In this document: one piece after another, positions 1-64,000 of the stretch
How positions within the stretch are numbered: the stretch's first letter is position 1
How the letters are laid out: every line of letters begins with the position of its first letter
From: an uncultured Fodinibius sp.
Lineage (GTDB): Bacteria > Bacteroidota > Rhodothermia > Balneolales > Balneolaceae
Reading direction: 5' to 3'
Length of the DNA: 64,000 bases
Assembly (NCBI GenBank): GCA_913056455.1
Contig: CAJXMJ010000001.1
Location: 186,001-250,000 of the forward strand
Program-made: the position numbers and the translations under genes
Notes under the pieces: generated by a model
What the model saw: the letters and a program-made list of their open reading frames with translations, nothing else
Told to the model about the DNA's origin: nothing
Database searches by the model: none

Positions 1-249
1 ACGATCGATTCGTGTTTTTGAAGAAGGCGGTGTGGCCAGGTCCGCACCGAGGGTGAAAAGCAATTCCTGTACTTTCCGTAAATATTGTGTACCGGCATCC
101 GAGAGGTCATAGCTGGCAGCTAATCCTACAAAAGAGTTTAGCTCGTCAACTGTTCCATAAGCCTCAATGCGTTCGTTGGATTTTGGAACCCGTGTGCCTC
201 CAAAGAGTGAAGTTTCTCCTGAATCACCTTTCTTAGTATAGATTTTCAT
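1..249 (-). CDS. Cob(I)alamin adenosyltransferase, PduO type (5' part only)
   Basis: The first 83 codons of a minus-strand gene run off the left edge of the window. The N-terminus reads MKIYTKKGDSGETSLFGG, the conserved start of PduO/CobA-type ATP:cob(I)alamin adenosyltransferases. In this family it binds ATP through the KxGDxGxTxLxxG motif (here residues 6-18). An RIEAYGTVDELNSFVG segment follows (about residues 27-41), also typical of the family. These cytosolic enzymes attach the 5'-deoxyadenosyl group to reduced corrinoid to make coenzyme B12. The ATG at 249 is the only start that keeps the ATP motif at the N-terminus. The gene lies 73 bp downstream of the YigZ-like gene on the same strand and may share its transcript. 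The C-terminal half is outside the window, so its integrity cannot be judged. Confidence 0.9.
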   Translation of the reverse strand, partial: MKIYTKKGDSGETSLFGGTRVPKSNERIEAYGTVDELNSFVGLAASYDLSDAGTQYLRKVQELLFTLGADLATPPSSKTRIDR

Positions 250-322
250 GATCTGTATTTTCTCTGAAATTTGATGACTAAAAGTACGGAGCAGGAAGCA
301 GATTTTCAGATTTATTATGCCC

Positions 323-946
323 TCAATTGTTACTCATTGTAACATAGCCATTTCCTAAGCGTTCTGCAGTGATACCGATATGTTCCAATTGTTTGAGGGC
401 ATCCCAAAAGTCATCCGCTTGATCCGAGCGACAGGCCATTTTTATGGTTACTTTTTCTAAGTATTGGCCCTCGATTTCTTTGAGGTCAAAACGGTTTTTT
501 AGTTGGTCTATCTCTTTCTGCTGATTATAGGGATAGGTGATTTCAATATTTTGTGTTGGGATAATGGAACTGAGCTTAGCTTTTTGGAGGCAAAGTTCAG
601 CTGATCGACCGTATGCTTGGATTAATCCTGATGTGCCTAATTTTGTGCCTCCGTAATATCGTACCACGATGCATCCGCAATTAACTACTTCATGAGATTT
701 TAATTTATTTAAAATCGGTTGTCCGGCTGTTCCACTTGGTTCTCCATCATCTTGGCTAAACTCTTCTACAGCAGTAGGATTAATTCGCCATGCATAGCAG
801 TGATGAGTAGCGTCGGGATATTTTGATTTGATATCGTTTAACTTGTGCTCAAAATGTTCTCTCGAGGTAACGGGAAACAGATGACCAATGAATTTTGAAC
901 CCGTTTCACGGAAGGAATGTTGTCTGTTCTCAGTAATCGTATTCAA
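323..946 (-). CDS. yigZ: YigZ / IMPACT (UPF0029) family protein
   Basis: A 207-residue protein. It carries the two strongest signatures of the YigZ/IMPACT family: DDGEPSGTAGQPIL at residues 66-79 and VVRYYGGTKLG at residues 94-104. The length matches bacterial YigZ (about 200 aa): an N-terminal UPF0029 domain followed by a small ferredoxin-like DUF1949-type domain. The eukaryotic homologue IMPACT acts on translation control through GCN1. The bacterial role is unsettled, with a link to ribosomes or translation often proposed. The start is TTG at 946: the next upstream in-frame codon that matters is a stop, and no ATG lies between. A TATATTTG word about 45 bp upstream could be the -7 element. 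Confidence 0.9.
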   Translation of the reverse strand: MNTITENRQHSFRETGSKFIGHLFPVTSREHFEHKLNDIKSKYPDATHHCYAWRINPTAVEEFSQDDGEPSGTAGQPILNKLKSHEVVNCGCIVVRYYGGTKLGTSGLIQAYGRSAELCLQKAKLSSIIPTQNIEITYPYNQQKEIDQLKNRFDLKEIEGQYLEKVTIKMACRSDQADDFWDALKQLEHIGITAERLGNGYVTMSNN

Positions 947-989
947 AGCATAAATTATTTATTTGCGATAAATAATGATTTAGGAGGTA

Positions 990-997
990 CAAATATA
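990..997 (-). promoter_or_regulatory. Possible Bacteroidota-type -7 element for yigZ
   Basis: Read on the minus strand this is TATATTTG, a match to the Bacteroidota sigma-A -7 consensus TAnnTTTG. It sits about 43 bp upstream of the TTG start at 946. I do not see a good -33 TTG at the expected spacing, so this is only a partial match. Confidence 0.35.
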
Positions 998-1162
998 GGT
1001 ATTCAATTTAGAACATTTCTGAATAAGATTTTACCCGTAAAACTACGCTGCCTAACCTTGCCTTTTTATCCATTAAAACACATCTTCAACTCCTTGGATT
1101 AGGAGTCCAGGCGTTGGCGTTTTGCAGCGGTTTTAACAATAGATTAAATATTATCACTTACA

Positions 1163-1870
1163 ATGCCATCATTTTCAGACGCGCTAAAATCTCAGGTTGG
1201 TCGCAAGATATTAACGGGCGTAACCGGAGTAGGATTAATTGTCTTTATTATTTTCCACTTGGCTACAAACCTTCAGGTTTTTGGGGATGCTCATGCCTTT
1301 AACGAGGCGGCCCATGCGCTTGAAAGTATGGGGTGGTTATTATATATCCTCGAAGCCGGATTGGCTGTAGCGTTTCTTTTACATGCCTATGTAGGAATTT
1401 CAATCTGGTGGAATCGTCGTCAGGCCCGTCCCGAAGGTTATGAAAAATATCAGAGTAAGGGTGGCCCGAGTCATATGTCATGGGCTTCTAAATCAATGAT
1501 ATTTACCGGTATCGTACTCTTGGTTTTTCTGGTAATACATATTGATACATTTAAGTTTGGTGCAACTGAAATGGTTACGTTACCCGGTGGCGAGCAGGCC
1601 CGTGATCTTAAAGGGTTAATGATAGATACTTTTCAGCAACCGCTATGGGCTTTTGGATATACGGCTGTTATGATACTGCTCGGTTTTCACCTGGGACATG
1701 GGTTCTGGAGCGCTTTTACCTCGCTGACGATGAAGCACAATAAGTATTCTGCATTAATTTACACAGTGGGCGTAATTTTTGCTGTGTTAATGGCTGTCGG
1801 ATTTCTGTTTATTCCACTTTATATCTACTTTGGCGGAGGCTGTGAAGCAGCTCTCATTCAGTGCCAATAA
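1163..1870 (+). CDS. sdhC: Succinate dehydrogenase cytochrome b subunit (b558 family)
   Basis: A 235-residue integral membrane protein with about five hydrophobic segments. It anchors the succinate:quinone oxidoreductase in the inner membrane and passes electrons to quinone. The family places two b-type hemes between the helices. Candidate heme-ligand histidines lie inside predicted helices at residues 32 (IIFHLATN), 74, 126, and in the LGFHLGHGFW segment near 173-177. There is no sdhD: a single fused anchor is typical of the type found in Bacteroidota and Epsilonproteobacteria. It is the first gene of sdhCAB, 27 bp ahead of sdhA. A TTTTAC-CC-GTAAAA palindrome (1029-1042) and a TAACCTTG word (1053-1060) lie upstream and could belong to the promoter; both are weak. 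Confidence 0.93.
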   Translation: MPSFSDALKSQVGRKILTGVTGVGLIVFIIFHLATNLQVFGDAHAFNEAAHALESMGWLLYILEAGLAVAFLLHAYVGISIWWNRRQARPEGYEKYQSKGGPSHMSWASKSMIFTGIVLLVFLVIHIDTFKFGATEMVTLPGGEQARDLKGLMIDTFQQPLWAFGYTAVMILLGFHLGHGFWSAFTSLTMKHNKYSALIYTVGVIFAVLMAVGFLFIPLYIYFGGGCEAALIQCQ

Positions 1871-1897
1871 TCATTTTGTAAATCCACTTTAAGACTT

Positions 1898-3817
1898 ATG
1901 AATTTAGACTCAAAAGTTCCTTCCGGACCGCTCGAAGAAAAATGGTCCAAGCATTTGAATGATATAAAACTTGTTGCCCCTAACAATAAGCGTAAGCATG
2001 ATGTTATTGTTGTGGGTACCGGTTTGGCCGGTGGATCTGCTGCCGCAAGTTTGGCAGAGTTGGGATACAATGTGAAAAGTTTTTGTATTCAGGATTCCGC
2101 TCGACGTGCCCACAGTATTGCTGCACAGGGTGGCATTAACGCCGCCAAAAACTATCCCAATGACGGTGATACGATTTGGCGTCTGTTTTATGATACGATT
2201 AAAGGTGGTGACTACCGCTCTCGAGAATCCAATACGTATCGATTGGCAGAAATATCCAACGAAATTATTGATCAGGCGGTAGCGCAAGGAGTACCTTTTG
2301 CGCGCGAATACGGGGGGCTGCTTGCCAACCGCTCTTTTGGAGGTGCTCAGGTTTCAAGAACGTTTTATGCTCGTGGACAAACCGGTCAGCAGTTGTTGTT
2401 GGGAGCATATCAGGCCATGATGCGTCAGGTCAGTGAGGGTAATATTGAGATGCATACCCGACACGAAATGCTTGATTTGGTGGTTATTGACGGAAAGGCA
2501 CGTGGTATCGTTACTCGTGATCTTGTTTCAGGTGAAATTCAGCGCTGGATGGCTGATGCAGTTGTACTGGCCAGTGGGGGATATGGTAATGCTTTCTATC
2601 TTTCCACTAATGCAAAGAATTCAAATGTAACGGCGGCGTGGCGCTGCCATAAACGGGGAGCGGCATTTGCCAATCCTTGCTATGTGCAGATTCACCCGAC
2701 TTGTATTCCGGTGTCCGGGGATTATCAGTCCAAACTTACACTGATGAGTGAAAGTCTCCGTAATGATGGACGAGTCTGGGTGCCGAAAGATAAGGACGAT
2801 GATCGTCACCCCAACGATATCCCTGATGAGGAGCGTTACTATTATTTAGAGGAAAAGTATCCGGCATTTGGAAATCTTGTGCCTCGTGATGTGGCTTCCC
2901 GAAATGCCAAGATTGTTTGTGATGAGGGAATGGGCGTTGGTCCGACCGGTCGTGCTGTTTATCTGGATTTCCGTGATGCTATTGAACGCGAGGGCAAAAA
3001 GGCGATATCCGATAAGTACGGCAACCTTTTTGAGATGTATGAAAATATTACGGATGACAATCCTTATGAAGAGCCCATGCGTATTTTCCCTGCTGTGCAC
3101 TATACGATGGGTGGTCTTTGGGTTGATTACAATCTCCAAAGCAATATTCCCGGGTTGTTTGTAGCAGGAGAAGCGAACTTTTCTGACCATGGAGCTAACC
3201 GTCTGGGTGCAAGTGCCCTAATGCAGGGACTTTCTGATGGATATTTTATTATCCCTTATACGATTGGAAATTATATTGCGGGTACGGATCTCGATGAAGT
3301 GAGTAAAGATCACGAAGCCTTTGATGAAGCCGCGGATAATGCCCAGTCTCAAATTGATAAGCTGTTCGAAGTGGATGGTGATAAAAGTGTTATTGAGTTT
3401 CATCGCGAGCTTGGGCAGATAATGTGGGATAAAGTCGGCATTTCACGAAGTGAGGAAGGACTCAAGGAGGCGATTTCTGAAATCCAGGATCTGCGAGAAG
3501 AGTTCTGGAATAATGTTCGTGTTCCGGGAGAATCATCCAATTATAATAAGTATCTGGAGTTTGCCGGCCGCGTAGCAGATTTCCTCGAGCTTGGAGAGCT
3601 GATGGCGAAAGATGCTTTGCATCGTGATGAATCGTGTGGTTGTCACCTGCGTGCGGAACATCAGACCGAAGAAGGAGAAGCGCTTCGTAACGATGAAGAG
3701 TATTCTTATGTGGCAGCCTGGGAGTTCCAAGGTGTAAATGGAGAACTTCAGGAAGAGCTGCACAAAGAGGATCTGGAATTTGATTTTGTAGAACTGAAGC
3801 AACGCAGTTACAAGTAA
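1898..3817 (+). CDS. sdhA: Succinate dehydrogenase / fumarate reductase flavoprotein subunit
   Basis: A 639-residue flavoprotein that oxidises succinate to fumarate in the TCA cycle as the catalytic subunit of complex II. The N-terminal dinucleotide-binding motif [12 protein letters not shown] lies around residues 38-49. The histidine that covalently binds FAD is expected in [20 protein letters not shown] (His72). The [10 protein letters not shown] substrate-site segment and a C-terminal capping-domain region (RxE...CGCHLRAEH) follow in normal order. The length matches the Bacteroidota-type SdhA/FrdA (about 640 aa). It is the middle gene of sdhCAB, spaced 27 bp from sdhC and 49 bp from sdhB. 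Direction of catalysis (SDH or FRD) cannot be read from sequence. An aerobic TCA role is the simplest inference. Confidence 0.96.
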
Positions 3818-3866
3818 TAGAACTGTGTACAACTGCGTCTGAAATTTTATACTTAATAGCTTAATT

Positions 3867-4634
3867 ATGGCTGATACATTTACCGTACATCTTAAGATTT
3901 GGCGACAAGACGGGCCCGATCAACCGGGCAAGCTGGTTGATTACACTCTCGACAAAGTGAATGAGCATATGTCTTTTTTGGAGATGCTCGATGTACTTAA
4001 CGAGGAAATTGTCGCAGAAGGTAAAGAAGAACCAATCGAATTTGATTACGATTGTCGCGAGGGAATTTGCGGCTCTTGTAATCTTGTGATTAACGGTCAG
4101 GCACACGGACCCAAAGACATGACCTGCACCTGCCAACTGCATATGCGTAATTTCAGCGACGGTGATACCATTGTCATCGAGCCATTCCGTGCAAAGGCAT
4201 TTCCCGTCATCAAAGATCTTGTGGTGGACCGATCAGCGTTTGATCGCATCATTGAAGCGGGGGGCTATGTTTCTGTGAAAACAGGATCAGCGCCCGATGC
4301 AAACTCTATCCCGATCGATAAAACAGTAGCAGATACAGCCTTTGACTATGCTACTTGTATAGGATGCGGAGCTTGTGTAGCAGCATGTCCGAACTCTTCG
4401 GCTTCGCTGTTTACCGGTGCAAAACTGGCACACTTGAACCGATTGCCACAAGGAGAGCCCGAACGAAAGAAACGTACAGTTGCCATGGTCGAACAGATGG
4501 ACGAGGAAGGATTCGGCGATTGCTCAAATTACGCTGAATGCGAAGCTGTTTGTCCGAAAGGAATTTCCATTTCAGCTATTGCTGAGATGAGACGTAATTA
4601 TGTGAAAGCAACACTTGCCGGTACAGAGGCATAA
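3867..4634 (+). CDS. sdhB: Succinate dehydrogenase iron-sulfur subunit
   Basis: A 255-residue protein that carries electrons from FAD to the membrane anchor through three iron-sulfur clusters. All ligands are visible: a [2Fe-2S] plant-ferredoxin motif CREGICGSC at residues 63-71 with a partner Cys at 87; a [4Fe-4S] motif [13 protein letters not shown] at 164-176; and a [3Fe-4S] set in [14 protein letters not shown] (Cys219, 225, 229). The order and spacing are those of the b558-anchored SQR type found with a single membrane subunit. It is the last gene of the operon, followed 25 bp later by a strong intrinsic terminator. Confidence 0.96.
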
Positions 4635-4659
4635 TCATATTAAGAGGGATCAGTTATAA

Positions 4660-4690
4660 GGCGCAGGTTTAATAGTCTGCGCCTTTTTTA
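4660..4690 (+). terminator. Intrinsic terminator of sdhCAB
   Basis: A perfect 7-bp stem GGCGCAG/CTGCGCC with a 10-nt loop is followed directly by a run of seven T. It lies 25 bp after the sdhB stop. Confidence 0.9.
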
Positions 4691-4744
4691 TTTGGCGTAT
4701 TATGTTGAAGTTATCGCAACGGAAATTTTTTATAAGAAGTGATT

Positions 4745-6670
4745 ATGGAATCCAACCTGCTTGAAAAAGCCCAACAATCTCTGGAAAAGCACTGGGGATT
4801 TCCATCCTTTCGTTCGGGACAGGATAAAGCTATTCAAGCGGTACTGGATAGAAAGAATACGATGGTACTCTTTCCCACGGGAGGGGGTAAATCACTCTGC
4901 TACCAAGTTCCGGCAACAGTGTTAGATGGATTGACTATAGTGATCTCACCGTTGGTGGCGCTTATGCAGGATCAGGTTGAGCAGCTCAATAATCGTGGTA
5001 TTTCAGCTACCTTTGTAAACAGTACGATTTCATCTTGGGAGATAGAGCAGCGTTTTGCCAATGCCCGCAATGGAATGTATGATCTACTTTATTGTTCCCC
5101 CGAGAGACTTAAGACAACGTTGTGGGAAGCCGAAATGCCCAAGCTTGATATCGATCTTATTGCAATTGATGAGGCTCATTGTATTTCGGAGTGGGGACAT
5201 GATTTTAGACCGAGTTATCGTGAGATTCGTCCAGCTCTGGAAGATATTGCGAACGAAGTAACCTGGATTGCTTTGACCGCAACAGCAACACCGGAAGTTC
5301 GGGATGATATTCAAAAAAGTCTGGAACTGACCGATCCCGTTATCATTTCTAAAGGTTTTGATCGGCCGAATCTCAAATGGTGGGTTATTGAAACAGCGAA
5401 AAAAGACCAGAAACTTTTCAAGGCTGTCAAGCAAGCGGGTCCAAAGGGATCGGGACTTATCTACGGGGGTACTCGACGTAACTGTGAGGAATTATCACAA
5501 AAGATTGAGCAGAAGCTGGGGATAAAAACAAGGGCTTACCACGCGGGGATTGATTCGGCCGATCGACAACAAATTCAACAGGAGTGGATTGATGGCACTA
5601 TTCCCCTTGTCGTGGCAACGAATGCCTTTGGGATGGGAATTGACAAAGCTGACTGTCGCTATGTGATACATTATGAAATGCCCTATTCTCTTGAGTCATA
5701 TTATCAGGAGGCGGGTCGAGCCGGTCGTGACGGAGAAGAAAGTTTTCCGATATTGTTATTTAAAGAGGCAGATGTCATTATTGCTGAGAAAAGAATAAAG
5801 GATTCCTATCCCGGTAGAGATGAGCTGCAAAAAGTGTATGATGTATTGTGCGACCACTTGAATTTAGCAGTCGGATCGGAAATGGAAGAGCGGGAAGAGG
5901 TGTCGATACAGGCTCTTGAAAAACGATCAGGGTTATCTGTTCGAAAAGTGCGAACCGCACTGGATGTGCTTAGTCAGCTGGGTGTTATTGAACTTGTTGA
6001 ATATATCACACCGCAGGTTGGCGTGCACTTTATTGTAAGCCAGGATTATATACATGATCAGATTAATGGTCTGGAAAATCAGCAGAAAGCAGAGTTTTTG
6101 GATGTGCTTTTTCGTCAATTTGGAGGCGAGGCCTTCGGAAAAATGAAGTACCTGGAATTTGATTATATCCAGAGGAAACTGGGAGTATCGGCAAATGCCG
6201 TAAAAAAAGGGTTGCAGGTTTTACAAGATCGGGACCACATCATAAAGTATGAATCCATTGGAGAGTTGCCATTAATCAGGTTGATTGAGGAACGCCATTC
6301 CAATCTTTTATTAAGTACAGAAAAGCTGGAAAAACATCGGGATAACCTGTTACAGAAACTGGAGTATATGAAAGGTTATATTTCCACTGAAAACTGTCGA
6401 GAAGTTTATATTCGTCACTATTTTGGTGAAGAAAGCGTTGATGCTTGCGGCCATTGCGATAACTGTCTGGATAAAAAAGAAGCAGTTCCAATTAAGAATA
6501 AAGAGATCCATCAAATTAAAAACGTGCTTAAAGAAGGTCCGCTTTCTTTTGCTGAGATAACAAAGCGAGTTGGATGGAATAAAGATCGAACCAAGCGCCT
6601 GCTGAGTTATCTTCTCCGGGAGCAGAAGCTGATTACCCAAGGTGATGAATACACCTGGAAGGGATCTTAA
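4745..6670 (+). CDS. recQ: ATP-dependent DNA helicase RecQ
   Basis: A 641-residue 3'-5' DNA helicase of superfamily 2, acting in recombination and repair. Walker A GGGKS is at residues 46-50 and the DEAH box [16 protein letters not shown] at about 141-156. The motif VI region reads [11 protein letters not shown] RecQ-C zinc-binding set ([10 protein letters not shown]...CGHCDNCL) follows, then a short C-terminal region. There is a winged-helix-like stretch near the end rather than a clear HRDC domain, so the protein is close to the RecQ core length. I chose ATG 4745 over the in-frame GTG at 4739 because the AAGAAG purine stretch at 4733-4738 is well spaced only from the ATG. It is a single gene, separated from sdhB by a terminator. 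Confidence 0.95.
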
Positions 6671-6672
6671 TA

Positions 6673-7026
6673 TCAGTTTTTTGTGGTATCTTGATTGGTC
6701 GTATCTGATACCTGATCCATTTTTAAACGCTCTATCGCTTTTTCGATGCGAGTTTTCTGCTTTTTGGGAAACCGTTGGTAGTAGTTGTGACTTTGAACGA
6801 AAACAGAATCCGTCGTTTCGTATTTTTGAAAAACTTCATCAGTCAGCGAATCAACGGTAAGACTATCCAATGATTCTGTTTCGCCATATGATCGGACCAG
6901 CTGTAGCTCCACCATAAGGTCAATATATTTATCTTCTTTAAGGAGCTGATCAGGTTTTGAGTTATGATCTGAACAGCCAAATACTGAAAACAGCAGAAAA
7001 AAAATAAGAGGAGTAAGCTGCTTCAT
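6673..7026 (-). CDS. Small lipoprotein, DUF4296-like
   Basis: A 117-residue protein with a lipoprotein signal: MKQLTPLIFFLLFSVFGC, with the lipobox cysteine at residue 18. The mature part is short, charged and helical, with the pattern LLKEDKYIDLMVELQLV near its start and YQRFPKKQ further on. This resembles DUF4296 lipoproteins of Bacteroidota, whose function is unknown. The assignment rests on length, lipobox and this pattern. The gene begins at the base directly after the stop codon of the upstream SDR gene, so the two are surely co-transcribed. It ends tail-to-tail against recQ with only 2 bp between, so the 3' regions of the two opposing transcripts must overlap. Confidence 0.7.
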   Translation of the reverse strand: MKQLTPLIFFLLFSVFGCSDHNSKPDQLLKEDKYIDLMVELQLVRSYGETESLDSLTVDSLTDEVFQKYETTDSVFVQSHNYYQRFPKKQKTRIEKAIERLKMDQVSDTTNQDTTKN

Positions 7027-7746
7027 CTATTGATCTTCAGGTGCCTTGGGATTTAGCGGTCGCATGGTGATATCATTGATCAGGAAATTATCGGGTGTTT
7101 CAAGAACGTTTATCAGAACCTGGGCTACCTCATCAGGTTGCATCATATTATCGTGGGTGTCGATATCTTTATCACCAAAAAAGTTGGTGGCAATAGAACC
7201 TGGATAAAAGCAGGTAACCTTAATACCGTCGTATCGAACTTCCTTAAAGAGAGCTTCGCTAAAACCTCGTACACCAAACTTAGAAGCATTGTATCCGGTC
7301 ATTTTAGGATTCCCGATTTTACCGGCGATAGATGCGATATTGATAATATGACAAACCGATTCCTTTTCTTTCATCAGGGGAACAATTTGACGTGTCATGT
7401 AGAATGTTCCGGACAGATTGGTCTGAACCATAGCTTCCCATTCATCCAGAGGAAGTTCATCCACATCCGCAAATCGACCCAAGCCGGCATTGTTAATAAG
7501 AATATCGGGTTGGCGATCCTTTGAAAAAGTCTTATTGATCCATTGTTCAATGGCATCATGATCGGTTATATCCATAGTGACAGGAATGAACTGCTCACCG
7601 AGCTCCTGCTGTACTTTCTTGAGTTTATCAGTACTGCGAGCCAAGCCAAAAACAGTACCTCCTTTCTTTATTAGGGCCTGGCTGAAATCAATCCCGATTC
7701 CACTACTGGCACCGGTAACAATGGCGTTTTTAGCGTTAATATCCAT
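7027..7746 (-). CDS. Short-chain dehydrogenase/reductase (SDR)
   Basis: A 239-residue classical SDR. The nucleotide-binding motif TGASSGIG is at residues 11-18, NNAG at 85-88, and the catalytic Ser139-Tyr152-Lys156 set lies in INIASIAG and GYNASKFG. An acidic/polar residue pattern after beta-2 (ARSTDK) favours NADP, which is an inference. Family members oxidise or reduce alcohols, ketones or 3-oxoacyl groups; the substrate cannot be told. It begins an operon-like pair with the DUF4296-like lipoprotein (0 bp spacing). The ATG start at 7746 has no strong Shine-Dalgarno. Confidence 0.9.
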   Translation of the reverse strand: MDINAKNAIVTGASSGIGIDFSQALIKKGGTVFGLARSTDKLKKVQQELGEQFIPVTMDITDHDAIEQWINKTFSKDRQPDILINNAGLGRFADVDELPLDEWEAMVQTNLSGTFYMTRQIVPLMKEKESVCHIINIASIAGKIGNPKMTGYNASKFGVRGFSEALFKEVRYDGIKVTCFYPGSIATNFFGDKDIDTHDNMMQPDEVAQVLINVLETPDNFLINDITMRPLNPKAPEDQ

Positions 7747-7805
7747 AATTATGTTAGATTATTCTTTTAATAAAAATTGATATCAGCTGATCCTGTATAA
7801 CAAAA

Positions 7806-8462
7806 TTATTCGGGAACTGATTCGTTTTCTTTCTTCGTTACTTCAGAATTAGTAAGCCGATCTTGGATAAGGGCATTGACCATATCGAGTGCGACTTTAT
7901 TTTCCCCACCGTGTGGGATGATAATATCGGCATACCGTTTTGTAGGCTCAACAAATTCAAGATGCATGGGGCGGACATATTTTTGGTACTGTGACAGTAC
8001 ATGCTCAAGTTCTCGATCGCGTTCAACAATATCCCGCTGAATACGTCGCAGTAGTCGAATGTCGTCATCGGTATCCACGTAGAGCTTAATGTTCATAAGG
8101 TCCCGAAGCTCTTTTTCAGTAAACACCAGAATGCCGTCAATTAAGATAACCTGTTTGGGTTCGGCCAGTCGTGTTTCTTCTTTTCGGATATGATTGGTGA
8201 AATCGTAAATCGGGATTTCAACCTGATACCCTTCTTTTAGGGCTTTGATATGACGAATCATTAGCTCGGTTTCAAGCGAGGAAGGGTGGTCAAAATTTTG
8301 CTGGGTCCGTTCTTCAAATGATAGGTGTTTGAGATCCCGGTAATAGGAATCGTGTTGGACAAGAAGAATTTTTTCTTGCCCTATAGCATCAATAATATGT
8401 TGTACTACAGTAGTTTTTCCCGATCCGCTACCGCCTGCAACACCAATGATCAAAGGGTCCAA
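7806..8462 (-). CDS. udk: Uridine kinase
   Basis: A 218-residue cytosolic P-loop kinase that phosphorylates uridine or cytidine with ATP or GTP in pyrimidine salvage. Walker A GGSGSGKTTV occupies residues 10-19, HDSYYRDL lies near residues 37-44, and the DHPSSLETEL segment follows (the family's DHPxAFD nucleoside-binding motif). An IDGIL strand and the R-rich lid (RRIQRDIVERDR) complete the family pattern. The length matches bacterial Udk (about 210 aa). The start must be TTG at 8462: there is no ATG between the amidase stop and the P-loop, and a later start would remove Walker A. It sits 18 bp downstream of the amidase gene on the same strand. Confidence 0.95.
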   Translation of the reverse strand: MDPLIIGVAGGSGSGKTTVVQHIIDAIGQEKILLVQHDSYYRDLKHLSFEERTQQNFDHPSSLETELMIRHIKALKEGYQVEIPIYDFTNHIRKEETRLAEPKQVILIDGILVFTEKELRDLMNIKLYVDTDDDIRLLRRIQRDIVERDRELEHVLSQYQKYVRPMHLEFVEPTKRYADIIIPHGGENKVALDMVNALIQDRLTNSEVTKKENESVPE

Positions 8463-8480
8463 TATTATATTATTTTGAGG

Positions 8481-9770
8481 TTATGGATTGCCGTTTCCTT
8501 CCTTGAAGTTTCTAATAGCTCGAAATATAGCTGAAGCAATATACGTCTGCCCGCGATCGGAAGTTAAATAGCGTGCCTCACTGGGATTGCTGATAAATCC
8601 GGTTTCAACAAGTACAGCAGGCATAGAAGCATGGTATAAGACGACAAAGCGCCCCTGTTTTACACCGCGAGAATGACGCTGAGCTCGTTCGTCAAACTGG
8701 TATTCCATCATACCTGCAATTTGTTCGCTGGCTGCAATGTAGCTGCTGTTAGCCAGCTCATATACCAGTAGCTCTTCCTGGCTCAATTCACGTTGCTCTG
8801 TATCATTGTTGGGACGCACAACCTTGTTTTCGCGTTTCATTACTTCCAGTGCAGATTCACTGCGCTCCAGTCCTAAAAAGTATAATTCCGTTCCATATGG
8901 CCGATGCGATGTGTGAGAGTTGCAGTGTATTGATATAAATAGATCCCCCTCAGCTTCATTGGCAATGCTACCGCGTTCTTCAAGCTCGATAAATTTATCA
9001 GTTTCACGGGTATACACCACTTTAACATTGGGCATATACTCGTTTATGTAACCACCCACTTTTTTTGCAATGTCGAGTACAATATGCTTCTCTTTGACAT
9101 TTCTGTGGCCGATGGAACCCGGATCATGACCGCCGTGACCGGGATCGATAACAACCACATCAAACTTCATTTTTTTTCTTGTTTGATCGTAGTCGCTGGT
9201 TTCAATGTTTGCCTCACCGCCACCATTTCCTTCCAGAAGATTTTTTTCGGTGATTGTAAAGCTTGACCATATGATGGGTTCGGTATCTTTGGTAAGATAC
9301 TCTAATTCAGTCTTATCTACTTTCGTAAGTCCCAGCAGAAGATCATTGCTATTTCCGTCGTGATATGCTTTGCCATCGTAGAATTTATCTTCAGTGATAT
9401 AGATGTCAATGCCAATACCGGCCGGAATATCGTAAAAGCTAATTTCATCGAAAGCAGAAGAGATATTGGGCAGTTCGATATCGGTGGTATCAATGTTATC
9501 CTGATAAAGCGTCATCTGTATCAGGTCTACATCCGGTTGATATACTTCAAATGAGTCAACAGGTTGCTTTAAATGGAATCGAATAACTTGTCCCTTGCCA
9601 TCGCTGCGTTCGGCTGTGGTTACCATCTGCAGCGAGTTGTCTTGTGCCTGCAGAGGATGGGAAAGGCTACAGATTAAAAAGAGATAGATTGCCAATAGTG
9701 ACCAAAAACGTCCGCATTTTGAGGAGGTTTGCAAATATTTTAAACTGGGATCGACCACCTTACCTTTCAT
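8481..9770 (-). CDS. N-acetylmuramoyl-L-alanine amidase (Amidase_3)
   Basis: A 429-residue exported zinc amidase that cuts the amide bond between MurNAc and the stem peptide, usually at cell separation. A hydrophobic signal segment (about residues 23-42, ending SHPLQAQ) is preceded by a 22-residue basic stretch, so the true start may be further in. Residues 45-165 look like a beta-rich AMIN-type targeting domain; this is inferred from position and composition. The Amidase_3 domain starts at VVIDPGHGGHDPGS (about 206-219). Zn ligands are His212, Glu227 and His282, with a C-terminal VETGFISNPSE motif carrying the catalytic Glu. It lies 18 bp upstream of udk. Confidence 0.93.
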   Translation of the reverse strand: MKGKVVDPSLKYLQTSSKCGRFWSLLAIYLFLICSLSHPLQAQDNSLQMVTTAERSDGKGQVIRFHLKQPVDSFEVYQPDVDLIQMTLYQDNIDTTDIELPNISSAFDEISFYDIPAGIGIDIYITEDKFYDGKAYHDGNSNDLLLGLTKVDKTELEYLTKDTEPIIWSSFTITEKNLLEGNGGGEANIETSDYDQTRKKMKFDVVVIDPGHGGHDPGSIGHRNVKEKHIVLDIAKKVGGYINEYMPNVKVVYTRETDKFIELEERGSIANEAEGDLFISIHCNSHTSHRPYGTELYFLGLERSESALEVMKRENKVVRPNNDTEQRELSQEELLVYELANSSYIAASEQIAGMMEYQFDERAQRHSRGVKQGRFVVLYHASMPAVLVETGFISNPSEARYLTSDRGQTYIASAIFRAIRNFKEGNGNP

Positions 9771-9931
9771 TGTAATGCTGAAGAATATTTTGATCGAAAT
9801 TAACTAATATTTGCTCAAGAAGAAAAAGGGATTATTGTCATAATTACTCAATAGATAACGATGAGTATTAGTTTGTATTTCATCATATTTTAATCAAATT
9901 GTGAAAAATAAGTTAAACGAAGGTAGTTCTA

Positions 9932-12874
9932 TTGGATCGCAAAAAATTTAGAGACACGCTACGGAAGGGAATCAAAGAGAATCTGCAGGCCGATATTATT
10001 CGGCATGTTGAGGTACGCTTTGATGGTTTTGAGCAGTTGTTAAGATACTTTTCAGCGATAGAACGGAAATACGAAGCGGAAGAAATTATAAAGCAGGGAT
10101 TCTCGGGGATTCTAAAAAATATTAATGGCACGTTATCTGATAAAAACAGTGAGGATATTTTAGAGGTATATCTATCATCTGTTGATACGATCAGCAAAAG
10201 GTTTCCCGAGGAAGAAGTTTGGAAACAAAAGGAAGAACGGTTTGCAACACAGCCTGAAGATCCTGTTTGGATAGCACTTGGCAAGGGAGGTAAAAATACG
10301 GTTCGTGGTATTGCAAAAGTTGGCTATGGCGCTGCTCAATCCCTAAAAAGTATTTTTACAGGCAATAAAAAAGCCTACCCTGAATGGGAGCAAAGAATTC
10401 CTTTAGATAAAGTGATAGGGTTTCATTTGATGAATGATGAGTCCGTTCTGGGATGGGGGCATATTCTTGAGCGCGTTCAATTGGATTTAATCAGGGATAT
10501 TGAGGATTTATTAGTTAGAGGGGAGAATGAACAGCAAGCATTGGATTTATCTGCTTTTGTAGCGGATCAAAAGAACAGGCTGGAAGAGATAAAAGCTGAT
10601 CTGCTGGATAGGATAGAAAAAGCATTCAACAGTAAGCAGGCCCAAATAATTGAGGATGTTGAAAAAGTGGGGACCCTGGAATGGAATAGTGCGTTTTTTG
10701 ATAATGAACGACTGAAGACAAAAAATGAAAAAATAAGCAATCGGTTTCATACGCAAAAAGAGCAGTGGCAGCGTGTGCAACGACTCTTTTTTCAGCGAAC
10801 TGAGGACGTTGTTCAATTTTTGAAGTTACGATCTGAAATCGAAGAGGAGATTTTGAAATTTAAAGGGGCGTTTGAGGATATCTTTAAGGAATCGTTGATC
10901 GCTCCGCTCGGTGAATATTCAGCAGATCTTGAGCAGGCTATTGACAAGGTTAGTCAGGGAGCCTCGCTTAATGAATTGAGTACATTATATGAAATGCTCA
11001 TCACCTTTATAGATGAGAGACTGGTAGAACCCATTGAAAAACTGCTGGCTAAACAAATTTTGGCGGAAAAAACGGAGCATCTGTTTGAGGATCTGCTGCT
11101 AAAAATGGGACAGTCACCACAAGAAGCACAACTTGTTTTTGATGCCGATCTCGATAAAAATCCACCATCTGTTAATCAGGAGAAAGTAAAGTGGCGACAA
11201 CTAGTTATTCGTGCCCTTAGAGAACTATTTATGAATCCTTTGCAGCCGGCCAACCAGCAGTACGAGGATTTTTTATCTCAAAATCTGGAAGAGATTATAG
11301 AAATAAAAAATATAATATCCGTCAATTTTGATTCGGCTCTTAAAGCTCGTGATGAAGATATAGATCAGAGAGAAGATCCCACGAAAGTAGCCGGAGAAGC
11401 GCTCCAGCGTGTTTTATCAAAAGTTCAGGAGCTGCATGACCGGGCGGATGAAAAGTGGCAACAAATTCACAATTCTATAGATGAAGGAAGGGGTAAATTC
11501 TTCTCTTCTTTGATTGCTCTTTTGCATGAGGGAGATTCGAAGCAGCTGCAGCTGTTGAATGCCAAGTATACAATGAAAGAGAAAACGAAAGATTGGCAAA
11601 CGATTTTAGACTCTCGGTGGGCAAGAATTGAGGATCGGCTGATGCTGTGGAGCCGTTTCATTTGGAAAAAACTGAAGATGTACGGGGTCGATATCAAAGC
11701 GTTTCTGGGTTTCAAGGAGCGAAGGGTTCAGGAGTCGAAACGGGCAGATATAGCGACATATCTTTCAGAGACAGATCAAAAAATGAACAAGCTGCCCTAT
11801 ATTTATCGGCGTTTGTTTGATTTTCACTCTCTTGCCGATAAACAATTTTTTGAACCTGCACAGGAATCGACTTTGACGTTTAAAAGAGCGTATGAGCAGT
11901 GGCAAAATCAGTTTCCCACTAATTTTGCTATGGTTGGGGAAAAGGGTAGTGGAAAATCCTCATTTCTTAGTTTAGTAGCTGAATCTGAGGTCGGCGAAGA
12001 GCAGGTTTTAACCGCGGAGTTTGTAAATACTATTTGGGAAGAAGAACAGCTTCTAAACAAAATGGCAGCCGTTTTTGAGATTAAACCTCCCAATACTATT
12101 GAAGAGCTGGCGACAGCTATACAGGAGTCAGATCACCGTAGAGTGGTTGTCTTAGAATCTATACAAAATTGTTTTGTTCGAAATATTAACGGTTTTAAGG
12201 CTATTGAGAAGTTGTCGTATCTTATTTCAGAGACACGAAACCATATTTTCTGGATGGTTAGTTGTTCTCGTTATGCTTGGTCGTTTTTAGATAAGGTACT
12301 GCAGATTAGTGAGTATTTTTCTCACATCAGCAATAGTGATTCACTAAATGCAGAGCAGATTAAGCAGCTTATTTTAAGCAGGCATCAGGCCAGTGGATAT
12401 TCCCTTTACTTTGAGCCTGATGATCAAATACGTCAGTCGCGCACCTACCGAAAGTTAAAAGATCAGGAGGCGGAGGCTCAGGAGCATCTGAGGAAAGAAT
12501 ATTTCGAGAAGCTTACAAAGCTGGCGGAAGGAAACGCCTCTATTGCTATGATATTCTGGATACGATCTATTCGGGATTTTGACGAGACTTATTTTTATGT
12601 ACAGCCGCTCGAGGTAACTTCTGTAGAGATGATTGAGGATTTGAATCCACCAGTGTTGTTTGCATTGGCGGCTTTTGTATTACACGATACGTTGTCGGAT
12701 AAAGAGTTAGCCATGGTACTGAATATAAAACTTGAAGAAAGCAGGCTTTTGTTAAATCGGTTGCGATCGCGCGGCATGTTGATCGAAAAAAATGAGTCGT
12801 TCACTATTAACCATTTAATGTACCGACAGATCGTTCGGGTCCTCAAAGAACGCAATATAATTCACTTGGGATAA
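9932..12874 (+). CDS. Large coiled P-loop NTPase of unknown function, coupled to MscS
   Basis: A 980-residue protein whose family I do not recognise. Residues 1-650 are almost wholly helical and charged, with long Glu/Lys/Gln-rich stretches that suggest coiled coil. No signal peptide or membrane segment is seen. A Walker A motif GEKGSGKSS lies at residues 669-677, a Walker B-like strand RVVVLES at about 737-743, and a sensor-like MVSCSR at 775-780. The C-terminus (about 900-980: LSDKELAMVLNIKLEESRLL then LRSRGMLIEKNESFTINHLM) looks like a winged helix, as in AAA/STAND-type ATPases. The start is TTG at 9932: an in-frame stop lies 15 bp before it, and AAGG is spaced 8 bp away. The MscS gene starts 7 bp after the stop, implying co-expression. 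The biochemical role is unknown. Confidence 0.85.
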   Translation: MDRKKFRDTLRKGIKENLQADIIRHVEVRFDGFEQLLRYFSAIERKYEAEEIIKQGFSGILKNINGTLSDKNSEDILEVYLSSVDTISKRFPEEEVWKQKEERFATQPEDPVWIALGKGGKNTVRGIAKVGYGAAQSLKSIFTGNKKAYPEWEQRIPLDKVIGFHLMNDESVLGWGHILERVQLDLIRDIEDLLVRGENEQQALDLSAFVADQKNRLEEIKADLLDRIEKAFNSKQAQIIEDVEKVGTLEWNSAFFDNERLKTKNEKISNRFHTQKEQWQRVQRLFFQRTEDVVQFLKLRSEIEEEILKFKGAFEDIFKESLIAPLGEYSADLEQAIDKVSQGASLNELSTLYEMLITFIDERLVEPIEKLLAKQILAEKTEHLFEDLLLKMGQSPQEAQLVFDADLDKNPPSVNQEKVKWRQLVIRALRELFMNPLQPANQQYEDFLSQNLEEIIEIKNIISVNFDSALKARDEDIDQREDPTKVAGEALQRVLSKVQELHDRADEKWQQIHNSIDEGRGKFFSSLIALLHEGDSKQLQLLNAKYTMKEKTKDWQTILDSRWARIEDRLMLWSRFIWKKLKMYGVDIKAFLGFKERRVQESKRADIATYLSETDQKMNKLPYIYRRLFDFHSLADKQFFEPAQESTLTFKRAYEQWQNQFPTNFAMVGEKGSGKSSFLSLVAESEVGEEQVLTAEFVNTIWEEEQLLNKMAAVFEIKPPNTIEELATAIQESDHRRVVVLESIQNCFVRNINGFKAIEKLSYLISETRNHIFWMVSCSRYAWSFLDKVLQISEYFSHISNSDSLNAEQIKQLILSRHQASGYSLYFEPDDQIRQSRTYRKLKDQEAEAQEHLRKEYFEKLTKLAEGNASIAMIFWIRSIRDFDETYFYVQPLEVTSVEMIEDLNPPVLFALAAFVLHDTLSDKELAMVLNIKLEESRLLLNRLRSRGMLIEKNESFTINHLMYRQIVRVLKERNIIHLG

Positions 12875-12881
12875 CAACAGT

Positions 12882-13907
12882 ATGAATAGATTTATCAAGA
12901 TACTACTTCTGACAGTTCTCATCGTTATGGGGTTTCATGAGTTGGGCTCGTCTGTAGGGCGAGACACTGTCGCACAGCAATCCGATACTGTGGTTGTTAT
13001 TAAGCCAATACAGATTATTGATACGACCCAGGTGGACACCGTAAGCATTGATACGGCCCGTGCCGATACGAGCTCTGATTTGAGTAGAGTCGGACAAGAT
13101 ACCGGAAAAGCCCTCTCAGAGATAGAGAATCTTATTTCAGTAGGTGTAATACTGGCTATAATAATTGCTTTAATTATCACCTACTTTTTAAACCGATTTG
13201 TGGTAGTAGTGTTAGAAAACCTGTCAGAACGGTTTACCCGTTACCGCTTGGGGATTAAGCGCATGGTACCCGTAGTACGGCTGATAATTTGGTCTTTTGC
13301 CATTTATATCATTATTGCGGGCATCATTAATCCACCTTTGAGTACGGTTATTACAGTGTTGGCATCTATTGGTATTGCGGTCGGTTTTGCTGCACAAGAC
13401 ATCCTGAAAAATATTTTCGGCGGGTTTATCATCATTATGGATCGGCCCTTCCAAGTGGGAGATAAAATTCAGGTGGCCGAGCATTACGGGGAAGTACTTT
13501 CGATTGGATTGCGTTCCAGCAGAATTGTTACACCTGATGATTCCGTAGTGACGATTCCTAACAGCGAGTTGATGAACAAAGCGGTATCAAATACAAATTC
13601 CAGCGCGTTAGACTGTCAGGTGGTGGCCGAAATATTTTTGCCTATGAATGTAGATGTTGATGCGGTCAAAAGAATTGCTTATCGCGCTGCTGTGTCATCC
13701 CGATATGTCTATTTACAAAAACCGATTGCTATCATTGCATTGAATGAAGTGCATGAAGAAAATTTCGTGCTCAAGCTGCGGGTAAAGGCCTACGTTCTTG
13801 ATATCAGGTACGAATTTCCTTTTAAAAGTGATATGACAGAATTGATTCTAAATGAACTAAAACAACGTGATATGCTTCCTCAACAGAGGTATATCGATAA
13901 GCCTTAA
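12882..13907 (+). CDS. Small-conductance mechanosensitive channel (MscS family)
   Basis: A 341-residue inner-membrane channel that opens under membrane tension to release solutes. An N-terminal hydrophobic segment (residues 4-20) and an extracytoplasmic Asp/Thr/Val-rich stretch (to about 80) come first. Two more membrane helices follow, then the pore helix and adjoining beta domain, the best signature of MscS: SIGIAVGFAAQDILKNIFGG, then FIIIMDRPFQVGDKI. A cytoplasmic alpha/beta domain closes the protein. The extra N-terminal periplasmic stretch makes it longer than E. coli MscS (286 aa). It starts 7 bp after the large P-loop NTPase gene. This pairing suggests that the NTPase acts on or with the channel, but that is an inference. 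Confidence 0.93.
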   Translation: MNRFIKILLLTVLIVMGFHELGSSVGRDTVAQQSDTVVVIKPIQIIDTTQVDTVSIDTARADTSSDLSRVGQDTGKALSEIENLISVGVILAIIIALIITYFLNRFVVVVLENLSERFTRYRLGIKRMVPVVRLIIWSFAIYIIIAGIINPPLSTVITVLASIGIAVGFAAQDILKNIFGGFIIIMDRPFQVGDKIQVAEHYGEVLSIGLRSSRIVTPDDSVVTIPNSELMNKAVSNTNSSALDCQVVAEIFLPMNVDVDAVKRIAYRAAVSSRYVYLQKPIAIIALNEVHEENFVLKLRVKAYVLDIRYEFPFKSDMTELILNELKQRDMLPQQRYIDKP

Positions 13908-13922
13908 ATCTTCTAACCTAAA

Positions 13923-15572
13923 ATGTTGATGATTATGAAATCTACTTTAAATGCAGCCATAGCAATAATGGCAATTGCCTTTTTTCTGGCAGGTTGTCAA
14001 AGTATGGAAAACGACAACAAAATGTCGATTGATGACCGCTTGGATCAGTATACTGAATTTACCTTAACGGCGGATGTTTCATCCCTTAGTGATAATCAGA
14101 AAGAAATTATAAAGCTGCTTATTGATGCCGGCAAGGCCATGGACGAAGTGTTCTGGGAGGAAGCTTATGGTAAGAAGAAAACTCTTTTGAATAACATTTC
14201 TGAGAAAGAACAACGGTTTGCCCAAATAAATTACGGCCCTTGGGATCGGCTGAATGGCAATGAGCCTTTTATTGATGAGGTGGGACCGAAACCCGAAGGC
14301 GCTAATTTCTATCCTCCGGATATGACGAAAGAGGAGTTTGAGAGTTGGGATTCTGAAGCCAAGGATGATCTTTATACGCTGGTACGCCGAACGCAAGATG
14401 GAGGCTTAACAACCATTCCTTATCACGAGGCTTTTGCTGAGCAACATCAACGGGCTGCAGATAAATTGAAGGAAGCAGCTAAGCTGGCCGAAGATGAGGG
14501 GCTGAAAACCTATCTCAATCTACGGTCTGAAGCGCTCCTTACCGATGAATACCAGGAAAGTGATATGGCTTGGTTGGATATGAAAGACAATACCATTGAA
14601 GTGGTTATTGGGCCTATTGAGACTTATGAAGATCAGCTGTTTGGCTATAAAGCGGCTCACGAAACCTTTGTGCTGATTAAAGATAAGGAGTGGAGTAATC
14701 GTCTGTCGAAATATGCTGAAGTGTTACCCGAGCTGCAGGAAGGGTTGCCTGTTGCAGAGGAATACAAGCAGGAGGAGCCGGGGCGTGATTCGGATCTTAA
14801 TGCCTATGATGCAGTTTACTATGCAGGAGATGCCAACGCCGGGTCCAAAACTATTGCTATCAATTTGCCTAACGATGAAGAAGTCCAGCTGGAGAAGGGA
14901 ACCCGTCGTCTACAATTGAAAAATGCAATGCGGGCTAAATACGATAAGATTCTGAAGCCCATCTCCGAGGTTCTTATTGCCGAAGAGCAGCGTGAGTATC
15001 TGACTTTTGATGCATTTTTTGGCAATACAATGTTCCACGAGGTGGCTCACGGACTTGGGATTAAAAATACAGTCAATGGAAAAGGTACCGTGCGTGAAGC
15101 ACTCAAAGAACATGCATCGGCTTTGGAGGAAGGTAAAGCTGATGTGTTGGGATTGTATATGGTTTCAGAACTGCGCAAGGATGGTATGGTTGAAGAGGGG
15201 ACTATCGAAAATAATTACGTAACCTTTATGGCCAGTATTTTTCGTTCTATCCGATTTGGGTCATCCAGTGCGCATGGCAAGGCTAATCTTATTCGGTTTA
15301 ATTACTTTAAGGAAAAAGGCGCCTTCAGCTATGATAAAGAGACGGAAACCTATCGCGTAAACTTTAACAAAATTGCCGAAGCAACCGATTCGCTTTCCAG
15401 CAAAATTCTCACCCTCCAGGGGGATGGAGACTATGAAGGAGTTGCAGCATTTGTCGAGAAATATGCTACGGTTGGGGATCAGCTGCAGCAGTCGCTTAAT
15501 CGCCTATCTGAGCAGTCTATCCCGGTTGATGTAACCTTCAATCAAGGTGTGGATGTGCTCGGGTTGGAATAG
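13923..15572 (+). CDS. Lipoprotein zinc peptidase, M49 (dipeptidyl peptidase III)-like
   Basis: A 549-residue predicted lipoprotein: a hydrophobic leader ends in FFLAGC, with the lipobox Cys at about residue 25. The zinc site is HEVAHG (His372, Glu373, His376), followed some 25 residues later by EEGKADVLGL. This is the layout of M49 peptidases, where HExx(x)H is followed by EECRAE/D. The sequence has the short HExxH form rather than the HExxGH of classical DPP III, as I recall for some bacterial homologues, so the M49 assignment is by layout. Family members release dipeptides from peptide N-termini; the substrate is unknown. The likely site is the periplasm or outer membrane inner face. The gene follows mscS by 15 bp and ends at an intrinsic terminator, so it may be the third gene of that operon. 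Confidence 0.75.
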   Translation: MLMIMKSTLNAAIAIMAIAFFLAGCQSMENDNKMSIDDRLDQYTEFTLTADVSSLSDNQKEIIKLLIDAGKAMDEVFWEEAYGKKKTLLNNISEKEQRFAQINYGPWDRLNGNEPFIDEVGPKPEGANFYPPDMTKEEFESWDSEAKDDLYTLVRRTQDGGLTTIPYHEAFAEQHQRAADKLKEAAKLAEDEGLKTYLNLRSEALLTDEYQESDMAWLDMKDNTIEVVIGPIETYEDQLFGYKAAHETFVLIKDKEWSNRLSKYAEVLPELQEGLPVAEEYKQEEPGRDSDLNAYDAVYYAGDANAGSKTIAINLPNDEEVQLEKGTRRLQLKNAMRAKYDKILKPISEVLIAEEQREYLTFDAFFGNTMFHEVAHGLGIKNTVNGKGTVREALKEHASALEEGKADVLGLYMVSELRKDGMVEEGTIENNYVTFMASIFRSIRFGSSSAHGKANLIRFNYFKEKGAFSYDKETETYRVNFNKIAEATDSLSSKILTLQGDGDYEGVAAFVEKYATVGDQLQQSLNRLSEQSIPVDVTFNQGVDVLGLE

Positions 15573-15594
15573 TTTTATATAAGTTCTAACTGTC

Positions 15595-15627
15595 AAAAGG
15601 GGATACAGAAATGTAGCCCCTTTTTTA
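15595..15627 (+). terminator. Intrinsic terminator after the M49-like peptidase gene
   Basis: The stem AAAAGGGG/CCCCTTTT has a 14-nt loop and is followed by a T run. It is placed 22 bp after the stop. Confidence 0.85.
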
Positions 15628-15712
15628 TTTTTGAAAAACATTTTCCAAAGGGTTGACTATGATCATCCAAACATTTACAATGGTTTTAGAGACCCACCTT
15701 TAATCCTAAATA

Positions 15713-15720
15713 AGGAGGTT
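15713..15720 (+). promoter_or_regulatory. Strong Shine-Dalgarno of the ankyrin gene
   Basis: TAAGGAGGTT just ahead of the ATG at 15726 is a near-perfect anti-Shine-Dalgarno match. It stands out because most genes in this window have weak or no Shine-Dalgarno, which suggests high translation of this small protein. Confidence 0.7.
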
Positions 15721-15725
15721 TAAAT

Positions 15726-16103
15726 ATGGAAGAAAACGCCTTTCTTGAAGCAGCAGAGACTGGAGATTTAGAGGATGTAAAAGAGCATCTGAAGAATGGT
15801 GCTGACGTGAATACCAGTGACGAGCATAATAGAACAGCATTGATGAAAGCAGCTAAACACGGTCACTTAGATGTTGTTCAATATCTGCTTGATCAGGGTG
15901 CCGAAGTTAATACCCGTGATAATCGGGGGACAAGTGCTTTATACTGGGCATCCAGTAATGGCTTTGATGCAATAGTACAGCTGCTAATTCAACACCACAG
16001 TGATGTTAGTGTGATGGATGATCGCGGTTGGTCAGCCAAAGATCAGGCTACCTCTCATGACTATGAGGGTATTGTAAATATGTTGGAAGAAGCGGGAGCG
16101 TAA
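15726..16103 (+). CDS. Ankyrin repeat protein
   Basis: A 125-residue cytosolic protein made almost entirely of ankyrin repeats. About four units can be counted: FLEAAETGDLEDVKEHLKNG, then ADVNTSDEHNRTALMKAAKH with GHLDVVQYLLDQG, then AEVNTRDNRGTSALYWASSN with GFDAIVQLLIQHH, and a last SDVSVMDDRGWSAKDQATSH. The repeat consensus G-TALMxAAxxGHLDVVxxLLxxGA is clear. Such proteins bind other proteins and have no enzyme activity. There is no signal peptide. It stands alone between two terminators and has an unusually strong ribosome binding site. The partner is unknown. Confidence 0.92.
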   Translation: MEENAFLEAAETGDLEDVKEHLKNGADVNTSDEHNRTALMKAAKHGHLDVVQYLLDQGAEVNTRDNRGTSALYWASSNGFDAIVQLLIQHHSDVSVMDDRGWSAKDQATSHDYEGIVNMLEEAGA

Positions 16104-16128
16104 TAACTTAATTATCATTTAATCTTTA

Positions 16129-16160
16129 AAAGCCTGTTCTGTAATGGAACAGGCTTTTCT
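16129..16160. terminator. Bidirectional intrinsic terminator between convergent genes
   Basis: The 11-bp stem AAAGCCTGTTC/GAACAGGCTTT has a 7-nt loop. A T run follows on the plus side and A's precede on the left side, so it can stop both the ankyrin gene and the minus-strand methylase gene. Confidence 0.85.
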
Positions 16161-16215
16161 ACTGTCCCTGTTATTTGAAAATAAGAGTTGTATTAAGAAA
16201 TATTGTGTAAAGAAA

Positions 16216-16944
16216 TTAGGACGCGTATAGCAGGAAAATCGTGGGCTCTTTATGAATGGAATTGCCGGAGTCCTTTCGCCAGTCCGATATCTTCTTGGAA
16301 ACAATTTGTTCATCGGGCAGTGTTAAGTTGGTAGCAGTACTGAAACGAGTGGTCGGTTCACAATACCGAATGACATCTTTGACAACTTCATCATTGCGAT
16401 GAGGAGCTTCCATAAAAATTTGCGTGCCTCCCGAAGATCTTGATTGCTTTTCTAGTTGTTGGATAGTCGCCTGGCGTTTATTCTTGTCGATAGGCAGATA
16501 GCCGTGGAAGGTAAATTGTTGGCCGTTAAACCCCGATCCCATCAATGCCAATAAAATGGAAGAAGGGCCCACCAGCGGATGAACTCTAATCTGTTGATCG
16601 TGGGCCATTTTGATGAGTTCCGATCCGGGATCTGCCACAGCCGGACATCCGGCCTCGGAAAGTAGCCCTGCATCTTTTCCCTTTTTTAGGGGATCCAGAA
16701 ATGAAGCAATTTCGTGGATGGGCGTCTTCTTGTTAAGTAGTAAAAACTCAATTTCATATTCCGGAATGGTATCTCCCACCCATTGAAGATACCGTGCTGC
16801 CGTTTGTACATTTTCAACGATCAATACCTCTGTCCTCCGAATAATGTTTAATACATAATCGGGAATAGTATTATTTTCGGGCGTTTTGCCCAGGGTATTT
16901 GGTATAAGATAAAGAGTGCCTTTTGCAGAATCTGGGGTCGTCAT
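16216..16944 (-). CDS. SAM-dependent methyltransferase, RsmI-like (tetrapyrrole methylase fold)
   Basis: A 242-residue protein with the tetrapyrrole-methylase fold. The N-terminal GTLYLIPNTLGK segment matches the family opening GxLYLVxTPIGN. LLSEAGCPAVADPGSELI matches the SAM-binding SDAGxPxxxDPG motif, and VGPSSILLALMGSGF the PGPSA-type motif. RsmI methylates the 2'-O of 16S rRNA C1402. This shorter form (about 240 against 280 aa) is, to my knowledge, a second Bacteroidota subfamily whose substrate has not been settled, so I leave the gene symbol out. It lies 6 bp downstream of the small membrane protein gene, as the last gene of its operon. Confidence 0.8.
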   Translation of the reverse strand: MTTPDSAKGTLYLIPNTLGKTPENNTIPDYVLNIIRRTEVLIVENVQTAARYLQWVGDTIPEYEIEFLLLNKKTPIHEIASFLDPLKKGKDAGLLSEAGCPAVADPGSELIKMAHDQQIRVHPLVGPSSILLALMGSGFNGQQFTFHGYLPIDKNKRQATIQQLEKQSRSSGGTQIFMEAPHRNDEVVKDVIRYCEPTTRFSTATNLTLPDEQIVSKKISDWRKDSGNSIHKEPTIFLLYAS

Positions 16945-16950
16945 AATAAC

Positions 16951-17433
16951 TTAATCTACTCGTTCGATGACTAATTCTTCATCTGATTCGTTCATCTTGT
17001 TGCTTGCAAACCGATGAGCTGCCAGTCCAACAAAGAATGTAATTAACAAAGCAACGCTTGCCATAAGAGCGTTTGTCCAGATAAGATTCTTTTGAGTTTC
17101 AAAGGTAGGCATTAGCACAATCTCCTGCATGGCACCGGGGTTATAACGAATGGGAACTACGCGGATATCTTGCAAGCCACCTGCCATCTCTACCGGCAAA
17201 GACAGTTTGCGCTTAATTTCATCATTATCACCAGTGCTAAACCTCAACACAATATACCCATTTGTTTGAGCTGCAATCTGTTTAAATTCAAACTCAACGA
17301 CTTCAGCCGTATAGCTCTCCCCATTTTCATAGGTGTCGGTGATGCCATAATAAACTAATCCCTGGTGCAGAGTAAGAAAAAGAAAAGCAGCGGGTAACAG
17401 CCAAAAAAGATACAGGTATTTGTACTTATTCAT
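16951..17433 (-). CDS. Membrane protein of unknown function with a beta-rich loop between two TM segments
   Basis: A 160-residue protein not recognised by name. It has a membrane helix at residues 7-27 and a second at about 118-140, with a roughly 90-residue extracytoplasmic loop between them (AEVVEFEFKQIAAQTNGYIV...VPIRYNPGAMQEIVL). The loop has the alternating pattern and the 'VxVxYNPxxPxxA'-like ending seen in DUF3592-type proteins. The similarity is topological only. The C-terminal tail is acidic (NESDEELVIERVD). It lies 21 bp after the 54-codon gene and 6 bp before the methylase gene, so all three are probably one transcript. Confidence 0.75.
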   Translation of the reverse strand: MNKYKYLYLFWLLPAAFLFLTLHQGLVYYGITDTYENGESYTAEVVEFEFKQIAAQTNGYIVLRFSTGDNDEIKRKLSLPVEMAGGLQDIRVVPIRYNPGAMQEIVLMPTFETQKNLIWTNALMASVALLITFFVGLAAHRFASNKMNESDEELVIERVD

Positions 17434-17454
17434 CGTGTTAAGAGTGAAAAATAT

Positions 17455-17619
17455 TTAATAGAAGAATGCATAATAAATCACATAAAACCAGCTGAAGAGC
17501 CCGTGAATAATAGCCCATATAATAGATTTGTTAACCGACCATGATATGGTTACAGCAAGAGCTGTGCCTAATGTTATGCCGCCGCGAACGGTTTCATTAA
17601 CTTTGTCTGACTTTGCCAT
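17455..17619 (-). CDS. 54-residue membrane protein
   Basis: A short ORF encoding 54 residues: MAKSDKVNETVRGGITLGTA, then a hydrophobic stretch ending FSWFYVIYYAFFY. Residues 14-32 and 34-54 form one or two membrane segments with Trp and Tyr at the ends. It is supported by a good Shine-Dalgarno (AAAGGAGTC, about 7 bp before ATG 17619) and by its fit in a same-strand cluster, 21 bp ahead of the next gene. Upstream on the same strand lies the beta-lactamase-like gene, whose stop is 45 bp away. I do not recognise the family. Small proteins with an N-terminal charged head and a Trp/Tyr-rich helix are common in this group. Confidence 0.7.
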   Translation of the reverse strand: MAKSDKVNETVRGGITLGTALAVTISWSVNKSIIWAIIHGLFSWFYVIYYAFFY

Positions 17620-17664
17620 GATGACTCCTTTACTTATTTGAGGTTGATTACCGTCAATTTAATA

Positions 17665-18864
17665 CTATTTACTGATTTCCTGAAGTGTGGCTTCACGCAA
17701 CGCAGGATCCCACATCATTCGTTGTTGGTAATCCTGATGCATCAGATTGCTGCTCATGTGAAACCAAAAAGCGACTTGCAGGGAGTCAAAAAATACCGCT
17801 TGTCCAAAGGGCTCCTCGGAATAAACCGAAGCCCCGTAGTCGATTCCGTTAAGAAGACCGAGCCTGTTATCATAAAGAGCGCCGTAGTATTTAAAATCAT
17901 TGTTTAATCCCTGCTCTTGGTAGGGCCAATCCATTATCCCCTTTACCCTTTCAGATACTGAGGCAGAAATGACCTCATTCTTCTCAAGTTGAACCATGAG
18001 GTCGGCTAATTCTTGGCCCGTGGATTTTGGGAAAAGGCTTAGAATATTTCGTCGTTCTTTAAAACCAATACCCAATCCTTGTTGTTTTTCAAAAAGTTTC
18101 GTTACCCGACCGTGAAATTCTTCATCTGTCTTAAATTGCTGAGCATTACTTAAAACCGTTTGCCGAAATTCGTCTTTCGATAATGCCGAAAGCTTCTCAA
18201 AATGGGTATTAAATTTTCTTCCAGCTAAGTCAGGATGAAGGGTTATATACAATCCCGTAAAAGGGAGGGGGAGATCAGTAGATTGAAGCTCAAGGAGGCT
18301 AAAAGTTTCTTTAATGGACTCTTGGCCTATTTTATAAAATAAAAAATCTGAAATTGCCAGATCATTATAAATGATGGCGGTTTGTAAAAGTTTATTGAGC
18401 GGTACGTCCCCATTGTTAGTAACAGCATTTTTGTTCTGTAGTACATTTATGGCATCCTCGTGGTGTGACTCATCAATATAAGGGAGTTGAAAGCGGGTCG
18501 TTTTTTCAATTGGGATCAGTTCATCGGGATCGAGTTGCCCGGCTTCTACAAGGCGGGCATAGGTGGTAATCAGGAAGAAATTTGAAAGTGTCCCCATCGT
18601 GCGCGGTTGGTCTGCCCGGTAATTAATAGTGGTATCAGGATTCGTTACAGATCGTGATACAATCGTCGCATGTTGAGGGTTCGATCCGATGTATTGAGTA
18701 AGCCCTTTGAGAGACGTAGACTTAGAAACCCATTCCTGCCCCTCTTGGAGGTCACCGCTGTTATTATAAAGCGTTTGTAAGGCATCCAGGTTAAACCCAA
18801 AGACAATAAAGAAGATGAGAATCAGGGTGCCGAAAAAGACGCCAGCAAATTTCAGAATGCGCAT
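17665..18864 (-). CDS. Membrane-anchored beta-lactamase-fold protein lacking catalytic residues
   Basis: A 399-residue protein with one N-terminal membrane helix (residues 5-24) and an extracytoplasmic domain. The order of segments follows class A serine beta-lactamases: the helix that should carry SxxK reads TLSNFFLITTYARLVEAGQ (Ser94, with Phe97 in place of Lys); the SDN loop reads YNDLAISDFL (Asn167-Asp168-Leu169); and STGQELADLMVQLEKNEVIS matches the helix before KTG. The KTG strand is replaced by GALYDNRLGL. The protein therefore has the fold pattern but not the catalytic set, and is probably a binding or scaffold protein. The fold call rests on motif order. Upstream of the small membrane proteins, it may start their operon. 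Confidence 0.65.
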   Translation of the reverse strand: MRILKFAGVFFGTLILIFFIVFGFNLDALQTLYNNSGDLQEGQEWVSKSTSLKGLTQYIGSNPQHATIVSRSVTNPDTTINYRADQPRTMGTLSNFFLITTYARLVEAGQLDPDELIPIEKTTRFQLPYIDESHHEDAINVLQNKNAVTNNGDVPLNKLLQTAIIYNDLAISDFLFYKIGQESIKETFSLLELQSTDLPLPFTGLYITLHPDLAGRKFNTHFEKLSALSKDEFRQTVLSNAQQFKTDEEFHGRVTKLFEKQQGLGIGFKERRNILSLFPKSTGQELADLMVQLEKNEVISASVSERVKGIMDWPYQEQGLNNDFKYYGALYDNRLGLLNGIDYGASVYSEEPFGQAVFFDSLQVAFWFHMSSNLMHQDYQQRMMWDPALREATLQEISK

Positions 18865-18939
18865 GAATAAATATAGGGAAATTCTGTTTTCTAAGGATGC
18901 TAAATATACTAATAGATACTCCCTAAATCAGCTGCAAAT

Positions 18940-18999
18940 TAAAAAAGCAAGAAGTGAAAAGGTATACGAATGAAGATAATCACCGTTTCACTTCTTGCT
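18940..18999 (-). terminator. Intrinsic terminator of the DUF819 gene (minus strand)
   Basis: A perfect 14-bp stem, AGCAAGAAGTGAAA at 18946-18959 and TTTCACTTCTTGCT at 18986-18999. On the minus strand it is followed by a T run (A's at 18941-18946). It lies directly downstream of the DUF819 stop. Confidence 0.85.
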
Positions 19000-19010
19000 C
19001 CTCCCTATTA

Positions 19011-20264
19011 TCAGCTCACATACTGCATCATTATAGCACAGATATAGGCTGCGTAAGTACCGGCAGCGTATCCCAAGACAGCCAGTAGTACACCAACGGG
19101 AGCCAGGGCCGGATGAAAAGCTGAGGCCACAATGGGTGCTGAAGCAGCTCCGCCAACATTGGCTTGGCTGCCCACCGCAATAAAGAAGAACGGCGCGTTA
19201 ATAATTTTAGCCACGATAAATAATATGATTACATGAATGATAATCCAGAGTAGTCCAATGAGAAAGAATCCGGGACTTTCAAAGATAGCCATCACGTTCA
19301 TTTTCATTCCTATGGTAGCTACAAGGATGTAAAGGAACAAGCTTCCAAATTTAGAAGCGCCTGCCCCTTCAAGCTTTCGAGCACGAGTAAAAGAAAGGGC
19401 TAATCCACCGGTAGTAGCAATGACTATAATCCAGAAAAATTCAGAATCCAGACTCAAGTTGCTGAGCTGGGGAAAGTTTTCACCGATCCAGGGAGCAATG
19501 GCATCGGCACCCAGATGACCGATTGCTGTGATCACAAAGCCCACAGCGACGATCGTGGTAATATCAGCGAGGGTGGGAATTTTGGCTACGTTGGCACGGT
19601 AATCTTCGATCTTTTTTCTGAGTTCTGTAATAGGTGAAGCATCTGCTTTAAACCAGGCGTCAATTTTTTCAGAAATGCCTGCTCCGTACAGCAGAAAGGC
19701 CAACCAGATATTTGCAACAATAATATCAACAGTTACCATGGCCGAAAACAGGTCGGCACTGGGATCAAAAACTTCGAACATGGCCGTTTGGTTTGCGCCG
19801 CCGCCAATCCAGCTTCCGGCGATGGTTGATAATCCGCGCCATAAGGCTTCCGGTCCGGCTCCTGCCGTCATTTCGGGAGCAAAATAGCTTACGGTAATGA
19901 GAGCCAGCGGGCCCCCAATCATAATACCGACTGTTCCCGCTAAAAACATGATGATTGCTTTGGGGCCCAAGCCAATAATTCCCTTAAAGTCGATACTTAG
20001 AGTAAGGAGCACTAAACTTGCAGGCAAAAGGTAGCGTGAGGCTACGAAGTAAAGATTTGATTCTTCACCCGATATTAATCCGAGTGAGTTAAAAATAGAT
20101 GGAATAAAGTAGCAGAGAAGAAGCGAAGGTACGAAGGTATAAAATTTTTGCCATTTCGGATTGTCGCTGTTTGAGGTGACAAATATGAATGCCAGAATCA
20201 ATAACAAGATTCCTAACACGACTGCGTCATTGGTAAAAACAGGAGCTGCAAATAAGGTATACAT
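19011..20264 (-). CDS. DUF819 family membrane protein
   Basis: A 417-residue protein with about ten to twelve hydrophobic segments. The sequence fits DUF819 (YjcL-type) proteins: the N-terminal MYTLFAAPVFTNDAVVLGI, the internal IAGSWIGGGANQTAMFEVF, and the late AVGSQANVGGAASAPIVASA segment with its Gly/Ala-rich broken helix. The fold resembles secondary transporters of the bile acid/Na+ symporter and glutamate symporter kind. The substrate is unknown. I use ATG 20264, giving the usual family length. A longer reading frame extends to 20366 but adds 34 polar residues not expected before the first helix. Divergent from dapB, it is the only gene of its transcript, ending at a strong terminator. 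Confidence 0.85.
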   Translation of the reverse strand: MYTLFAAPVFTNDAVVLGILLLILAFIFVTSNSDNPKWQKFYTFVPSLLLCYFIPSIFNSLGLISGEESNLYFVASRYLLPASLVLLTLSIDFKGIIGLGPKAIIMFLAGTVGIMIGGPLALITVSYFAPEMTAGAGPEALWRGLSTIAGSWIGGGANQTAMFEVFDPSADLFSAMVTVDIIVANIWLAFLLYGAGISEKIDAWFKADASPITELRKKIEDYRANVAKIPTLADITTIVAVGFVITAIGHLGADAIAPWIGENFPQLSNLSLDSEFFWIIVIATTGGLALSFTRARKLEGAGASKFGSLFLYILVATIGMKMNVMAIFESPGFFLIGLLWIIIHVIILFIVAKIINAPFFFIAVGSQANVGGAASAPIVASAFHPALAPVGVLLAVLGYAAGTYAAYICAIMMQYVS

Positions 20265-20394
20265 ATTTGGTATTTTTTGAATTGTTAAGCCTGAATCTAC
20301 ATTATATTTGGGTAATTGCGCAAATGGATGAAAATAGACACTGAAAAGGTTATACTTATTACTCACTTAGCGTTAAAGAATAAAAGAAAAGAGT

Positions 20395-21066
20395 ATGAAA
20401 TTTGCCGTTATAGGCACTGGAAAAACCGGTGGCAAGGTCGTAGAAATATTGAACAAGAATCAAATTGTTGGTCCTTTCGATTCCTCAAATAAACCAACGC
20501 CTGAAAAGCTTAAGGAGGCCGATGCTGCAATTTTGTTCGTACCGGGAGGTGCAGTCGATGAACTTATAGCTCTTCTTATGGAGTCAGGAATTCCTGCTGC
20601 ATGGGGCACAACCGGTTATGATTGGCCGGAGGATTTGGATCAGCAACTGAAGCAAAAAAATCTTAAATGGCTACAGGCGTCGAATTTCAGTCTGGGGATG
20701 AATATTGTGCGTCGATGTTTGAATATAATCGGACAGAGTTCTTCTGTGCTGGATAGTCCTGAATTTCATATTCATGAAGTTCACCATAAACATAAGCAAG
20801 ATGCTCCCAGCGGTACGGCAATTTCATGGGAGAAATGGCTGGGAAAAGAAGCAAAGATAACCTCAGAGCGCAAAGGAGATATAAAGGGAATTCATCAGTT
20901 GGAAGTAAATACAGATGCGGAATCAATTCATTTAAAACACCAGGCACACGATCGCAAAATATTTGGCCAAGGTGCGGTTTGGGCAGCAGAGCAACTTGTT
21001 AACGGAGATGTAAATCCCGGTTTTCACGATCTTTCAACTATCTTTGATAACGTAATGCAACAGTAA
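20395..21066 (+). CDS. dapB: 4-hydroxy-tetrahydrodipicolinate reductase
   Basis: A 223-residue cytosolic enzyme that reduces the product of DapA with NAD(P)H in the lysine/diaminopimelate pathway. The N-terminal Rossmann motif GTGKTGGKVVE is at residues 7-17. The active-site segment EVHHKHKQDAPSGTA (about 129-143) carries the conserved His-His and Lys, and DAPSGTA the substrate-binding loop. It is shorter than E. coli DapB (273 aa), as in the compact Bacteroidota form. It is the first gene of dapB-dapA-dapD, with only 2 bp between its stop and dapA. Confidence 0.95.
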   Translation: MKFAVIGTGKTGGKVVEILNKNQIVGPFDSSNKPTPEKLKEADAAILFVPGGAVDELIALLMESGIPAAWGTTGYDWPEDLDQQLKQKNLKWLQASNFSLGMNIVRRCLNIIGQSSSVLDSPEFHIHEVHHKHKQDAPSGTAISWEKWLGKEAKITSERKGDIKGIHQLEVNTDAESIHLKHQAHDRKIFGQGAVWAAEQLVNGDVNPGFHDLSTIFDNVMQQ

Positions 21067-21068
21067 CT

Positions 21069-21953
21069 ATGAGTATTACAGACACAAAACTTTACACAGC
21101 ATTGGTAACCCCCATGAAAGAAAATGGGGATATTCACCTTGATAACTTGGCTTCACTCATCCATAAGCAGAATGAGGCCGGCAATGGCGTACTTGTTTTG
21201 GGTAGTACAGGAGAAGGCTTGGCACTGCCTCTTGAAGATAAAAAACAGGTAGTTAAAACAGCTGCAAGCCTTAACGTAGATATTCCAATTATGGTTGGGG
21301 TAGGAGGGTTTAATCTCCGGAATCAAATCGAGTGGATCGAGTACTGCCATCAGTTTGATGTAGATTCATTTTTATTGGTAACCCCGCTTTACGCCAAGCC
21401 CGGCCCCAAAGGACAAGTGAAATGGTTTAAGTCGCTGTTAGATGCAGCAGACAAGGAGTGCATGCTTTATAATGTGCCCTCGCGTACGGGTAGCAAAATG
21501 AGTCCGTTAGTGCTTAAAGAGTTGGCTGATCATTCCAACTTTGTAGCGGTTAAGGAAGCAAGCGGAAGCATTGAAGATTTTCAGAACTACCGTAAAACGG
21601 CCAAAGATATTAAGTTTTATAGCGGTGATGATGGGCTGCTTCCGTTCTTTGCGATGGCCGGATGTGACGGACTCGTTTCGGTAGCTTCAAATGTATGGCC
21701 CAAAGCAACGCATCAATATGTGGACTGGTGTTTAGATGGTCGTGGTCCGGAATTGCTTCCGCTTTGGCAGGAGTGCACAGATGCCTTGTTTAGTGGTCCG
21801 AATCCTGTTCCGGCAAAAGTATTGCTGCATGATAAAGGATGGATAGGAAATGCTACCTTACACCCTCCTCTTACCCAAGAGGATGTAGAAGATATCAGTA
21901 TTCTTAAAAATGCTGATAATATGATCCAACGCTGGTATGAAGAAAATAGTTAA
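21069..21953 (+). CDS. dapA: 4-hydroxy-tetrahydrodipicolinate synthase
   Basis: A 294-residue TIM-barrel aldolase that condenses pyruvate with aspartate semialdehyde, the first committed step to diaminopimelate and lysine. The GSTGEGLALPLEDK motif is at about residues 45-58 and the Schiff-base lysine in NFVAVKEASGS at about 160. The tyrosine of the catalytic triad lies in LYNVPSRTG (about 136-144). Length is typical (about 292). It is encoded 2 bp after dapB, so the two are translationally coupled. Confidence 0.96.
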   Translation: MSITDTKLYTALVTPMKENGDIHLDNLASLIHKQNEAGNGVLVLGSTGEGLALPLEDKKQVVKTAASLNVDIPIMVGVGGFNLRNQIEWIEYCHQFDVDSFLLVTPLYAKPGPKGQVKWFKSLLDAADKECMLYNVPSRTGSKMSPLVLKELADHSNFVAVKEASGSIEDFQNYRKTAKDIKFYSGDDGLLPFFAMAGCDGLVSVASNVWPKATHQYVDWCLDGRGPELLPLWQECTDALFSGPNPVPAKVLLHDKGWIGNATLHPPLTQEDVEDISILKNADNMIQRWYEENS

Positions 21954-22008
21954 TTAGTCTCACGAATTTAGAAAGCAATTAATTTCAAAATAAATTATTT
22001 AAAAACTG

Positions 22009-22764
22009 ATGAGTGATAATAACTGGGAAGAAATTTTGGATAAACTGGAAACCGGAGAAGTGCGTGCGGCTGAGCCCAGAGGAGATGGGTGGGAAGCAAA
22101 CCGGGAAGTAAAAGAAGCGATCTTGGCTTCGTTTTCAGCCGGTGAAAATACTGAATATTCGGGCATTTATGATGGTTTTGTCGATAAACACAATTTGCCT
22201 CCCCGCAGATTTTCAGCTGAGGAAAATGTACGCTTGGTACCGGGCGGGTCATCCGTTCGGCGGGGGGCTTATGTAGCAAAAAATGTTATTATCATGCCTC
22301 CGGCCTATGTTAATGTAGGCGGGTATGTAGACGAAGGGTCGATGATAGATAGTCATGCCCTGGTGGGTTCCTGTGCTCAAGTTGGAAAAAATGTTCATCT
22401 GTCGGCAGGAGTACAATTAGGTGGCGTACTTGAACCGGTTGGATTATCACCTGTTGTGATTGAAGATGATTGTTTCATTGGAGCCGGATCGGTTATCGTA
22501 GAGGGCATTCTTGTTAAAAAAGGAGCCGTAATTGCTCCGGGAGTAACGCTCTCAAAATCGATACCCGTCTATGACTGTGTTAATGAGGAAGTGCTAGGCA
22601 AAGGAGCTGATATTCCGGAGCGAGCTGTCGTAGTTCCCGGAACGCGTCCTATGAGTGGGGATTGGGCCAAAGAGCAGGGACTCAATGTTGCATGTCCGCT
22701 GATCGTAAAATACCGTGATGCTGACAGTGATGCTTCACTTGAGCTCGAAGATGCATTGCGATAA
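22009..22764 (+). CDS. dapD: Tetrahydrodipicolinate N-succinyltransferase
   Basis: A 251-residue left-handed beta-helix acyltransferase that transfers succinyl from succinyl-CoA to tetrahydrodipicolinate. The segments VRLVPGGSSVRRGAYVAKNV, VGGYVDEGSMIDSHALVGSC, AQVGKNVHLSAGVQLGGVLE and IEDDCFIGAGSVIVEGILV follow the DapD order seen in E. coli. The hexapeptide periodicity is clear. The N-terminal domain is shortened relative to the 274-residue E. coli protein. It implies the succinylase branch of the diaminopimelate pathway. Desuccinylase and aminotransferase genes are not in the cluster, though the M20 protein at 54.5 kb is from the same superfamily. Confidence 0.94.
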   Translation: MSDNNWEEILDKLETGEVRAAEPRGDGWEANREVKEAILASFSAGENTEYSGIYDGFVDKHNLPPRRFSAEENVRLVPGGSSVRRGAYVAKNVIIMPPAYVNVGGYVDEGSMIDSHALVGSCAQVGKNVHLSAGVQLGGVLEPVGLSPVVIEDDCFIGAGSVIVEGILVKKGAVIAPGVTLSKSIPVYDCVNEEVLGKGADIPERAVVVPGTRPMSGDWAKEQGLNVACPLIVKYRDADSDASLELEDALR

Positions 22765-22787
22765 AGAAATAGAAGTACTTAAATAAC

Positions 22788-22830
22788 AAAGCCTCCCATA
22801 CTTTTGAAGTTTGGGAGGCTTTGCCTTTTT
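22788..22830. terminator. Terminator between dapD and the threonine synthase gene
   Basis: The stem AAAGCCTCCCA/TTGGGAGGCTTT spans a 12-nt loop. The arms are flanked by A's on the left and T's on the right, so it can serve both convergent genes. Confidence 0.85.
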
Positions 22831-22847
22831 ATTTTTGACAAAACTTA

Positions 22848-24551
22848 CTAAGTCACCGTTGATTTCATGGCAATAGCCAGTCCCTTGGTAAAGGCTTGAA
22901 TGACAGCCTCGAGCGTATCCGGTGAAGCACCTTTGGATACCCACTCCTGATCATTGTTAGCCAAGGTAAGCGTAACAACAACCAACGAATCTGTATCGGG
23001 ACTCAAAATTTCCACTTCGTGATTCTTGACTTCAAGGTGGAAAACTGAGTTGGTTTCCGTGCGTATTGCCGATAAGATAGCGTCAATGGGACCAACACCT
23101 TTTGCCTCAGAAATAATTTCTTCTCCCTGTATGTCGAGCTTCACAGCCGCCTGTACCAAGCCGTGCTTGCGCATGGTCACTTTGTAGTCAAGGACTTCGA
23201 CAGGGTATTCAAGATCGAGATCTTCATTGAATATTAGAGATTGGAGGACTTCTATTTCGTTATTGCTAAGTGTCTTGCCTTTTTTGTTGATCTTGGAAAC
23301 ATATTCATTGTAGAGCTTTTCATGGTCCTCATCCATTTCGAGATTGGCCATAAATGTATCGCGTGACTTTCCCCAAGAGTCCTTCTGCATCTCGATAAAG
23401 CCCGATTTTATATAGTTGGTAACCTTATTGATGTCGGGCGATAGTACAGGTGAAGATAAGGAGTGTTTGGCTACAACCTTGGTATCTTTGAGTCCGGATC
23501 CGGTGAGAATAAACAGGCACTTTTTATCTTTGAAGGTATCAATATTGTTCTTGAAAGCTGCCAGTGGAAGTGCACAAGCCGGTTCGGTAAAATGTCCCTC
23601 TTCGACTGCCATCTCTTTTAGGGATTGTAGAATTTCATCTTCGGTAACAGTAAATGCCGAACCGTCCGACTCTTCAATACCCAGCATGACTTTATGGAAG
23701 TCTACCGGATCGGAGGCCGCTACCGACTGAGCCATCGTATTAACCTGTTTTTTAATAATCTTCTCTTTCTTAAAAATACCCTCCACAACAGGTGAGCTTT
23801 GCTCGGGTTGGATAGCAATCATTTTCGGCCGATCGGAAATTTTGCCCGATTCTTTAAGCTCCGTATAGCCCTTCCAAATAGCACCAAAATTCGTCCCACA
23901 TCCCACGGGGACAAATATATAATCAAAATCGTCGCCCTTCTGCTCCAGAAGTTCATAAGAGAACGATTTTTGTCCCTCTTCACGAAAAACATAATCGCCG
24001 GCCAAGTAATAATTGCCCGATTTCGCGAATTCACGGCAGAGTGCTTCACAAGTGCTAAAATCCCCTTTTATGCGGATAATATTGGCATTGTAAATCGTAG
24101 CTTGCGCGATTTTCGCATCTGTCGTTTTTTCTGGGACAAATACAAAGCAGGGTATTTTAAAATAACAAGCATAGGCAGCAACTGAGGCGGCCATATTCCC
24201 GGTTGAGGCAAGGCAAATAGCATCAGCGCCCAGTTCGAGGGCCTTTTGCACTTCAATATAGCTGCCCCGATCTTTGAAGCAGCCGGTGGGATGTTCAAAT
24301 TCAAGCTTGGCCCAAAGATCTGCACCATAAGTTTCCGACAAACGGTCCAGTTTTTTTAGGGCTGAAGGATGAGTCTTCATCGGATCAGGTTTCAGCTCCT
24401 TCAATGGGTACTGAATATCATCTGATGATTCATCATAATAGACTCGAAGAACACTATCACATTGTGTGCAATAGGTGGTCGTTTCCTCCTCGGAGTTAAG
24501 GTGACCATTGGCCACGCATTTAAGCTGGTAATCTGTTGTCGCACTTGCCAT
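22848..24551 (-). CDS. Threonine synthase with LeuA-type C-terminal regulatory domain
   Basis: A 567-residue protein in three parts. (1) A zinc-ribbon-like N-terminus (Cys12, Cys28, Cys31). (2) A PLP fold-type II catalytic domain: PTGCFKDRGS with the PLP lysine at Lys93, ASTGNMAAS at about 115-123, VPVGCGTNFG at 214-223 and LTGSGLKD at 349-356, as in threonine synthase, which makes threonine from O-phosphohomoserine. (3) A C-terminal region (about 454-565) with the pattern of the LeuA/isopropylmalate synthase allosteric dimer domain: LVQAAVKLDIQGEEIISEAK, GVGPIDAILSAI, KNHEVEILSPDTDSLVVVTL, and WVSKGASPDTLEAVIQAF. A hinge region (about 397-450) resembles the IPMS linker. Fusion suggests ligand-controlled threonine synthesis. 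It is convergent with dapD. Confidence 0.85.
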   Translation of the reverse strand: MASATTDYQLKCVANGHLNSEEETTTYCTQCDSVLRVYYDESSDDIQYPLKELKPDPMKTHPSALKKLDRLSETYGADLWAKLEFEHPTGCFKDRGSYIEVQKALELGADAICLASTGNMAASVAAYACYFKIPCFVFVPEKTTDAKIAQATIYNANIIRIKGDFSTCEALCREFAKSGNYYLAGDYVFREEGQKSFSYELLEQKGDDFDYIFVPVGCGTNFGAIWKGYTELKESGKISDRPKMIAIQPEQSSPVVEGIFKKEKIIKKQVNTMAQSVAASDPVDFHKVMLGIEESDGSAFTVTEDEILQSLKEMAVEEGHFTEPACALPLAAFKNNIDTFKDKKCLFILTGSGLKDTKVVAKHSLSSPVLSPDINKVTNYIKSGFIEMQKDSWGKSRDTFMANLEMDEDHEKLYNEYVSKINKKGKTLSNNEIEVLQSLIFNEDLDLEYPVEVLDYKVTMRKHGLVQAAVKLDIQGEEIISEAKGVGPIDAILSAIRTETNSVFHLEVKNHEVEILSPDTDSLVVVTLTLANNDQEWVSKGASPDTLEAVIQAFTKGLAIAMKSTVT

Positions 24552-24665
24552 AATAAGTTAATCCCTAAATTATATTTTGAAACGTATGTTTGCTATCCAG
24601 ATGTATAAGAAAATAGATGATTCCCCTTTAGGAATGTTATCCTTTTCCGAAATATAGAACTTAAA

Positions 24666-24917
24666 TTAATTCTTTAATGGAAGTAGGGAAATTTCATCAA
24701 AATCCATGTCGAGTTCATCAAGGACGGGTTCGGCCACTTCAGAAATTTCTTCGGCGGAAAGCTCATCAAGTCCTTCAATTTCAATAAAGAGAGTGTTCAG
24801 ATGTCCAACAACACTAAATCGTGCTTTGTCGGCATTAAAGCACTTGCGAAGGGTATCGACCAGGAGCTTAATATCCTGTTCGTAAGCTTCGTAATCGCCG
24901 TCCTCAAGTTCAGCCAT
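24666..24917 (-). CDS. Small acidic protein of unknown function
   Basis: An 83-residue acidic protein beginning MAELEDGDYEAYEQDIKLLV. It shows a predicted alpha/beta pattern: two beta-like stretches (ARFSVVGHLNTLFIEIEGL and MDFDEISLLPL) around a helix (SAEEISEVAEPVLDEL). I recognise no family. No signal peptide or membrane segment is seen. It lies between the glycosylase-like gene and the threonine synthase gene on the same strand but more than 110 bp from each, so it may have its own promoter. Coding nature is supported by the reading frame and acidic composition matching the neighbours. Confidence 0.6.
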   Translation of the reverse strand: MAELEDGDYEAYEQDIKLLVDTLRKCFNADKARFSVVGHLNTLFIEIEGLDELSAEEISEVAEPVLDELDMDFDEISLLPLKN

Positions 24918-25041
24918 TTTGATAATATTATTTCATTGATGTTCAGTTTTTCCTCTAATAATATGGATTAGATGATAGGCAATTAATAACAGTTGCGAAA
25001 GAGATTAATAGATCCTGAACTTGTTTTAAGGTTGCTGTTAT

Positions 25042-25944
25042 TTAGTTTGAAAGAGTATCTAAAAGATATTGGTATTCTTCAATAAGTTGTCGGCGAATGG
25101 GCTGTGATTTTTCGTAAATGGCCATCTGTTTCTGCATATATTCTCTGCGTCCCTTGTCCGTTTCAATCTTAATAGGCTTTAGCCCACGATCACGTAAGTC
25201 ATATGGACTTGCTTTCATATCCATGACACGCGTTTCTACAGCCAGCTCAAAAGCTTCTCTGATGGTATTACTGGAAATCCAGGGATACATCTTGAATGCC
25301 CACTTATATAAATCCATATTGGTATGTAGGCAGCCGGGCTGTTCCATATCAGCGAATTTTTCGCGATTGAGCTCAAATTTATTCTGGGGTTTGGCCTCAT
25401 CAGTAAAGAAGCGAAAGGCATCAAAATGAGTGCAAACAAGCGGGCGTGATTCCACGAATTTAGCTAATTTTTCCTTTTCCATGCGGAGGGAAAGGTAGTC
25501 GTGGCGTACCTGGTCGGCTTTATATACCATCGCCCATTCGTGCATCCCAAAACAGCCAAATGAAGGTTTTCGATCGAGAGATTGTTTCAAGAGGTTTAAA
25601 ATCCATTTGATAGAAGAGATACGATCTTCGTCAAAATGGGTAATATCCAAAAAGGAATTACCGTCAGCTGTTGCCATTTCATCGAATTGCCAATCATGCG
25701 AAGCACTACCAATGAGCAGGGTGCCGAGTCCCGGTGACCAGCGTTTTAAATAAGAAGGACGAAATGCATAATACTCAAAGAGGAAATCGAGTACGGGATC
25801 TTTTTGCTGGTGCGATCGCTCTTCCAGATATTCATCAATGAGATCACTGATCTTTTGATAGTGATCTTTTTTTTGATCTTGCCACTGGTCTGGCGATAAT
25901 TGGTTACGGATATATGAAGCTATTTGTGTTCCGGCTGAAATCAT
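25042..25944 (-). CDS. Putative 3-methyladenine DNA glycosylase family protein
   Basis: A 300-residue protein of a family commonly labelled '3-methyladenine DNA glycosylase' in Bacteroidota and Actinobacteria. That label comes from sequence databases and I know of no biochemical proof. The conserved pieces are DPVLDFLFEYYAFRPSYLKR (about residues 48-67), GCFGMHEWAMVYK, CTHFDAFRFFT, and QPGCLHTNMDLYKWAFKMYP. No known glycosylase helix-hairpin-helix motif is visible. The C-terminal part has an ASPYDLRDRGLKPIKIET segment. It is divergent from the prenyltransferase gene, with 90 bp between. Confidence 0.7.
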   Translation of the reverse strand: MISAGTQIASYIRNQLSPDQWQDQKKDHYQKISDLIDEYLEERSHQQKDPVLDFLFEYYAFRPSYLKRWSPGLGTLLIGSASHDWQFDEMATADGNSFLDITHFDEDRISSIKWILNLLKQSLDRKPSFGCFGMHEWAMVYKADQVRHDYLSLRMEKEKLAKFVESRPLVCTHFDAFRFFTDEAKPQNKFELNREKFADMEQPGCLHTNMDLYKWAFKMYPWISSNTIREAFELAVETRVMDMKASPYDLRDRGLKPIKIETDKGRREYMQKQMAIYEKSQPIRRQLIEEYQYLLDTLSN

Positions 25945-26034
25945 AACCCTTAAAATACCAATCTTTTGTTGGATTGATAAGTCCGAAATGAGTATGCTAA
26001 AATTTCATAATAAAGAAATACAGAAATTCAGATA

Positions 26035-26946
26035 ATGTCTTCTGTTGAATATCAGAATATAAGTATAGCCCGACAGCTCTGGCATTTTATAGTGCATCTG
26101 CGGTGGCATTACCAGCTATTTATTTTGTCGGGTGGATTTTTATTGGGTGGATTTTTGAGTCCGGATCTGGATATTCAATCATTTCTTCTCCAGTTTTTTA
26201 ACGTGCATTTATTGCTCTTTGGCGGTGCCACAGCGTATAATTCCTTTTGGGATAATGATGAGGGCCCGATCGGCGGGCTACAAAATCCTCCCAAAATGCA
26301 ATCTTGGATGTGGAGCGGGTCACTAATTTTGCAAAGTGTTGGGTTGTTGGTTGCTGTTGGCCAAGGTCTATTATACAGTGGTATTTATGTACTTAGCATA
26401 GTCTTCTTTTGGTTATACTCTACACCATTGGTACGATGGAAAGGGCACCCCATAAAGAGTCTTATAGCAATAGGAGCTAGTACGGGTTTTAATTCAGTAT
26501 TACTGGGGTATCTGGCTGCGGGGAATGAGGTGATTAGTATGCCTGTTTGGATTGCCGCCGCCGGAGTTACTTTGATGTTGTTAAGTCTGTATCCTATTTC
26601 GCAAATTTACCAAATAGAGGAGGATCGCAGTCGCGGTGATCATACATTTGCTGTACAATATGGAAAGAAAGGAGTTACACAATTTTTTATAATAGCATTT
26701 TTAATTGGACTAATCTTGGTAAGTTTGGCAATTGGAGTATTCAGCTTTTGGGTTGCTATTCTATTTGGCTTCGTTGGCGTTACCGTTGGGGTTATTGTTT
26801 CTTTACTGTTAAAAGGTTTATCAACAACAAGTGAAGATTATGACAAAGTTATGTGGATTAAGTACGGTACGTCGATGGCATTTGTATTATTTCTTGTGGC
26901 AGCCTTAATATGGAAGCATTCAAAAATTATGGAATATCTTACGTAG
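26035..26946 (+). CDS. UbiA family prenyltransferase
   Basis: A 303-residue membrane protein with about eight hydrophobic helices. The first Asp-rich motif region reads TAYNSFWDNDEGPIGG (NxxxDxD, about residues 66-81), and the second YPISQIYQIEEDRSRGDHTF (about 189-208). The family uses these to bind Mg2+ and prenyl diphosphate. UbiA enzymes transfer prenyl groups to aromatic or porphyrin acceptors, in quinone, heme or lipid biosynthesis. The acceptor cannot be told from the sequence and no quinone genes are adjacent. The second motif has only D-x4-D-like spacing, so the protein belongs to a distant branch. It is divergent from the glycosylase-like gene. Confidence 0.85.
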   Translation: MSSVEYQNISIARQLWHFIVHLRWHYQLFILSGGFLLGGFLSPDLDIQSFLLQFFNVHLLLFGGATAYNSFWDNDEGPIGGLQNPPKMQSWMWSGSLILQSVGLLVAVGQGLLYSGIYVLSIVFFWLYSTPLVRWKGHPIKSLIAIGASTGFNSVLLGYLAAGNEVISMPVWIAAAGVTLMLLSLYPISQIYQIEEDRSRGDHTFAVQYGKKGVTQFFIIAFLIGLILVSLAIGVFSFWVAILFGFVGVTVGVIVSLLLKGLSTTSEDYDKVMWIKYGTSMAFVLFLVAALIWKHSKIMEYLT

Positions 26947-27025
26947 GCTATTTGTTATAGCAGTAAGAATTTGAGACCAAATATCATCTTTACAAACAAT
27001 ATTAAATTTAAAATCTACAGACAGC

Positions 27026-27649
27026 ATGGAAAGTATTGCAGAAAGTGTTATTACACCCGAAATTATTAATGAGGCGATGGATTATGACGATTATCGCCAA
27101 ATGATTGATGAGTTATTAGAGGAGGATAAAACCACCGGTGATAATCATTCTGAGGAAATGGTCCATTATACCAAAATGAATGTGCAGCGAATGAAACGCC
27201 TGGATAAACAGGTAGAGTTAAATGATTCATTTGTTGAAGAGCTCAATGGACTTGAGGAAGATTGGGTTTGGTTAGTACTTACTGAGGCGTGGTGTGGAGA
27301 TGCGGCTCAGAATATTCCGCCTATAGTAAAGATTGCCGAAAAATCCGAGAATATTGATGTGAAGTTCATTCTTCGGGATGAACATCTGGATATTATGGAT
27401 GAATATTTAACGAATGGCGGTCGGTCTATTCCCAAATTAATTTGTCTGGATGCAGAAACTCTTGAGGAAGTTGGAACATGGGGGCCGCGTCCGCTCGCAG
27501 CCCAGGAAAAAGCAATGGAATGGAAAAGTGATGAAAGCATCAGCAAAGAAGAATGGGCGAAGAAACTGCACAAGTGGTATGCAAAAGATAGATCGAAGGA
27601 ACTACAGTCAGAATTTAGAGAGCTGATTTCCAAATGGAATAAAAATTGA
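27026..27649 (+). CDS. Thioredoxin-fold protein with a single active-site cysteine
   Basis: A 207-residue cytosolic protein. The fold is visible in WVWLVLTEAWCGDAAQNIPP (about residues 92-111), IDVKFILRDEHLDIMDEYL, and GGRSIPKLICLDAE, with a cis-proline equivalent at SIP. The active site reads WCGDA: only the N-terminal Cys of the usual CxxC is present, so it is not a classical disulfide reductase. It may work by a monothiol or a chaperone-like mechanism. An N-terminal helical extension of about 80 residues precedes the fold. It lies 79 bp after the prenyltransferase gene. Confidence 0.85.
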   Translation: MESIAESVITPEIINEAMDYDDYRQMIDELLEEDKTTGDNHSEEMVHYTKMNVQRMKRLDKQVELNDSFVEELNGLEEDWVWLVLTEAWCGDAAQNIPPIVKIAEKSENIDVKFILRDEHLDIMDEYLTNGGRSIPKLICLDAETLEEVGTWGPRPLAAQEKAMEWKSDESISKEEWAKKLHKWYAKDRSKELQSEFRELISKWNKN

Positions 27650-27697
27650 TGTATTTTACTTCCAATCATTAGTTCTTGATGGCATAAATATTTTGTT

Positions 27698-28882
27698 TTG
27701 AGTATTAAAGATTCTTTTTACGAACACGTTGCCCAGACCAGCGATGCGCCCATGGGGTTAGAAATTGAAAGGGCAGAGGGTCCGTTCATCTATACAACCC
27801 AGGGTAATAAATATGTAGATTTTATTTCCGGTATTGCGGTCAGTAGCTTGGGGCATCGCCATCCCGAAGTGGTTGAAGCGGTAAAGCGCCAGGTAGATCG
27901 TCATCTTCACGTGATGGTGTATGGTGAATTTATCCAAGAGCCGCAGTCGAAATATGCCGAACTACTTACTTCACAGCTACCCGGCTCTCTGGATCGCATA
28001 TATTTTGTAAGCAGCGGTACCGAGGCTAATGAGGGGGCGTTGAAACTGGCAAAAAAACATACTGGGCGACACAAGTTCGTAGCATTTCACCATGGCTATC
28101 ACGGAGATACCCATGGCTCACTAAGCGTTACCGGTCGGGATGTCTATCGCGATCCATACCTGCCGCTGCTTCCTGATGTTCATTTTCTGGATTTTAATAG
28201 TTTTGAAGGCTTGGAAACTATTGACGAGGAAACGGCAGCCGTAATTATGGAGCCCGTTCAGGGAGAGGGGGGCATCATTCCGGCCCAAAAAGAATGGTTG
28301 CAGGCTGTGCGTAAACGCTGTGATGAAGTCGGGGCACTTCTCATTTTCGATGAAATCCAAACGGGTTTTTATCGTACCGGGTCGCTGTTTGCTTTTCAGG
28401 AATACGGGGTGGTCCCCGATATCATGAGTATGGCTAAGGCGATGGGTGGGGGGATGCCGATGGGTGCATTTGTATCATCATCAGAGATATTTGAATCATT
28501 TAAACATGATCCCCCGCTGAATCATGTAACCACTTTTGGCGGGCATCCGGTGTCGTGTGCCGCGGCACATGCTACCTTGTCGGAATTACTTTCTGATGAT
28601 TACGGTGCGAAGGCCAAAAAAATTGAACAAATTGTTCGAAATAAATTAACTGCTGCTGGCATTACGGAAATTCGCGGTGTGGGTGCGATGCTGGGAATGG
28701 AGCTGGAAGATCGTGAGTTAACCCAAAAGGTGGTGGAGGAGTGCATGGATAATGGTATTATTTTAGGGTGGACACTCCATTCAAATACCTTGGTTCGACT
28801 GGCACCTCCACTTATTATTGATGAAGAGTTGCTGCAGTCAACGTTGAAGACCATCAACAGAACGGTCAAGAAGTACTCATGA
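27698..28882 (+). CDS. Class III aminotransferase (GabT/ArgD-like)
   Basis: A 394-residue PLP enzyme of aminotransferase class III. Visible motifs are the N-terminal GNKYVDFISGIAVSSLGHRH, the substrate loop FVSSGTEANEGALKLAKK, FDEIQTGFYRTG, and the PLP lysine in SMAKAMGGGMPMGA (about residue 247). Length and order match acetylornithine/4-aminobutyrate aminotransferases. The start is TTG at 27698 with no ATG upstream in frame. The next gene (68 bp downstream) is an aldehyde dehydrogenase like succinate-semialdehyde dehydrogenase. A pair that breaks down 4-aminobutyrate to succinate is therefore plausible, though acetylornithine or another omega-amino acid cannot be ruled out. Confidence 0.85.
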   Translation: MSIKDSFYEHVAQTSDAPMGLEIERAEGPFIYTTQGNKYVDFISGIAVSSLGHRHPEVVEAVKRQVDRHLHVMVYGEFIQEPQSKYAELLTSQLPGSLDRIYFVSSGTEANEGALKLAKKHTGRHKFVAFHHGYHGDTHGSLSVTGRDVYRDPYLPLLPDVHFLDFNSFEGLETIDEETAAVIMEPVQGEGGIIPAQKEWLQAVRKRCDEVGALLIFDEIQTGFYRTGSLFAFQEYGVVPDIMSMAKAMGGGMPMGAFVSSSEIFESFKHDPPLNHVTTFGGHPVSCAAAHATLSELLSDDYGAKAKKIEQIVRNKLTAAGITEIRGVGAMLGMELEDRELTQKVVEECMDNGIILGWTLHSNTLVRLAPPLIIDEELLQSTLKTINRTVKKYS

Positions 28883-28950
28883 CCATTGGTTGAAAGTGCT
28901 GCTATTTGTAAACTATCTATTAAAACATAATTAATTAAGAAGGAGCTGCT

Positions 28951-30312
28951 ATGAAAACGATTAATCCTGCTACCGGAGAGTTTCTCGAAGACTATGATCT
29001 AATGGATGATGAAGCATTGGATGCTATTGCCAAAGATGCAGCTATGGGCCAAGAGAAATGGCGCCGTAATTCGTTTTATGAACGGAGCCTGTTACTGCAA
29101 CGAGCTGCTGAACTGTTGGAAGAAAACAAGGAAAAGTATGCTAAGTTGATGGCGCGTGAGATGGGGAAGCCACTGGCCGAGGGCGTGTCAGAGATCGAAA
29201 AATGTGCCTGGGTTTGTGACTATTATGCAGATAATACCGCGGACTTTCTTGAGGAAGAGGTTATTAAATCCGATGCCAGCAAGAGTTATGTGACGTTTAA
29301 TCCCTTGGGCACTGTTCTTGCCATTATGCCGTGGAACTTTCCTTTCTGGCAACTGTTTCGGTTTGGTGCTCCTGCACTGATGGCTGGAAATGCGGTAATT
29401 TTAAAACATGCGCCCAATGTAACCGGATGTGCGTTGGCTATAGAAGATTTGATGCATGAGGCCGGAATTCCAGATAATCTTTTCAGGACGGTCGTTGCCG
29501 ATGTTGATCAAACACAAAATCTAATTAAACATCCAGATGTAGCAGCCGTTACGTTGACCGGGAGCACCCGTGCCGGGAAGGCGGTAGCCTCAACGGCGGG
29601 CAGCGTGCTAAAGAAAACAGTACTCGAGCTGGGAGGCAGTGATCCTTATCTCATTCTGGAAGATGCCGATGTGGAGAAAGCTGCTGAAATTTGTGTAACG
29701 TCTCGTCTGATTAACAGTGGGCAAAGTTGCATTGCGGCTAAGCGGTTAATTGCAGTTGAAGATGTGTACGATGAGTTCCTCGAAGCAGTTTTCCATATGA
29801 TGAATGAAAAGAAAGTTGGAGACCCGTTTAATAGTGCTACTGATGTTGGACCGATGGCTCGCGAGGATTTACGTGATAATCTGCATGCACAGGTTCAAAA
29901 AAGTGTGGCAGAAGGAGCAGAATGTATCTTGGGTGGATCTGTACCTGTTAGAGACGGCTTTTACTATCCTCCAACAATTCTTACGGAGGTTTCAGAAGGT
30001 ATGCCGGCCTATGAGGAGGAGCTGTTTGGTCCGGTGGCATCCGTTATAAAGGTGAAAGATACAAGTGAAGCTATCAAGGTGGCCAACGACAGTGATTACG
30101 GATTGGGAGCGGCTGTATTTTCTGAGGATCTTCAAGGAGCCGAAGAAATTGCTGCATATGAACTGAAAGCCGGATGTTGTTTTGTGAATGATTTTGTGAA
30201 ATCTGATCCACGATTACCATTTGGAGGGATTAAAGAGTCGGGCTATGGTCGCGAGCTATCTCATTTTGGAATCAAAGAGTTCGTAAATGCAAAAACGGTA
30301 TATCGGGCATAA
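28951..30312 (+). CDS. Succinate-semialdehyde dehydrogenase-like aldehyde dehydrogenase
   Basis: A 453-residue NAD(P)-dependent aldehyde dehydrogenase of the short GabD/Sad (YneI) type. The motifs are VLAIMPWNFPFWQLFR (about residues 121-136), VTLTGSTRAGKAVA, the catalytic Glu in LELGGSDPYLIL (about 224-235) and the catalytic Cys in NSGQSCIAAKR (about 253-263). It starts directly with MKTINPATGE, the usual ALDH opening, giving this subfamily's normal length. Before ATG 28951 lies AGAAGGAGCTG, one of the better Shine-Dalgarno sequences here. The preceding aminotransferase gene suggests that the substrate is succinate semialdehyde formed from 4-aminobutyrate, with the product feeding succinate dehydrogenase. 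Confidence 0.9.
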   Translation: MKTINPATGEFLEDYDLMDDEALDAIAKDAAMGQEKWRRNSFYERSLLLQRAAELLEENKEKYAKLMAREMGKPLAEGVSEIEKCAWVCDYYADNTADFLEEEVIKSDASKSYVTFNPLGTVLAIMPWNFPFWQLFRFGAPALMAGNAVILKHAPNVTGCALAIEDLMHEAGIPDNLFRTVVADVDQTQNLIKHPDVAAVTLTGSTRAGKAVASTAGSVLKKTVLELGGSDPYLILEDADVEKAAEICVTSRLINSGQSCIAAKRLIAVEDVYDEFLEAVFHMMNEKKVGDPFNSATDVGPMAREDLRDNLHAQVQKSVAEGAECILGGSVPVRDGFYYPPTILTEVSEGMPAYEEELFGPVASVIKVKDTSEAIKVANDSDYGLGAAVFSEDLQGAEEIAAYELKAGCCFVNDFVKSDPRLPFGGIKESGYGRELSHFGIKEFVNAKTVYRA

Positions 30313-30367
30313 TCTCAGAAATATATTGTAAGGATTCTATTTCCCTGTGGTCTTACCCTATGAGAAG

Positions 30368-30399
30368 GAAGTCTGTGATCTGTTTTCTTCACAGACTTC
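30368..30399 (+). terminator. Hairpin downstream of the aldehyde dehydrogenase gene
   Basis: A perfect 11-bp stem GAAGTCTGTGA/TCACAGACTTC has a 10-nt loop, and no T run follows. It may be a weak terminator or RNA end-protecting hairpin between the dehydrogenase and lipoprotein genes. Confidence 0.5.
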
Positions 30400-30451
30400 G
30401 TATTCAATAGAGAACGTTAACTTGAAATAAATCACATAGGGGAAATATAAG

Positions 30452-31252
30452 ATGAATCGTTACCTAAATTATATAGTATTCGCAGTTTTATTAATCGGAT
30501 TGGTGGCTTGTGGAGATGATAGTACCGGCCCAGATCCTGGTGATGCTCCTGAATTTCCACAGGTGCAAAATGAAAAGGCAGAGCCTGACTTCTCATTTTT
30601 TGAGGATAATCAGCCCCAAAAGGTGAAGGGAAAGGTTTTAGCTGCCACCAATAATTACTATGAAGCTCGAAATGTAGCACTTGCTAATCAATATACGTTT
30701 GCTTTTGCAAACATCTATTCTGGTTTTCTGATGGCAGGATCTGATGAAAGTGCAGACTTTGAAGATGGAATGTGGATCTGGGAGTACACCTATAGTTACG
30801 AAAATGAGACGGTTTCCATAAAGGTAACTGCAGAAGAAGTTAGTAATGGTTATCAGTGGGCTATGTTTTGGAGCTATGATGATGGCGAAACAAGCTTTGA
30901 AGATTATAAGATGATGGAGGGAATAGTATCCGAGGACGGATCAAGCGGTGAGTGGTCATTTAATACTCTTAATCCGGATACTGATGAAGAAGTGTTGGCC
31001 TATACTTCGAACTGGGAGGTTTTCAGTGATACTGAAAAGAATATGACAGCTAAGCTATATGATGATACGGGTAGTGTTAATATGACAGCTGATTACGAAG
31101 AGGACCAACCAGAATATTATATGACATTCACGTATCCAAATGATCCTGATATTGTTCTCTTCTGGAATACCGATACCAAAGAAGGGTATTACGATGAGGG
31201 TGGAGATCGAAAATGCTGGGACCAAAATTTTGAAGATGTACCCTGCAGTTGA
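30452..31252 (+). CDS. Lipoprotein of unknown function
   Basis: A 266-residue predicted lipoprotein. The leader MNRYLNYIVFAVLLIGLVAC ends with the lipobox Cys20, followed by a short acidic tether (GDDSTGPDPGD). The mature domain is acidic, rich in Trp and Tyr and has regular beta-type alternation (for example WIWEYTYSYENETVSIKVTA, then GEWSFNTLNPDTDEEVLAYT). This suggests a beta-barrel or lipocalin-like sandwich. It ends with a paired-cysteine tail (CWDQNFEDVPCS). The family is not recognised. It stands alone between a hairpin and a strong terminator. Confidence 0.75.
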   Translation: MNRYLNYIVFAVLLIGLVACGDDSTGPDPGDAPEFPQVQNEKAEPDFSFFEDNQPQKVKGKVLAATNNYYEARNVALANQYTFAFANIYSGFLMAGSDESADFEDGMWIWEYTYSYENETVSIKVTAEEVSNGYQWAMFWSYDDGETSFEDYKMMEGIVSEDGSSGEWSFNTLNPDTDEEVLAYTSNWEVFSDTEKNMTAKLYDDTGSVNMTADYEEDQPEYYMTFTYPNDPDIVLFWNTDTKEGYYDEGGDRKCWDQNFEDVPCS

Positions 31253-31276
31253 TGACCATTGCTGATAATTTGGATG

Positions 31277-31312
31277 AAGGGCCCGGGAATAATCCCGGGC
31301 CTTATTTTTTTA
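31277..31312 (+). terminator. Intrinsic terminator after the lipoprotein gene
   Basis: A GC-rich 9-bp stem GGCCCGGGA/TCCCGGGCC with a 4-nt loop is followed by TTATTTTTTT. It lies 24 bp past the stop codon. Confidence 0.92.
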
Positions 31313-31401
31313 AATATTATTTGGCTTGGATGACACGATGCTGTCATAATAGATGTTATATTTATGTAGTACATTGAAATGATTTAACAGATCGAGTTGC
31401 C

Positions 31402-32463
31402 ATGCATCAAGATGACAAAAATCCTATCCGGGGACGCGGTGCTTCAGATAACCCGGCCAATCGTTTTGAGGGAAAGTATATTGATTATGAGCTCGATGAA
31501 GAGACGGGAGAAAAGCCTGTCCAGCAAACCAAACTAATTTCGGATGATACAAAAGAGATATTATCCAAGAATGACAGTCCCGATATTCCATTTACGTATG
31601 GTTTAAATCCATACCGGGGATGTGAACACGGATGTATTTATTGTTATGCTCGACCGATGCATGAGTTTTTGGGATTTTCGGCGGGGCTCGATTTTGAATC
31701 TCGGATAATGGTAAAGTATAAAGCTGCAGAAAAATTGCGATCGAAGTTCGCTTCCACAAAATGGAAACCAGAACCTATTACATTGAGCGGTGTAACTGAT
31801 CCCTTTCAACCGGTAGAGCGAAAGTTGCAAATAACAAGAAATTGCTTAGGGGTATTTGCAGAGGCGCGTAATCCGGTAGGTATAATTACAAAAAACTACT
31901 TGGTCACTCGCGATATTTATCTTTTGGAAGAGCTTGCTCAATATGATGCCGTCCATGTAACGTTGTCCATTACCACTTTAGATCGTGATTTGGCCCGTGT
32001 GATGGAACCACGGACATCACAGCCAAACCGAAGGCTAAAGGCCATCGAAAAATTGGCCGAGCGAGGGATTTCGGTGGGGGTTAATGTGGCGCCCATAATA
32101 CCGGGACTTACTGATCATGAGTGTCCCCAGATCTTAGAACGAGCAAGAGAGGCAGGGGCAACACAGGCTGCCTATACCATTGTGAGGTTGCCGCATGGTG
32201 TAAAGGATCTTTTTAAAGAATGGCTCGAACAACATTTTCCCGATCGCAAAGAGAAGGTATTGAACAGGATACGTGATATTAGAGACGGTAAATTATACGA
32301 AAGTAAGTTTGGAGAACGCTTTCATGGGAAAGGAGAGTTTGCCAGTCAAATAAGAAGTATGTTTAAAATTAATGTTGAAAAGTTGGGTTTCAATAAGCAA
32401 GAACTACAGCTTTCAACACAATACTTTCAGCGGCCTAAAGAGGGGCAATTAGGATTATTCTAA
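31402..32463 (+). CDS. PA0069/Rv2578c-family radical SAM protein
   Basis: A 353-residue radical SAM enzyme. The [4Fe-4S] cluster motif CEHGCIYCYARP (CxxxCxxC; about residues 74-85) is followed by HEFLGFSAGLDFESRIMVKY, a typical segment of the PA0069 family. Further conserved segments include TLSGVTDPFQPVER, LGVFAEARNPVGIITKN and VNVAPIIPGLTD. The N-terminus (GRGASDNPANRFE) is also typical. The reaction is unknown; these proteins are distant to spore photoproduct lyase and often annotated only as radical SAM. It follows a strong terminator, and a long hairpin lies after it. Confidence 0.9.
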   Translation: MHQDDKNPIRGRGASDNPANRFEGKYIDYELDEETGEKPVQQTKLISDDTKEILSKNDSPDIPFTYGLNPYRGCEHGCIYCYARPMHEFLGFSAGLDFESRIMVKYKAAEKLRSKFASTKWKPEPITLSGVTDPFQPVERKLQITRNCLGVFAEARNPVGIITKNYLVTRDIYLLEELAQYDAVHVTLSITTLDRDLARVMEPRTSQPNRRLKAIEKLAERGISVGVNVAPIIPGLTDHECPQILERAREAGATQAAYTIVRLPHGVKDLFKEWLEQHFPDRKEKVLNRIRDIRDGKLYESKFGERFHGKGEFASQIRSMFKINVEKLGFNKQELQLSTQYFQRPKEGQLGLF

Positions 32464-32516
32464 GAACAATATGGTGCTCAGGAACTCGTTTAAAAATACA
32501 AAGAGATAGTACTTTT

Positions 32517-32592
32517 AGCCCGATATCTGCGAACAGGATCTTTAAAAATTATTATAGCCCTGATTTGTTATTTAGATATCGGGCTTTTTTTA
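32517..32592 (+). terminator. Long-loop hairpin with T run downstream of the radical SAM gene
   Basis: A perfect 12-bp stem AGCCCGATATCT (32517-32528) and AGATATCGGGCT (32574-32585) with a 45-nt loop is followed by TTTTTTA. It resembles an intrinsic terminator with an unusually long loop. The loop contains an AT-rich stretch and no obvious inner stem. Confidence 0.65.
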
Positions 32593-32696
32593 TTCATTTT
32601 CCCTTTCATTTCGCATATATTCACTGAACATAAAATGGCTAAATTTTGTACGTTCAGTTTGAATATAAAGTATAATTCAAAATAATTACTTCCGCT

Positions 32697-33278
32697 ATGT
32701 CTGATACTCCTTCTACAATGATGGAACTTGGCACAGAAGCACCAGATTTTAAACTATTTGATACTGTAAATAACCAGTTGGTTTCACTTGATGACTTTAA
32801 TAACGCCAAGGGACTATTGGTAGTCTTTATGTGTAACCACTGTCCTTTTGTGCAGCATATCTTGGATGAGTTTGTTATAACGGCCAGAGATCTACAGCAA
32901 AAGGGAATTGGTGTTGTTGCAATAAGTTCTAATGATGTCGAAAACTATCCCGATGACAGTCCGGTTAAGATGGCTTCATTAGCTCGTGAAAAGCAATTTT
33001 CTTTCCCTTATTTGTATGATGGTACTCAGGAAGTTGCAAAAGCTTATAAGGCTGCATGTACTCCTGATTTCTTCTTATTTAATGAAAATGACAAATTGGT
33101 ATATCGCGGACAGTTTGACGACAGTCGACCGGGTAATGACAAGCCGGTTACGGGTAATGATATTCGCGAAGCAGCAGACCTTCTTTTTGATGACGAAGTA
33201 AAAGAAGATCAGAAGCCAAGTTTGGGCTGCAATATCAAGTGGAAAAAAGGAAAAGCACCAGAATATTTTGACGGTTAG
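32697..33278 (+). CDS. Thioredoxin-family redoxin (AhpC/TSA type)
   Basis: A 193-residue redoxin. The opening ELGTEAPDFKLFDTVNNQLV is the AhpC/TSA entry strand. The active site reads FMCNHCPFVQHI (CxxC: Cys48-Cys51), as in the subfamily of thioredoxin-like proteins with the CNHCP motif. DGTQEVAKAYKAACTPDFFL carries the cis-Pro region, and the C-terminus ends PSLGCNIKWKKG. The N-terminus has no signal peptide, so it is cytosolic. It probably reduces disulfides or peroxides. The 3' neighbour pdxH starts 8 bp later, so the two likely share a transcript. A TTTGAAT-n10-ATTCAAA inverted repeat (32658-32681) lies directly upstream and could be an operator. Confidence 0.88.
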   Translation: MSDTPSTMMELGTEAPDFKLFDTVNNQLVSLDDFNNAKGLLVVFMCNHCPFVQHILDEFVITARDLQQKGIGVVAISSNDVENYPDDSPVKMASLAREKQFSFPYLYDGTQEVAKAYKAACTPDFFLFNENDKLVYRGQFDDSRPGNDKPVTGNDIREAADLLFDDEVKEDQKPSLGCNIKWKKGKAPEYFDG

Positions 33279-33286
33279 TATCTACA

Positions 33287-33946
33287 ATGTCTAAAGATAA
33301 CCAGTCTAAAAAAAGCATAGCAGAACTACGGCGCGAATATTCCCAGCAGGCATTGGCGAAGTCCGAGGTTTGTGAAAACCCTATAGATCAGTTTACCGAA
33401 TGGTTTGAACAAGCCTTTGCGGCCGACCTTCTGGATGTAAATGCTATGACTCTTTCTACAGCGACAAAGCAGGGTAGGCCATCTTCCCGTATTGTATTGC
33501 TTAAAGGAGTTGATGAGGCCGGATTCCAATTTTACACGAATTACGGAAGTCGGAAAGGGAAAGAGTTAAGTGAAAACCCCCATGCTGCCTTATGTTTTTA
33601 CTGGGCTCCCCTGGAAAGACAGGTTCGCATAGAGGGAGAGGTTGAAAAGGTTAGTCGATCAACATCAGAAAATTATTTTCAGCAGCGGCCCAGAGAAAGT
33701 AAGTTGGGGGCTTGGGCATCAAAACAGAGTAACAAAGTTGGTTCGAGAGAAGAGTTGGAAAAACGATTTAAGGAGATCAAACAGAGGTTTGAGGATCAGG
33801 AAATTCCTTTGCCTAATTTTTGGGGAGGATTCCTATTACGACCGCAGCGAATTGAATTTTGGCAGGGTCGAAAGAGTCGAATGCATGATCGTATCTGCTA
33901 TGAAAAGTTAGATGATGAATGGATAATCTTTAGGCTTGCCCCCTGA
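33287..33946 (+). CDS. pdxH: Pyridoxine/pyridoxamine 5'-phosphate oxidase
   Basis: A 219-residue FMN-dependent oxidase that makes PLP from PNP or PMP. The family signatures are visible: MTLSTATKQGRPSSRIVLLK (about residues 49-68), GFQFYTNYGSRKGKEL (the FMN phosphate-binding region), CFYWAPLERQVRIEGEVEKV, and the C-terminal FWQGRKSRMHDR, where the conserved Arg contacts PLP. The length matches E. coli PdxH (218). It is 8 bp after the redoxin gene and 40 bp before trmB. Several PLP enzymes in this window would depend on its product. Confidence 0.95.
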   Translation: MSKDNQSKKSIAELRREYSQQALAKSEVCENPIDQFTEWFEQAFAADLLDVNAMTLSTATKQGRPSSRIVLLKGVDEAGFQFYTNYGSRKGKELSENPHAALCFYWAPLERQVRIEGEVEKVSRSTSENYFQQRPRESKLGAWASKQSNKVGSREELEKRFKEIKQRFEDQEIPLPNFWGGFLLRPQRIEFWQGRKSRMHDRICYEKLDDEWIIFRLAP

Positions 33947-33986
33947 GTAGATATTTCAAATATTTGAGTACATTTCGACATCCCCG

Positions 33987-34679
33987 ATGAGTAAAGGTAA
34001 GCTGGAAAAATTTAAGGAAGTAACAGAATTTCCGAATACACTCGAGTACCCAGATTTTCAAGATGAGGGATCTCAAAAGCCGAGAGGCCGCTGGCATTCT
34101 GATATATTTGAGAATCATAATCCGATTGTCTTGGAACTTGCGTGTGGGAAGGGGACATATACCTTGGAGTTAGCCAGACAGAATCCCGAAATAAACTTTG
34201 TGGGCATTGATATAAAAGGGGGGCGTATTTGGAAAGGAGCAAAAAAAGCGCTGGAAGAAGGATTGGAAAATGTGCGGTTTTTGCGAATATATATTGATCA
34301 TCTGGATGAATATTTTGGACCGGATGAAGTGGATGATATTTGGATTACGTTTCCTGATCCGTATCCTCGCTATTCCGATCGAAACAAAAGATTATCGGGT
34401 CCCAAGTTTCTAAAGATTTACCAGCGTGTCTTAAAGCAGGGAGGAGCCATAAACTTTAAGACAGACAGTAATGAACTCTTTACCTTTACAAAAGAATCTG
34501 TAAGACAGTCGGGATGCAAAGTTCATGATGTGGTTGAAGAAATTTACCAGGAACGCCCCGATGATGAGTTGCTTACTATCCAAACCTATTTCGAAAGACG
34601 TCACCTTGAAAAAGGACGAACAATATCATTTATCAAGTTTTCACTTCCTGTTGCTCCCATTACCCGGGAACTTGATTGA
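33987..34679 (+). CDS. trmB: tRNA (guanine-N7-)-methyltransferase
   Basis: A 230-residue SAM-dependent methyltransferase that makes m7G46 in tRNA. The SAM-binding motif VLELACGKGTYTLELA (about residues 48-63) is followed by NFVGIDIKGGRIWKGAKKAL and the TrmB signature ITFPDPYPRYSDRNKRLSGP (about 124-143). This belongs to the Bacteroidota branch, which has ACGKG in place of the E. coli IGCG loop. A C-terminal IQTYFERRHLEKGRTI segment is typical of the family. It is the third gene of the redoxin-pdxH-trmB run. Confidence 0.93.
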   Translation: MSKGKLEKFKEVTEFPNTLEYPDFQDEGSQKPRGRWHSDIFENHNPIVLELACGKGTYTLELARQNPEINFVGIDIKGGRIWKGAKKALEEGLENVRFLRIYIDHLDEYFGPDEVDDIWITFPDPYPRYSDRNKRLSGPKFLKIYQRVLKQGGAINFKTDSNELFTFTKESVRQSGCKVHDVVEEIYQERPDDELLTIQTYFERRHLEKGRTISFIKFSLPVAPITRELD

Positions 34680-34752
34680 GAATTTATTTTCCAATCAGAA
34701 TTAGTTTTTTCATAGTATTGCTTTATCCCAATAAGAATGTTTAATTACATAA

Positions 34753-34767
34753 GTTAACACTGTTAAC
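34753..34767 (+). promoter_or_regulatory. Palindromic operator candidate for the TetR regulator
   Basis: GTTAACA-C-TGTTAAC is a perfect 7-1-7 palindrome ending 10 bp before the ATG of the TetR gene. TetR regulators usually bind such palindromes near their own start, so autoregulation of the TetR-fadE transcript is likely (inference). Confidence 0.6.
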
Positions 34768-34777
34768 CTGTACGTAT

Positions 34778-35395
34778 ATGAGTGAAACCAAGGAATTGAG
34801 TCTTAAAGAGCAAATTGTTGAGGCCGCACGCAACGTGTTGCTTTCAGAGGGATATCGCAACTTTTCTCTGCGGAAAATTGCCCGTGAAATTGACATGAGT
34901 GCCACTAGCATCTATTTGCATTTTGAAAATAAAGATGATCTGGTGCATACGTTGATGGAGCAGTCTATCGAACGGCTGAATACCCAGTTACAGCAGGCAG
35001 CATCTGAGGGCGATGGTCCCATAGCAAAGCTTGAGTCAATAGCATATGAATACGTTCGGTTTGCTCTCAAATTTCAGCGGGAATATCAAATAATACATTT
35101 GACAAGTTCAGATGAGATGACGCGATATCCTAAAGAAAAATTTCGGAAAGCTCGTAAGGGTTACGAAATTGTAAGTAATGTCTTACAGGAAGGTGTTAAT
35201 GCCGGACTTATCGCTGAAGAAAAACCTCGTATGGCAGCATATACGTTCTGGGCACAGCTGCATGGCGTAATGTCGGTTGTGTTGTCAAAGCGATTAGATA
35301 CCCGTATCGATCAGCAAGAATTTATCGATGAAGCTATTGAGCATATAATTGACGGGTATAAGATTAGAACGGCTCTACAAACAAATAACAAGTAA
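34778..35395 (+). CDS. TetR/AcrR family transcriptional regulator
   Basis: A 205-residue regulator. The N-terminal helix-turn-helix region, SFRxIAREIDMSATSIYLHF in family terms, here reads YRNFSLRKIAREIDMSATSI followed by YLHFENKDDLVHTLM (about residues 26-60). The C-terminal ligand-binding part is helical, with an FWAQLHGVMSVVLSKRL segment typical of the YcdC/FadR-type TetR C-terminal domain. The gene lies 18-27 bp upstream of the FadE-type dehydrogenase gene and has a GTTAACA-C-TGTTAAC palindrome just upstream. By analogy with TetR-type FadR/PsrA proteins, the ligand may be an acyl-CoA, but that is an inference. Confidence 0.9.
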   Translation: MSETKELSLKEQIVEAARNVLLSEGYRNFSLRKIAREIDMSATSIYLHFENKDDLVHTLMEQSIERLNTQLQQAASEGDGPIAKLESIAYEYVRFALKFQREYQIIHLTSSDEMTRYPKEKFRKARKGYEIVSNVLQEGVNAGLIAEEKPRMAAYTFWAQLHGVMSVVLSKRLDTRIDQQEFIDEAIEHIIDGYKIRTALQTNNK

Positions 35396-35422
35396 GCGCG
35401 ATTTAATTTATAGGTGACTGAT

Positions 35423-37915
35423 ATGGAATTTTTGAATGAAAGCTTAGGATTTTTATTCCAGTATCCACTCTGGGCTGTAATTGTGAGCATGATATTGGTG
35501 GCAACCTTACTGGCCTTTTGGGGGACTTCGCTTTGGGTTTGGGGTGCTGCCGGTTTTATTGCGCTCTGGGGGTTTTCTGCGCCCACTTGGCTGTTTGTCG
35601 TTTTTGCTGTATTGGTGGTCGTCTTTAATATAAAACCTATTCGACGGACCCTTCTTACCGGTCCCTTGATGAAATTGCTGGATGCAATGAACTTTTTGCC
35701 CCAGATTTCTGAAACTGAACGTACGGCCATTGAGGCCGGCAATGTGTGGGTTGATGCTGAGCTTTTTTCAGGAAAACCAAACCTGAAAAGGCTGGCCAAT
35801 GAGTCTTATCCCGATTTAACGGAAGAAGAGCAGGCCTTTTTGGAGGGCCCCGTCGAAAAACTATGTTCGATGGTTAGTGATTGGGACGTCTTTGTACGTA
35901 AAGGTTTTACAGACGAAGTGTGGGAGTTTATGCGAGAGCATAAATTCTTTGGATTGATTATTCCTGAAAAATATGGTGGGCTTGAGTTTTCTGCCTCTGC
36001 TCACAGTGCAATCGTTACCAAGCTGGCTTCGCGGTGTGGCCCACTGGCTACAACAGTGATGGTACCCAATTCGTTAGGCCCGGCTGAGCTATTAATGCAT
36101 TATGGTACTGATGAACAGAAAGATCGGTATTTACCAAAGCTGGCAACGGGAGAAGAGATGCCTTGCTTTGCTTTGACGGAACCTACTGCCGGTTCTGACG
36201 CAGGGGCGATGACAGCAGAGGGTGAAGTATTCAAGGGGGATGACGGAGAGCTTTATATCCGCCTAAACTTCACCAAGCGCTATATTACACTTGCGGCTAT
36301 TTCAACGCTTATTGGACTTGCTTTCAAACTGCGTGATCCTGAAAACCATCTTGGAAAAGGCGAATATCCCGGTATTACCTGTGCACTGATTCCAAGCGAT
36401 ACGGATGGTATCATTTTAGGACGCCGTCATGATCCATTGGGTGTGCCATTTTATAATTGTCCTATTGATGGCGAAGATGCGGTGGTGTCTGTAAATCAGA
36501 TCATCGGTGGTCCTGAGCAAGCTGGTAACGGTTGGCGCATGCTTATGGAATCACTTGGTGTGGGGCGCGGAATTTCGCTACCCGCACAAAGTATGGGCGG
36601 TGCCAAAGTAGCTACACGAGCACTTGGAGCCTACACTGCTGTTCGCAAACAATTCGGTATCAACATCGGTAAATTCGAAGGTATCGAAGAACCCATGGCA
36701 CGTATCGGGGGCTTTACCTATCTGATGGATGCGGCGCGACGTTATACCTGCGCTGGATTAGATATCGGAGAAAAACCCTCGGTAGTAACGGCTATAGCAA
36801 AATACAACTTTACAGAGCTGGGCCGTCAGATCATCAACGATGCGATGGATATACAGGGTGGTGCCGGAATATCGCGCGGTCCTCGTAATATTTTTGCACA
36901 TGGATATATTTCACTGCCAATTGCCATTACTGTTGAAGGCGCAAACATTTTGACTCGAAGCCTGATGATTTTTGGGCAGGGTGCTATTCGTTGTCATCCT
37001 TATGCATTTGATGAAATTGATGCATTAACGCGTGGTGATGTGAAAGCTTTCGATGATGTATTCTGGAAACATATAGGTCACGTCGTTCAAAACATGTCAC
37101 GCTCTGTACTGATGAGTATAACACGCGGAGCGGTTGCTTCAGCACCTGTCGGTGGACCTGCCAAGAAATATTATAAGAAGCTTTCATGGACATCTGCTTC
37201 CTTTGCATTCTTGGCCGATGTTGTTCTTGGTTCGTACGGCGGTGGACTTAAAATAAAGGAGAAAATTTCTGGGCGCTTTGCTGATATCCTAAGTTGGATG
37301 TACCTGGCTACCGCAACGTTGCGAAGATATGATGCCGAGGGGCAGCGCGAAAAAGATCGCATATTTCTTGAATGGTCGCTGGATTATGCATTTGCTCAAA
37401 TACAAGAAGCATTTGACGCGATTTACAGAGAAATAAAAGTGCCCGGCTTAAGCTGGTTGTTCCGTGGCCCAATTGCGCTTTGGTCGCGTATGAATCGTAT
37501 TAGTAGCATGCCTTCCGATAAGCTTGGCCACAAAGTGGCACAGGCAATGCAGGAGCGCAGCGAACAGCGCGATCGTATTACGGATGGGATTTATCTGCCG
37601 GATGATAAAGAGGAAGCACTCGGACGTTATGAGCATGCATTTAAACTTTCCGAAGAAGCTGCCCCGGTTTATAAGAAAATTTATAAGGCCACAAAGAAAA
37701 AAGAACTGCCTAAAACACAGGCACGCTTTGTTATAGACCAAGCTGTTGAAAAAGGCATCATTGACAAGGATGAAGCTGAGTTATTGCGCAAGGCCGAGGA
37801 CGCACGAATTGATATGGTGCAGGTTGACGAGTTTACGCTCGAAGAATATGAAAACCTGACGCCTTCAACACCTAAACTAAAAGACAGTGCTGAGGCGGAA
37901 AATATAGCTGGATAA
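35423..37915 (+). CDS. fadE: FadE-type acyl-CoA dehydrogenase
   Basis: A 830-residue flavoprotein similar in plan to E. coli FadE (814 aa). Two N-terminal membrane segments (about residues 15-70: PLWAVIVSMILVATLLAFWG, then LFVVFAVLVVVF) precede the ACAD catalytic core. The core has the segments CFALTEPTAGSDAGAM, FTKRYITLAAISTLIGLAFK, and GGAGISRGPRNIFAHGYI, plus a DIQGGAGI FAD-site segment. A FadE C-terminal helical domain follows. It catalyses the first step of fatty acid beta-oxidation, acyl-CoA to trans-2-enoyl-CoA. The reading frame also holds a GTG start at 35414; I prefer ATG 35423. It is next to a TetR gene. Confidence 0.93.
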   Translation: MEFLNESLGFLFQYPLWAVIVSMILVATLLAFWGTSLWVWGAAGFIALWGFSAPTWLFVVFAVLVVVFNIKPIRRTLLTGPLMKLLDAMNFLPQISETERTAIEAGNVWVDAELFSGKPNLKRLANESYPDLTEEEQAFLEGPVEKLCSMVSDWDVFVRKGFTDEVWEFMREHKFFGLIIPEKYGGLEFSASAHSAIVTKLASRCGPLATTVMVPNSLGPAELLMHYGTDEQKDRYLPKLATGEEMPCFALTEPTAGSDAGAMTAEGEVFKGDDGELYIRLNFTKRYITLAAISTLIGLAFKLRDPENHLGKGEYPGITCALIPSDTDGIILGRRHDPLGVPFYNCPIDGEDAVVSVNQIIGGPEQAGNGWRMLMESLGVGRGISLPAQSMGGAKVATRALGAYTAVRKQFGINIGKFEGIEEPMARIGGFTYLMDAARRYTCAGLDIGEKPSVVTAIAKYNFTELGRQIINDAMDIQGGAGISRGPRNIFAHGYISLPIAITVEGANILTRSLMIFGQGAIRCHPYAFDEIDALTRGDVKAFDDVFWKHIGHVVQNMSRSVLMSITRGAVASAPVGGPAKKYYKKLSWTSASFAFLADVVLGSYGGGLKIKEKISGRFADILSWMYLATATLRRYDAEGQREKDRIFLEWSLDYAFAQIQEAFDAIYREIKVPGLSWLFRGPIALWSRMNRISSMPSDKLGHKVAQAMQERSEQRDRITDGIYLPDDKEEALGRYEHAFKLSEEAAPVYKKIYKATKKKELPKTQARFVIDQAVEKGIIDKDEAELLRKAEDARIDMVQVDEFTLEEYENLTPSTPKLKDSAEAENIAG

Positions 37916-37944
37916 CTACCTTATAAATTTCCCTTGAGCGTAAT

Positions 37945-37982
37945 GAGCCTCGTTGACCCTTAGGGTTAGCGAGGCTTTTTTG
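37945..37982 (+). terminator. Intrinsic terminator of the TetR-fadE unit
   Basis: Stem AGCCTCG/CGAGGCT, with an inner ACCC/GGGT pair in the loop, is followed by a run of six or more T. Confidence 0.85.
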
Positions 37983-38026
37983 TTGAAGTAATTTATATTG
38001 ATTATTTAAATAAAAGCAGTTATATA

Positions 38027-38040
38027 ATCTATATATAGAT
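38027..38040 (+). promoter_or_regulatory. AT-rich palindrome upstream of the Lrp gene
   Basis: ATCTATATATAGAT is a perfect 14-bp palindrome in AT-rich DNA, 53 bp ahead of the Lrp ATG. Lrp/AsnC proteins bind AT-rich, loosely palindromic sites and often autoregulate, so this is a candidate operator. Confidence 0.45.
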
Positions 38041-38092
38041 ATTTAATTAGTTTATAATTCTTTTATTATGCCTGATAGAAGGTTAAAATATT

Positions 38093-38581
38093 ATGGGTAA
38101 CTATAATTTAGATAATATTGATAGAAAGATTCTCTCCATCCTGCAACAGGATGGACGTATCACCAATAACAAGTTAGCTGAAAAAGTTGGCCTTACCACA
38201 ACACCTACGTTAGAGCGCGTAAAGCGATTAGAACGGGAGGGTGTTATTGAGGGGTATAGTGCCCGAGTTGATGAAGAAGCGATTGGTAAAAGTTTGGTCG
38301 TTTTTTGTTCACTTCGACTCGCCGTCCACCAGATGCATACCCTTGATGAAGTTTGTGAGCGCATTGATGAGATGTCAGAGATACAGGCTTGTTATCATAT
38401 AACAGGTGATTCTGATTTTTTGCTGAAGATTGTAGTTGAGGATATGTCCGCGTATGAGAATTTCATGCATGACAAACTTACCCGCCTGCCAGGTATAGAG
38501 CGTATATACAGTAATATTGTGTTGTCCACCAAAAAAGAAAATCATCACCTTCCAATAGACGAGGATCAGACCGATGAATAA
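38093..38581 (+). CDS. Lrp/AsnC family transcriptional regulator
   Basis: A 162-residue regulator. The helix-turn-helix reads RITNNKLAEKVGLTTTPTLE (about residues 20-39), followed by RVKRLEREGVIEGYSARVD, then the RAM ligand-binding domain with the QACYHITGDSDFLLKIVVED segment (about 100-120). It overlaps the downstream lyase gene by 8 bp (stop and start share ATGAATAA), so the two are co-translated. Such Lrp/AsnC genes usually act on their neighbour. A sulfur amino acid or branched amino acid ligand is a plausible inference. Confidence 0.93.
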   Translation: MGNYNLDNIDRKILSILQQDGRITNNKLAEKVGLTTTPTLERVKRLEREGVIEGYSARVDEEAIGKSLVVFCSLRLAVHQMHTLDEVCERIDEMSEIQACYHITGDSDFLLKIVVEDMSAYENFMHDKLTRLPGIERIYSNIVLSTKKENHHLPIDEDQTDE

Positions 38582-39809
38582 ATCAAAATTTAGTATCGAA
38601 AGTGAAACTGTACATGCGGATCATCCAATAAACGATCCGTTTGGTTCGCACGTGATGCCGATTTATCAGACTTCTACATTCCAGTTTAACTCTGTAGAAG
38701 ACGGCCGCAAATTTTTCGCGCATGAAGAGGGTGGGGCAACCCATTCGTATTCGAGATTAGGAAATCCTACGGTGGATAGGTTGGAAACCATTCTTGCTCA
38801 GTTGGAGGGAGTTGGTCTGCCGGATAATGAGGATGTTTCGGCACTGGCATTCAGCAGTGGAATGGCGGCAATCAGCACCACCTTAATTGCAATAGCGAAA
38901 GGAAAAGCAATAATTGCACAGCCGGCTCTTTATGGCTGCACTGGTCAGTTTTTAAAAGAAGAAGCCCCCGATTTAGGAATACAGACACACTTTTTGGATT
39001 TAAATAACCTGGATGCTTTGGATAAAACCCTAAGGGAAAATCCAGAGGTAAGGGTAATCTATGCTGAAACAATAGCCAACCCGACAATGGAAGTGGCTAA
39101 CATTTCTAAAATTGCTGATTTAGCTGAGGCCCATGATGTGATTTTTATTGTAGATAATACTTTTGGCACACCGTACCACATACGTCCACTCGAGCACGGT
39201 GCAGATGTCGTGGTTCATTCAGCAACCAAGTATTTAAACGGACATGGCACACTAATCGGTGGGGCTGTAGTTGGCCGGAATACCCTTCTTGAAGAGTTTG
39301 GTTTAGCTACATATCGTAAAAATCTGGGCGGTGTCATGAGTCCCTTTGAGGCTTGGTTACTGCTAAACGGACTAAAAACGTTTAATCTGCGAATGGAACG
39401 TCATTCCGAAAATACGATGAAAGTTGCAGAGTATCTCGAGCAGCACGATGCAGTTACAAATGTATTTTATCCGGGACTTAATTCTCATCCAGACTATGAA
39501 TTAGCCTCAGCTATTTTTGAGGGCGGCTATGGTGGAGTGTTAAGCTTTGAGCTTAAAGGTGGTTTTGAGTCTGGAGTACAGCTTATGGAAAGTGTCGAAC
39601 TTTGTACACTGGCTGTGAGCTTGGGCACCGCCGATACGCTAATCCAGCATCCTGCTTCGATGACGCATTCGGTGATGGATGAAGAATTGCGTTTGCAAGC
39701 GGGTATTACCGATGGGTTGGTCCGCTTGGCGGTTGGCATTGAACAGATCGATGACATTATTGCTGATTTAAGACAGGCATTGGCTAAAACTGAGCCGGTA
39801 ATGGCTTAA
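38574..39809 (+). CDS. Cys/Met metabolism PLP enzyme (methionine/cystathionine gamma-lyase family)
   Basis: A 411-residue PLP fold-type I enzyme. Visible are the opening IYQTSTFQFNSVEDG, EGGATHSYSRLGNPTVDRLE, ALAFSSGMAAISTTL, VDNTFGTPYHIRPLEHGADV with the PLP lysine in HSATKYLNGHGT (about residue 220), and TLAVSLGTADTLIQHPASMT. Length and order fit methionine gamma-lyase, cystathionine gamma-lyase or O-acetylhomoserine sulfhydrylase; the exact reaction cannot be told from sequence by eye. It is co-translated with the Lrp regulator (8-bp overlap). A strong terminator follows. The Lrp link favours a catabolic role such as methionine gamma-lyase. Confidence 0.85.
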   Translation: MNKSKFSIESETVHADHPINDPFGSHVMPIYQTSTFQFNSVEDGRKFFAHEEGGATHSYSRLGNPTVDRLETILAQLEGVGLPDNEDVSALAFSSGMAAISTTLIAIAKGKAIIAQPALYGCTGQFLKEEAPDLGIQTHFLDLNNLDALDKTLRENPEVRVIYAETIANPTMEVANISKIADLAEAHDVIFIVDNTFGTPYHIRPLEHGADVVVHSATKYLNGHGTLIGGAVVGRNTLLEEFGLATYRKNLGGVMSPFEAWLLLNGLKTFNLRMERHSENTMKVAEYLEQHDAVTNVFYPGLNSHPDYELASAIFEGGYGGVLSFELKGGFESGVQLMESVELCTLAVSLGTADTLIQHPASMTHSVMDEELRLQAGITDGLVRLAVGIEQIDDIIADLRQALAKTEPVMA

Positions 39810-39815
39810 TCATTT

Positions 39816-39863
39816 AATGCCCTGCATTTGCGTAAAAGTGATTGTGCAGGGCATTACATTTTT
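39816..39863. terminator. Terminator between the lyase gene and the TPM gene
   Basis: A perfect 11-bp stem AATGCCCTGCA/TGCAGGGCATT has an 18-nt loop, then ACATTTTT. It lies between convergent genes. Confidence 0.85.
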
Positions 39864-39876
39864 GTTGCGAGCTAAC

Positions 39877-40653
39877 TTACCAGCCACCGCTGGCGCCGCC
39901 ACCGCCGGAACCAAATCCGCCTCCGCCACTGAATCCGCCAAATCCACCACCGGAAGAGCCGCCGAAACCTCCGCCCCCGCCGCCGAGAAAGATAAATCCA
40001 CCGGGACCGAGTGTGCGACGTTTTTTTCCTTTACCACGACCTTTACCTCCACCGCGAGAAGATGAATAAAAGACAAAGAAGAGAAATAATAAGAAAATGA
40101 TAAAGTCAGCGGTGTTACTGTTATCGGATGTTTCCTCCTTAGCCAACTGTCCCTGGAATTCACCGCTTGCAAGTTGGATAATAGCCGATGTGGCACGATC
40201 CAATCCACCGTAGTAATCAGAGCGTTTAAAGTTTGGAGTCAGAATTTCACGGATAATGCGTCCGGCCATTACATCGGGGATGGCTCCTTCGAGCCCATAA
40301 CCAACCTCGATTCTCATTTTCTGCTCCTCCTCAGCAACCAAAATAAGCACGCCGTTATCCTTGTTGTCTGCCCACATCTTCCAATCATTAAAAAGGGTGG
40401 TAGCGGCTTCTTCGATTGAAATGCCGCCTAAGTTATCGAGTGTAGCAATAGAGATTACGGTAGTGGTTGTATCTCGATAATTACGCAGTTTCTGCTCTAA
40501 CTGTTGACGCTCACCTGATGTAAGCATTTCAGCAAAATCATTAACGTGCCCCACCGGCTCGGAAGGTAGGTCTTGGGCATGTGATAGACCGGGAAGCAGA
40601 AAAAGGGCGATCAGTAAAGTTGTAAACCACGTTGTTAGTTTGGTAGAAAACAT
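39877..40653 (-). CDS. TPM-domain membrane protein with Gly-rich tail (YgcG family)
   Basis: A 258-residue protein. The N-terminal leader (residues 5-27, ending SHAQ) is followed by a TPM phosphatase/YgcG domain: VNDFAEMLTSGERQQLEQKL, TTTVISIATLDNLGGISIEE, DNKDNGVLILVAEEEQKMRI and EVGYGLEGAIPDVMAGRIIR. A membrane helix near 180-196 (FIIFLLFLFFVFYSSS) is followed by a basic stretch and a tail of about 55 residues made of GGGGF/GGSSG-type units. The long Gly tail is typical of this family. It is the last gene of a LemA-TPM-TPM operon with 25-bp and 18-bp spacings, as found widely in Bacteroidota. Function is poorly known; a role at the envelope is likely. Confidence 0.88.
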   Translation of the reverse strand: MFSTKLTTWFTTLLIALFLLPGLSHAQDLPSEPVGHVNDFAEMLTSGERQQLEQKLRNYRDTTTTVISIATLDNLGGISIEEAATTLFNDWKMWADNKDNGVLILVAEEEQKMRIEVGYGLEGAIPDVMAGRIIREILTPNFKRSDYYGGLDRATSAIIQLASGEFQGQLAKEETSDNSNTADFIIFLLFLFFVFYSSSRGGGKGRGKGKKRRTLGPGGFIFLGGGGGGFGGSSGGGFGGFSGGGGFGSGGGGASGGW

Positions 40654-40678
40654 AGAAGCTGTGCTAAAAAATTAAATC

Positions 40679-41128
40679 CTAATTTTTGTTGTCACGAAAA
40701 CTGATTTCATTTGAAAGCTCATCGAGATCTCCTTTCTGGTGATAGGGAAATAGTTCTTCCAGCTTATTACCTACCTTGTGGACGGCTTCCTCGATGCCTT
40801 GTTCAAACTCCTCTTGTTTAAAATGAGAGATAAGAATCTGCAAGACATCATCCCAAAAACCTTCTTCCACTTCGCGGTGAATGCCTTTTCCAGCATAAAC
40901 GGCTGCTTTGTGATCTTCGGTAGCGACATAAATTAAAACACCGTTCTGAAGCTTTGTCTCATCCATCCCCAAATTATGAAATACTTGATCCGCACGATTC
41001 AAAGGATCTCCTTCACAATGATGTTCAAGATGGATACGAATTTCTCCAGATGTTTTTTGTTCGGCCGTATTAATGGCTTCAACAATTTGCTGCTCTTCTT
41101 GCTCACTTAAAAATTGTCTGGAAGGCAT
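40679..41128 (-). CDS. TPM-domain protein
   Basis: A 149-residue protein with one TPM domain but no leader and no Gly-rich tail. Key segments are FLSEQEEQQIVEAINTAEQK, TSGEIRIHLEHHCEGDPLNR, QNGVLIYVATEDHKAAVYAG and GIHREVEEGFWDDVL. It lies between the LemA and YgcG-like genes on the same strand (18 and 25 bp). A cytosolic or membrane-associated place near the LemA/TPM complex is inferred. The second TPM gene of this trio is common in this phylum. Confidence 0.85.
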   Translation of the reverse strand: MPSRQFLSEQEEQQIVEAINTAEQKTSGEIRIHLEHHCEGDPLNRADQVFHNLGMDETKLQNGVLIYVATEDHKAAVYAGKGIHREVEEGFWDDVLQILISHFKQEEFEQGIEEAVHKVGNKLEELFPYHQKGDLDELSNEISFRDNKN

Positions 41129-41146
41129 AGGATCAGTAATCTGTAA

Positions 41147-41731
41147 TTAAAAATTAACTTCTGGAACTTCCTGGGTACCTTCATCAGCTTCGAAGTAGGC
41201 TTTCTGATCAAATCCGAATAGACCCGCAAATACATTGTTAGGGAACCGTTGAACGGTGGTATTGTACGTTTGTACAGCCTCGTTAAAGCGCTGACGTTCA
41301 GTAGCTATTCGGTTTTCGGTGCCTTCGAGCTGGACCTGCAGATCTCTGAAATTTTGGTTGGCTTTTAGCTCAGGATATTTTTCTACAGTTAGAAGCATCC
41401 GTGATAAGGCCCCGGATAGTTGCTGCTGCGCCTGCTGGAATTGCTGAATCTTTTGTGGATTATTGAGGTCATCAGCTGATATCTGAATGGAACTGGCTTT
41501 GCTTCGTGCTTCGGTAACTTCCGTGAGTGTTTCCTGCTCAAAATCAGCCGCTCCTTTTACCGTATTGACCAAATTGGGAACCAAGTCGGCTCGTCGCTGG
41601 TATTGATTTTCAACTTGCGCCCAAGATTGTTCGACGGACTGCTCCTGCTCAACCAGCGTATTGTATTTTCCAATCCCGATAAAAACTAATAATGCAATAA
41701 CGCCTAATCCGATGAGAGTCTTAATATTCAT
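41147..41731 (-). CDS. LemA family protein
   Basis: A 194-residue protein. One N-terminal membrane helix (residues 4-22, LIGLGVIALLVFIGIGKYN) is followed by an all-helical domain: VEQSWAQVENQYQRRADLVP with NLVNTVKG is the LemA hallmark, then RFNEAVQTYNTTVQRFPNNV and FAGLFGFDQKAYFEADEGTQ. The length and order are those of LemA. It is the first gene of the LemA-TPM-TPM operon. A TATATTTG word 34-41 bp upstream could be its promoter. Confidence 0.93.
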   Translation of the reverse strand: MNIKTLIGLGVIALLVFIGIGKYNTLVEQEQSVEQSWAQVENQYQRRADLVPNLVNTVKGAADFEQETLTEVTEARSKASSIQISADDLNNPQKIQQFQQAQQQLSGALSRMLLTVEKYPELKANQNFRDLQVQLEGTENRIATERQRFNEAVQTYNTTVQRFPNNVFAGLFGFDQKAYFEADEGTQEVPEVNF

Positions 41732-41764
41732 ATTGGTAATTCTTTTGTTAATTATTAATAGATG

Positions 41765-41772
41765 ACAAATAT
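41765..41772 (-). promoter_or_regulatory. Possible -7 element for the LemA operon
   Basis: Read on the minus strand, TATATTTG matches the Bacteroidota -7 consensus TAnnTTTG. It sits 34-41 bp upstream of ATG 41731. No clear -33 partner is seen. Confidence 0.35.
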
Positions 41773-41885
41773 ACGAAAGCCGTATTAAATTGATGCACGA
41801 AATATGATTAATAAATATTTAAGATTTATACAGAAGGGCAAATATTTTGAGGGTTTTCATTTTTAAATCTTAGCAATCAAATTCC

Positions 41886-41893
41886 TATCTTTG
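41886..41893 (+). promoter_or_regulatory. Possible -7 element for the YjjG-like gene
   Basis: TATCTTTG matches TAnnTTTG and lies 35 bp ahead of the TTG start at 41928. About 20 bp upstream is a TTTT-rich stretch instead of a clean TTG, so only half of the promoter is well matched. Confidence 0.4.
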
Positions 41894-41927
41894 AGCGAAA
41901 TATTTTCAACTCACATATCTACCACCT

Positions 41928-42620
41928 TTGTCTTACGAATTTATCTACTTTGATCTGGATGATACGCTGCTCGACCATAAATCAGCCGAAGCTGCTGGGC
42001 TGAAAGATGTTCATGATGATTTTGATCTTTTTGAGGATGTCAGCGCTGAACAATTGATTGATGTATATCACCAGGTAAACAGCAGACAGTGGCGCTTATA
42101 CAGTCAGGCAAAAGTCAGTCGCGAAGAATTACAGCGCAACCGATTTGAACTGACGCTACAAGAGCTGGGCCTGAATGCATCTCGATATGAAGAGGTGGGC
42201 AATCATTACATGCAGTGCTATCGGAATCACTGGCAGTGGGTTGACGGGGCCAAAGAAGCATATTATGAGATTCTTGAAAAGTATCCCGTGGGAATCTTGA
42301 CAAATGGATTTGCCGAGACACAGCGAAAAAAATTTGAAGCTTTTGATTTATATAATTCAGCACAAACCACGGTTATTTCTGAAGAAGTGGGCGTTTTAAA
42401 ACCTCATCCCGATGTATTTAGTCATGCTACTGAGCTTGCAGGCGTGAATTCCAATAACATTTTATATGTAGGTGATTCCTTTAGCTCTGACGTGGAAGGT
42501 GGTACGAAATTCGGTTGGAATGTTGCTTGGTTTACAGAAAATGGAGAACCGGAGAAGCACAAAAAAGCAGATTTTGTATTTAACAATTTTATAGACTTAA
42601 AGCATTTATTGAAGATTTAA
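41928..42620 (+). CDS. HAD hydrolase, YjjG-type pyrimidine 5'-nucleotidase family
   Basis: A 230-residue HAD phosphatase. Motif I is YFDLDDTLLDH at residues 7-17, motif II ILTNGF (about 121-126), the motif III lysine in VLKPHPDVF, and motif IV YVGDSFSSDVEGG. The alpha-helical cap between motifs I and II has the class C1 layout, as in YjjG, which hydrolyses non-canonical pyrimidine nucleotides. The start is TTG at 41928; the codons SYEFIYFDLDD follow directly and no ATG precedes in frame. A TATCTTTG word upstream may be its promoter. Confidence 0.85.
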   Translation: MSYEFIYFDLDDTLLDHKSAEAAGLKDVHDDFDLFEDVSAEQLIDVYHQVNSRQWRLYSQAKVSREELQRNRFELTLQELGLNASRYEEVGNHYMQCYRNHWQWVDGAKEAYYEILEKYPVGILTNGFAETQRKKFEAFDLYNSAQTTVISEEVGVLKPHPDVFSHATELAGVNSNNILYVGDSFSSDVEGGTKFGWNVAWFTENGEPEKHKKADFVFNNFIDLKHLLKI

Positions 42621-42669
42621 AGTTTAAGGTTGAGGGTTAGATATCTGTTTAACCTTGAACCTTCAACTT
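42620..42669. repeat. Heptad-built imperfect palindrome between the YjjG-like gene and purL
   Basis: Two 20-nt arms (42620-42639 and 42650-42669) with a 10-nt loop match at 17 of 20 positions when paired. The right arm is made of AACCTTG-AACCTTC-AAC type 7-nt units. There is no T run. It resembles intergenic palindromes rather than a standard terminator. Confidence 0.6.
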
Positions 42670-42692
42670 TCCATCATATAACATAAAGCCTA

Positions 42693-44951
42693 ATGTCTGA
42701 CAACACGATGAAGGAGCCGGAAGTTACACTGGAATTAGCCAAAGAGCATGGACTAACTGAAGAAGAGTTCGAGATGATTAAAGATTACCTCGGACGCACA
42801 CCCAACTTTACAGAGCTTGGGGTATATTCGGTAATGTGGAGTGAGCACTGCTCGTATAAAAATTCCATTCTCGAGATCAAGAAACTGCCAAATGAAGGAC
42901 CACAAATGCTCGTGGGAGCCGGAGAAGAAAATGCCGGATTGGTAGATATCGGAGACGGCCTTGGTTGCGTGTTCAAAGTAGAGAGTCACAATCACCCGTC
43001 GGCTATTGAGCCTTATGAAGGTGCTGCTACCGGTGTCGGCGGTATTCATCGGGATATTTTTACCATGGGTGCACGTCCTGTTGCAAGCCTTAATTCGCTG
43101 CGTTTTGGTGATATGGATACGCCCCGTGTTCGTTTTCTGTTGGATGGTGTGGTACGTGGCATTGCGGATTACGGCAATTCCTTCGGTGTACCGATGGTAG
43201 GCGGAGAAATCTATTTTGATGAGAAATACGAAGGTAATCCGCTGGTAAATGCGATGAGTGTTGGAATTGTGAAAGAAGATCAAACGGCCTCAGCAATTGC
43301 AGAGGGCGTTGGAAACCCGGTAATAATTGTGGGCTCCGATACAGGCCGTGACGGTATTCATGGAGCTACTTTTGCATCTGAAGAAATTAGCGAAGAAAGT
43401 GAAGACAAACGCCCCAGCGTACAGGTGGGTGACCCCTTTTCGGAGAAGCTTTTACTTGAAGCTACCCTCGAAGTTATTAAAAATGGCGGCATTGTAGGCA
43501 TTCAGGATATGGGAGCTGCGGGAATCAGCTGTTCCTCATCCGAGATGACAGCCAAAGGCGGCGTGGGTATGCGACTGGATCTGGATAAGGTTCCGGCACG
43601 AGAGGATGGAATGACCGCTTACGAGCTGTTATTGTCAGAAAGCCAAGAGCGAATGCTGGTGGTTGCCGAAAAAGGACGGGAACAAGAAATTATTGATATT
43701 TACGAGAAGTGGGATCTTAACGCCGTTGTAATAGGGGAAGTCGTAGAAGGCGAAAATGTGACTTATCTCAAGGATGACGAAGTGAAGGCTGATATCCCTG
43801 CTGATAGCTTGGTGCTGGGCGGCGGTGCGCCGCAATATAAGCGTGAGACAAAAAAGCCTGAATACCTTGATGAGGTTCATTCATTTGACCCCAGTTCTTT
43901 AGATCATCCCGATAATCATAATGAAACTGTAAAACAGTTGTTGGGATCACCCAATATTGCATCAAAACGCTGGGCTTACGAGCAGTATGATACAATGGTT
44001 CGCACGAATACAGTGAATGGGCCCGGTGCTTCTGATTCCGGATTAGTGCGTATTAAGGGGACGAAGAAAGGCCTGGCCGTTAAAACCGATTGTAATGGAC
44101 GCTATGTATATTTGAATCCTCGTAAGGGCGGACAGATTGCTGTGGCCGAAGCGGCTCGGAATGTGGTGTGTAGCGGAGCCAAACCAATGGCCATAACAAA
44201 CTGTCTGAATTTTGGTAATCCCTACAAACCCGAAGTATATTGGACCTTTAAGGAAGCACTTGCAGGGATGGGGGATGCATGCCGGATATTTAATACACCG
44301 GTTACGGGTGGAAACGTCAGTTTCTATAACGAGAACCCTGAGATGGCTATTTTTCCAACGCCGGTGATTGGTATGCTTGGGCTTGTTGATGATATTGAAA
44401 ATCATCGAATGACGCCGGAGTTTAAGAATGAATCCGATACCATTTACTACGTCGGAGCACCTCGAAAAGGACTGGGCGGCAGTGAATATCTGCACACGGT
44501 TCATGACCTTACAACCGGAGATGCCCCGGATATTGATCTCGAGTTTGAAGCACGTCTGCAATCAACACTACTTGATGCAATTCAGCAAAAGCTGGTAAAT
44601 GCTGCTCACGATATTTCTGATGGGGGACTGGTGACAACACTTTCCGAAATGACGATGTTTTCTGGAAAGGGGGCTGATATTTCAGTAAATGAATTGGGAG
44701 AAGATCCATACGAAGTACTTTACAGTGAAGCGCAATCCGGCGTGGTTGTAACCTGTGGAGCCGAAAAGAAAGCACAGCTTGAATCTCACCTTAATAACGG
44801 GGAAGTGCCTTTTGTAGAGTTAGGTGCGGTAACTGATACTAAATCATTAATGATTAATGACTTAGTAAGTTTATCGGTGGACGAAATGTATGATATCTAC
44901 GACAATGTCATTGAACGTGCAATGAAGCAAAAAGATGACGTGGTAGCATAA
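42693..44951 (+). CDS. purL: Phosphoribosylformylglycinamidine synthase subunit PurL
   Basis: A 752-residue synthetase that converts FGAR to FGAM with ATP and ammonia in purine synthesis. The ATP-dependent FGAM motifs are visible in order: [20 protein letters not shown] (about residues 29-48), [20 protein letters not shown] (about 93-112), [11 protein letters not shown] (about 167-177), and the second half [20 protein letters not shown] with [14 protein letters not shown]. The length (about 750) is that of the stand-alone PurL, which works with PurQ and PurS; these are not in the window. It begins 73 bp after the preceding gene, with the heptad palindrome between. A hairpin follows. Confidence 0.95.
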
Positions 44952-44981
44952 GTTCAACTTTAAGACCGGTTATCATTATTT

Positions 44982-45020
44982 AGGCTGTTAGTGATTTATT
45001 CGCTGACAGCCTGCTTTATT
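44982..45020 (+). terminator. Hairpin terminator after purL
   Basis: The stem AGGCTGTTAGTGA pairs with TCGCTGACAGCCT (G-U pairs included), then GCTTTATTT. The T run is interrupted, so it is a moderate terminator. Confidence 0.65.
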
Positions 45021-45121
45021 TGAACGAATGTTTCATTATTTCTATTCATGTATCTTACAATTGAAATCATTAATCGATTGCCCAGATCAGTTAAAATCTG
45101 TAGCTAATAAATGTATGTACT

Positions 45122-45841
45122 ATGAAAGATAAAGTTGTACTTATTGTTGGAGGATCAGGAGGAATAGGAAGTGCTTGTGGTCGCGTTTTTGCAAAGGCCG
45201 GTGCCAAGGTAGTGCTTGCTGCACGAAATCAGGATAAAGCCGAAAAGGTAGCACAGGAAATTAATGATTCCGGGGGTGATGCTTATGTTATCGGGGTAGA
45301 TGTGACTGATCTGGCTTCGGTTTCAAAGATGGTGCGGGAGGTGACCGAAGATTTGGGAGCCATTGACGTGTTGGTCAATGCGTTTGGCATGGCTGTTATT
45401 CAGCCATTATTGGATATCAAGCCGGATGATGCCAAAAAGATGCTAGACGTGAATATTTATGGGACCTTTTTGGTAACACAGACTGTAGTCCGTTATATGG
45501 CTACCGAGAAAAAGGGTCGGGTAATTATGTTTCCGGGCAGTGTAGGAAAATATCCCATGAAAAATTCGTCTGTGTATTCGGCTTCAAAATTTGCAGTCAC
45601 GGGATTTACCAAATCACTGGTCGAAGAACACAAACGCAGCGGTGTTAAGTTTACGCTGATGCATCTCGGTGGGGTCGATACCCCGATGTGGGATAGTGAT
45701 ACGGTAGACATGCGTGTCCAAAAGGACAAGATGCTTACCCCAGAAGAGGTGGCAAAATCTGTTTATTATGCAGCTAATCAGCCCGAAGGCTCAGTACTAA
45801 ACGAAATTACCATACAGCCGGAATCGCACCAGATGGTCTAA
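45122..45841 (+). CDS. Short-chain dehydrogenase/reductase (SDR)
   Basis: A 239-residue SDR. The cofactor motif reads GGSGGIGSACG (residues 10-20) with an ARNQDK segment after beta-2, which favours NADP. The NAG region reads VNAFGMA (Asn-Ala-Phe-Gly, a variant of NNAG). The catalytic set lies in MFPGSVGKYPMKNSSVYSAS (Ser and Tyr/Lys in YSASKFAVTG, about residues 153-162). It is closer to 3-ketoacyl-ACP reductase-like SDRs than the 7.0-kb paralogue. The substrate is unknown. It is alone between the purL terminator and a hairpin, convergent with the lysine aminotransferase gene. Confidence 0.9.
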   Translation: MKDKVVLIVGGSGGIGSACGRVFAKAGAKVVLAARNQDKAEKVAQEINDSGGDAYVIGVDVTDLASVSKMVREVTEDLGAIDVLVNAFGMAVIQPLLDIKPDDAKKMLDVNIYGTFLVTQTVVRYMATEKKGRVIMFPGSVGKYPMKNSSVYSASKFAVTGFTKSLVEEHKRSGVKFTLMHLGGVDTPMWDSDTVDMRVQKDKMLTPEEVAKSVYYAANQPEGSVLNEITIQPESHQMV

Positions 45842-45848
45842 TTGGGGT

Positions 45849-45888
45849 ACAGGATGCAGGATATATGTACTTGGAACCTGCATCTTGT
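45849..45888. terminator. Hairpin between convergent genes, heptad-like arms
   Basis: ACAGGATGCAGG (45849-45860) and CCTGCATCTTGT (45877-45888) pair at 11 of 12 positions. The arms consist of CAGGATG and CCTGCAT-type 7-nt units. No T run lies on either side, so its role as a bidirectional terminator is only inferred from its place. Confidence 0.45.
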
Positions 45889-45908
45889 ATCACACGTATA
45901 CGTACTGA

Positions 45909-47255
45909 TCAAGCCAGGGCAGGACATTTATCCATCGCAGATTTAATAGACTTCTCAATAATATCGAGCCCTTCTTCAATTTGCTCCTTATTAACGGTGA
46001 GAGGAGGACGGAATCGCATGGTTCGCTCCCCACATGATAGGATCATTAAATTATTTTTAAAACACTCTTTGATAACCGTATCTCGTGCATGAGCATTTGG
46101 GAAATCAACAGCACAGAAAAGTCCTTTTCCACGTGGATTTGTTACGTGTTCAAATTGTTCGGATAAATCGTGAATTTTATCCTGAAGATATGAGCCGACA
46201 GTTGCGGCGTTTTCAACGAGATTTTCTTCTTCAATAACTTGTAGAATACGTCCGAATCGGACCATATCTACCAAGTTGCCGCCCCAGGTTGAATTGATCC
46301 GTGAGGAGACGTGAAAGCAGTTTGTTTCGATATCGTCGACGCGCTTGCTGGCAAGAATTCCGCATACTTGTGCCTTTTTTCCGAATGCTAAAATATCAGG
46401 TTTAACGTAGTGTTCATGGGCCCAGAATTTACCTGTAAGTCCAACACCGGTTTGAACTTCATCATAAATGAGTAATGCTTGGTGCTTATCGGCTAAGTTC
46501 CTTAGGGCCTGATGGAACTCCTTGCGAAAATGACGGTCGCCTCCTTCTCCTTGGATAGGTTCAAGAATAATACAGGCAATTTCATCTTTATACATCTCAA
46601 AATAGCGTTCTGCTTGAGCAATGGCCCGCTCTTCATTTGCTATTGTTTCTTGGATATGTTCATCGGTAGCCGGATAAGTCATGGCCGGCGAAATAATTCG
46701 CGGCCAGTCAAATTTGGGGAAATACTTTACCTTTTTGGGGTCAGTGTTAGTCAATGACATCGTATAACCGGTGCGTCCATGAAAAGCCTGTTCGAGATGA
46801 AGGACTTTATGACCTTTTTCCTGGCGATAGCCCTTCTGAAAATTCTTTTGCACTTTCCAGTCGAAGGCCACCTTGAGAGCGTTCTCGACAGCCAATGCTC
46901 CGCCGGATATAAAGAAGGAGTAGGGCAGGTAATCCGGGATGCCGACACGATCGAAATTATCCACAAATTCAGCCATCTCTTCGGTATATACATCTGAATT
47001 AGATGGCTTATTGATGGCGACTTTGCCAATTTTGTTGCGGAACTCCTCATTTGCCAGTTGTGGATGATTCATTCCCAGTGGGTTGGAGGCAAAAAAAGTA
47101 AAGAAGTCCAAATAACGTTCTCCCGTTTTGGCATCGTATAAATGAATGCCTTCACTCTTTTCGAGGTCGAGCACAATATCGTAGCCATCAGTTAAAATGT
47201 GTTTTTGCAAAATATCGTGTACTTGTGCGGGAGAAACTGTATTATTCGTGGACAT
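45909..47255 (-). CDS. lat: L-lysine 6-transaminase
   Basis: A 448-residue class III aminotransferase that moves the epsilon-amino group of lysine to 2-oxoglutarate, giving allysine/piperideine-6-carboxylate. The distinctive Lat segments are GERYLDFFTFFASNPLGMNH, PSNSDVYTEEMAEFVDNF, FHGRTGYTMSLTNTDPKKVK, LLIYDEVQTGVGLTGKFW and FGKKAQVCGI with the PLP lysine. CFHVSSRINSTWGGNLVDMVR is characteristic and distinguishes Lat from ornithine aminotransferases. It is followed upstream by the tRNA-fMet gene and then a second class III enzyme on the same strand. It may start lysine breakdown. Confidence 0.9.
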   Translation of the reverse strand: MSTNNTVSPAQVHDILQKHILTDGYDIVLDLEKSEGIHLYDAKTGERYLDFFTFFASNPLGMNHPQLANEEFRNKIGKVAINKPSNSDVYTEEMAEFVDNFDRVGIPDYLPYSFFISGGALAVENALKVAFDWKVQKNFQKGYRQEKGHKVLHLEQAFHGRTGYTMSLTNTDPKKVKYFPKFDWPRIISPAMTYPATDEHIQETIANEERAIAQAERYFEMYKDEIACIILEPIQGEGGDRHFRKEFHQALRNLADKHQALLIYDEVQTGVGLTGKFWAHEHYVKPDILAFGKKAQVCGILASKRVDDIETNCFHVSSRINSTWGGNLVDMVRFGRILQVIEEENLVENAATVGSYLQDKIHDLSEQFEHVTNPRGKGLFCAVDFPNAHARDTVIKECFKNNLMILSCGERTMRFRPPLTVNKEQIEEGLDIIEKSIKSAMDKCPALA

Positions 47256-47326
47256 AAGCCTCCTAATCGTATTTAATTAGTATTTATGTGTCGGAGTCTA
47301 ACCGGGAAAGAATTTTGAATTTACTA

Positions 47327-47356
47327 TTGACAATTACCCATGTCAAGCCTTATTAT
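47327..47356 (+). promoter_or_regulatory. Promoter of the tRNA gene
   Basis: TTGACA (47327-47332), an 18-bp spacer, and TATTAT (47351-47356). The predicted transcription start is a few bases before the tRNA. The -35 is also one arm of the inverted repeat TTGACA-n8-TGTCAA. Confidence 0.6.
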
Positions 47357-47369
47357 TACCGACTCACAT

Positions 47370-47442
<73 letters not shown>

Positions 47443-47449
47443 CTACCAA

Positions 47450-47487
47450 GAAGCGACTTTCTGATATTCAGGAAGTCGCTTTTTTTA
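47450..47487 (+). terminator. Intrinsic terminator of the tRNA gene
   Basis: The stem AAGCGACTTTCTG/CAGGAAGTCGCTT is followed by a run of seven T. It starts 8 nt after the tRNA. Confidence 0.88.
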
Positions 47488-47524
47488 TTTGTGTAATCAA
47501 TAATTTGAAAAGGTGACTCCGTGC

Positions 47525-48760
47525 TCAGGCGGTAACTTTTCCGTAGGAGTGAATGGTATCTTTGATAATAGAGATACAGTCATGAAGTTGTTCTTCTGAC
47601 ATTACAAGAGGTGGAGCAAAACGGATAATATTGCCATGTGTGGGTTTGGCAAGAAGACCGTTTTCTTTCAGTTCTAAACAGATGTTCCACGCGGTATCAC
47701 TATCCTCAGAATCATTGATTACAATTGCGTTCAATAGTCCTTTACCTCGAACGAGCGTTACCAACTCTGATTCCTGAACCAGATTATTCATTTCCTCACG
47801 AAATATTTTACCAAGTCGGGCGGCATTATCAGCAAGATTTTCATCCTCGACGACTTTAAGTGCTTCCATGGCTACTGCACATGCCAATGGATTACCACCG
47901 TATGTAGAACCGTGTTCACCCGGGCGCAAGCATTCCATGATGTCATTATCAGCCATCACAGCCGAAACAGGATAAGCTCCACCGGAAAGGGCTTTGCCTA
48001 AAATTACAATATCCGGACTCACATCTTCATGATCTACGCACAACATTTTACCTGTTCGTGCAATACCTGTCTGAATTTCATCAGCAATAAATAGGGTATT
48101 GTACTTGTCGCAGAGCTCGGAAGCTTTTTTGAGGTATCCGTCATCGGGAACGACAACACCGGCTTCACCCTGTATAGGCTCTACCAGAAATCCGGCTACA
48201 TCTTTCTCTTGCAGCGCTTTCTCGAGGGCATCTAAGTCATTATAGGGAATAGAAACAAAACCCGGGGTGTAGGGGCCAAAGTTTTTGCGGGCAACTGGAT
48301 CATTAGAAAATGAAATAATACTGGTTGTTCGTCCGTGGAAATTGCCCTTGGCAACAATGATTGTTGCTTTTTCTGGGGTCAGGTTTTTCTTTTCGTAAGA
48401 CCATTTGCGACAGAGTTTGATAGCTGTTTCAACGCCTTCGGCACCGGTATTCATCGGCAAGAGCTTGTCATATCCAAACAAATCGTGCATATACTTTTCA
48501 TAAGAACCAAGCTGGTCGCTGTGGAAGGCCCGGGAAACAAGCGTTAGTTTTTCAGACTGTTCTTTCAGTGCATTAATAATACGGGGATGACAATGACCTT
48601 GGTTAACTGCAGAGTAAGCAGATAAAAAATCGTAATACTTATTTCCTTCCGGATCCCAAACATACACTCCGTCTCCTTCGGAGAGCACAACGGGTAAAGG
48701 ATGATAATTATGAGCTCCGTATTGGTCTTCGAGCGCAATAGCTTTTTCAGTAGTAGTCAT
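47525..48760 (-). CDS. rocD: Ornithine aminotransferase
   Basis: A 411-residue class III aminotransferase. Typical segments of ornithine delta-aminotransferase: [20 protein letters not shown] (about residues 30-49), [47 protein letters not shown], and [20 protein letters not shown] with the PLP lysine in [35 protein letters not shown] completes the pattern. It converts ornithine and 2-oxoglutarate to glutamate semialdehyde. It is transcribed from the divergent region at 48.8-49.1 kb. Ornithine could arise from the ornithine/alanine-racemase-like enzyme nearby. Confidence 0.93.
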
Positions 48761-49073
48761 TTTAAATAGAGAAATTATGAATTAATAATATAGATAAAAG
48801 ATAAGGGCTAACTGTTGGAACAGAAATAAGATCTTATGAGATCATATCTACACTTACAATATCTAAGAATAAGATATCAGAATTATTATCCAATAGTAAT
48901 AAGGTGATAGGTGAATATCAGTCATTTAAGTATTCATATTTCTGACCGATAAATACTATACCACGCGACAACCTTTGATCGAAAGCAGGTCCATTTGATT
49001 GTCGTATGATTATACAGAGAAAAACTACCTGGTTGTTATTTAGACCAGACGTCATGGCAATTAAATTCTTATT
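48761..49073. other. 313-bp divergent intergenic region
   Basis: The gap between rocD (minus) and the actin-like gene (plus) is AT-rich. It must contain both promoters. I see no complete TAnnTTTG box, terminator, tRNA or convincing short ORF. A short ATG-initiated frame at 49054 stops after 7 codons. Confidence 0.6.
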
Positions 49074-50099
49074 ATGATGGATATATCAGTATTCCCGAGT
49101 GTTTACGAATCGACACGATCAGACTTGAGCAGAGTTAGTAATGATTTGTTAAGTGGACTAAAAATTGATTACAACGAAGAATCTTATATCATTGGAGAAC
49201 TTGCTCTTCAAGAAGGCTTATCTCCTCATAGGCTAATTAATACTGCTCCCGGAGAGTTGGACTTTGACGTTTTGTTTCGGGCAGCGCTGTTATTGGCTCA
49301 GCAAAAAGCCGGCAGCGATTTTTCAATGACAATGGGATTCCCTTTTGAGATGTATCAAAAGCATCGTGATAGGGCAAAGCAGCAACTTACTCAATCGTTT
49401 GATGTACTTTATGATAGTTCGACCTTTGCTACAAATGGATCTGCCGGGAAACAAGCTGCTACTATTCAATTGCGAAATGTTGATGTGATCCCTGAAATTG
49501 CAGGTAGTATAATAGCATTGCGATATGGCGATTACCAGGAGGAGGATGACTTCTTTGTGGTGAGTCTCGGTTACGGTTCGATGGAAGGTGTAGTAAGTAC
49601 TAATAACGGAATTATTCGCCGGACGGCTACCAGTACACACGGTATGCGATACGCGGTGAATATGATGAAAGAGGAGCTGCAAAAGGATTATTATCTTGGT
49701 TTTAAGACAGAGCATCAGCTCAATGTAGCATTTCAAAATGGCAAGATTAATTTGGATAAACGTACGGTGGATCTTACGGCCCTTCGGCGCAAGGTACTCA
49801 AATCATACTTTGAGAATATCATTCGCCCGGCACTGGCCAACTCTTTCCAGGATTCCGACTTTGGCAGTTGTTCAAAAATATATCTTGTGGGAGGAGGGGC
49901 CTATTTTAATGAGCTTACGAATCTTATCACTGAAGAATATGATGGCATTTTAAGTGTTGAAGTACCTGATAAACCTGAACAGATGGCTGTTAAGGGGTAT
50001 TGTTTGAATACGGCAATGCAGTTTGAAGATGAGAGTACTCCGGTTGGGGTTGATATGGGTAATGCCAATACGCTTATTGCTGTTATGGATAAAGGATAA
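49074..50099 (+). CDS. Actin-like ATPase-fold protein with the phosphate-1 motif at the C-terminus
   Basis: A 341-residue protein. Residues 80-100 (SDFSMTMGFPFEMYQKHRDR) resemble the entry to the ALP/ParM N-terminal domain. The phosphate-2 region reads FFVVSLGYGSMEG (160-172), where the usual Asp of DxG is Ser164. The adenosine motif IYLVGGGAYF (269-278) and a C-terminal helix KPEQMAVKGYCLNTAM (300-315) follow. The canonical phosphate-1 strand, normally the first strand of actin, is absent at the N-terminus, which starts straight at MMDISVFPSVYES. A perfect phosphate-1 motif, VGVDMGNANTLIAV, occupies 324-337, right at the C-terminus. This looks like a circular permutation. A bactofilin gene follows after 17 bp. 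Confident as actin-superfamily, tentative as functional class. Confidence 0.8.
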   Translation: MMDISVFPSVYESTRSDLSRVSNDLLSGLKIDYNEESYIIGELALQEGLSPHRLINTAPGELDFDVLFRAALLLAQQKAGSDFSMTMGFPFEMYQKHRDRAKQQLTQSFDVLYDSSTFATNGSAGKQAATIQLRNVDVIPEIAGSIIALRYGDYQEEDDFFVVSLGYGSMEGVVSTNNGIIRRTATSTHGMRYAVNMMKEELQKDYYLGFKTEHQLNVAFQNGKINLDKRTVDLTALRRKVLKSYFENIIRPALANSFQDSDFGSCSKIYLVGGGAYFNELTNLITEEYDGILSVEVPDKPEQMAVKGYCLNTAMQFEDESTPVGVDMGNANTLIAVMDKG

Positions 50100-50116
50100 G
50101 TAAATAACGATTTAGA

Positions 50117-50464
50117 GTGGACAAAACGGTTACCTTAATTAGTAAATCTACTTTTTTGCAGGGTGATGTCTCTGCAAAAACTATCATCGTTGAGGGTAGC
50201 GTGGCAGGCAACGTAAAGGCAACTTCTTCAATTTTGATCAAAAAAGATGGACGAGTAGAGGGCAATATTCAGGCGCCCAAAATTTACTTTGAGAAAGGGG
50301 GTCGTCATAAAGGAGGTATTTATTTAGATGATTCTGAAGACATCTTATCTGAACAAGCGAATGTAAAACAACTTGAATATAAATCGAGTGATGATGTGAA
50401 GACTAAGAATGAAAAGCCAAAAGCACAGCCAGTTTCCGATAGCCCCAAAAATAAGTTGTGGTAA
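50117..50464 (+). CDS. Bactofilin (polymer-forming cytoskeletal protein)
   Basis: A 115-residue bactofilin (DUF583) domain protein. The core is a right-handed beta-helix of repeated strands: TLISKSTFLQGDVSAKTIIV, EGSVAGNVKATSSILIKKDG, then RVEGNIQAPKIYFEKGGRHK, with the repeating G-x-V/I pattern. A disordered, charged C-terminal tail follows (about 80-115). Bactofilins polymerise without nucleotide and scaffold peptidoglycan or cell-shape enzymes. The start is GTG at 50117. The gene lies 17 bp after the actin-like gene, implying a shared operon and perhaps a common cytoskeletal structure. Confidence 0.9.
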   Translation: MDKTVTLISKSTFLQGDVSAKTIIVEGSVAGNVKATSSILIKKDGRVEGNIQAPKIYFEKGGRHKGGIYLDDSEDILSEQANVKQLEYKSSDDVKTKNEKPKAQPVSDSPKNKLW

Positions 50465-50526
50465 CCCGTAAAGAGTTTGCACTATACAACTTTAATAAGG
50501 TATATTAACCTGCATACAAAAGTAGG

Positions 50527-50560
50527 AACCCTTGAGTGTAATAGCTCAAGGGTTTTTTTA
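50527..50560 (+). terminator. Intrinsic terminator after the bactofilin gene
   Basis: The stem AACCCTTGAG/CTCAAGGGTT has an 8-nt loop and is followed by a run of seven T. Confidence 0.88.
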
Positions 50561-50598
50561 TTAATGTAAATGAAAATCCAATTATAGAGTAACAGAAT

Positions 50599-52083
50599 AT
50601 GCATTGGATTGACCTGACGATCTTCTTCCTATACATGGTGGGAATGTTGGGATTTGGCGTCTTTTTTCTTCGGAGAAATAAAGGGGCCGACGATTATTAT
50701 GTGGGCGGACGTAATATGAACAGCCTTCATATTGGCCTTTCAGTTGTCGCCACGGATGTTGGAGGTGGATTTTCAATTGGTTTAGGCGGCCTTGGTTTTG
50801 TAATGGGGTTATCCGGTTCATGGATGCTTTTTACCGGCCTGCTTGGAGCTTGGCTGGCAGCGGTTTTTCTTATTCCAAAAGTGAAAGGAAACCCTGTTTT
50901 TGATAAAGCCTTTACCTTTCCCGAAGTATTTGAACACTACTTTACTCCACGAGTGGCGCTGGTAGCAGGTATTATTTCGGCAATTGGCTATGCCGGCTTT
51001 ACCAGTTCACAAATTTTAGCCGGAGCCAAGTTGGCAACCGGTACCTTTGCCGATCTCGATCTTCAAACAGCACTAATTATAATGGGGTCTGTAGCTGTTG
51101 TCTATACCGTAATGGGCGGACTTAAAGCTGTTATTTACACTGATACGGTACAGTGGACGATTCTTATGATTGGACTTGTTTTCATAGGAATCCCCATTTC
51201 ATATACAGCAGTCGGTGGGTGGGAAGCGATCTCCAAAACGGTAGATCCTGCCTTGCTTTCTATGACTAATATCTCTTGGCAGGATGTAATTTATTGGACC
51301 GTAACTATTATTCCAATCTGGTTTGTGGGGATGACACTCTATCAGCGTATTTATGCCTGTAATGATGAGCAAACAGCTAAACGAGCTTGGTATCTGGCTG
51401 GTGTTTTTGAGTGGCCTATTATGGCTTTTATGGGCGTATCATTAGGATTATTTGCGAAAGTGGGTGCCGAGCAAGGTATGTTTGCATATTTGGGCGCTGC
51501 CGACGTATCGGAGACCGATCCCGAAACAGGACTACCCATGTTGCTGCGAACGGTATTGCCAGTTGGGCTTATGGGGATTATGATGAGTGCTTATTTCTCG
51601 GCTATACTCTCTACCGCAGATAGTTGTTTGATGGCCGCATCCGGAAATGTAGTTTCCGATATTATTGGCTATTTTAAAGATATAGATCACGATAGCGATA
51701 CCTTTTTGCGGTTTTCACAGATTACAACACTTGTGATCGGAACATTTGCCCTGCTAATTGCTACAACAATGACGAATGTGCTAGACTTGATGCTTTATTC
51801 CTATGCATTTATGGTGTCGGGTCTTTTTGTACCGATTATCGGGGCATTATATTGGGAGAAAAGCAGCAGTATCGGCGCCATCGCGGCTATGATTTTTGGA
51901 GGCTCTACAACCGTTTCTTTGGAAGTGTTTATGGAAAACCTTCCGGCTGGATTAGATGCCAATGTTTTTGGAATTACAGTGTCGGCTATTGTGTTTATTG
52001 CCGTTTCATTGGCATTTCCCGATGAAAATACCGAGAATATAACTGGTAAGTCAGCAGATAATGTTAATGCGATAAATCAATAA
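50599..52083 (+). CDS. Sodium:solute symporter (SSS family)
   Basis: A 494-residue transporter with about 13 membrane helices. Typical of the SSS family are FFLRRNKGADDYYVGGRNMN near the N-terminus, SIGLGGLGFVMGLSGSWMLF, GYAGFTSSQILAGAKLATGT, the Na+-site helix around AVVYTVMGGLKAVIYTDTVQ, and the segment SAYFSAILSTADSCLMAASG. The N-terminus is extracytoplasmic in this family. It takes up a solute with sodium. The substrate is unknown; the downstream racemase, peptidase and amidohydrolase genes point to amino acids or peptides (inference). The last base of its stop is the A of the next gene's ATG. Confidence 0.9.
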   Translation: MHWIDLTIFFLYMVGMLGFGVFFLRRNKGADDYYVGGRNMNSLHIGLSVVATDVGGGFSIGLGGLGFVMGLSGSWMLFTGLLGAWLAAVFLIPKVKGNPVFDKAFTFPEVFEHYFTPRVALVAGIISAIGYAGFTSSQILAGAKLATGTFADLDLQTALIIMGSVAVVYTVMGGLKAVIYTDTVQWTILMIGLVFIGIPISYTAVGGWEAISKTVDPALLSMTNISWQDVIYWTVTIIPIWFVGMTLYQRIYACNDEQTAKRAWYLAGVFEWPIMAFMGVSLGLFAKVGAEQGMFAYLGAADVSETDPETGLPMLLRTVLPVGLMGIMMSAYFSAILSTADSCLMAASGNVVSDIIGYFKDIDHDSDTFLRFSQITTLVIGTFALLIATTMTNVLDLMLYSYAFMVSGLFVPIIGALYWEKSSSIGAIAAMIFGGSTTVSLEVFMENLPAGLDANVFGITVSAIVFIAVSLAFPDENTENITGKSADNVNAINQ

Positions 52084-52526
52084 TGATTGAATTCGATTTA
52101 GTACACTCAGATATCGAAAATCCGACTCCATTTGGTCGAGAAGATATTGCCGATTTTCTTTACGAGCATCTGGATGAATATGGAGATGAAAAGAAACACA
52201 TCTTGTCGAGCATTGCTTATGCTTATGGAGATGGAGAGGGACAGGATGGTTTTATATTAGTTGCTCATGAGAATGATCAAATTGTGGGGGCTGTAATTAT
52301 TAACCATACGAATATGGGTGGATTTATTCCCGAACATATTTTGGTGTATATTGCCGTGCATGGTGATTACCGTGGTGAAGGGCTTGGCAAAAAATTGATG
52401 GAGCATATCATTGATGCAACCGAGGGAGATATTGCGTTGCATGTAGAACCCGATAATCCCGCTAAATATCTGTATGAGAAGTACGGATTTACGAATAAAT
52501 ACCTTGAAATGCGACTGAGCAAGTAG
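52083..52526 (+). CDS. GNAT family N-acetyltransferase
   Basis: A 147-residue GNAT protein. The acetyl-CoA-binding loop reads YRGEGLGKKLMEHIIDATEG (motif A, R/Q-x-x-G-x-G/A; about residues 99-118), with strand beta-4 HILVYIAVHGDYRGEG just before and the C-terminal ALHVEPDNPAKYLYEKYGF, where the Tyr can act as general acid. The substrate is unknown. The start overlaps the stop of the symporter gene by one base, so translation is coupled. It may acetylate the transported amino compound. Confidence 0.85.
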   Translation: MIEFDLVHSDIENPTPFGREDIADFLYEHLDEYGDEKKHILSSIAYAYGDGEGQDGFILVAHENDQIVGAVIINHTNMGGFIPEHILVYIAVHGDYRGEGLGKKLMEHIIDATEGDIALHVEPDNPAKYLYEKYGFTNKYLEMRLSK

Positions 52527-52528
52527 GG

Positions 52529-53602
52529 ATGGCCTATTTAAAATTATATAGAGACAAGCTGCGTCATAATTATAATTACCTGGATACCCTTTTTAAGGAC
52601 AATGACATCAAGTGGGGGATTACCACCAAATTGCTTTGCGGGCATGAAGAGTACCTGAAAGAGGTGGCTGACCTTGGCATTGGAGAAATGTTGGATTCCC
52701 GCATCAGCAATCTAAAGAAGATCAAGGAAATTGATCCCGATACGCTTACTACCTATATCAAGCCTCCGCCCAAAGATATTATTGATTCGGTGGTGAAGTA
52801 TGCCGATGTAAGCCTGAATACGGAACTTTCAACACTGCATGCACTGTCAGAAGAAGCCCAGAAGCAGGATAAAGTTCACAAGGTTATCATTATGATTGAG
52901 CTGGGTGACCTGCGTGAAGGAGTGATTCGTGAAAACCTGATCGATTTTTATGAGAAGGTATTTAAGCTCTCGAATATTGAGGTGATTGGTATTGGAGCCA
53001 ATCTTAACTGCATGCATGGGGTCATGCCGGATGAAGATAAACTCATTCAATTATCACTGTATAAACAGATTATTGAACTCCGCTTCAACAAAGAAATTCC
53101 CCTTGTTTCGGGAGGTACTACGGTGACTATTCCTCTGCTATTGCGGAATCAGCTGCCAAGCGGTGTTAATCACTTTCGGGTGGGAGAAGCGCTCTTCTTT
53201 GGGAAAAACTTATTTACCGATGGCACGATTGAGGGTATGCATAACGATGTGATGGAGCTATATACCCAAATCATCGAAATTGCTGAAAAACCCAAGGTGC
53301 CGAGTGGAGAACTGGGCATGAATCCTCAGGGCGAAGTGGCCGATATTGATGAAGAAGAATATGGGGAAACATCATATCGAGCTATTCTGGATATCGGTTA
53401 TCTCGATATAAATCCCGACCATTTAATTGATGTTGAAGGAGATGTAGAAATTGCTGATGCCAGCTCGGATATGCTCATTTTGGATGTCGGTGATAATAAG
53501 GCCGGCTACGAAGTAGGTGATTTTATCCGTTTCCGCATGAAGTATATGGGGGCATTAGGGATTATGAATTCTGACTACATCGATAAAATAGTCGAAGAGT
53601 AG
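52529..53602 (+). CDS. Alanine/ornithine racemase-like PLP enzyme
   Basis: A 357-residue fold-type III PLP protein. The first segment YLKLYRDKLRHNYNYLDTLF matches the alanine racemase N-terminal entry. The PLP-lysine region reads IKWGITTKLLCGHEEYL (lysine about 35). Later segments ANLNCMHGVMPDEDKLIQLS, VSGGTTVTIPLLLRNQLPSG and VNHFRVGEALFFGKNLF match the alanine/ornithine racemase subfamily, in which a characterised member interconverts D- and L-ornithine. No separate C-terminal alanine racemase domain is evident; a shorter C-terminal extension carries an acidic insert. It follows the GNAT gene by 2 bp. A D-amino-acid function linked to the ornithine aminotransferase at 47.5 kb is possible. 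Confidence 0.78.
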   Translation: MAYLKLYRDKLRHNYNYLDTLFKDNDIKWGITTKLLCGHEEYLKEVADLGIGEMLDSRISNLKKIKEIDPDTLTTYIKPPPKDIIDSVVKYADVSLNTELSTLHALSEEAQKQDKVHKVIIMIELGDLREGVIRENLIDFYEKVFKLSNIEVIGIGANLNCMHGVMPDEDKLIQLSLYKQIIELRFNKEIPLVSGGTTVTIPLLLRNQLPSGVNHFRVGEALFFGKNLFTDGTIEGMHNDVMELYTQIIEIAEKPKVPSGELGMNPQGEVADIDEEEYGETSYRAILDIGYLDINPDHLIDVEGDVEIADASSDMLILDVGDNKAGYEVGDFIRFRMKYMGALGIMNSDYIDKIVEE

Positions 53603-53706
53603 TATAGAAACATATCTGCTTGTAATATTTAACGCTTGATAATAGATTAGGATAGAATCGCTTTTAACAGGGGTATATCTATACTGATAAATCATGAGGA
53701 ACTCCA

Positions 53707-54303
53707 ATGAGTACATATTCCGATTATAACTTTGCCAAAGTAATGGGGTATCCCGATAGCAGGGATGAGCTATTTATATTTGATTTCAACAAGGGATATG
53801 ATGTTGATTTTATTCAGTCAAAGGAGTGGGGCATTGGGAAATACAATGAAAAGCGCTCGAATATGTATTTAGAATCGATGTTTGATAACGAGCGCAATGT
53901 GCACATGGGAATTGATATCTGGACTAAATCGGGGGCCCCGGTTTTTTCATTTTGGGATGGCAAAGTTGCTTATGTCCAAAATAATGATCAGCCCGGAGAC
54001 TATGGACCCACGATTGTGGTTAAATATGAGTTGGACGATTCCACACTTTATGCACTTTACGGTCATTTATCGAAAGAATCTCTTGACATGGTTTCGGTTG
54101 GAGAAGGAGTCAAAAAAGGACAACAGATAGCAACGCTTGGCAGTCAGGATGTTAACGGGGGATGGGCCCCTCATCTTCATTTTCAGCTTTCACACGAAGA
54201 TCCCCAAGAAGCAGATATGCCCGGGGTAGTAGCACCCGAAAACAGAGAGCAGGCCTTGGACAGGTATCCCGATCCCCGATTAGTGTTGGGTGATTTGTAT
54301 TGA
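53707..54303 (+). CDS. M23-type metallopeptidase domain protein, apparently cytosolic
   Basis: A 198-residue protein with one LytM/M23 domain. The first zinc pair is in HMGIDIWTKSGAPVFSFWDG (His-x3-Asp), the central GPTIVVKYELDDSTLYALYG leads to GHLS, and the last zinc ligand is in HLHFQLSH. The C-terminal PGVVAPENREQALDRYPDPR is unlike lysostaphin-type enzymes. It resembles, from memory, a domain found fused between phosphotransferase and class III aminotransferase domains. No signal peptide or membrane helix is present, which is unusual for an M23 peptidoglycan hydrolase. A Shine-Dalgarno (GAGGAACT) lies at a good distance from ATG 53707. The substrate is unknown. Confidence 0.8.
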   Translation: MSTYSDYNFAKVMGYPDSRDELFIFDFNKGYDVDFIQSKEWGIGKYNEKRSNMYLESMFDNERNVHMGIDIWTKSGAPVFSFWDGKVAYVQNNDQPGDYGPTIVVKYELDDSTLYALYGHLSKESLDMVSVGEGVKKGQQIATLGSQDVNGGWAPHLHFQLSHEDPQEADMPGVVAPENREQALDRYPDPRLVLGDLY

Positions 54304-54315
54304 TAGTTATTGCTG

Positions 54316-54378
54316 AAGAGTACAACTCTTTCGCAACTGGGCATTGATATATTAGTTTAGAGGGATTTGTACTCCCGA
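54316..54378. repeat. Short repeat pair, left copy
   Basis: An AAGAGT-ACA-ACTCTT palindrome (54316-54330) is followed 31 nt later by GGGATTTGTACTCCCGA (54362-54378). A second copy of both pieces lies at 56973-57017, in the other order, so they flank the M20-alr pair. Confidence 0.5.
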
Positions 54379-54460
54379 AGAACATAGAACAGAATTGGCA
54401 ATTCTCCCGTAAAATCCCCTACTTACGCCATGTGAAAATTGTGATTTAGAAACTTTCGGT

Positions 54461-55624
54461 ATGCCCTTCAATTTTGATTTAAAACCACTTCTGCCCGAAT
54501 TAAAAAAGCTGCGCCACAAGTTGCATGCTGCAGCTGAGGTGTCTGGGAAAGAACAACAGACAGCAAAAATTATCAATGATTTTTTATCAGCTACCAACCC
54601 TGATGATCTGAAGACAAATATAGGAGGATATGGATTGTTAGCAACCTATGACTCGAAAAAAGCGGGGCCACACGTGTTGATCCGCTGTGAGCTTGACGGG
54701 TTGCCAATATCAGATGATATATCAGCTGACTATCAATCTAAGACGGAAGGGATCGGTCATAAATGCGGTCATGACGGACATATGAGTATAGTCGCCGGGG
54801 TGGCAAAGCTGTTAGGAAAGCAGCGACCGCAGGTGGGAAAGGTTTCTCTTTTATTTCAACCGGCCGAGGAAACCGGGGAAGGGGCGACCCGTGTAATTAA
54901 TGATGCTCAATTTGAAGATCTGGCACCTGATTACTGTTTTGCCCTTCATAACTTACCGGGATTTAAAAAGGATCAGATTGTTATCAAAGATGATACGTTT
55001 GCTGCAGCTTCGGTGGGATTGATTGTTCGCTTCGATGGGGCGACTGCTCATGCAGCTCATCCGGAAGAAGGAAATAGCCCGGCCTTGGCAGTGGCTCAAA
55101 CGATACAGTCATTTTCGGCAGCCCCTCAGTTTAGGGTTCCCTTGGAGAAATCAGCAAAAGTAACCGTTATACATGCCGGGGTGGGGGAACGTGCTTTTGG
55201 AACTTCACCGGGACAGGGAACCGTAATGGCAACACTGCGAACCTATGACGATGAATTATTGGCAAAACTAAAGGATCATTGCATCAGAATAGCAAAAGGG
55301 TATGCAGATACCTTTGATCTTGGGCTTGATGTTGAGTGGGTTGAGGAGTTTCCCGCTACGGTAAATAATAATGAAGCAGTAAAAGTTATTGAATCTGCTG
55401 CCGATAAGATTGACTTAGAAATTAACCAGAAAAAAGAACCGTTTAGCTGGTCTGAAGATTTTGGTCATTTCACAAAAGAATATAAGGGTGCAATGTTTGG
55501 ATTGGGAGCGGGCAGGAGCCATCCTGCTTTGCATGCCCAAAACTATGATTTTCCCGATGAAATCATAGGCAGTGGCATTTCAATGTTCATGAAAATTATA
55601 AAAGAAACAGTTGAACGATCATGA
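54461..55624 (+). CDS. M20-family amidohydrolase/peptidase
   Basis: A 387-residue metal hydrolase of the M20D/HipO type. Motifs are RCELDGLPISDD (about residues 69-80) and HKCGHDGHMSIVAGVAKLL (about 103-121, with metal ligand Cys and His), and LFQPAEETGEGATRVI (the metal-bridging Glu region). The lid domain (about 180-300, DGATAHAAHPEEGNSP) and the catalytic SEDFGHFTK segment complete the set. Family members remove acyl groups from amino acids or deacetylate peptides. Close relatives include N-acetyl-diaminopimelate deacetylase. The substrate here is not known. It overlaps alr by 4 bp (ATGA), so the two are co-translated. Confidence 0.88.
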   Translation: MPFNFDLKPLLPELKKLRHKLHAAAEVSGKEQQTAKIINDFLSATNPDDLKTNIGGYGLLATYDSKKAGPHVLIRCELDGLPISDDISADYQSKTEGIGHKCGHDGHMSIVAGVAKLLGKQRPQVGKVSLLFQPAEETGEGATRVINDAQFEDLAPDYCFALHNLPGFKKDQIVIKDDTFAAASVGLIVRFDGATAHAAHPEEGNSPALAVAQTIQSFSAAPQFRVPLEKSAKVTVIHAGVGERAFGTSPGQGTVMATLRTYDDELLAKLKDHCIRIAKGYADTFDLGLDVEWVEEFPATVNNNEAVKVIESAADKIDLEINQKKEPFSWSEDFGHFTKEYKGAMFGLGAGRSHPALHAQNYDFPDEIIGSGISMFMKIIKETVERS

Positions 55625-56793
55625 GTAACGAGTTATATCCTTCATGGATTGAACTAAGCAAGCAAGCTTTTGAGAAAAATATTACTTTTTTAAGGGACTA
55701 CATTGGCAAAGATGTGGTGTTTAGTTCTGTTATCAAAGGGAATGCATATGGACATGGTATTGGTCATTTTGTACCCATGGCTGAAAAATGCGGTGTTCGA
55801 CACTTCTCGGTGTTCAGTTCCGATGAGGCCCGTCAGGCAGCCCGGGCAAGTACCGAAGAAGAGACGCATATCATGATTATGGGAATGATCAATAACGAAG
55901 CACTGGGATGGGCTATCGAGCGTGATGTATCGTTCTTCATTTTTGAGCTTGATCGTTTGAAATGGGCTGTGAAAGAAGCACAGCGTATTGGAAAGCCGGC
56001 GCGCATTCATCTTCATCTGGAAACGGGAATGAATCGCTTAGGCTTGGAGCGTAACCAGTTTAAAGAGGCGGTTAGTATTATTGAAAAGAATAGTAAACAT
56101 CTGCAGGTGGATGGAATTTGCACCCATTTTGCCGGTGCCGAAAGTGTGGGTAACTATGTACGGATTAAGGAGCAAATTGAGAATTTTAAAGAATATAGCG
56201 CATGGTTTGAAGACCAGGGTATTGAGGTCAAACATCGCCATACAGCGTGTTCTGCATCGGCCCTGAATTATCCCGAAACGATTATGGATATGGTTCGCTT
56301 TGGGATTGCACAGTACGGGTTTTGGCCCAACCGTGAAACCTATATGAATTTTGTTAAGAAGTATCCTGATATCAATAAAGAGCACAAAGATCCCCTCGAG
56401 CGCGTGTTGAGCTGGAAAAGTCATGTAATGAGTACAAAAGAGGTGCCGGCCGGAGAGTTTGTAGGATATGGTAATACCTATTTAACCGGACGTGATGAAA
56501 CGATTGCGTCGGTGCCCATTGGATATTCTCACGGATTTGGCCGCAATTTAACAAATGTGGGCATTGTATTGGTGAATGGGAAGCGTGCCCCTGTCGCTGG
56601 ATTAGTGAATATGAATTTACTGACAATAGATGTCACGGATATTCCGGATGTTAAGAAGGGTGACGAAGTGGTTATTATTGGTCATCAGGGAGACCAGGAG
56701 ATGACGGTTTCTTCGTTTAGTGAGATGCGCAACAACATGAACTATGAAGTGCTGGTGCAGATCCCTTCTCGTATTCCCAGAAGTATTGTATGA
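55621..56793 (+). CDS. alr: Alanine racemase
   Basis: A 390-residue fold-type III PLP racemase with both N-terminal barrel and C-terminal beta domain. The PLP lysine is in VFSSVIKGNAYGHGIGHF (about residue 39), with HLETGMNRLGLE (the PLP-phosphate region) and GYGNTYLTGRDETIASVPIG with the catalytic Tyr opposite. The usual C-terminal CMDQ motif reads VNMNLLTIDVTDIPDVKKGD (about 325-345), so Asp-Gln is changed to Asn-Leu. It makes D-alanine for peptidoglycan. The four-base overlap with the M20 gene couples their expression. The altered motif may indicate a different racemase activity (inference). Confidence 0.85.
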   Translation: MSNELYPSWIELSKQAFEKNITFLRDYIGKDVVFSSVIKGNAYGHGIGHFVPMAEKCGVRHFSVFSSDEARQAARASTEEETHIMIMGMINNEALGWAIERDVSFFIFELDRLKWAVKEAQRIGKPARIHLHLETGMNRLGLERNQFKEAVSIIEKNSKHLQVDGICTHFAGAESVGNYVRIKEQIENFKEYSAWFEDQGIEVKHRHTACSASALNYPETIMDMVRFGIAQYGFWPNRETYMNFVKKYPDINKEHKDPLERVLSWKSHVMSTKEVPAGEFVGYGNTYLTGRDETIASVPIGYSHGFGRNLTNVGIVLVNGKRAPVAGLVNMNLLTIDVTDIPDVKKGDEVVIIGHQGDQEMTVSSFSEMRNNMNYEVLVQIPSRIPRSIV

Positions 56794-57113
56794 TAAGCGC
56801 TGTAGTGATAAAGTAATGAAGTGATCGAGCACTTTGTCTTCATCTGGGTGTCCACCAAAATGTAGCAAGTTCAGTTCCCCTGCAAGCTCGTTACAATGTT
56901 TGTTCTATGGAGTGTAGTAGATCTCTGCGTCTTATTGCATTTTAGCTTCATGCTTAATTTTCTAAGTTCAAAGGAAATTGTACTCCCGATGGTAACGTTA
57001 CTCAAGAGTGTAACTCTCTCCTAACACAGATAGAATGGATTCTATTACTCATCTAAGATTCATAACTACTTATTTAGCTATTGATAAATCCCGTTGCTCT
57101 GCAATTTATCTTG
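56794..57113. other. 320-bp intergenic region with small palindromes
   Basis: The gap between alr and the GWxTD gene, which converge here. It contains GTAACGTTAC (56992-57001), an AGAGT-GTA-ACTCT unit (57005-57017), and ATAGAAT-GG-ATTCTAT (57030-57045). No strong terminator with T run and no credible ORF are seen. Confidence 0.55.
56973..57017. repeat. Short repeat pair, right copy
   Basis: GGAAATTGTACTCCCGA (56973-56989) and AGAGT-GTA-ACTCT (57005-57017) repeat the elements seen at 54316-54378, in swapped order. They flank the M20-alr pair. Confidence 0.45.
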
Positions 57114-58532
57114 TTAAATCTGCCGTTGTAAGATACGTCCGCTTAGCCATAAACTTCGTTGAGAGTAAAGAAGGCTATGGTAATATCCTTTTCGGTTTAG
57201 GATATAGTGGTCAAAAGGGAAGAACTGATTATTAAGCTTTGGCTGTTCAAATGTGAACCGATATCGTGAGGTATCAGTATTATAAGAATAATACCAAATC
57301 AATGTACGCAGACGATCTCTGGTATGAAATGGTTCGCCAAAAAGGATATAAACCATCCCCCGGTCGGTCTTCCAACCTTCCTTAAAGTTCGAAAATCGTT
57401 TGTTGGCTTCCTCAACCCGTGTATAATAATGTTCAATAACATGCTGAGCCTCCTTTTTATTTCCAATATTTCTTAGCCAGAAACGGTCCATCGCTTGCTT
57501 TAGGGAATCGGTATCGGAAATAGCCATCAGTTCTTCATGGTCATCAGGTCCCATTAGGTAATAGAGTGGACGAGCTAGCTCCCGTACACTTTCCACAGCA
57601 GGAAAATTTTCGCTTTTCACTCCAAATGATCGCCCCTTAAATATTTCGTTGTCATCACCTTCTTTCTTTGCAGTTACCTCGAATCTATAGTTGCCGCGAT
57701 CTTTGTTGGCAAACTTATACTCCACAAATACGCTGCTGTAGTCAGTAAGTATACGCCTGTTACTTTGTAATTCTGTTATGTTATCAAAATCGATGCCTTT
57801 GTATTCTATATTTGATGAAGTATAGTTGTTGCGTGTGATCGGTCTGGGTAAACCAGTATCTGAGTCAAAAGCAATAAAACGTGTATTGAGAGTTAAAGAA
57901 GCATTTGATTGAGGACTAAGAACCTGGAATACGAACCGAAGAGAATCAACTTCATTAGTTACATGATAGCCTGATATCTGCGACCACTTTTTGTCTCCAC
58001 TTTCTTTACCAAATAGTTTTATCGCACTGAGTGTATACTCATCTTGCCGGGTATTCGGGATCTCTACATTACTGGTTTGGGTAATCTTTTTGTCGGAATT
58101 GAGATCCGTTACCGTCACAAAAATTTCGTAGTTTCCCGGATTCACCTGCAGCCGATAGGGTATATTCGTGATTTCACGGCTGTGTGTAATCGAAGCATCA
58201 CTCGTAGCAATTTGACGGGTGATACGCTTGGAATCAATATTTTGTTCTCCGTTAATCTCCGATATCTGTATATCAACCGCAACTTTTGCAAAGAGGGAGT
58301 CGCCAACCTTTTTACGATTATAAATTAAGCTGCCTTTAATAATATCCGTATTGATTTCAAGCACAGGTCCCTCATCTTTATCAAAAAATCCAAAAGCACT
58401 TGACCTAAACTCGGGATAGCCCGACTCATAATTATAGTCTGTGCCACGCTTTATATTATCCATTTTACTGCTACTGCAACCGATAAGCAGAGAAATAAGC
58501 AACGATGTAAAGAGTAGTAAAAAAGTTCGCAT
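57114..58532 (-). CDS. GWxTD domain lipoprotein
   Basis: A 472-residue predicted lipoprotein. I place the start at ATG 58532, where MRTFLLLFTSLLISLLIGC gives a lipobox signal (Cys19). A longer reading frame to 58649 adds 39 residues unlike any signal. The bulk is beta-rich with repeated short strands; the C-terminal FKEGWKTDRGMVYILFGEPF carries the GWxTD motif that names this family. GWxTD proteins are found mainly in Bacteroidota, Ignavibacteria and Rhodothermota and their role is not known. Divergent from the SusC/SusD pair. Confidence 0.9.
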   Translation of the reverse strand: MRTFLLLFTSLLISLLIGCSSSKMDNIKRGTDYNYESGYPEFRSSAFGFFDKDEGPVLEINTDIIKGSLIYNRKKVGDSLFAKVAVDIQISEINGEQNIDSKRITRQIATSDASITHSREITNIPYRLQVNPGNYEIFVTVTDLNSDKKITQTSNVEIPNTRQDEYTLSAIKLFGKESGDKKWSQISGYHVTNEVDSLRFVFQVLSPQSNASLTLNTRFIAFDSDTGLPRPITRNNYTSSNIEYKGIDFDNITELQSNRRILTDYSSVFVEYKFANKDRGNYRFEVTAKKEGDDNEIFKGRSFGVKSENFPAVESVRELARPLYYLMGPDDHEELMAISDTDSLKQAMDRFWLRNIGNKKEAQHVIEHYYTRVEEANKRFSNFKEGWKTDRGMVYILFGEPFHTRDRLRTLIWYYSYNTDTSRYRFTFEQPKLNNQFFPFDHYILNRKGYYHSLLYSQRSLWLSGRILQRQI

Positions 58533-58821
58533 TGATGTAAGCAGTCTGTTACACTTGTTAAGTGTTAGCTTAATATTTAAGTCATATTGAATTGTAGTCA
58601 ACTGAAAGTTAGAATTATATCGAAAATACACAAAGTTTTTAGTTGACAAGTAACTGTCTGTTTGTTAATGTAGAACTTTCAGTATGTGTATAGGACATAT
58701 CTAAATATTATTGTTGTTGCAAATAATTAATCATTTCTTATTCTAACTGAATAATAATTCAAGGCTATTAATCTTTTAGGAAATTGCTCTAAATAAATCT
58801 AAGTATAAGTAAGGAATTAAG

Positions 58822-58831
58822 GTGTTAACAC
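58822..58831 (+). promoter_or_regulatory. GTGTTAACAC palindrome upstream of the SusC gene
   Basis: A perfect 10-bp palindrome 129 bp before the SusC ATG. A related GTTGTTAACAATTC word lies at the right end of the window (about 63869), also in a stretch with no gene. Confidence 0.4.
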
Positions 58832-58883
58832 ATCTTAACTATAAATAACTCCTTTTAGTGTTGCTCATTTAACCCTGGCTTTT

Positions 58884-58898
58884 CTAACAGACTGTTAG
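58884..58898 (+). promoter_or_regulatory. CTAACAG-A-CTGTTAG palindrome upstream of the SusC gene
   Basis: A perfect 7-1-7 palindrome 61 bp ahead of the SusC start, at a position expected for a promoter-proximal regulator site. Its core TAACAG...CTGTTA resembles the TetR-associated palindrome at 34753 only in part. Confidence 0.45.
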
Positions 58899-58959
58899 TT
58901 GGTTTAGTGTTAAAACAGCATTAAGGGGCTAATCATCTAAACCAAAACTATCTCTAATT

Positions 58960-61900
58960 ATGAAGTTGAAGGTACTATCGCTATTAGTATGTGCTTTCGG
59001 TTTTATGTTTGTCTCTTCAGCAATGGCTCAAGACATTACCGTTTCAGGTACTGTTGTGTCAGCTGATGACGGTGAAACATTACCGGGAGTTACAGTTATG
59101 TTACAAGGAACGAATAGAGGAACCGCAACCGGAACAGACGGTACGTATGAAATTACCGTACCATCTGACGGAACGTTAGTGTTCTCTTCTGTTGGTTTTA
59201 AAAAACAGGAAATTCCTGTTAACGGCCAGACAACTATTGATGTAGAGCTTGCTCCTGATATTGCAAAGCTTGAGGATGTCGTAGTAGTCGGTTACGGAAC
59301 ACAGTCACGAAGAGATTTGACCAGTTCAATCTCTACGGTGGGCTCTGAACAATTGGAAAACCAGGAATTGAATACTATCGAAAATGCCCTGCAGGGTAAT
59401 ACTGCTGGTGTTCAGGTAACACAGGCCGGTGGTACATTGGGCTCTCCTTCCGCCGTACGTATTCGCGGTACAGCTTCAATTAATGCTGATGCTCAGCCTC
59501 TTTATGTTGTTGATGGAGTACCTATTACAACGGGTGACGGATCGATAGGTCGAGAAGTTTCCGGTGTAGGTATTGGTACAAACCCCCTAATTAACTTGAA
59601 CCCTGATGATATTGAATCTATCCAGGTTCTGAAGGATGCGTCTGCATCTGCTATTTACGGATCTCGTGGTTCCAACGGGGTTGTTTTAATTACTACCAAG
59701 TCAGGTCGTGCAGGTCAAACCCAGGTAAATGTTAGCTATTCCGGTGGTGTAACAGAAGCGACCGATAAGTATGACATGTTGAACGGCCAGCAGTTTACGG
59801 AAATGTGGAATGATGCTGGAATTAATGCCTTTGGTGAAAATCTATGGAACAATGTTCTTCCATATTCCTTAAGTGAGGATCCAGGAGATGTTGCCAGTAC
59901 GGATTGGATGGAGCTGGTTCAGCGCCAGGGATCTATTCAGCAAATAAATGCGAGTGTTTCCGGCGGTAATGATCGGACCCAATATCGTGTCTCTACAGGT
60001 TTTAACGACCGGAAGGGATATGTAAAAGGGAATCGCCTGCAACGCTATTCCGCACGTATTAAAGTGGATCACAAAATTAGCGATGATGTTCAGGTTGGTC
60101 TTAATATTGCGCCAACGTACAGTCGAAACTTTAAGCGGTCTGAGCGTAACCAGGTAGATGCTCCTATTACATTTGCAGCCCTCTACTATCCGAATGTTGA
60201 GGCAAGAAAGGATAATGGTGAGCCTAACCTGGGAGTATCTCCAAATCTCATTCAAGCTTTTAACGGTACCCCACTTTCAAACCTTCAGGGTACTGAGATT
60301 GAAGAGGATTTACAGCAGACGGTTATTTCGTCGAACTTGAACTGGAGTATCCTCCCAGAGTTGCAATTTAATACTGATATATCCGTTGACTTATTCCAGC
60401 TTCGTACGTTTGAAAAGCGAAGTGATATAACAACCGATGGATTTGGTGTTGGTAGCGGATTTAATCTTAATGAAGATTATGTGAACTACAACTGGAATGC
60501 TACGCTTGAATATGCCGGCGATTACGGAGAGCACAGTTTCTCTGCACTGGTTGGTACATCACTGCAGCGGTCCGAGAACCTCAACTTTAGTGTTTCGGGT
60601 AATACCTTTGCAAGTAACGACTTGAAAACACTAAACAGTGCTGCAAGTATTACTGGCGGCGGTGGTAGTATCAGTTCGTATGCATTCTTGGGTTATCTCT
60701 CACGAATAACCTATTCATTCCAGGATAAGTATCTGGTTACCTTGAATGGACGTGTTGACGGTTCTTCCCGATTTGGTGAGGACAACCGATACGGATTTTT
60801 CCCCGCTGCTTCTGTCGGATGGGTTCTTTCTGATGAAGAATTCCTGAGCGGTAGTGATTTCCTTGATTTCTTAAAGCTGCGTGCCAGTTATGGCGTTACG
60901 GGTAATTCCAGTGGTATTGGCAATTATCCCGCTCTTGCATTGGCAGGTTCCGGAGCCAACTATGCTACTATACCGGGTCTCAGCGTTAGTCAGTTACCTA
61001 ATCCTGATTTGAAATGGGAGAAAACAAACCAGTTAGACATCGGGCTTGACTACGGTTTCTTTGGAAGTCGTCTACGAGGTTCATTAGGTGTGTATGAAAA
61101 GAATACCTCTGACCTGTTGCTCGGCCGCCCCATTTCTGCAACAAACGGTTTTACGACCTTTACTCAGAACGAAGGTGAGATGCGTAACAGAGGATTAGAA
61201 TTCGATGTTACCGCAGATATCTTCACTGGAGAATTCCAGTGGACGTCTTCCTTCAATATTTCATTTATTGAAAACGAAGTTCAGTCTCTCATTGGCGGTG
61301 ATGACATTGTTTCCGGTGAACAGCTTGTTCGGGAAGGCGAAGCGCTGGGTGCGTTCTACCTACGTGAGTATGCCGGTGCAAATCCAGATAACGGACTTGC
61401 CGCATGGTATATGAATTCTGATCCCACGCAAGCTCAAATCAATTCGGGCGTTGCGTTTAAAAACGAAAGCCGGTTTGGCGATCGTTATGTGACGACTGAC
61501 TATGGCGCTGCGGAACGGATCATTGCGGGTGAGCCTCATCCGGACTTTTACGGAGGGTTTAGAAATAATTTCCGCTACAAAGGCTTTGATCTGAGTGTAT
61601 TCCTGCAGTATACCTATGGAAACGATATATACCGAGCTGACGGTGAGTTTCTCGATTCTAACTTGGCGTCTTTGTTTAATCAGACAACCCGACAGCTCGA
61701 CTACTGGAAGGAGCCCGGCGATATTACGGATATCCCAAAACCTATTTGGTTGTCAGCTAACGGGAGCCAGTCAAGCACGCGTTACCTTGAGGACGGTTCC
61801 TACATGCGTGTAAAGGATGTTACCCTCGGGTATTCCTTGCCATCAAGCTTCACGCAAGATTATACCGTGCGCTTGTTTGTTAAGGGTACGAACTTGTACA

Positions 61901-62037
61901 CCATTACCAGTGATGAGTATGGCGGTATGGATCCGGAGGTTACGTCTGCGCCAAGTACAAACATCAACCAGGGTAATGTATTCTTTGCCCCTGCGCAGGC
62001 TCGCACCTTCCAGGCCGGAATAGATTTTAAATTCTAA
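58960..62037 (+). CDS. SusC/RagA family TonB-linked outer membrane protein
   Basis: A 1025-residue outer membrane receptor. A signal peptide (to about residue 23, SSAMAQ) is followed by a carboxypeptidase-regulatory-like domain (about 26-105: VSGTVVSADDGETLPGVTVM then GTNRGTATGTDGTYEITVPS). Next comes the TonB-box/plug segment DVVVVGYGTQSRRDLTSSIS (about 108-127). The rest is plug and 22-strand barrel, ending in an aromatic-terminal strand (FQAGIDFKF). It takes up oligosaccharides or peptides with energy from TonB-ExbBD. The partner SusD lies 19 bp downstream. No glycosidase is adjacent, so the substrate is unknown. Palindromes sit upstream. Confidence 0.95.
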   Translation: MKLKVLSLLVCAFGFMFVSSAMAQDITVSGTVVSADDGETLPGVTVMLQGTNRGTATGTDGTYEITVPSDGTLVFSSVGFKKQEIPVNGQTTIDVELAPDIAKLEDVVVVGYGTQSRRDLTSSISTVGSEQLENQELNTIENALQGNTAGVQVTQAGGTLGSPSAVRIRGTASINADAQPLYVVDGVPITTGDGSIGREVSGVGIGTNPLINLNPDDIESIQVLKDASASAIYGSRGSNGVVLITTKSGRAGQTQVNVSYSGGVTEATDKYDMLNGQQFTEMWNDAGINAFGENLWNNVLPYSLSEDPGDVASTDWMELVQRQGSIQQINASVSGGNDRTQYRVSTGFNDRKGYVKGNRLQRYSARIKVDHKISDDVQVGLNIAPTYSRNFKRSERNQVDAPITFAALYYPNVEARKDNGEPNLGVSPNLIQAFNGTPLSNLQGTEIEEDLQQTVISSNLNWSILPELQFNTDISVDLFQLRTFEKRSDITTDGFGVGSGFNLNEDYVNYNWNATLEYAGDYGEHSFSALVGTSLQRSENLNFSVSGNTFASNDLKTLNSAASITGGGGSISSYAFLGYLSRITYSFQDKYLVTLNGRVDGSSRFGEDNRYGFFPAASVGWVLSDEEFLSGSDFLDFLKLRASYGVTGNSSGIGNYPALALAGSGANYATIPGLSVSQLPNPDLKWEKTNQLDIGLDYGFFGSRLRGSLGVYEKNTSDLLLGRPISATNGFTTFTQNEGEMRNRGLEFDVTADIFTGEFQWTSSFNISFIENEVQSLIGGDDIVSGEQLVREGEALGAFYLREYAGANPDNGLAAWYMNSDPTQAQINSGVAFKNESRFGDRYVTTDYGAAERIIAGEPHPDFYGGFRNNFRYKGFDLSVFLQYTYGNDIYRADGEFLDSNLASLFNQTTRQLDYWKEPGDITDIPKPIWLSANGSQSSTRYLEDGSYMRVKDVTLGYSLPSSFTQDYTVRLFVKGTNLYTITSDEYGGMDPEVTSAPSTNINQGNVFFAPAQARTFQAGIDFKF

Positions 62038-62056
62038 ACTGAAATTATCTGACTTT

Positions 62057-63601
62057 ATGAAACGTTTAAACGCAATATTTGTATCGATTTTGGTCGTGCT
62101 GGCATTCAGTGCGTGCGATATCCTGGACAGCCAGGAACCGCGCCAGTCTTTGCCACTTGACCAGCTGTATAGTTCCACAGAAGATCTGGAAAATGCACTC
62201 ACGGGTGCTTATAACGATGTTCAAAGTGGAGATGCGATGGGATCATCCTATCCGTTATTTGGTGAATTAATGGGAGAAAATACCCTTTGGACGGGTTCTT
62301 TTGAACAGTGGCAACAGATTGCAAGCCACGACATTGACTTGACCAACTCGCAGGTTGAAGATGTTTGGAATCAGACCTATGAAGCCCTCAATGATATAAA
62401 TCTCATTATCGAAGCGGTTGATGCCGGTGAGATTGATGACGATGCCTTTGTACAGGCGAAAGACCGTATAAAGGGAGAGGCATTGTTCCTGCGTGCCGTG
62501 CTTCACTTCGAAGCGGTGCGTATGTGGGCTAAGCCCTGGGGCTATACTAATGACAACTCTCATGCGGGAGTTCCTGTAGTTACGTCCGGTGTACAATCAG
62601 CGGAAAACTTCAAAACTCCTGCACGGAGTGATGTAGCCACCGTTTATCAGCGGGTCATTACAGATCTGAATGATGCCATTAGTCTGTTGTCAAGCTATAC
62701 GCCAAGCGGTTCTGCACGTGCTAATGTGTATAATGCCCACGCTTATTTAGCGCGCGTGTATTTACAACAGGGTGAATTCAATCAGGTTTTATCCCTAACG
62801 GAAGCGGTTATAAACTCAAATGAATATAGCCTTGAAGGCGCACCTCAGGATTACTTTTTCACTCCGTCTGAGGAAAGTTCTGCAGAGTCTGTTTTTGATG
62901 TAGTCCATACCGATCAGGATAACCCAGGTGTTAACAATTCGTTGTCTGCCTTCTATAATGCCACCAACGGTGGTCGCGGTGACATCGTAGTAACCGGTGC
63001 TTTTACCGGTGCACTTGCATCTGCTACATCTGATCAGGCGCAGGATTTACCTGCAAATTACACTTATGAAGACCTTCGCCAAACGGAGCTGTTAACTCAG
63101 ACTCCTGGAGGTGATACTGTGACTTTGAAATACGAAGATGGGGTTAATTCAGCTGATAATGCACCGGTTATTCGATATGCTGATGTGTTGTTAATGCGTG
63201 CAGAAGCCTTGGCTGAAACCGCCAGTACGTATCCTTCAGCAGAAAGCAACGATGCCATAGACTTATTAAACGAGGTTCATTTACGTTCTATCCGCGTGTA
63301 TAACGCAAGCGGTGGCTCGGAAGATGCTTCGCAATGGTTTGCCTATGAAGAAGCTGACTTCACCTCAAATGCAGAATTGCTAGAAGCGATTTACCTCGAG
63401 CGTCAGGTTGAACTTGGTTTTGAAGGCAAGCGCAAGCATGACCTGGTACGTTGGGGCATGAATGTAACGTCGGGTACAAGCGGAGCAGTATCTGCACCCG
63501 ATGCTGACAACCTAATTTGGCCTATCCCAGAGTCTGAGCTGGATGCCAATGACAGTGTCTGTCAGAATGCTGGCTATGGTGGAGCTGATACTTGTGAATA
63601 A
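62057..63601 (+). CDS. SusD/RagB family lipoprotein
   Basis: A 514-residue outer membrane lipoprotein with lipobox VLAFSAC (Cys20). It has SusD-type helical TPR regions: SSTEDLENALTGAYNDVQSG (about residues 35-54), then RIKGEALFLRAVLHFEAVRM, and YNAHAYLARVYLQQGEFNQV. The C-terminal segments VIRYADVLLMRAEALAETAS and AIYLERQVELGFEGKRKHDL (about 448-467) with RWGM are RagB/SusD hallmarks. It forms the lid over the SusC barrel and captures substrate. It lies 19 bp after the SusC gene and ends at an intrinsic terminator. Confidence 0.95.
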   Translation: MKRLNAIFVSILVVLAFSACDILDSQEPRQSLPLDQLYSSTEDLENALTGAYNDVQSGDAMGSSYPLFGELMGENTLWTGSFEQWQQIASHDIDLTNSQVEDVWNQTYEALNDINLIIEAVDAGEIDDDAFVQAKDRIKGEALFLRAVLHFEAVRMWAKPWGYTNDNSHAGVPVVTSGVQSAENFKTPARSDVATVYQRVITDLNDAISLLSSYTPSGSARANVYNAHAYLARVYLQQGEFNQVLSLTEAVINSNEYSLEGAPQDYFFTPSEESSAESVFDVVHTDQDNPGVNNSLSAFYNATNGGRGDIVVTGAFTGALASATSDQAQDLPANYTYEDLRQTELLTQTPGGDTVTLKYEDGVNSADNAPVIRYADVLLMRAEALAETASTYPSAESNDAIDLLNEVHLRSIRVYNASGGSEDASQWFAYEEADFTSNAELLEAIYLERQVELGFEGKRKHDLVRWGMNVTSGTSGAVSAPDADNLIWPIPESELDANDSVCQNAGYGGADTCE

Positions 63602-63631
63602 GTGTTAACGCTTCATTAATAATTAAAATTT

Positions 63632-63664
63632 TAAGCCGCCTCGTTTTCGAGGCGGCTTTTTTTA
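63632..63664 (+). terminator. Intrinsic terminator after SusD
   Basis: A GC-rich stem AAGCCGCCTCG/CGAGGCGGCTT with a 4-nt loop is followed by a T run of seven. It ends the SusC/SusD transcript. Confidence 0.93.
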
Positions 63665-63912
63665 TGTAAGCAAATATCCTTAGATGTATAACTTGGTAGA
63701 TTTCTTTACAGAATGAGTGATGCTATTATTTCTGGTCATCTGTAAATGTGGATGGAGGCCGAAAAAAGCTGAAGATCTAACCACAAAAAAGGTTTATAAT
63801 CCATAGCTGGTGGCTTACTACGGGATTTAAAGCGTTTTGCAAAAAGCTTTTAAGTGAGAAATTTAGTTGTTAACAATTCTAACTCTTAACAAACATTTCC
63901 CTCGCGGGTTAT

Positions 63913-63931
63913 GTAACAAGCATTTTGTTAC
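63913..63931 (+). promoter_or_regulatory. GTAACAA-GCATT-TTGTTAC palindrome
   Basis: A perfect 7-5-7 inverted repeat close to the right edge. Possible operator for a gene beyond the window. Confidence 0.4.
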
Positions 63932-64000
63932 TATAGCTGATTATATTGATTTATTATTAGTAAGAGGTTATAAATCACTTTATCAGTATTGATACCGACT

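Follow-up and report, generated by a model that had tools for sequence, protein, structure and literature searches.

The window, i.e., the whole stretch of 64,000 nucleotides that was analysed, contains a gene for a large P-loop NTPase that is followed closely, on the same strand, by a gene for an MscS-family channel; Table 1. The NTPase gene begins with TTG, and its close homologues also have a TTG start at this position. Judging from the sequence, the NTPase carries both hallmarks expected of an active P-loop ATPase, the Walker A lysine (K675) and the Walker B acid (E742), and at least 90% of the 24 homologues aligned retain E742. In the AlphaFold2 model (mean pLDDT 80.9), residues 1–620 are nearly all helical; short strands are few, those at residues 399–406 and 413–419 being the longest. 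The N-terminal domain modelled by itself (residues 1–618) gave a pLDDT of 82.5 and a pTM of 0.68, and a Foldseek search with this model returned no PDB matches at E ≤ 0.001; weak rows, including TolQ, ExbB, ZorA, and toxin chains, were taken as long-helix look-alikes. An earlier note on this DNA had described the Walker A motif, the VVVLES motif, the winged-helix-like end, and the 7 bp separating the two genes, all of which were confirmed (by the sequence, and by the AlphaFold2 model for the winged helix). The charged helix of about 650 residues that it also described held as far as the helix is concerned; rather than being only a charged coil, however, this region looks like a folded domain of helices in which some segments are conserved. 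Short versions of the NTPase (440–466 aa), found in two related genera, are without this domain, and retain the AAA+ module and the MscS pairing.

Table 1. Features of the NTPase–MscS locus, with nucleotide positions in the window and residue numbers of the NTPase.
Feature	Nucleotides	NTPase residues	Strand	Basis
NTPase ORF, 980 aa, TTG start	9932..12874		+	ORF list
N-terminal helical domain	9932..11791	1-620	+	AlphaFold2 model
C-terminal AAA+ module	11792..12871	621-980	+	AlphaFold2 model, fold matches
Conserved motif LPYIYRRLF		621-629
Walker A, GEKGSGKS (lysine K675)		669-676
Walker B-like, VVVLES (acid E742)		738-743
Winged-helix-like end		about 905-973		AlphaFold2 model
Stop codon TAA of the NTPase gene	12872-12874		+
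Intergenic gap, NTPase stop to MscS start, 7 bp	12875..12881		+
MscS-family channel, 341 aa, ATG start at 12882	12882..13907		+	PF00924

No Pfam model matched the NTPase above its cut-off, and the sub-threshold matches to AAA_22, AAA_16, and ABC models were ascribed to P-loop resemblance. Nothing was found for the protein in NCBIfam, PADLOC, or PDB sequence searches, and no description of the NTPase–MscS pair was found in the literature searched. Foldseek matched the AAA+ part to 1w5t_A (E 9.5e-8), and comparison of the P-loop domain and winged helix with 7jgr_G gave a Z-score of 15.7 (3.3 Å over 243 residues), while the match to 1w5t_C (Z 15.2, 5.6 Å over 326 residues) reached residue 977. 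The modelled protein has, at the fold level, the ORC/Cdc6-type architecture of an AAA+ core followed by a C-terminal winged helix. With NSF chains scoring almost as well as ORC chains, the fold does not single out one AAA+ clade. The nSTAND models fell below their cut-offs in some relatives (nSTAND1, 23.2 versus 27.1 bits in L112), and none was listed for the window NTPase. As modelled, the NTPase is an ORC/STAND-like AAA+ P-loop domain with a winged helix, preceded by a long helical domain.

The partner channel matched PF00924 with 77.2 bits (cut-off 20.2) over residues 173–239, which correspond to the beta domain; against the NCBIfam equivalogs for MscS, MscK, and MscM, its best score was 68.9 bits, below the cut-off of 400. 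Its layout consists of a signal-like N-terminal segment and three TM segments (both from a simple hydropathy scan), the beta domain, and a cytosolic cage. It falls in a distinct partner clade; this tree and that of the NTPase were quick, long-branched constructions used for grouping and not for the order of events. In nine genomes, the mean identity of the cage was 0.828 for partner channels versus 0.764 for a free MscS paralogue, and since the beta domain showed a like gap (0.874 versus 0.810), extra constraint on the cage is not clearly indicated by these sequences. Partner channels were more alike than the paralogues in 31/36 pairs for the cage, 22/36 for the beta domain, and 18/36 for the TM part, the pairs not being independent.

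Among 92 genomes of the host family, 46 carry both genes, one carries the NTPase only, one the MscS only, and 44 neither; both unmatched genes sit at contig ends, and the two genes are adjacent on one strand in all 46 genomes with both. The pair is present or absent at the same site within one genus, with joint absence there in all six genomes checked. In each of the eight family loci examined that have the pair, it is adjoined by an amidase gene and by genes presumed to be SDR and udk, and the nearest window neighbours with a Pfam assignment are an amidase and an M49 peptidase, not ion transporters. The absence of the NTPase from 45 of the 92 genomes, along with the common occurrence of MscS paralogues, indicates that the unit is dispensable. 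The genome-wide survey of the NTPase covered genomes of the window's phylum (n = 395), with G000 included in the NTPase list from a separate search, and G108 (109 bits) excluded from the 65 genomes with partner-type MscS. All 64 genomes with partner-type MscS carry the NTPase; the remaining 9 of 73 NTPase genomes, among the matches listed, have transporter-fused forms beside another MscS type. Of the 151 genomes with an NTPase match among those listed, most scored below 30 bits; such matches resemble chance P-loop similarity and were left out of the count.

Adjacency was counted among 97 distinct NTPase relatives, found through the C-terminal AAA+ module. Rows L136 and L172–L174 (51–60 bits in one search, 58–66 in another) were treated apart, and rows cut by contig ends (L037, L058, L129, L131, and L134) were dropped. 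An MscS gene adjoins the NTPase in 88 of 88 clear relatives uncut on the relevant side (73 downstream, 15 upstream), some of which are truncated on the side opposite MscS (e.g., L056, L057, L060, L105, and L171). For the neighbours in L106–L135, L137, and L139, the general MscS profile was partly built from the channels scored and shows position rather than family, and their family assignment rests on separate, independent scores. In homologues, too, the two genes lie close together or overlap, and the channel was never fused to the NTPase in the loci seen, always having its own open frame. Pairing extends to SAR324 and Alphaproteobacteria, and to loci in which the gene order is flipped; alphaproteobacterial copies were seen on plasmids, the plasmid collection being the only one searched there. 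With adjacency in 46/46 family genomes and 88/88 distinct relatives, the pairing is real, far beyond chance, and close to obligatory. The earlier note had proposed counting how often MscS lies directly downstream of homologues, and had held that a lack of adjacent MscS in most genomes would refute the coupling; the count strongly supports the coupling.

Fusions of the NTPase to ion transporters occur in distant relatives. A Na+/H+ exchanger forms part of L066, L106–L109, and L170 (PF00999, 67–76 bits versus 26.2), and the N-termini of L110 and L066 share 42% identity; the Pfam scan gave no PF00999 match above cut-off for the window NTPase. Other distant relatives are fused to an SLC12-like cotransporter, followed by a small MscS in three cases. 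The fused transporter parts have 11–14 predicted TM segments, and transporter-fused NTPases also have an MscS next door. TrkH/TrkA K+ uptake genes were found in the three transporter-fused loci examined, and separate exchanger genes adjoin divergent NTPase relatives. A plasmid search with an SLC12-fused relative recovered a plain amino acid permease only (four Picosynechococcus records), the match lying outside the AAA+ part.

The near-obligatory pairing, the joint presence and absence, the persistence through a difference in gene order, the transporter fusions, and the TrkH/TrkA genes indicate that the NTPase and MscS genes almost certainly constitute one functional unit. This unit probably acts in ion or osmotic homeostasis, the form in which the "stress" role of the earlier note is supported by the fusions and the TrkH/TrkA neighbours. 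The best reading, which is moderately favoured, is that the NTPase regulates MscS and ion transporters in this process; that it gates the MscS channel is an evenly balanced proposition. The adjacency of MscS in relatives and the transporter fusions in distant bacteria suggest a so far unrecognised switch that controls the cellular handling of salt and swelling. In such a mechanism, a cytosolic regulator, composed of the ORC/STAND-type nucleotide-binding domain and the long helical arm, would control MscS by binding to its cytosolic face, and likewise to that of the fused transporter. Nucleotide state, ionic strength, or crowding might serve as the internal cue to which the NTPase would respond by raising or lowering the opening threshold of MscS, such that solute release would be matched to ion uptake and exchange. 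Neighbours that are inherited together need not touch, a point counted against the regulator reading, as are the separate open frame of the channel, the cage comparison, the dispensability of the unit, and the kind of genes nearest to the pair in the window.

The Walker-A lysine is present in 65 and missing in 28 of 93 NTPase relatives, with at least five changes on the quick tree. It is missing in all 16 rows with MscS upstream; among rows with MscS downstream, 48/58 retain it, as do all 15 rows of transporter-fused or alphaproteobacterial forms. Its loss in many lineages makes nucleotide binding or a structural role likelier than ATP-driven work: rather than a motor, the NTPase is probably a switch that binds nucleotides, or a scaffold. 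For the clade to which the window NTPase belongs, with its intact P-loop, nucleotide switching is likely. The same losses argue against an assembly or quality-control factor that folds, inserts, or remodels the MscS heptamer, for which fusion to secondary transporters would also be odd; the NSF/ORC-like AAA+ core and the tight gene spacing would suit such a factor, which is nevertheless unlikely. The repeated lysine changes are what would be expected if the NTPase fold were a relic and the helical arm served only as a scaffold clustering MscS and transporters. The lineages that keep the lysine speak against this, as do the short versions, which dispense with the arm and still keep NTPase and MscS, making a pure scaffold very improbable.

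A defence or abortive-infection role, in which a STAND-like sensor would open a membrane channel upon phage attack, is disfavoured here; the earlier note had likened the layout to membrane-effector defence or stress systems. The AAA+ domain resembles ORC/STAND proteins, and its weaker Foldseek matches include Apaf-1 and NLR chains. This is consistent with such a role, as are the patchy distribution over 47 of 92 family genomes and the alphaproteobacterial plasmid copies, and one paper proposes inactive STAND modules as sensors in bacterial conflict systems (PMC8195603). However, the family pair occupies a fixed chromosomal site with constant flanks, no NTPase relative was found in phage records (tblastn) or viral contigs (scan of two short patterns) at the sensitivity used, and PADLOC-DB 2.0.0 gave no family at E ≤ 1 for either protein. 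The recQ, udk, and ankyrin neighbours match the PADLOC helicase, mad, and ankyrin models, which was read as shared domains. The exchanger and SLC12-like fusions and the TrkH/TrkA neighbours fit ion homeostasis instead, and defence is considered highly unlikely. Little probability is likewise given to a reverse flow of information, from a tension-sensing channel to the NTPase, which would then alter transcription through DNA binding by its winged helix. The ORC/Cdc6-like end would allow this, but ORC/STAND proteins routinely contain a winged helix as a structural element, and the fused NTPases are tethered to multi-spanning transporters.

MscS is the textbook example of a self-sufficient, force-gated channel, and other MscS channels are described as valves that open autonomously in response to tension. 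A group of MscS channels that occurs only with a large AAA+ partner, itself fused elsewhere to sodium or chloride transporters, may point to a missed cytosolic layer of control over osmotic valves. There is perhaps an even chance that these proteins represent an undescribed, widespread AAA+ "osmo-switch" class, which places MscS, and elsewhere Na+/H+ exchangers and SLC12-like cotransporters, under common nucleotide-binding control. If so, some bacterial MscS proteins would be regulated channels in an ion-homeostasis complex rather than autonomous tension valves, with a logic comparable to that of animal cell-volume control. The absences at one site, the short versions, and the versions without the P-loop lysine offer natural material for testing channel regulation.

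Several known systems share parts of this arrangement. The window NTPase resembles ORC/Cdc6 and STAND AAA+ NTPases in its P-loop fold and winged helix, but its family carries an N-terminal helical arm or membrane transporter, adjoins MscS, has no above-cut-off Pfam model in the window protein, and often has a changed Walker-A lysine in relatives. The channel has the Pfam score and three TM segments of the MscS family, whereas its partner group, unlike other MscS, is confined in the phylum sample to genomes with the NTPase. The bCNG channels, in which MscS is fused to a cyclic-nucleotide-binding domain, resemble the proposed unit in equipping an MscS channel with a regulatory part that binds nucleotides, although theirs is a small fused cNMP domain and that of the window a separate, large AAA+ protein. 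RCK/TrkA-type and c-di-AMP control of K+ transport provides a further parallel, as cytosolic nucleotide-binding modules there regulate ion transporters for turgor, and TrkA itself is encoded in the three operons examined near fused NTPase relatives. The window NTPase differs in having an AAA+ rather than a Rossmann RCK fold, and in its targets.

The two window genes (table below) lie 7 bp apart, as the earlier note had stated, and the Walker A motif that it had pointed out was confirmed. The MscS ORF matches PF00924 above Pfam's cut-off. The NTPase matched no Pfam model at its cut-off and nothing in NCBIfam, PADLOC or PDB sequences, and its named homologues come from Aliifodinibius/Fodinibius (40-78% identity). 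One of their sources, Fodinibius salsisoli 1BSP15-2V2 (L046), is described on the basis of its genome as moderately halophilic and as using a salt-out strategy (PMC9909488).

Features of the NTPase-MscS pair and the adjoining gene
Feature	Position	Remark
NTPase ORF, 980 aa	window 9932-12874	TTG start
MscS ORF	window 12882-13907	
Peptidase M49-like gene	window 13923-15572	starts 15 bp past MscS stop
Walker A, GEKGSGKS	NTPase residues 669-676	
E742	NTPase residue 742	conserved; Walker-B-like strand
LPYIYRRLF motif	NTPase residues 621-629	conserved; precedes P-loop

Across the 92 genomes of the window's family, the NTPase was found in 47, and a search independent of it revealed an MscS of at least 440 bits to the partner profile in 47, the next MscS reaching at most 104 bits. 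Both genes were present in 46 genomes, in all 46 on the same contig and strand with MscS downstream, and neither in 44 (Fisher's test 8e-24, with genomes taken as independent and kinship ignored). The NTPase occurred without MscS only in G049, and MscS without the NTPase only in G077, both at contig ends. The match-to-match gap was 3-244 bp in 45 genomes and 699 bp in G079 (L056), where the MscS open frame actually starts 27 bp past the NTPase. The partner MscS of G113 is broken into two frames (L097:6460-7550), which reflects a frameshift either of the gene itself or of the assembly.

The chromosomal site of the pair was compared in eight pair-bearing loci of the family and in six (G011, G012, G017, G006, G091, G037) of the 45 genomes without an NTPase match, three of the six being from the window's own genus. 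SDR, udk and amidase genes flank the 5′ side in 8/8 loci, and genes in window order (M49, ankyrin, SAM and two more) flank the 3′ side in 6/8, the exceptions being L042 and L045; the amidase and M49 have Pfam matches, and the others are what we take to be SDR, udk, ankyrin and SAM genes. In all six pair-less genomes the udk-amidase genes face the same 3′-side genes, with ~220-440 bp between aligned ends, and both the NTPase and its MscS are missing. The flanks being shared by present and absent genomes, the pair thus comes or goes jointly at a fixed chromosomal place. The M49-like gene lies 3′ of MscS in some relatives (L047, L115), not in L048, L050 or L114, and is kept in two genomes without the pair (L206, L207).

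In a phylum sample of 395 genomes searched with the C-terminal profile, 73 (including G000, taken from another search) held the NTPase at 170 bits or more, the next rows scoring at most 60 bits. Partner-type MscS (at least 276 bits) occurred in 64 genomes, all with the NTPase; G384 and G301, both among these, carry the genes on separate contigs, with the NTPase frame cut at a contig end. All loci, gathered by NTPase likeness and not by MscS, yielded 97 NTPases that differ over the final 200 residues, counting the window's own; five cut at contig ends and four very divergent ones were set aside. The contrary case envisaged earlier, homologues mostly lacking an adjacent MscS, was not seen: an MscS open frame adjoins the NTPase on the same strand in 88/88 (73 downstream, 15 upstream), overlapping or at most 42 bp apart.

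The MscS-upstream group comprises same-class relatives and SAR324 (L061). In a quick tree, the MscS that accompany stand-alone NTPases (25 downstream, 11 upstream) formed one group apart from 18 other MscS (SH-aLRT 91, not starred); the NTPase-MscS link therefore seems to have outlived a change of gene order. A second, non-partner MscS lies upstream on the opposite strand, divergent from the MscS-NTPase pair, in L123, L124, L126 and L128. Other phyla were sampled through plasmids and one scan of short patterns. On alphaproteobacterial plasmids, the two genes are 2 bp apart in Novosphingobium and overlap by 4 bp in Caulobacter, which has a second MscS; the MscS of both fall outside the stand-alone group. 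The Novosphingobium NTPase (L137:5604-8933) begins with a signal-like stretch, carries several further hydrophobic segments at about residues 509-660, and may itself be membrane-anchored.

Short NTPases of 440-466 aa in two genera (L113-L115, L164, L165, L167, L168) are without the helical arm (residues 1-620) and keep MscS as the next gene; in L113-L115, the three loci examined, the chromosomal site is unchanged as well. They amount to a natural deletion experiment on the N-terminal helical domain and suggest that the partnership with MscS depends on the C-terminal half.

The nine NTPase genomes without partner-type MscS have long NTPase frames of 1466-1712 codons and, together with L066, account for nine loci of exchanger type and one of SLC12 type (L132). 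In L066, L106-L109 and L170 a Na_H_Exchanger domain takes up roughly the first 440 residues (67-76 bits). The corresponding part of L110 has no Pfam match, and is 42% identical to L066 over the exchanger part; L111 and L112 are 89% and 26% identical to L110. An AA_permease/SLC12-like cotransporter forms the N-terminus in L130, L132 and L135 (164-170 bits), and the L130 and L135 genomes also hold a stand-alone NTPase. By the general MscS profile, an MscS-type frame comes next after all twelve transporter-fused NTPases. Scored independently, against the partner profile, the channels of L066 and L106-L111 reached 70-107 bits, that of L112 29 and that of L132 23; those of L130 and L135 match PF00924 above cut-off, and L170 was scored with the general profile only. 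In the three of the nine exchanger-type loci whose TrkH/TrkA neighbourhood was examined, the operon runs on into TrkH and TrkA (L106, L110) or TrkA and TrkH precede the fusion gene (L112). The gene directly ahead of the fusion in L106 (9551-10792) and L110 (1727-2968) encodes 414 aa with 8-9 predicted TM segments; its product matched no Pfam model at E <= 0.01 and may be an additional transport subunit.

In the four divergent loci (L136, L172-L174) the genes after an NTPase of 749-808 aa encode, in order, a small protein (2-3 predicted TM segments) and a multi-TM protein, the latter a Na+/H+ exchanger in both of the two scanned. The small proteins may be reduced MscS: hhalign, run on profiles of just 4 and 3 sequences, gave 95% probability against the SLC12-group MscS and 90% against partner MscS, and the general MscS profile matched only that of L136 (20 bits). 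In L173 an AI-2E family permease (8016-9059) immediately precedes the NTPase, and L174 has a multi-TM ORF of like size in its place.

In an AlphaFold2 model of the NTPase with 30 natural sequences (mean pLDDT 80.9, pTM 0.50), residues 1-620 are almost entirely helical, individual helices reaching 84 residues, and residues 621-980 fold into a P-loop domain that closes with a winged-helix-like part. The N-terminal part modelled by itself (pLDDT 82.5, pTM 0.68) had no match among PDB structures at E <= 0.001. Foldseek and a second aligner grouped the C-terminal part with ORC/Cdc6-kind AAA+ proteins (1w5t_A, Foldseek E 9.5e-8; 7jgr_G, 243 residues at 3.3 A, Z 15.7). Because NSF chains scored almost equally and Apaf-1/NLR chains appeared lower down in Foldseek, the modelled domain is called ORC/STAND-like, a placement that is not firm.

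The Walker-A lysine is present in 65 of 93 aligned relatives, the others having R (15), I (4), A (3), M (2), or H, N, V and T once each. It is absent from all 16 MscS-upstream rows and kept in all 15 transporter-fused and alphaproteobacterial rows, and a quick tree requires at least five changes. The final residue of Walker B is E in 71/93 and D in 16/93. Judged by these residues, NTP hydrolysis can hardly be essential in every lineage; nucleotide binding or a structural role may be essential everywhere.

Common to all versions is the NTPase module with an MscS or MscS-like protein; what varies is an ion transporter involved in turgor and in the balance of Na+/K+/Cl-. From this we infer that the NTPase is probably a regulator of ion flux, which would link MscS opening, and in fused forms also exchange or cotransport, to an internal cue. 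Contact between the proteins, the direction of control and the cue are presumed. A role of the pair in defence is less likely. The pair matches no PADLOC model; its recQ, udk and ankyrin neighbours do. None of 50,697 phage records showed a relative by tblastn with the window NTPase, nor did a scan of viral contigs for two short patterns find one, and the terms MscS, mechanosensitive and ion channel do not occur in an eLife paper on STAND conflict systems (PMC8195603). Other, likewise less probable readings would make the NTPase a chaperone or assembly factor, a mere scaffold, or a relay that passes signals from the channel to transcription by way of its winged helix.

No description of such a pair was found in the open-access full text searched. 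E. coli MscS was reported to interact with FtsZ via its cytoplasmic domain (PMC4440785), which shows only that the MscS cage can have partners. The novelty of the unit rests on the searches having found no described family; its parts, MscS, AAA+ proteins and exchangers, are all known.
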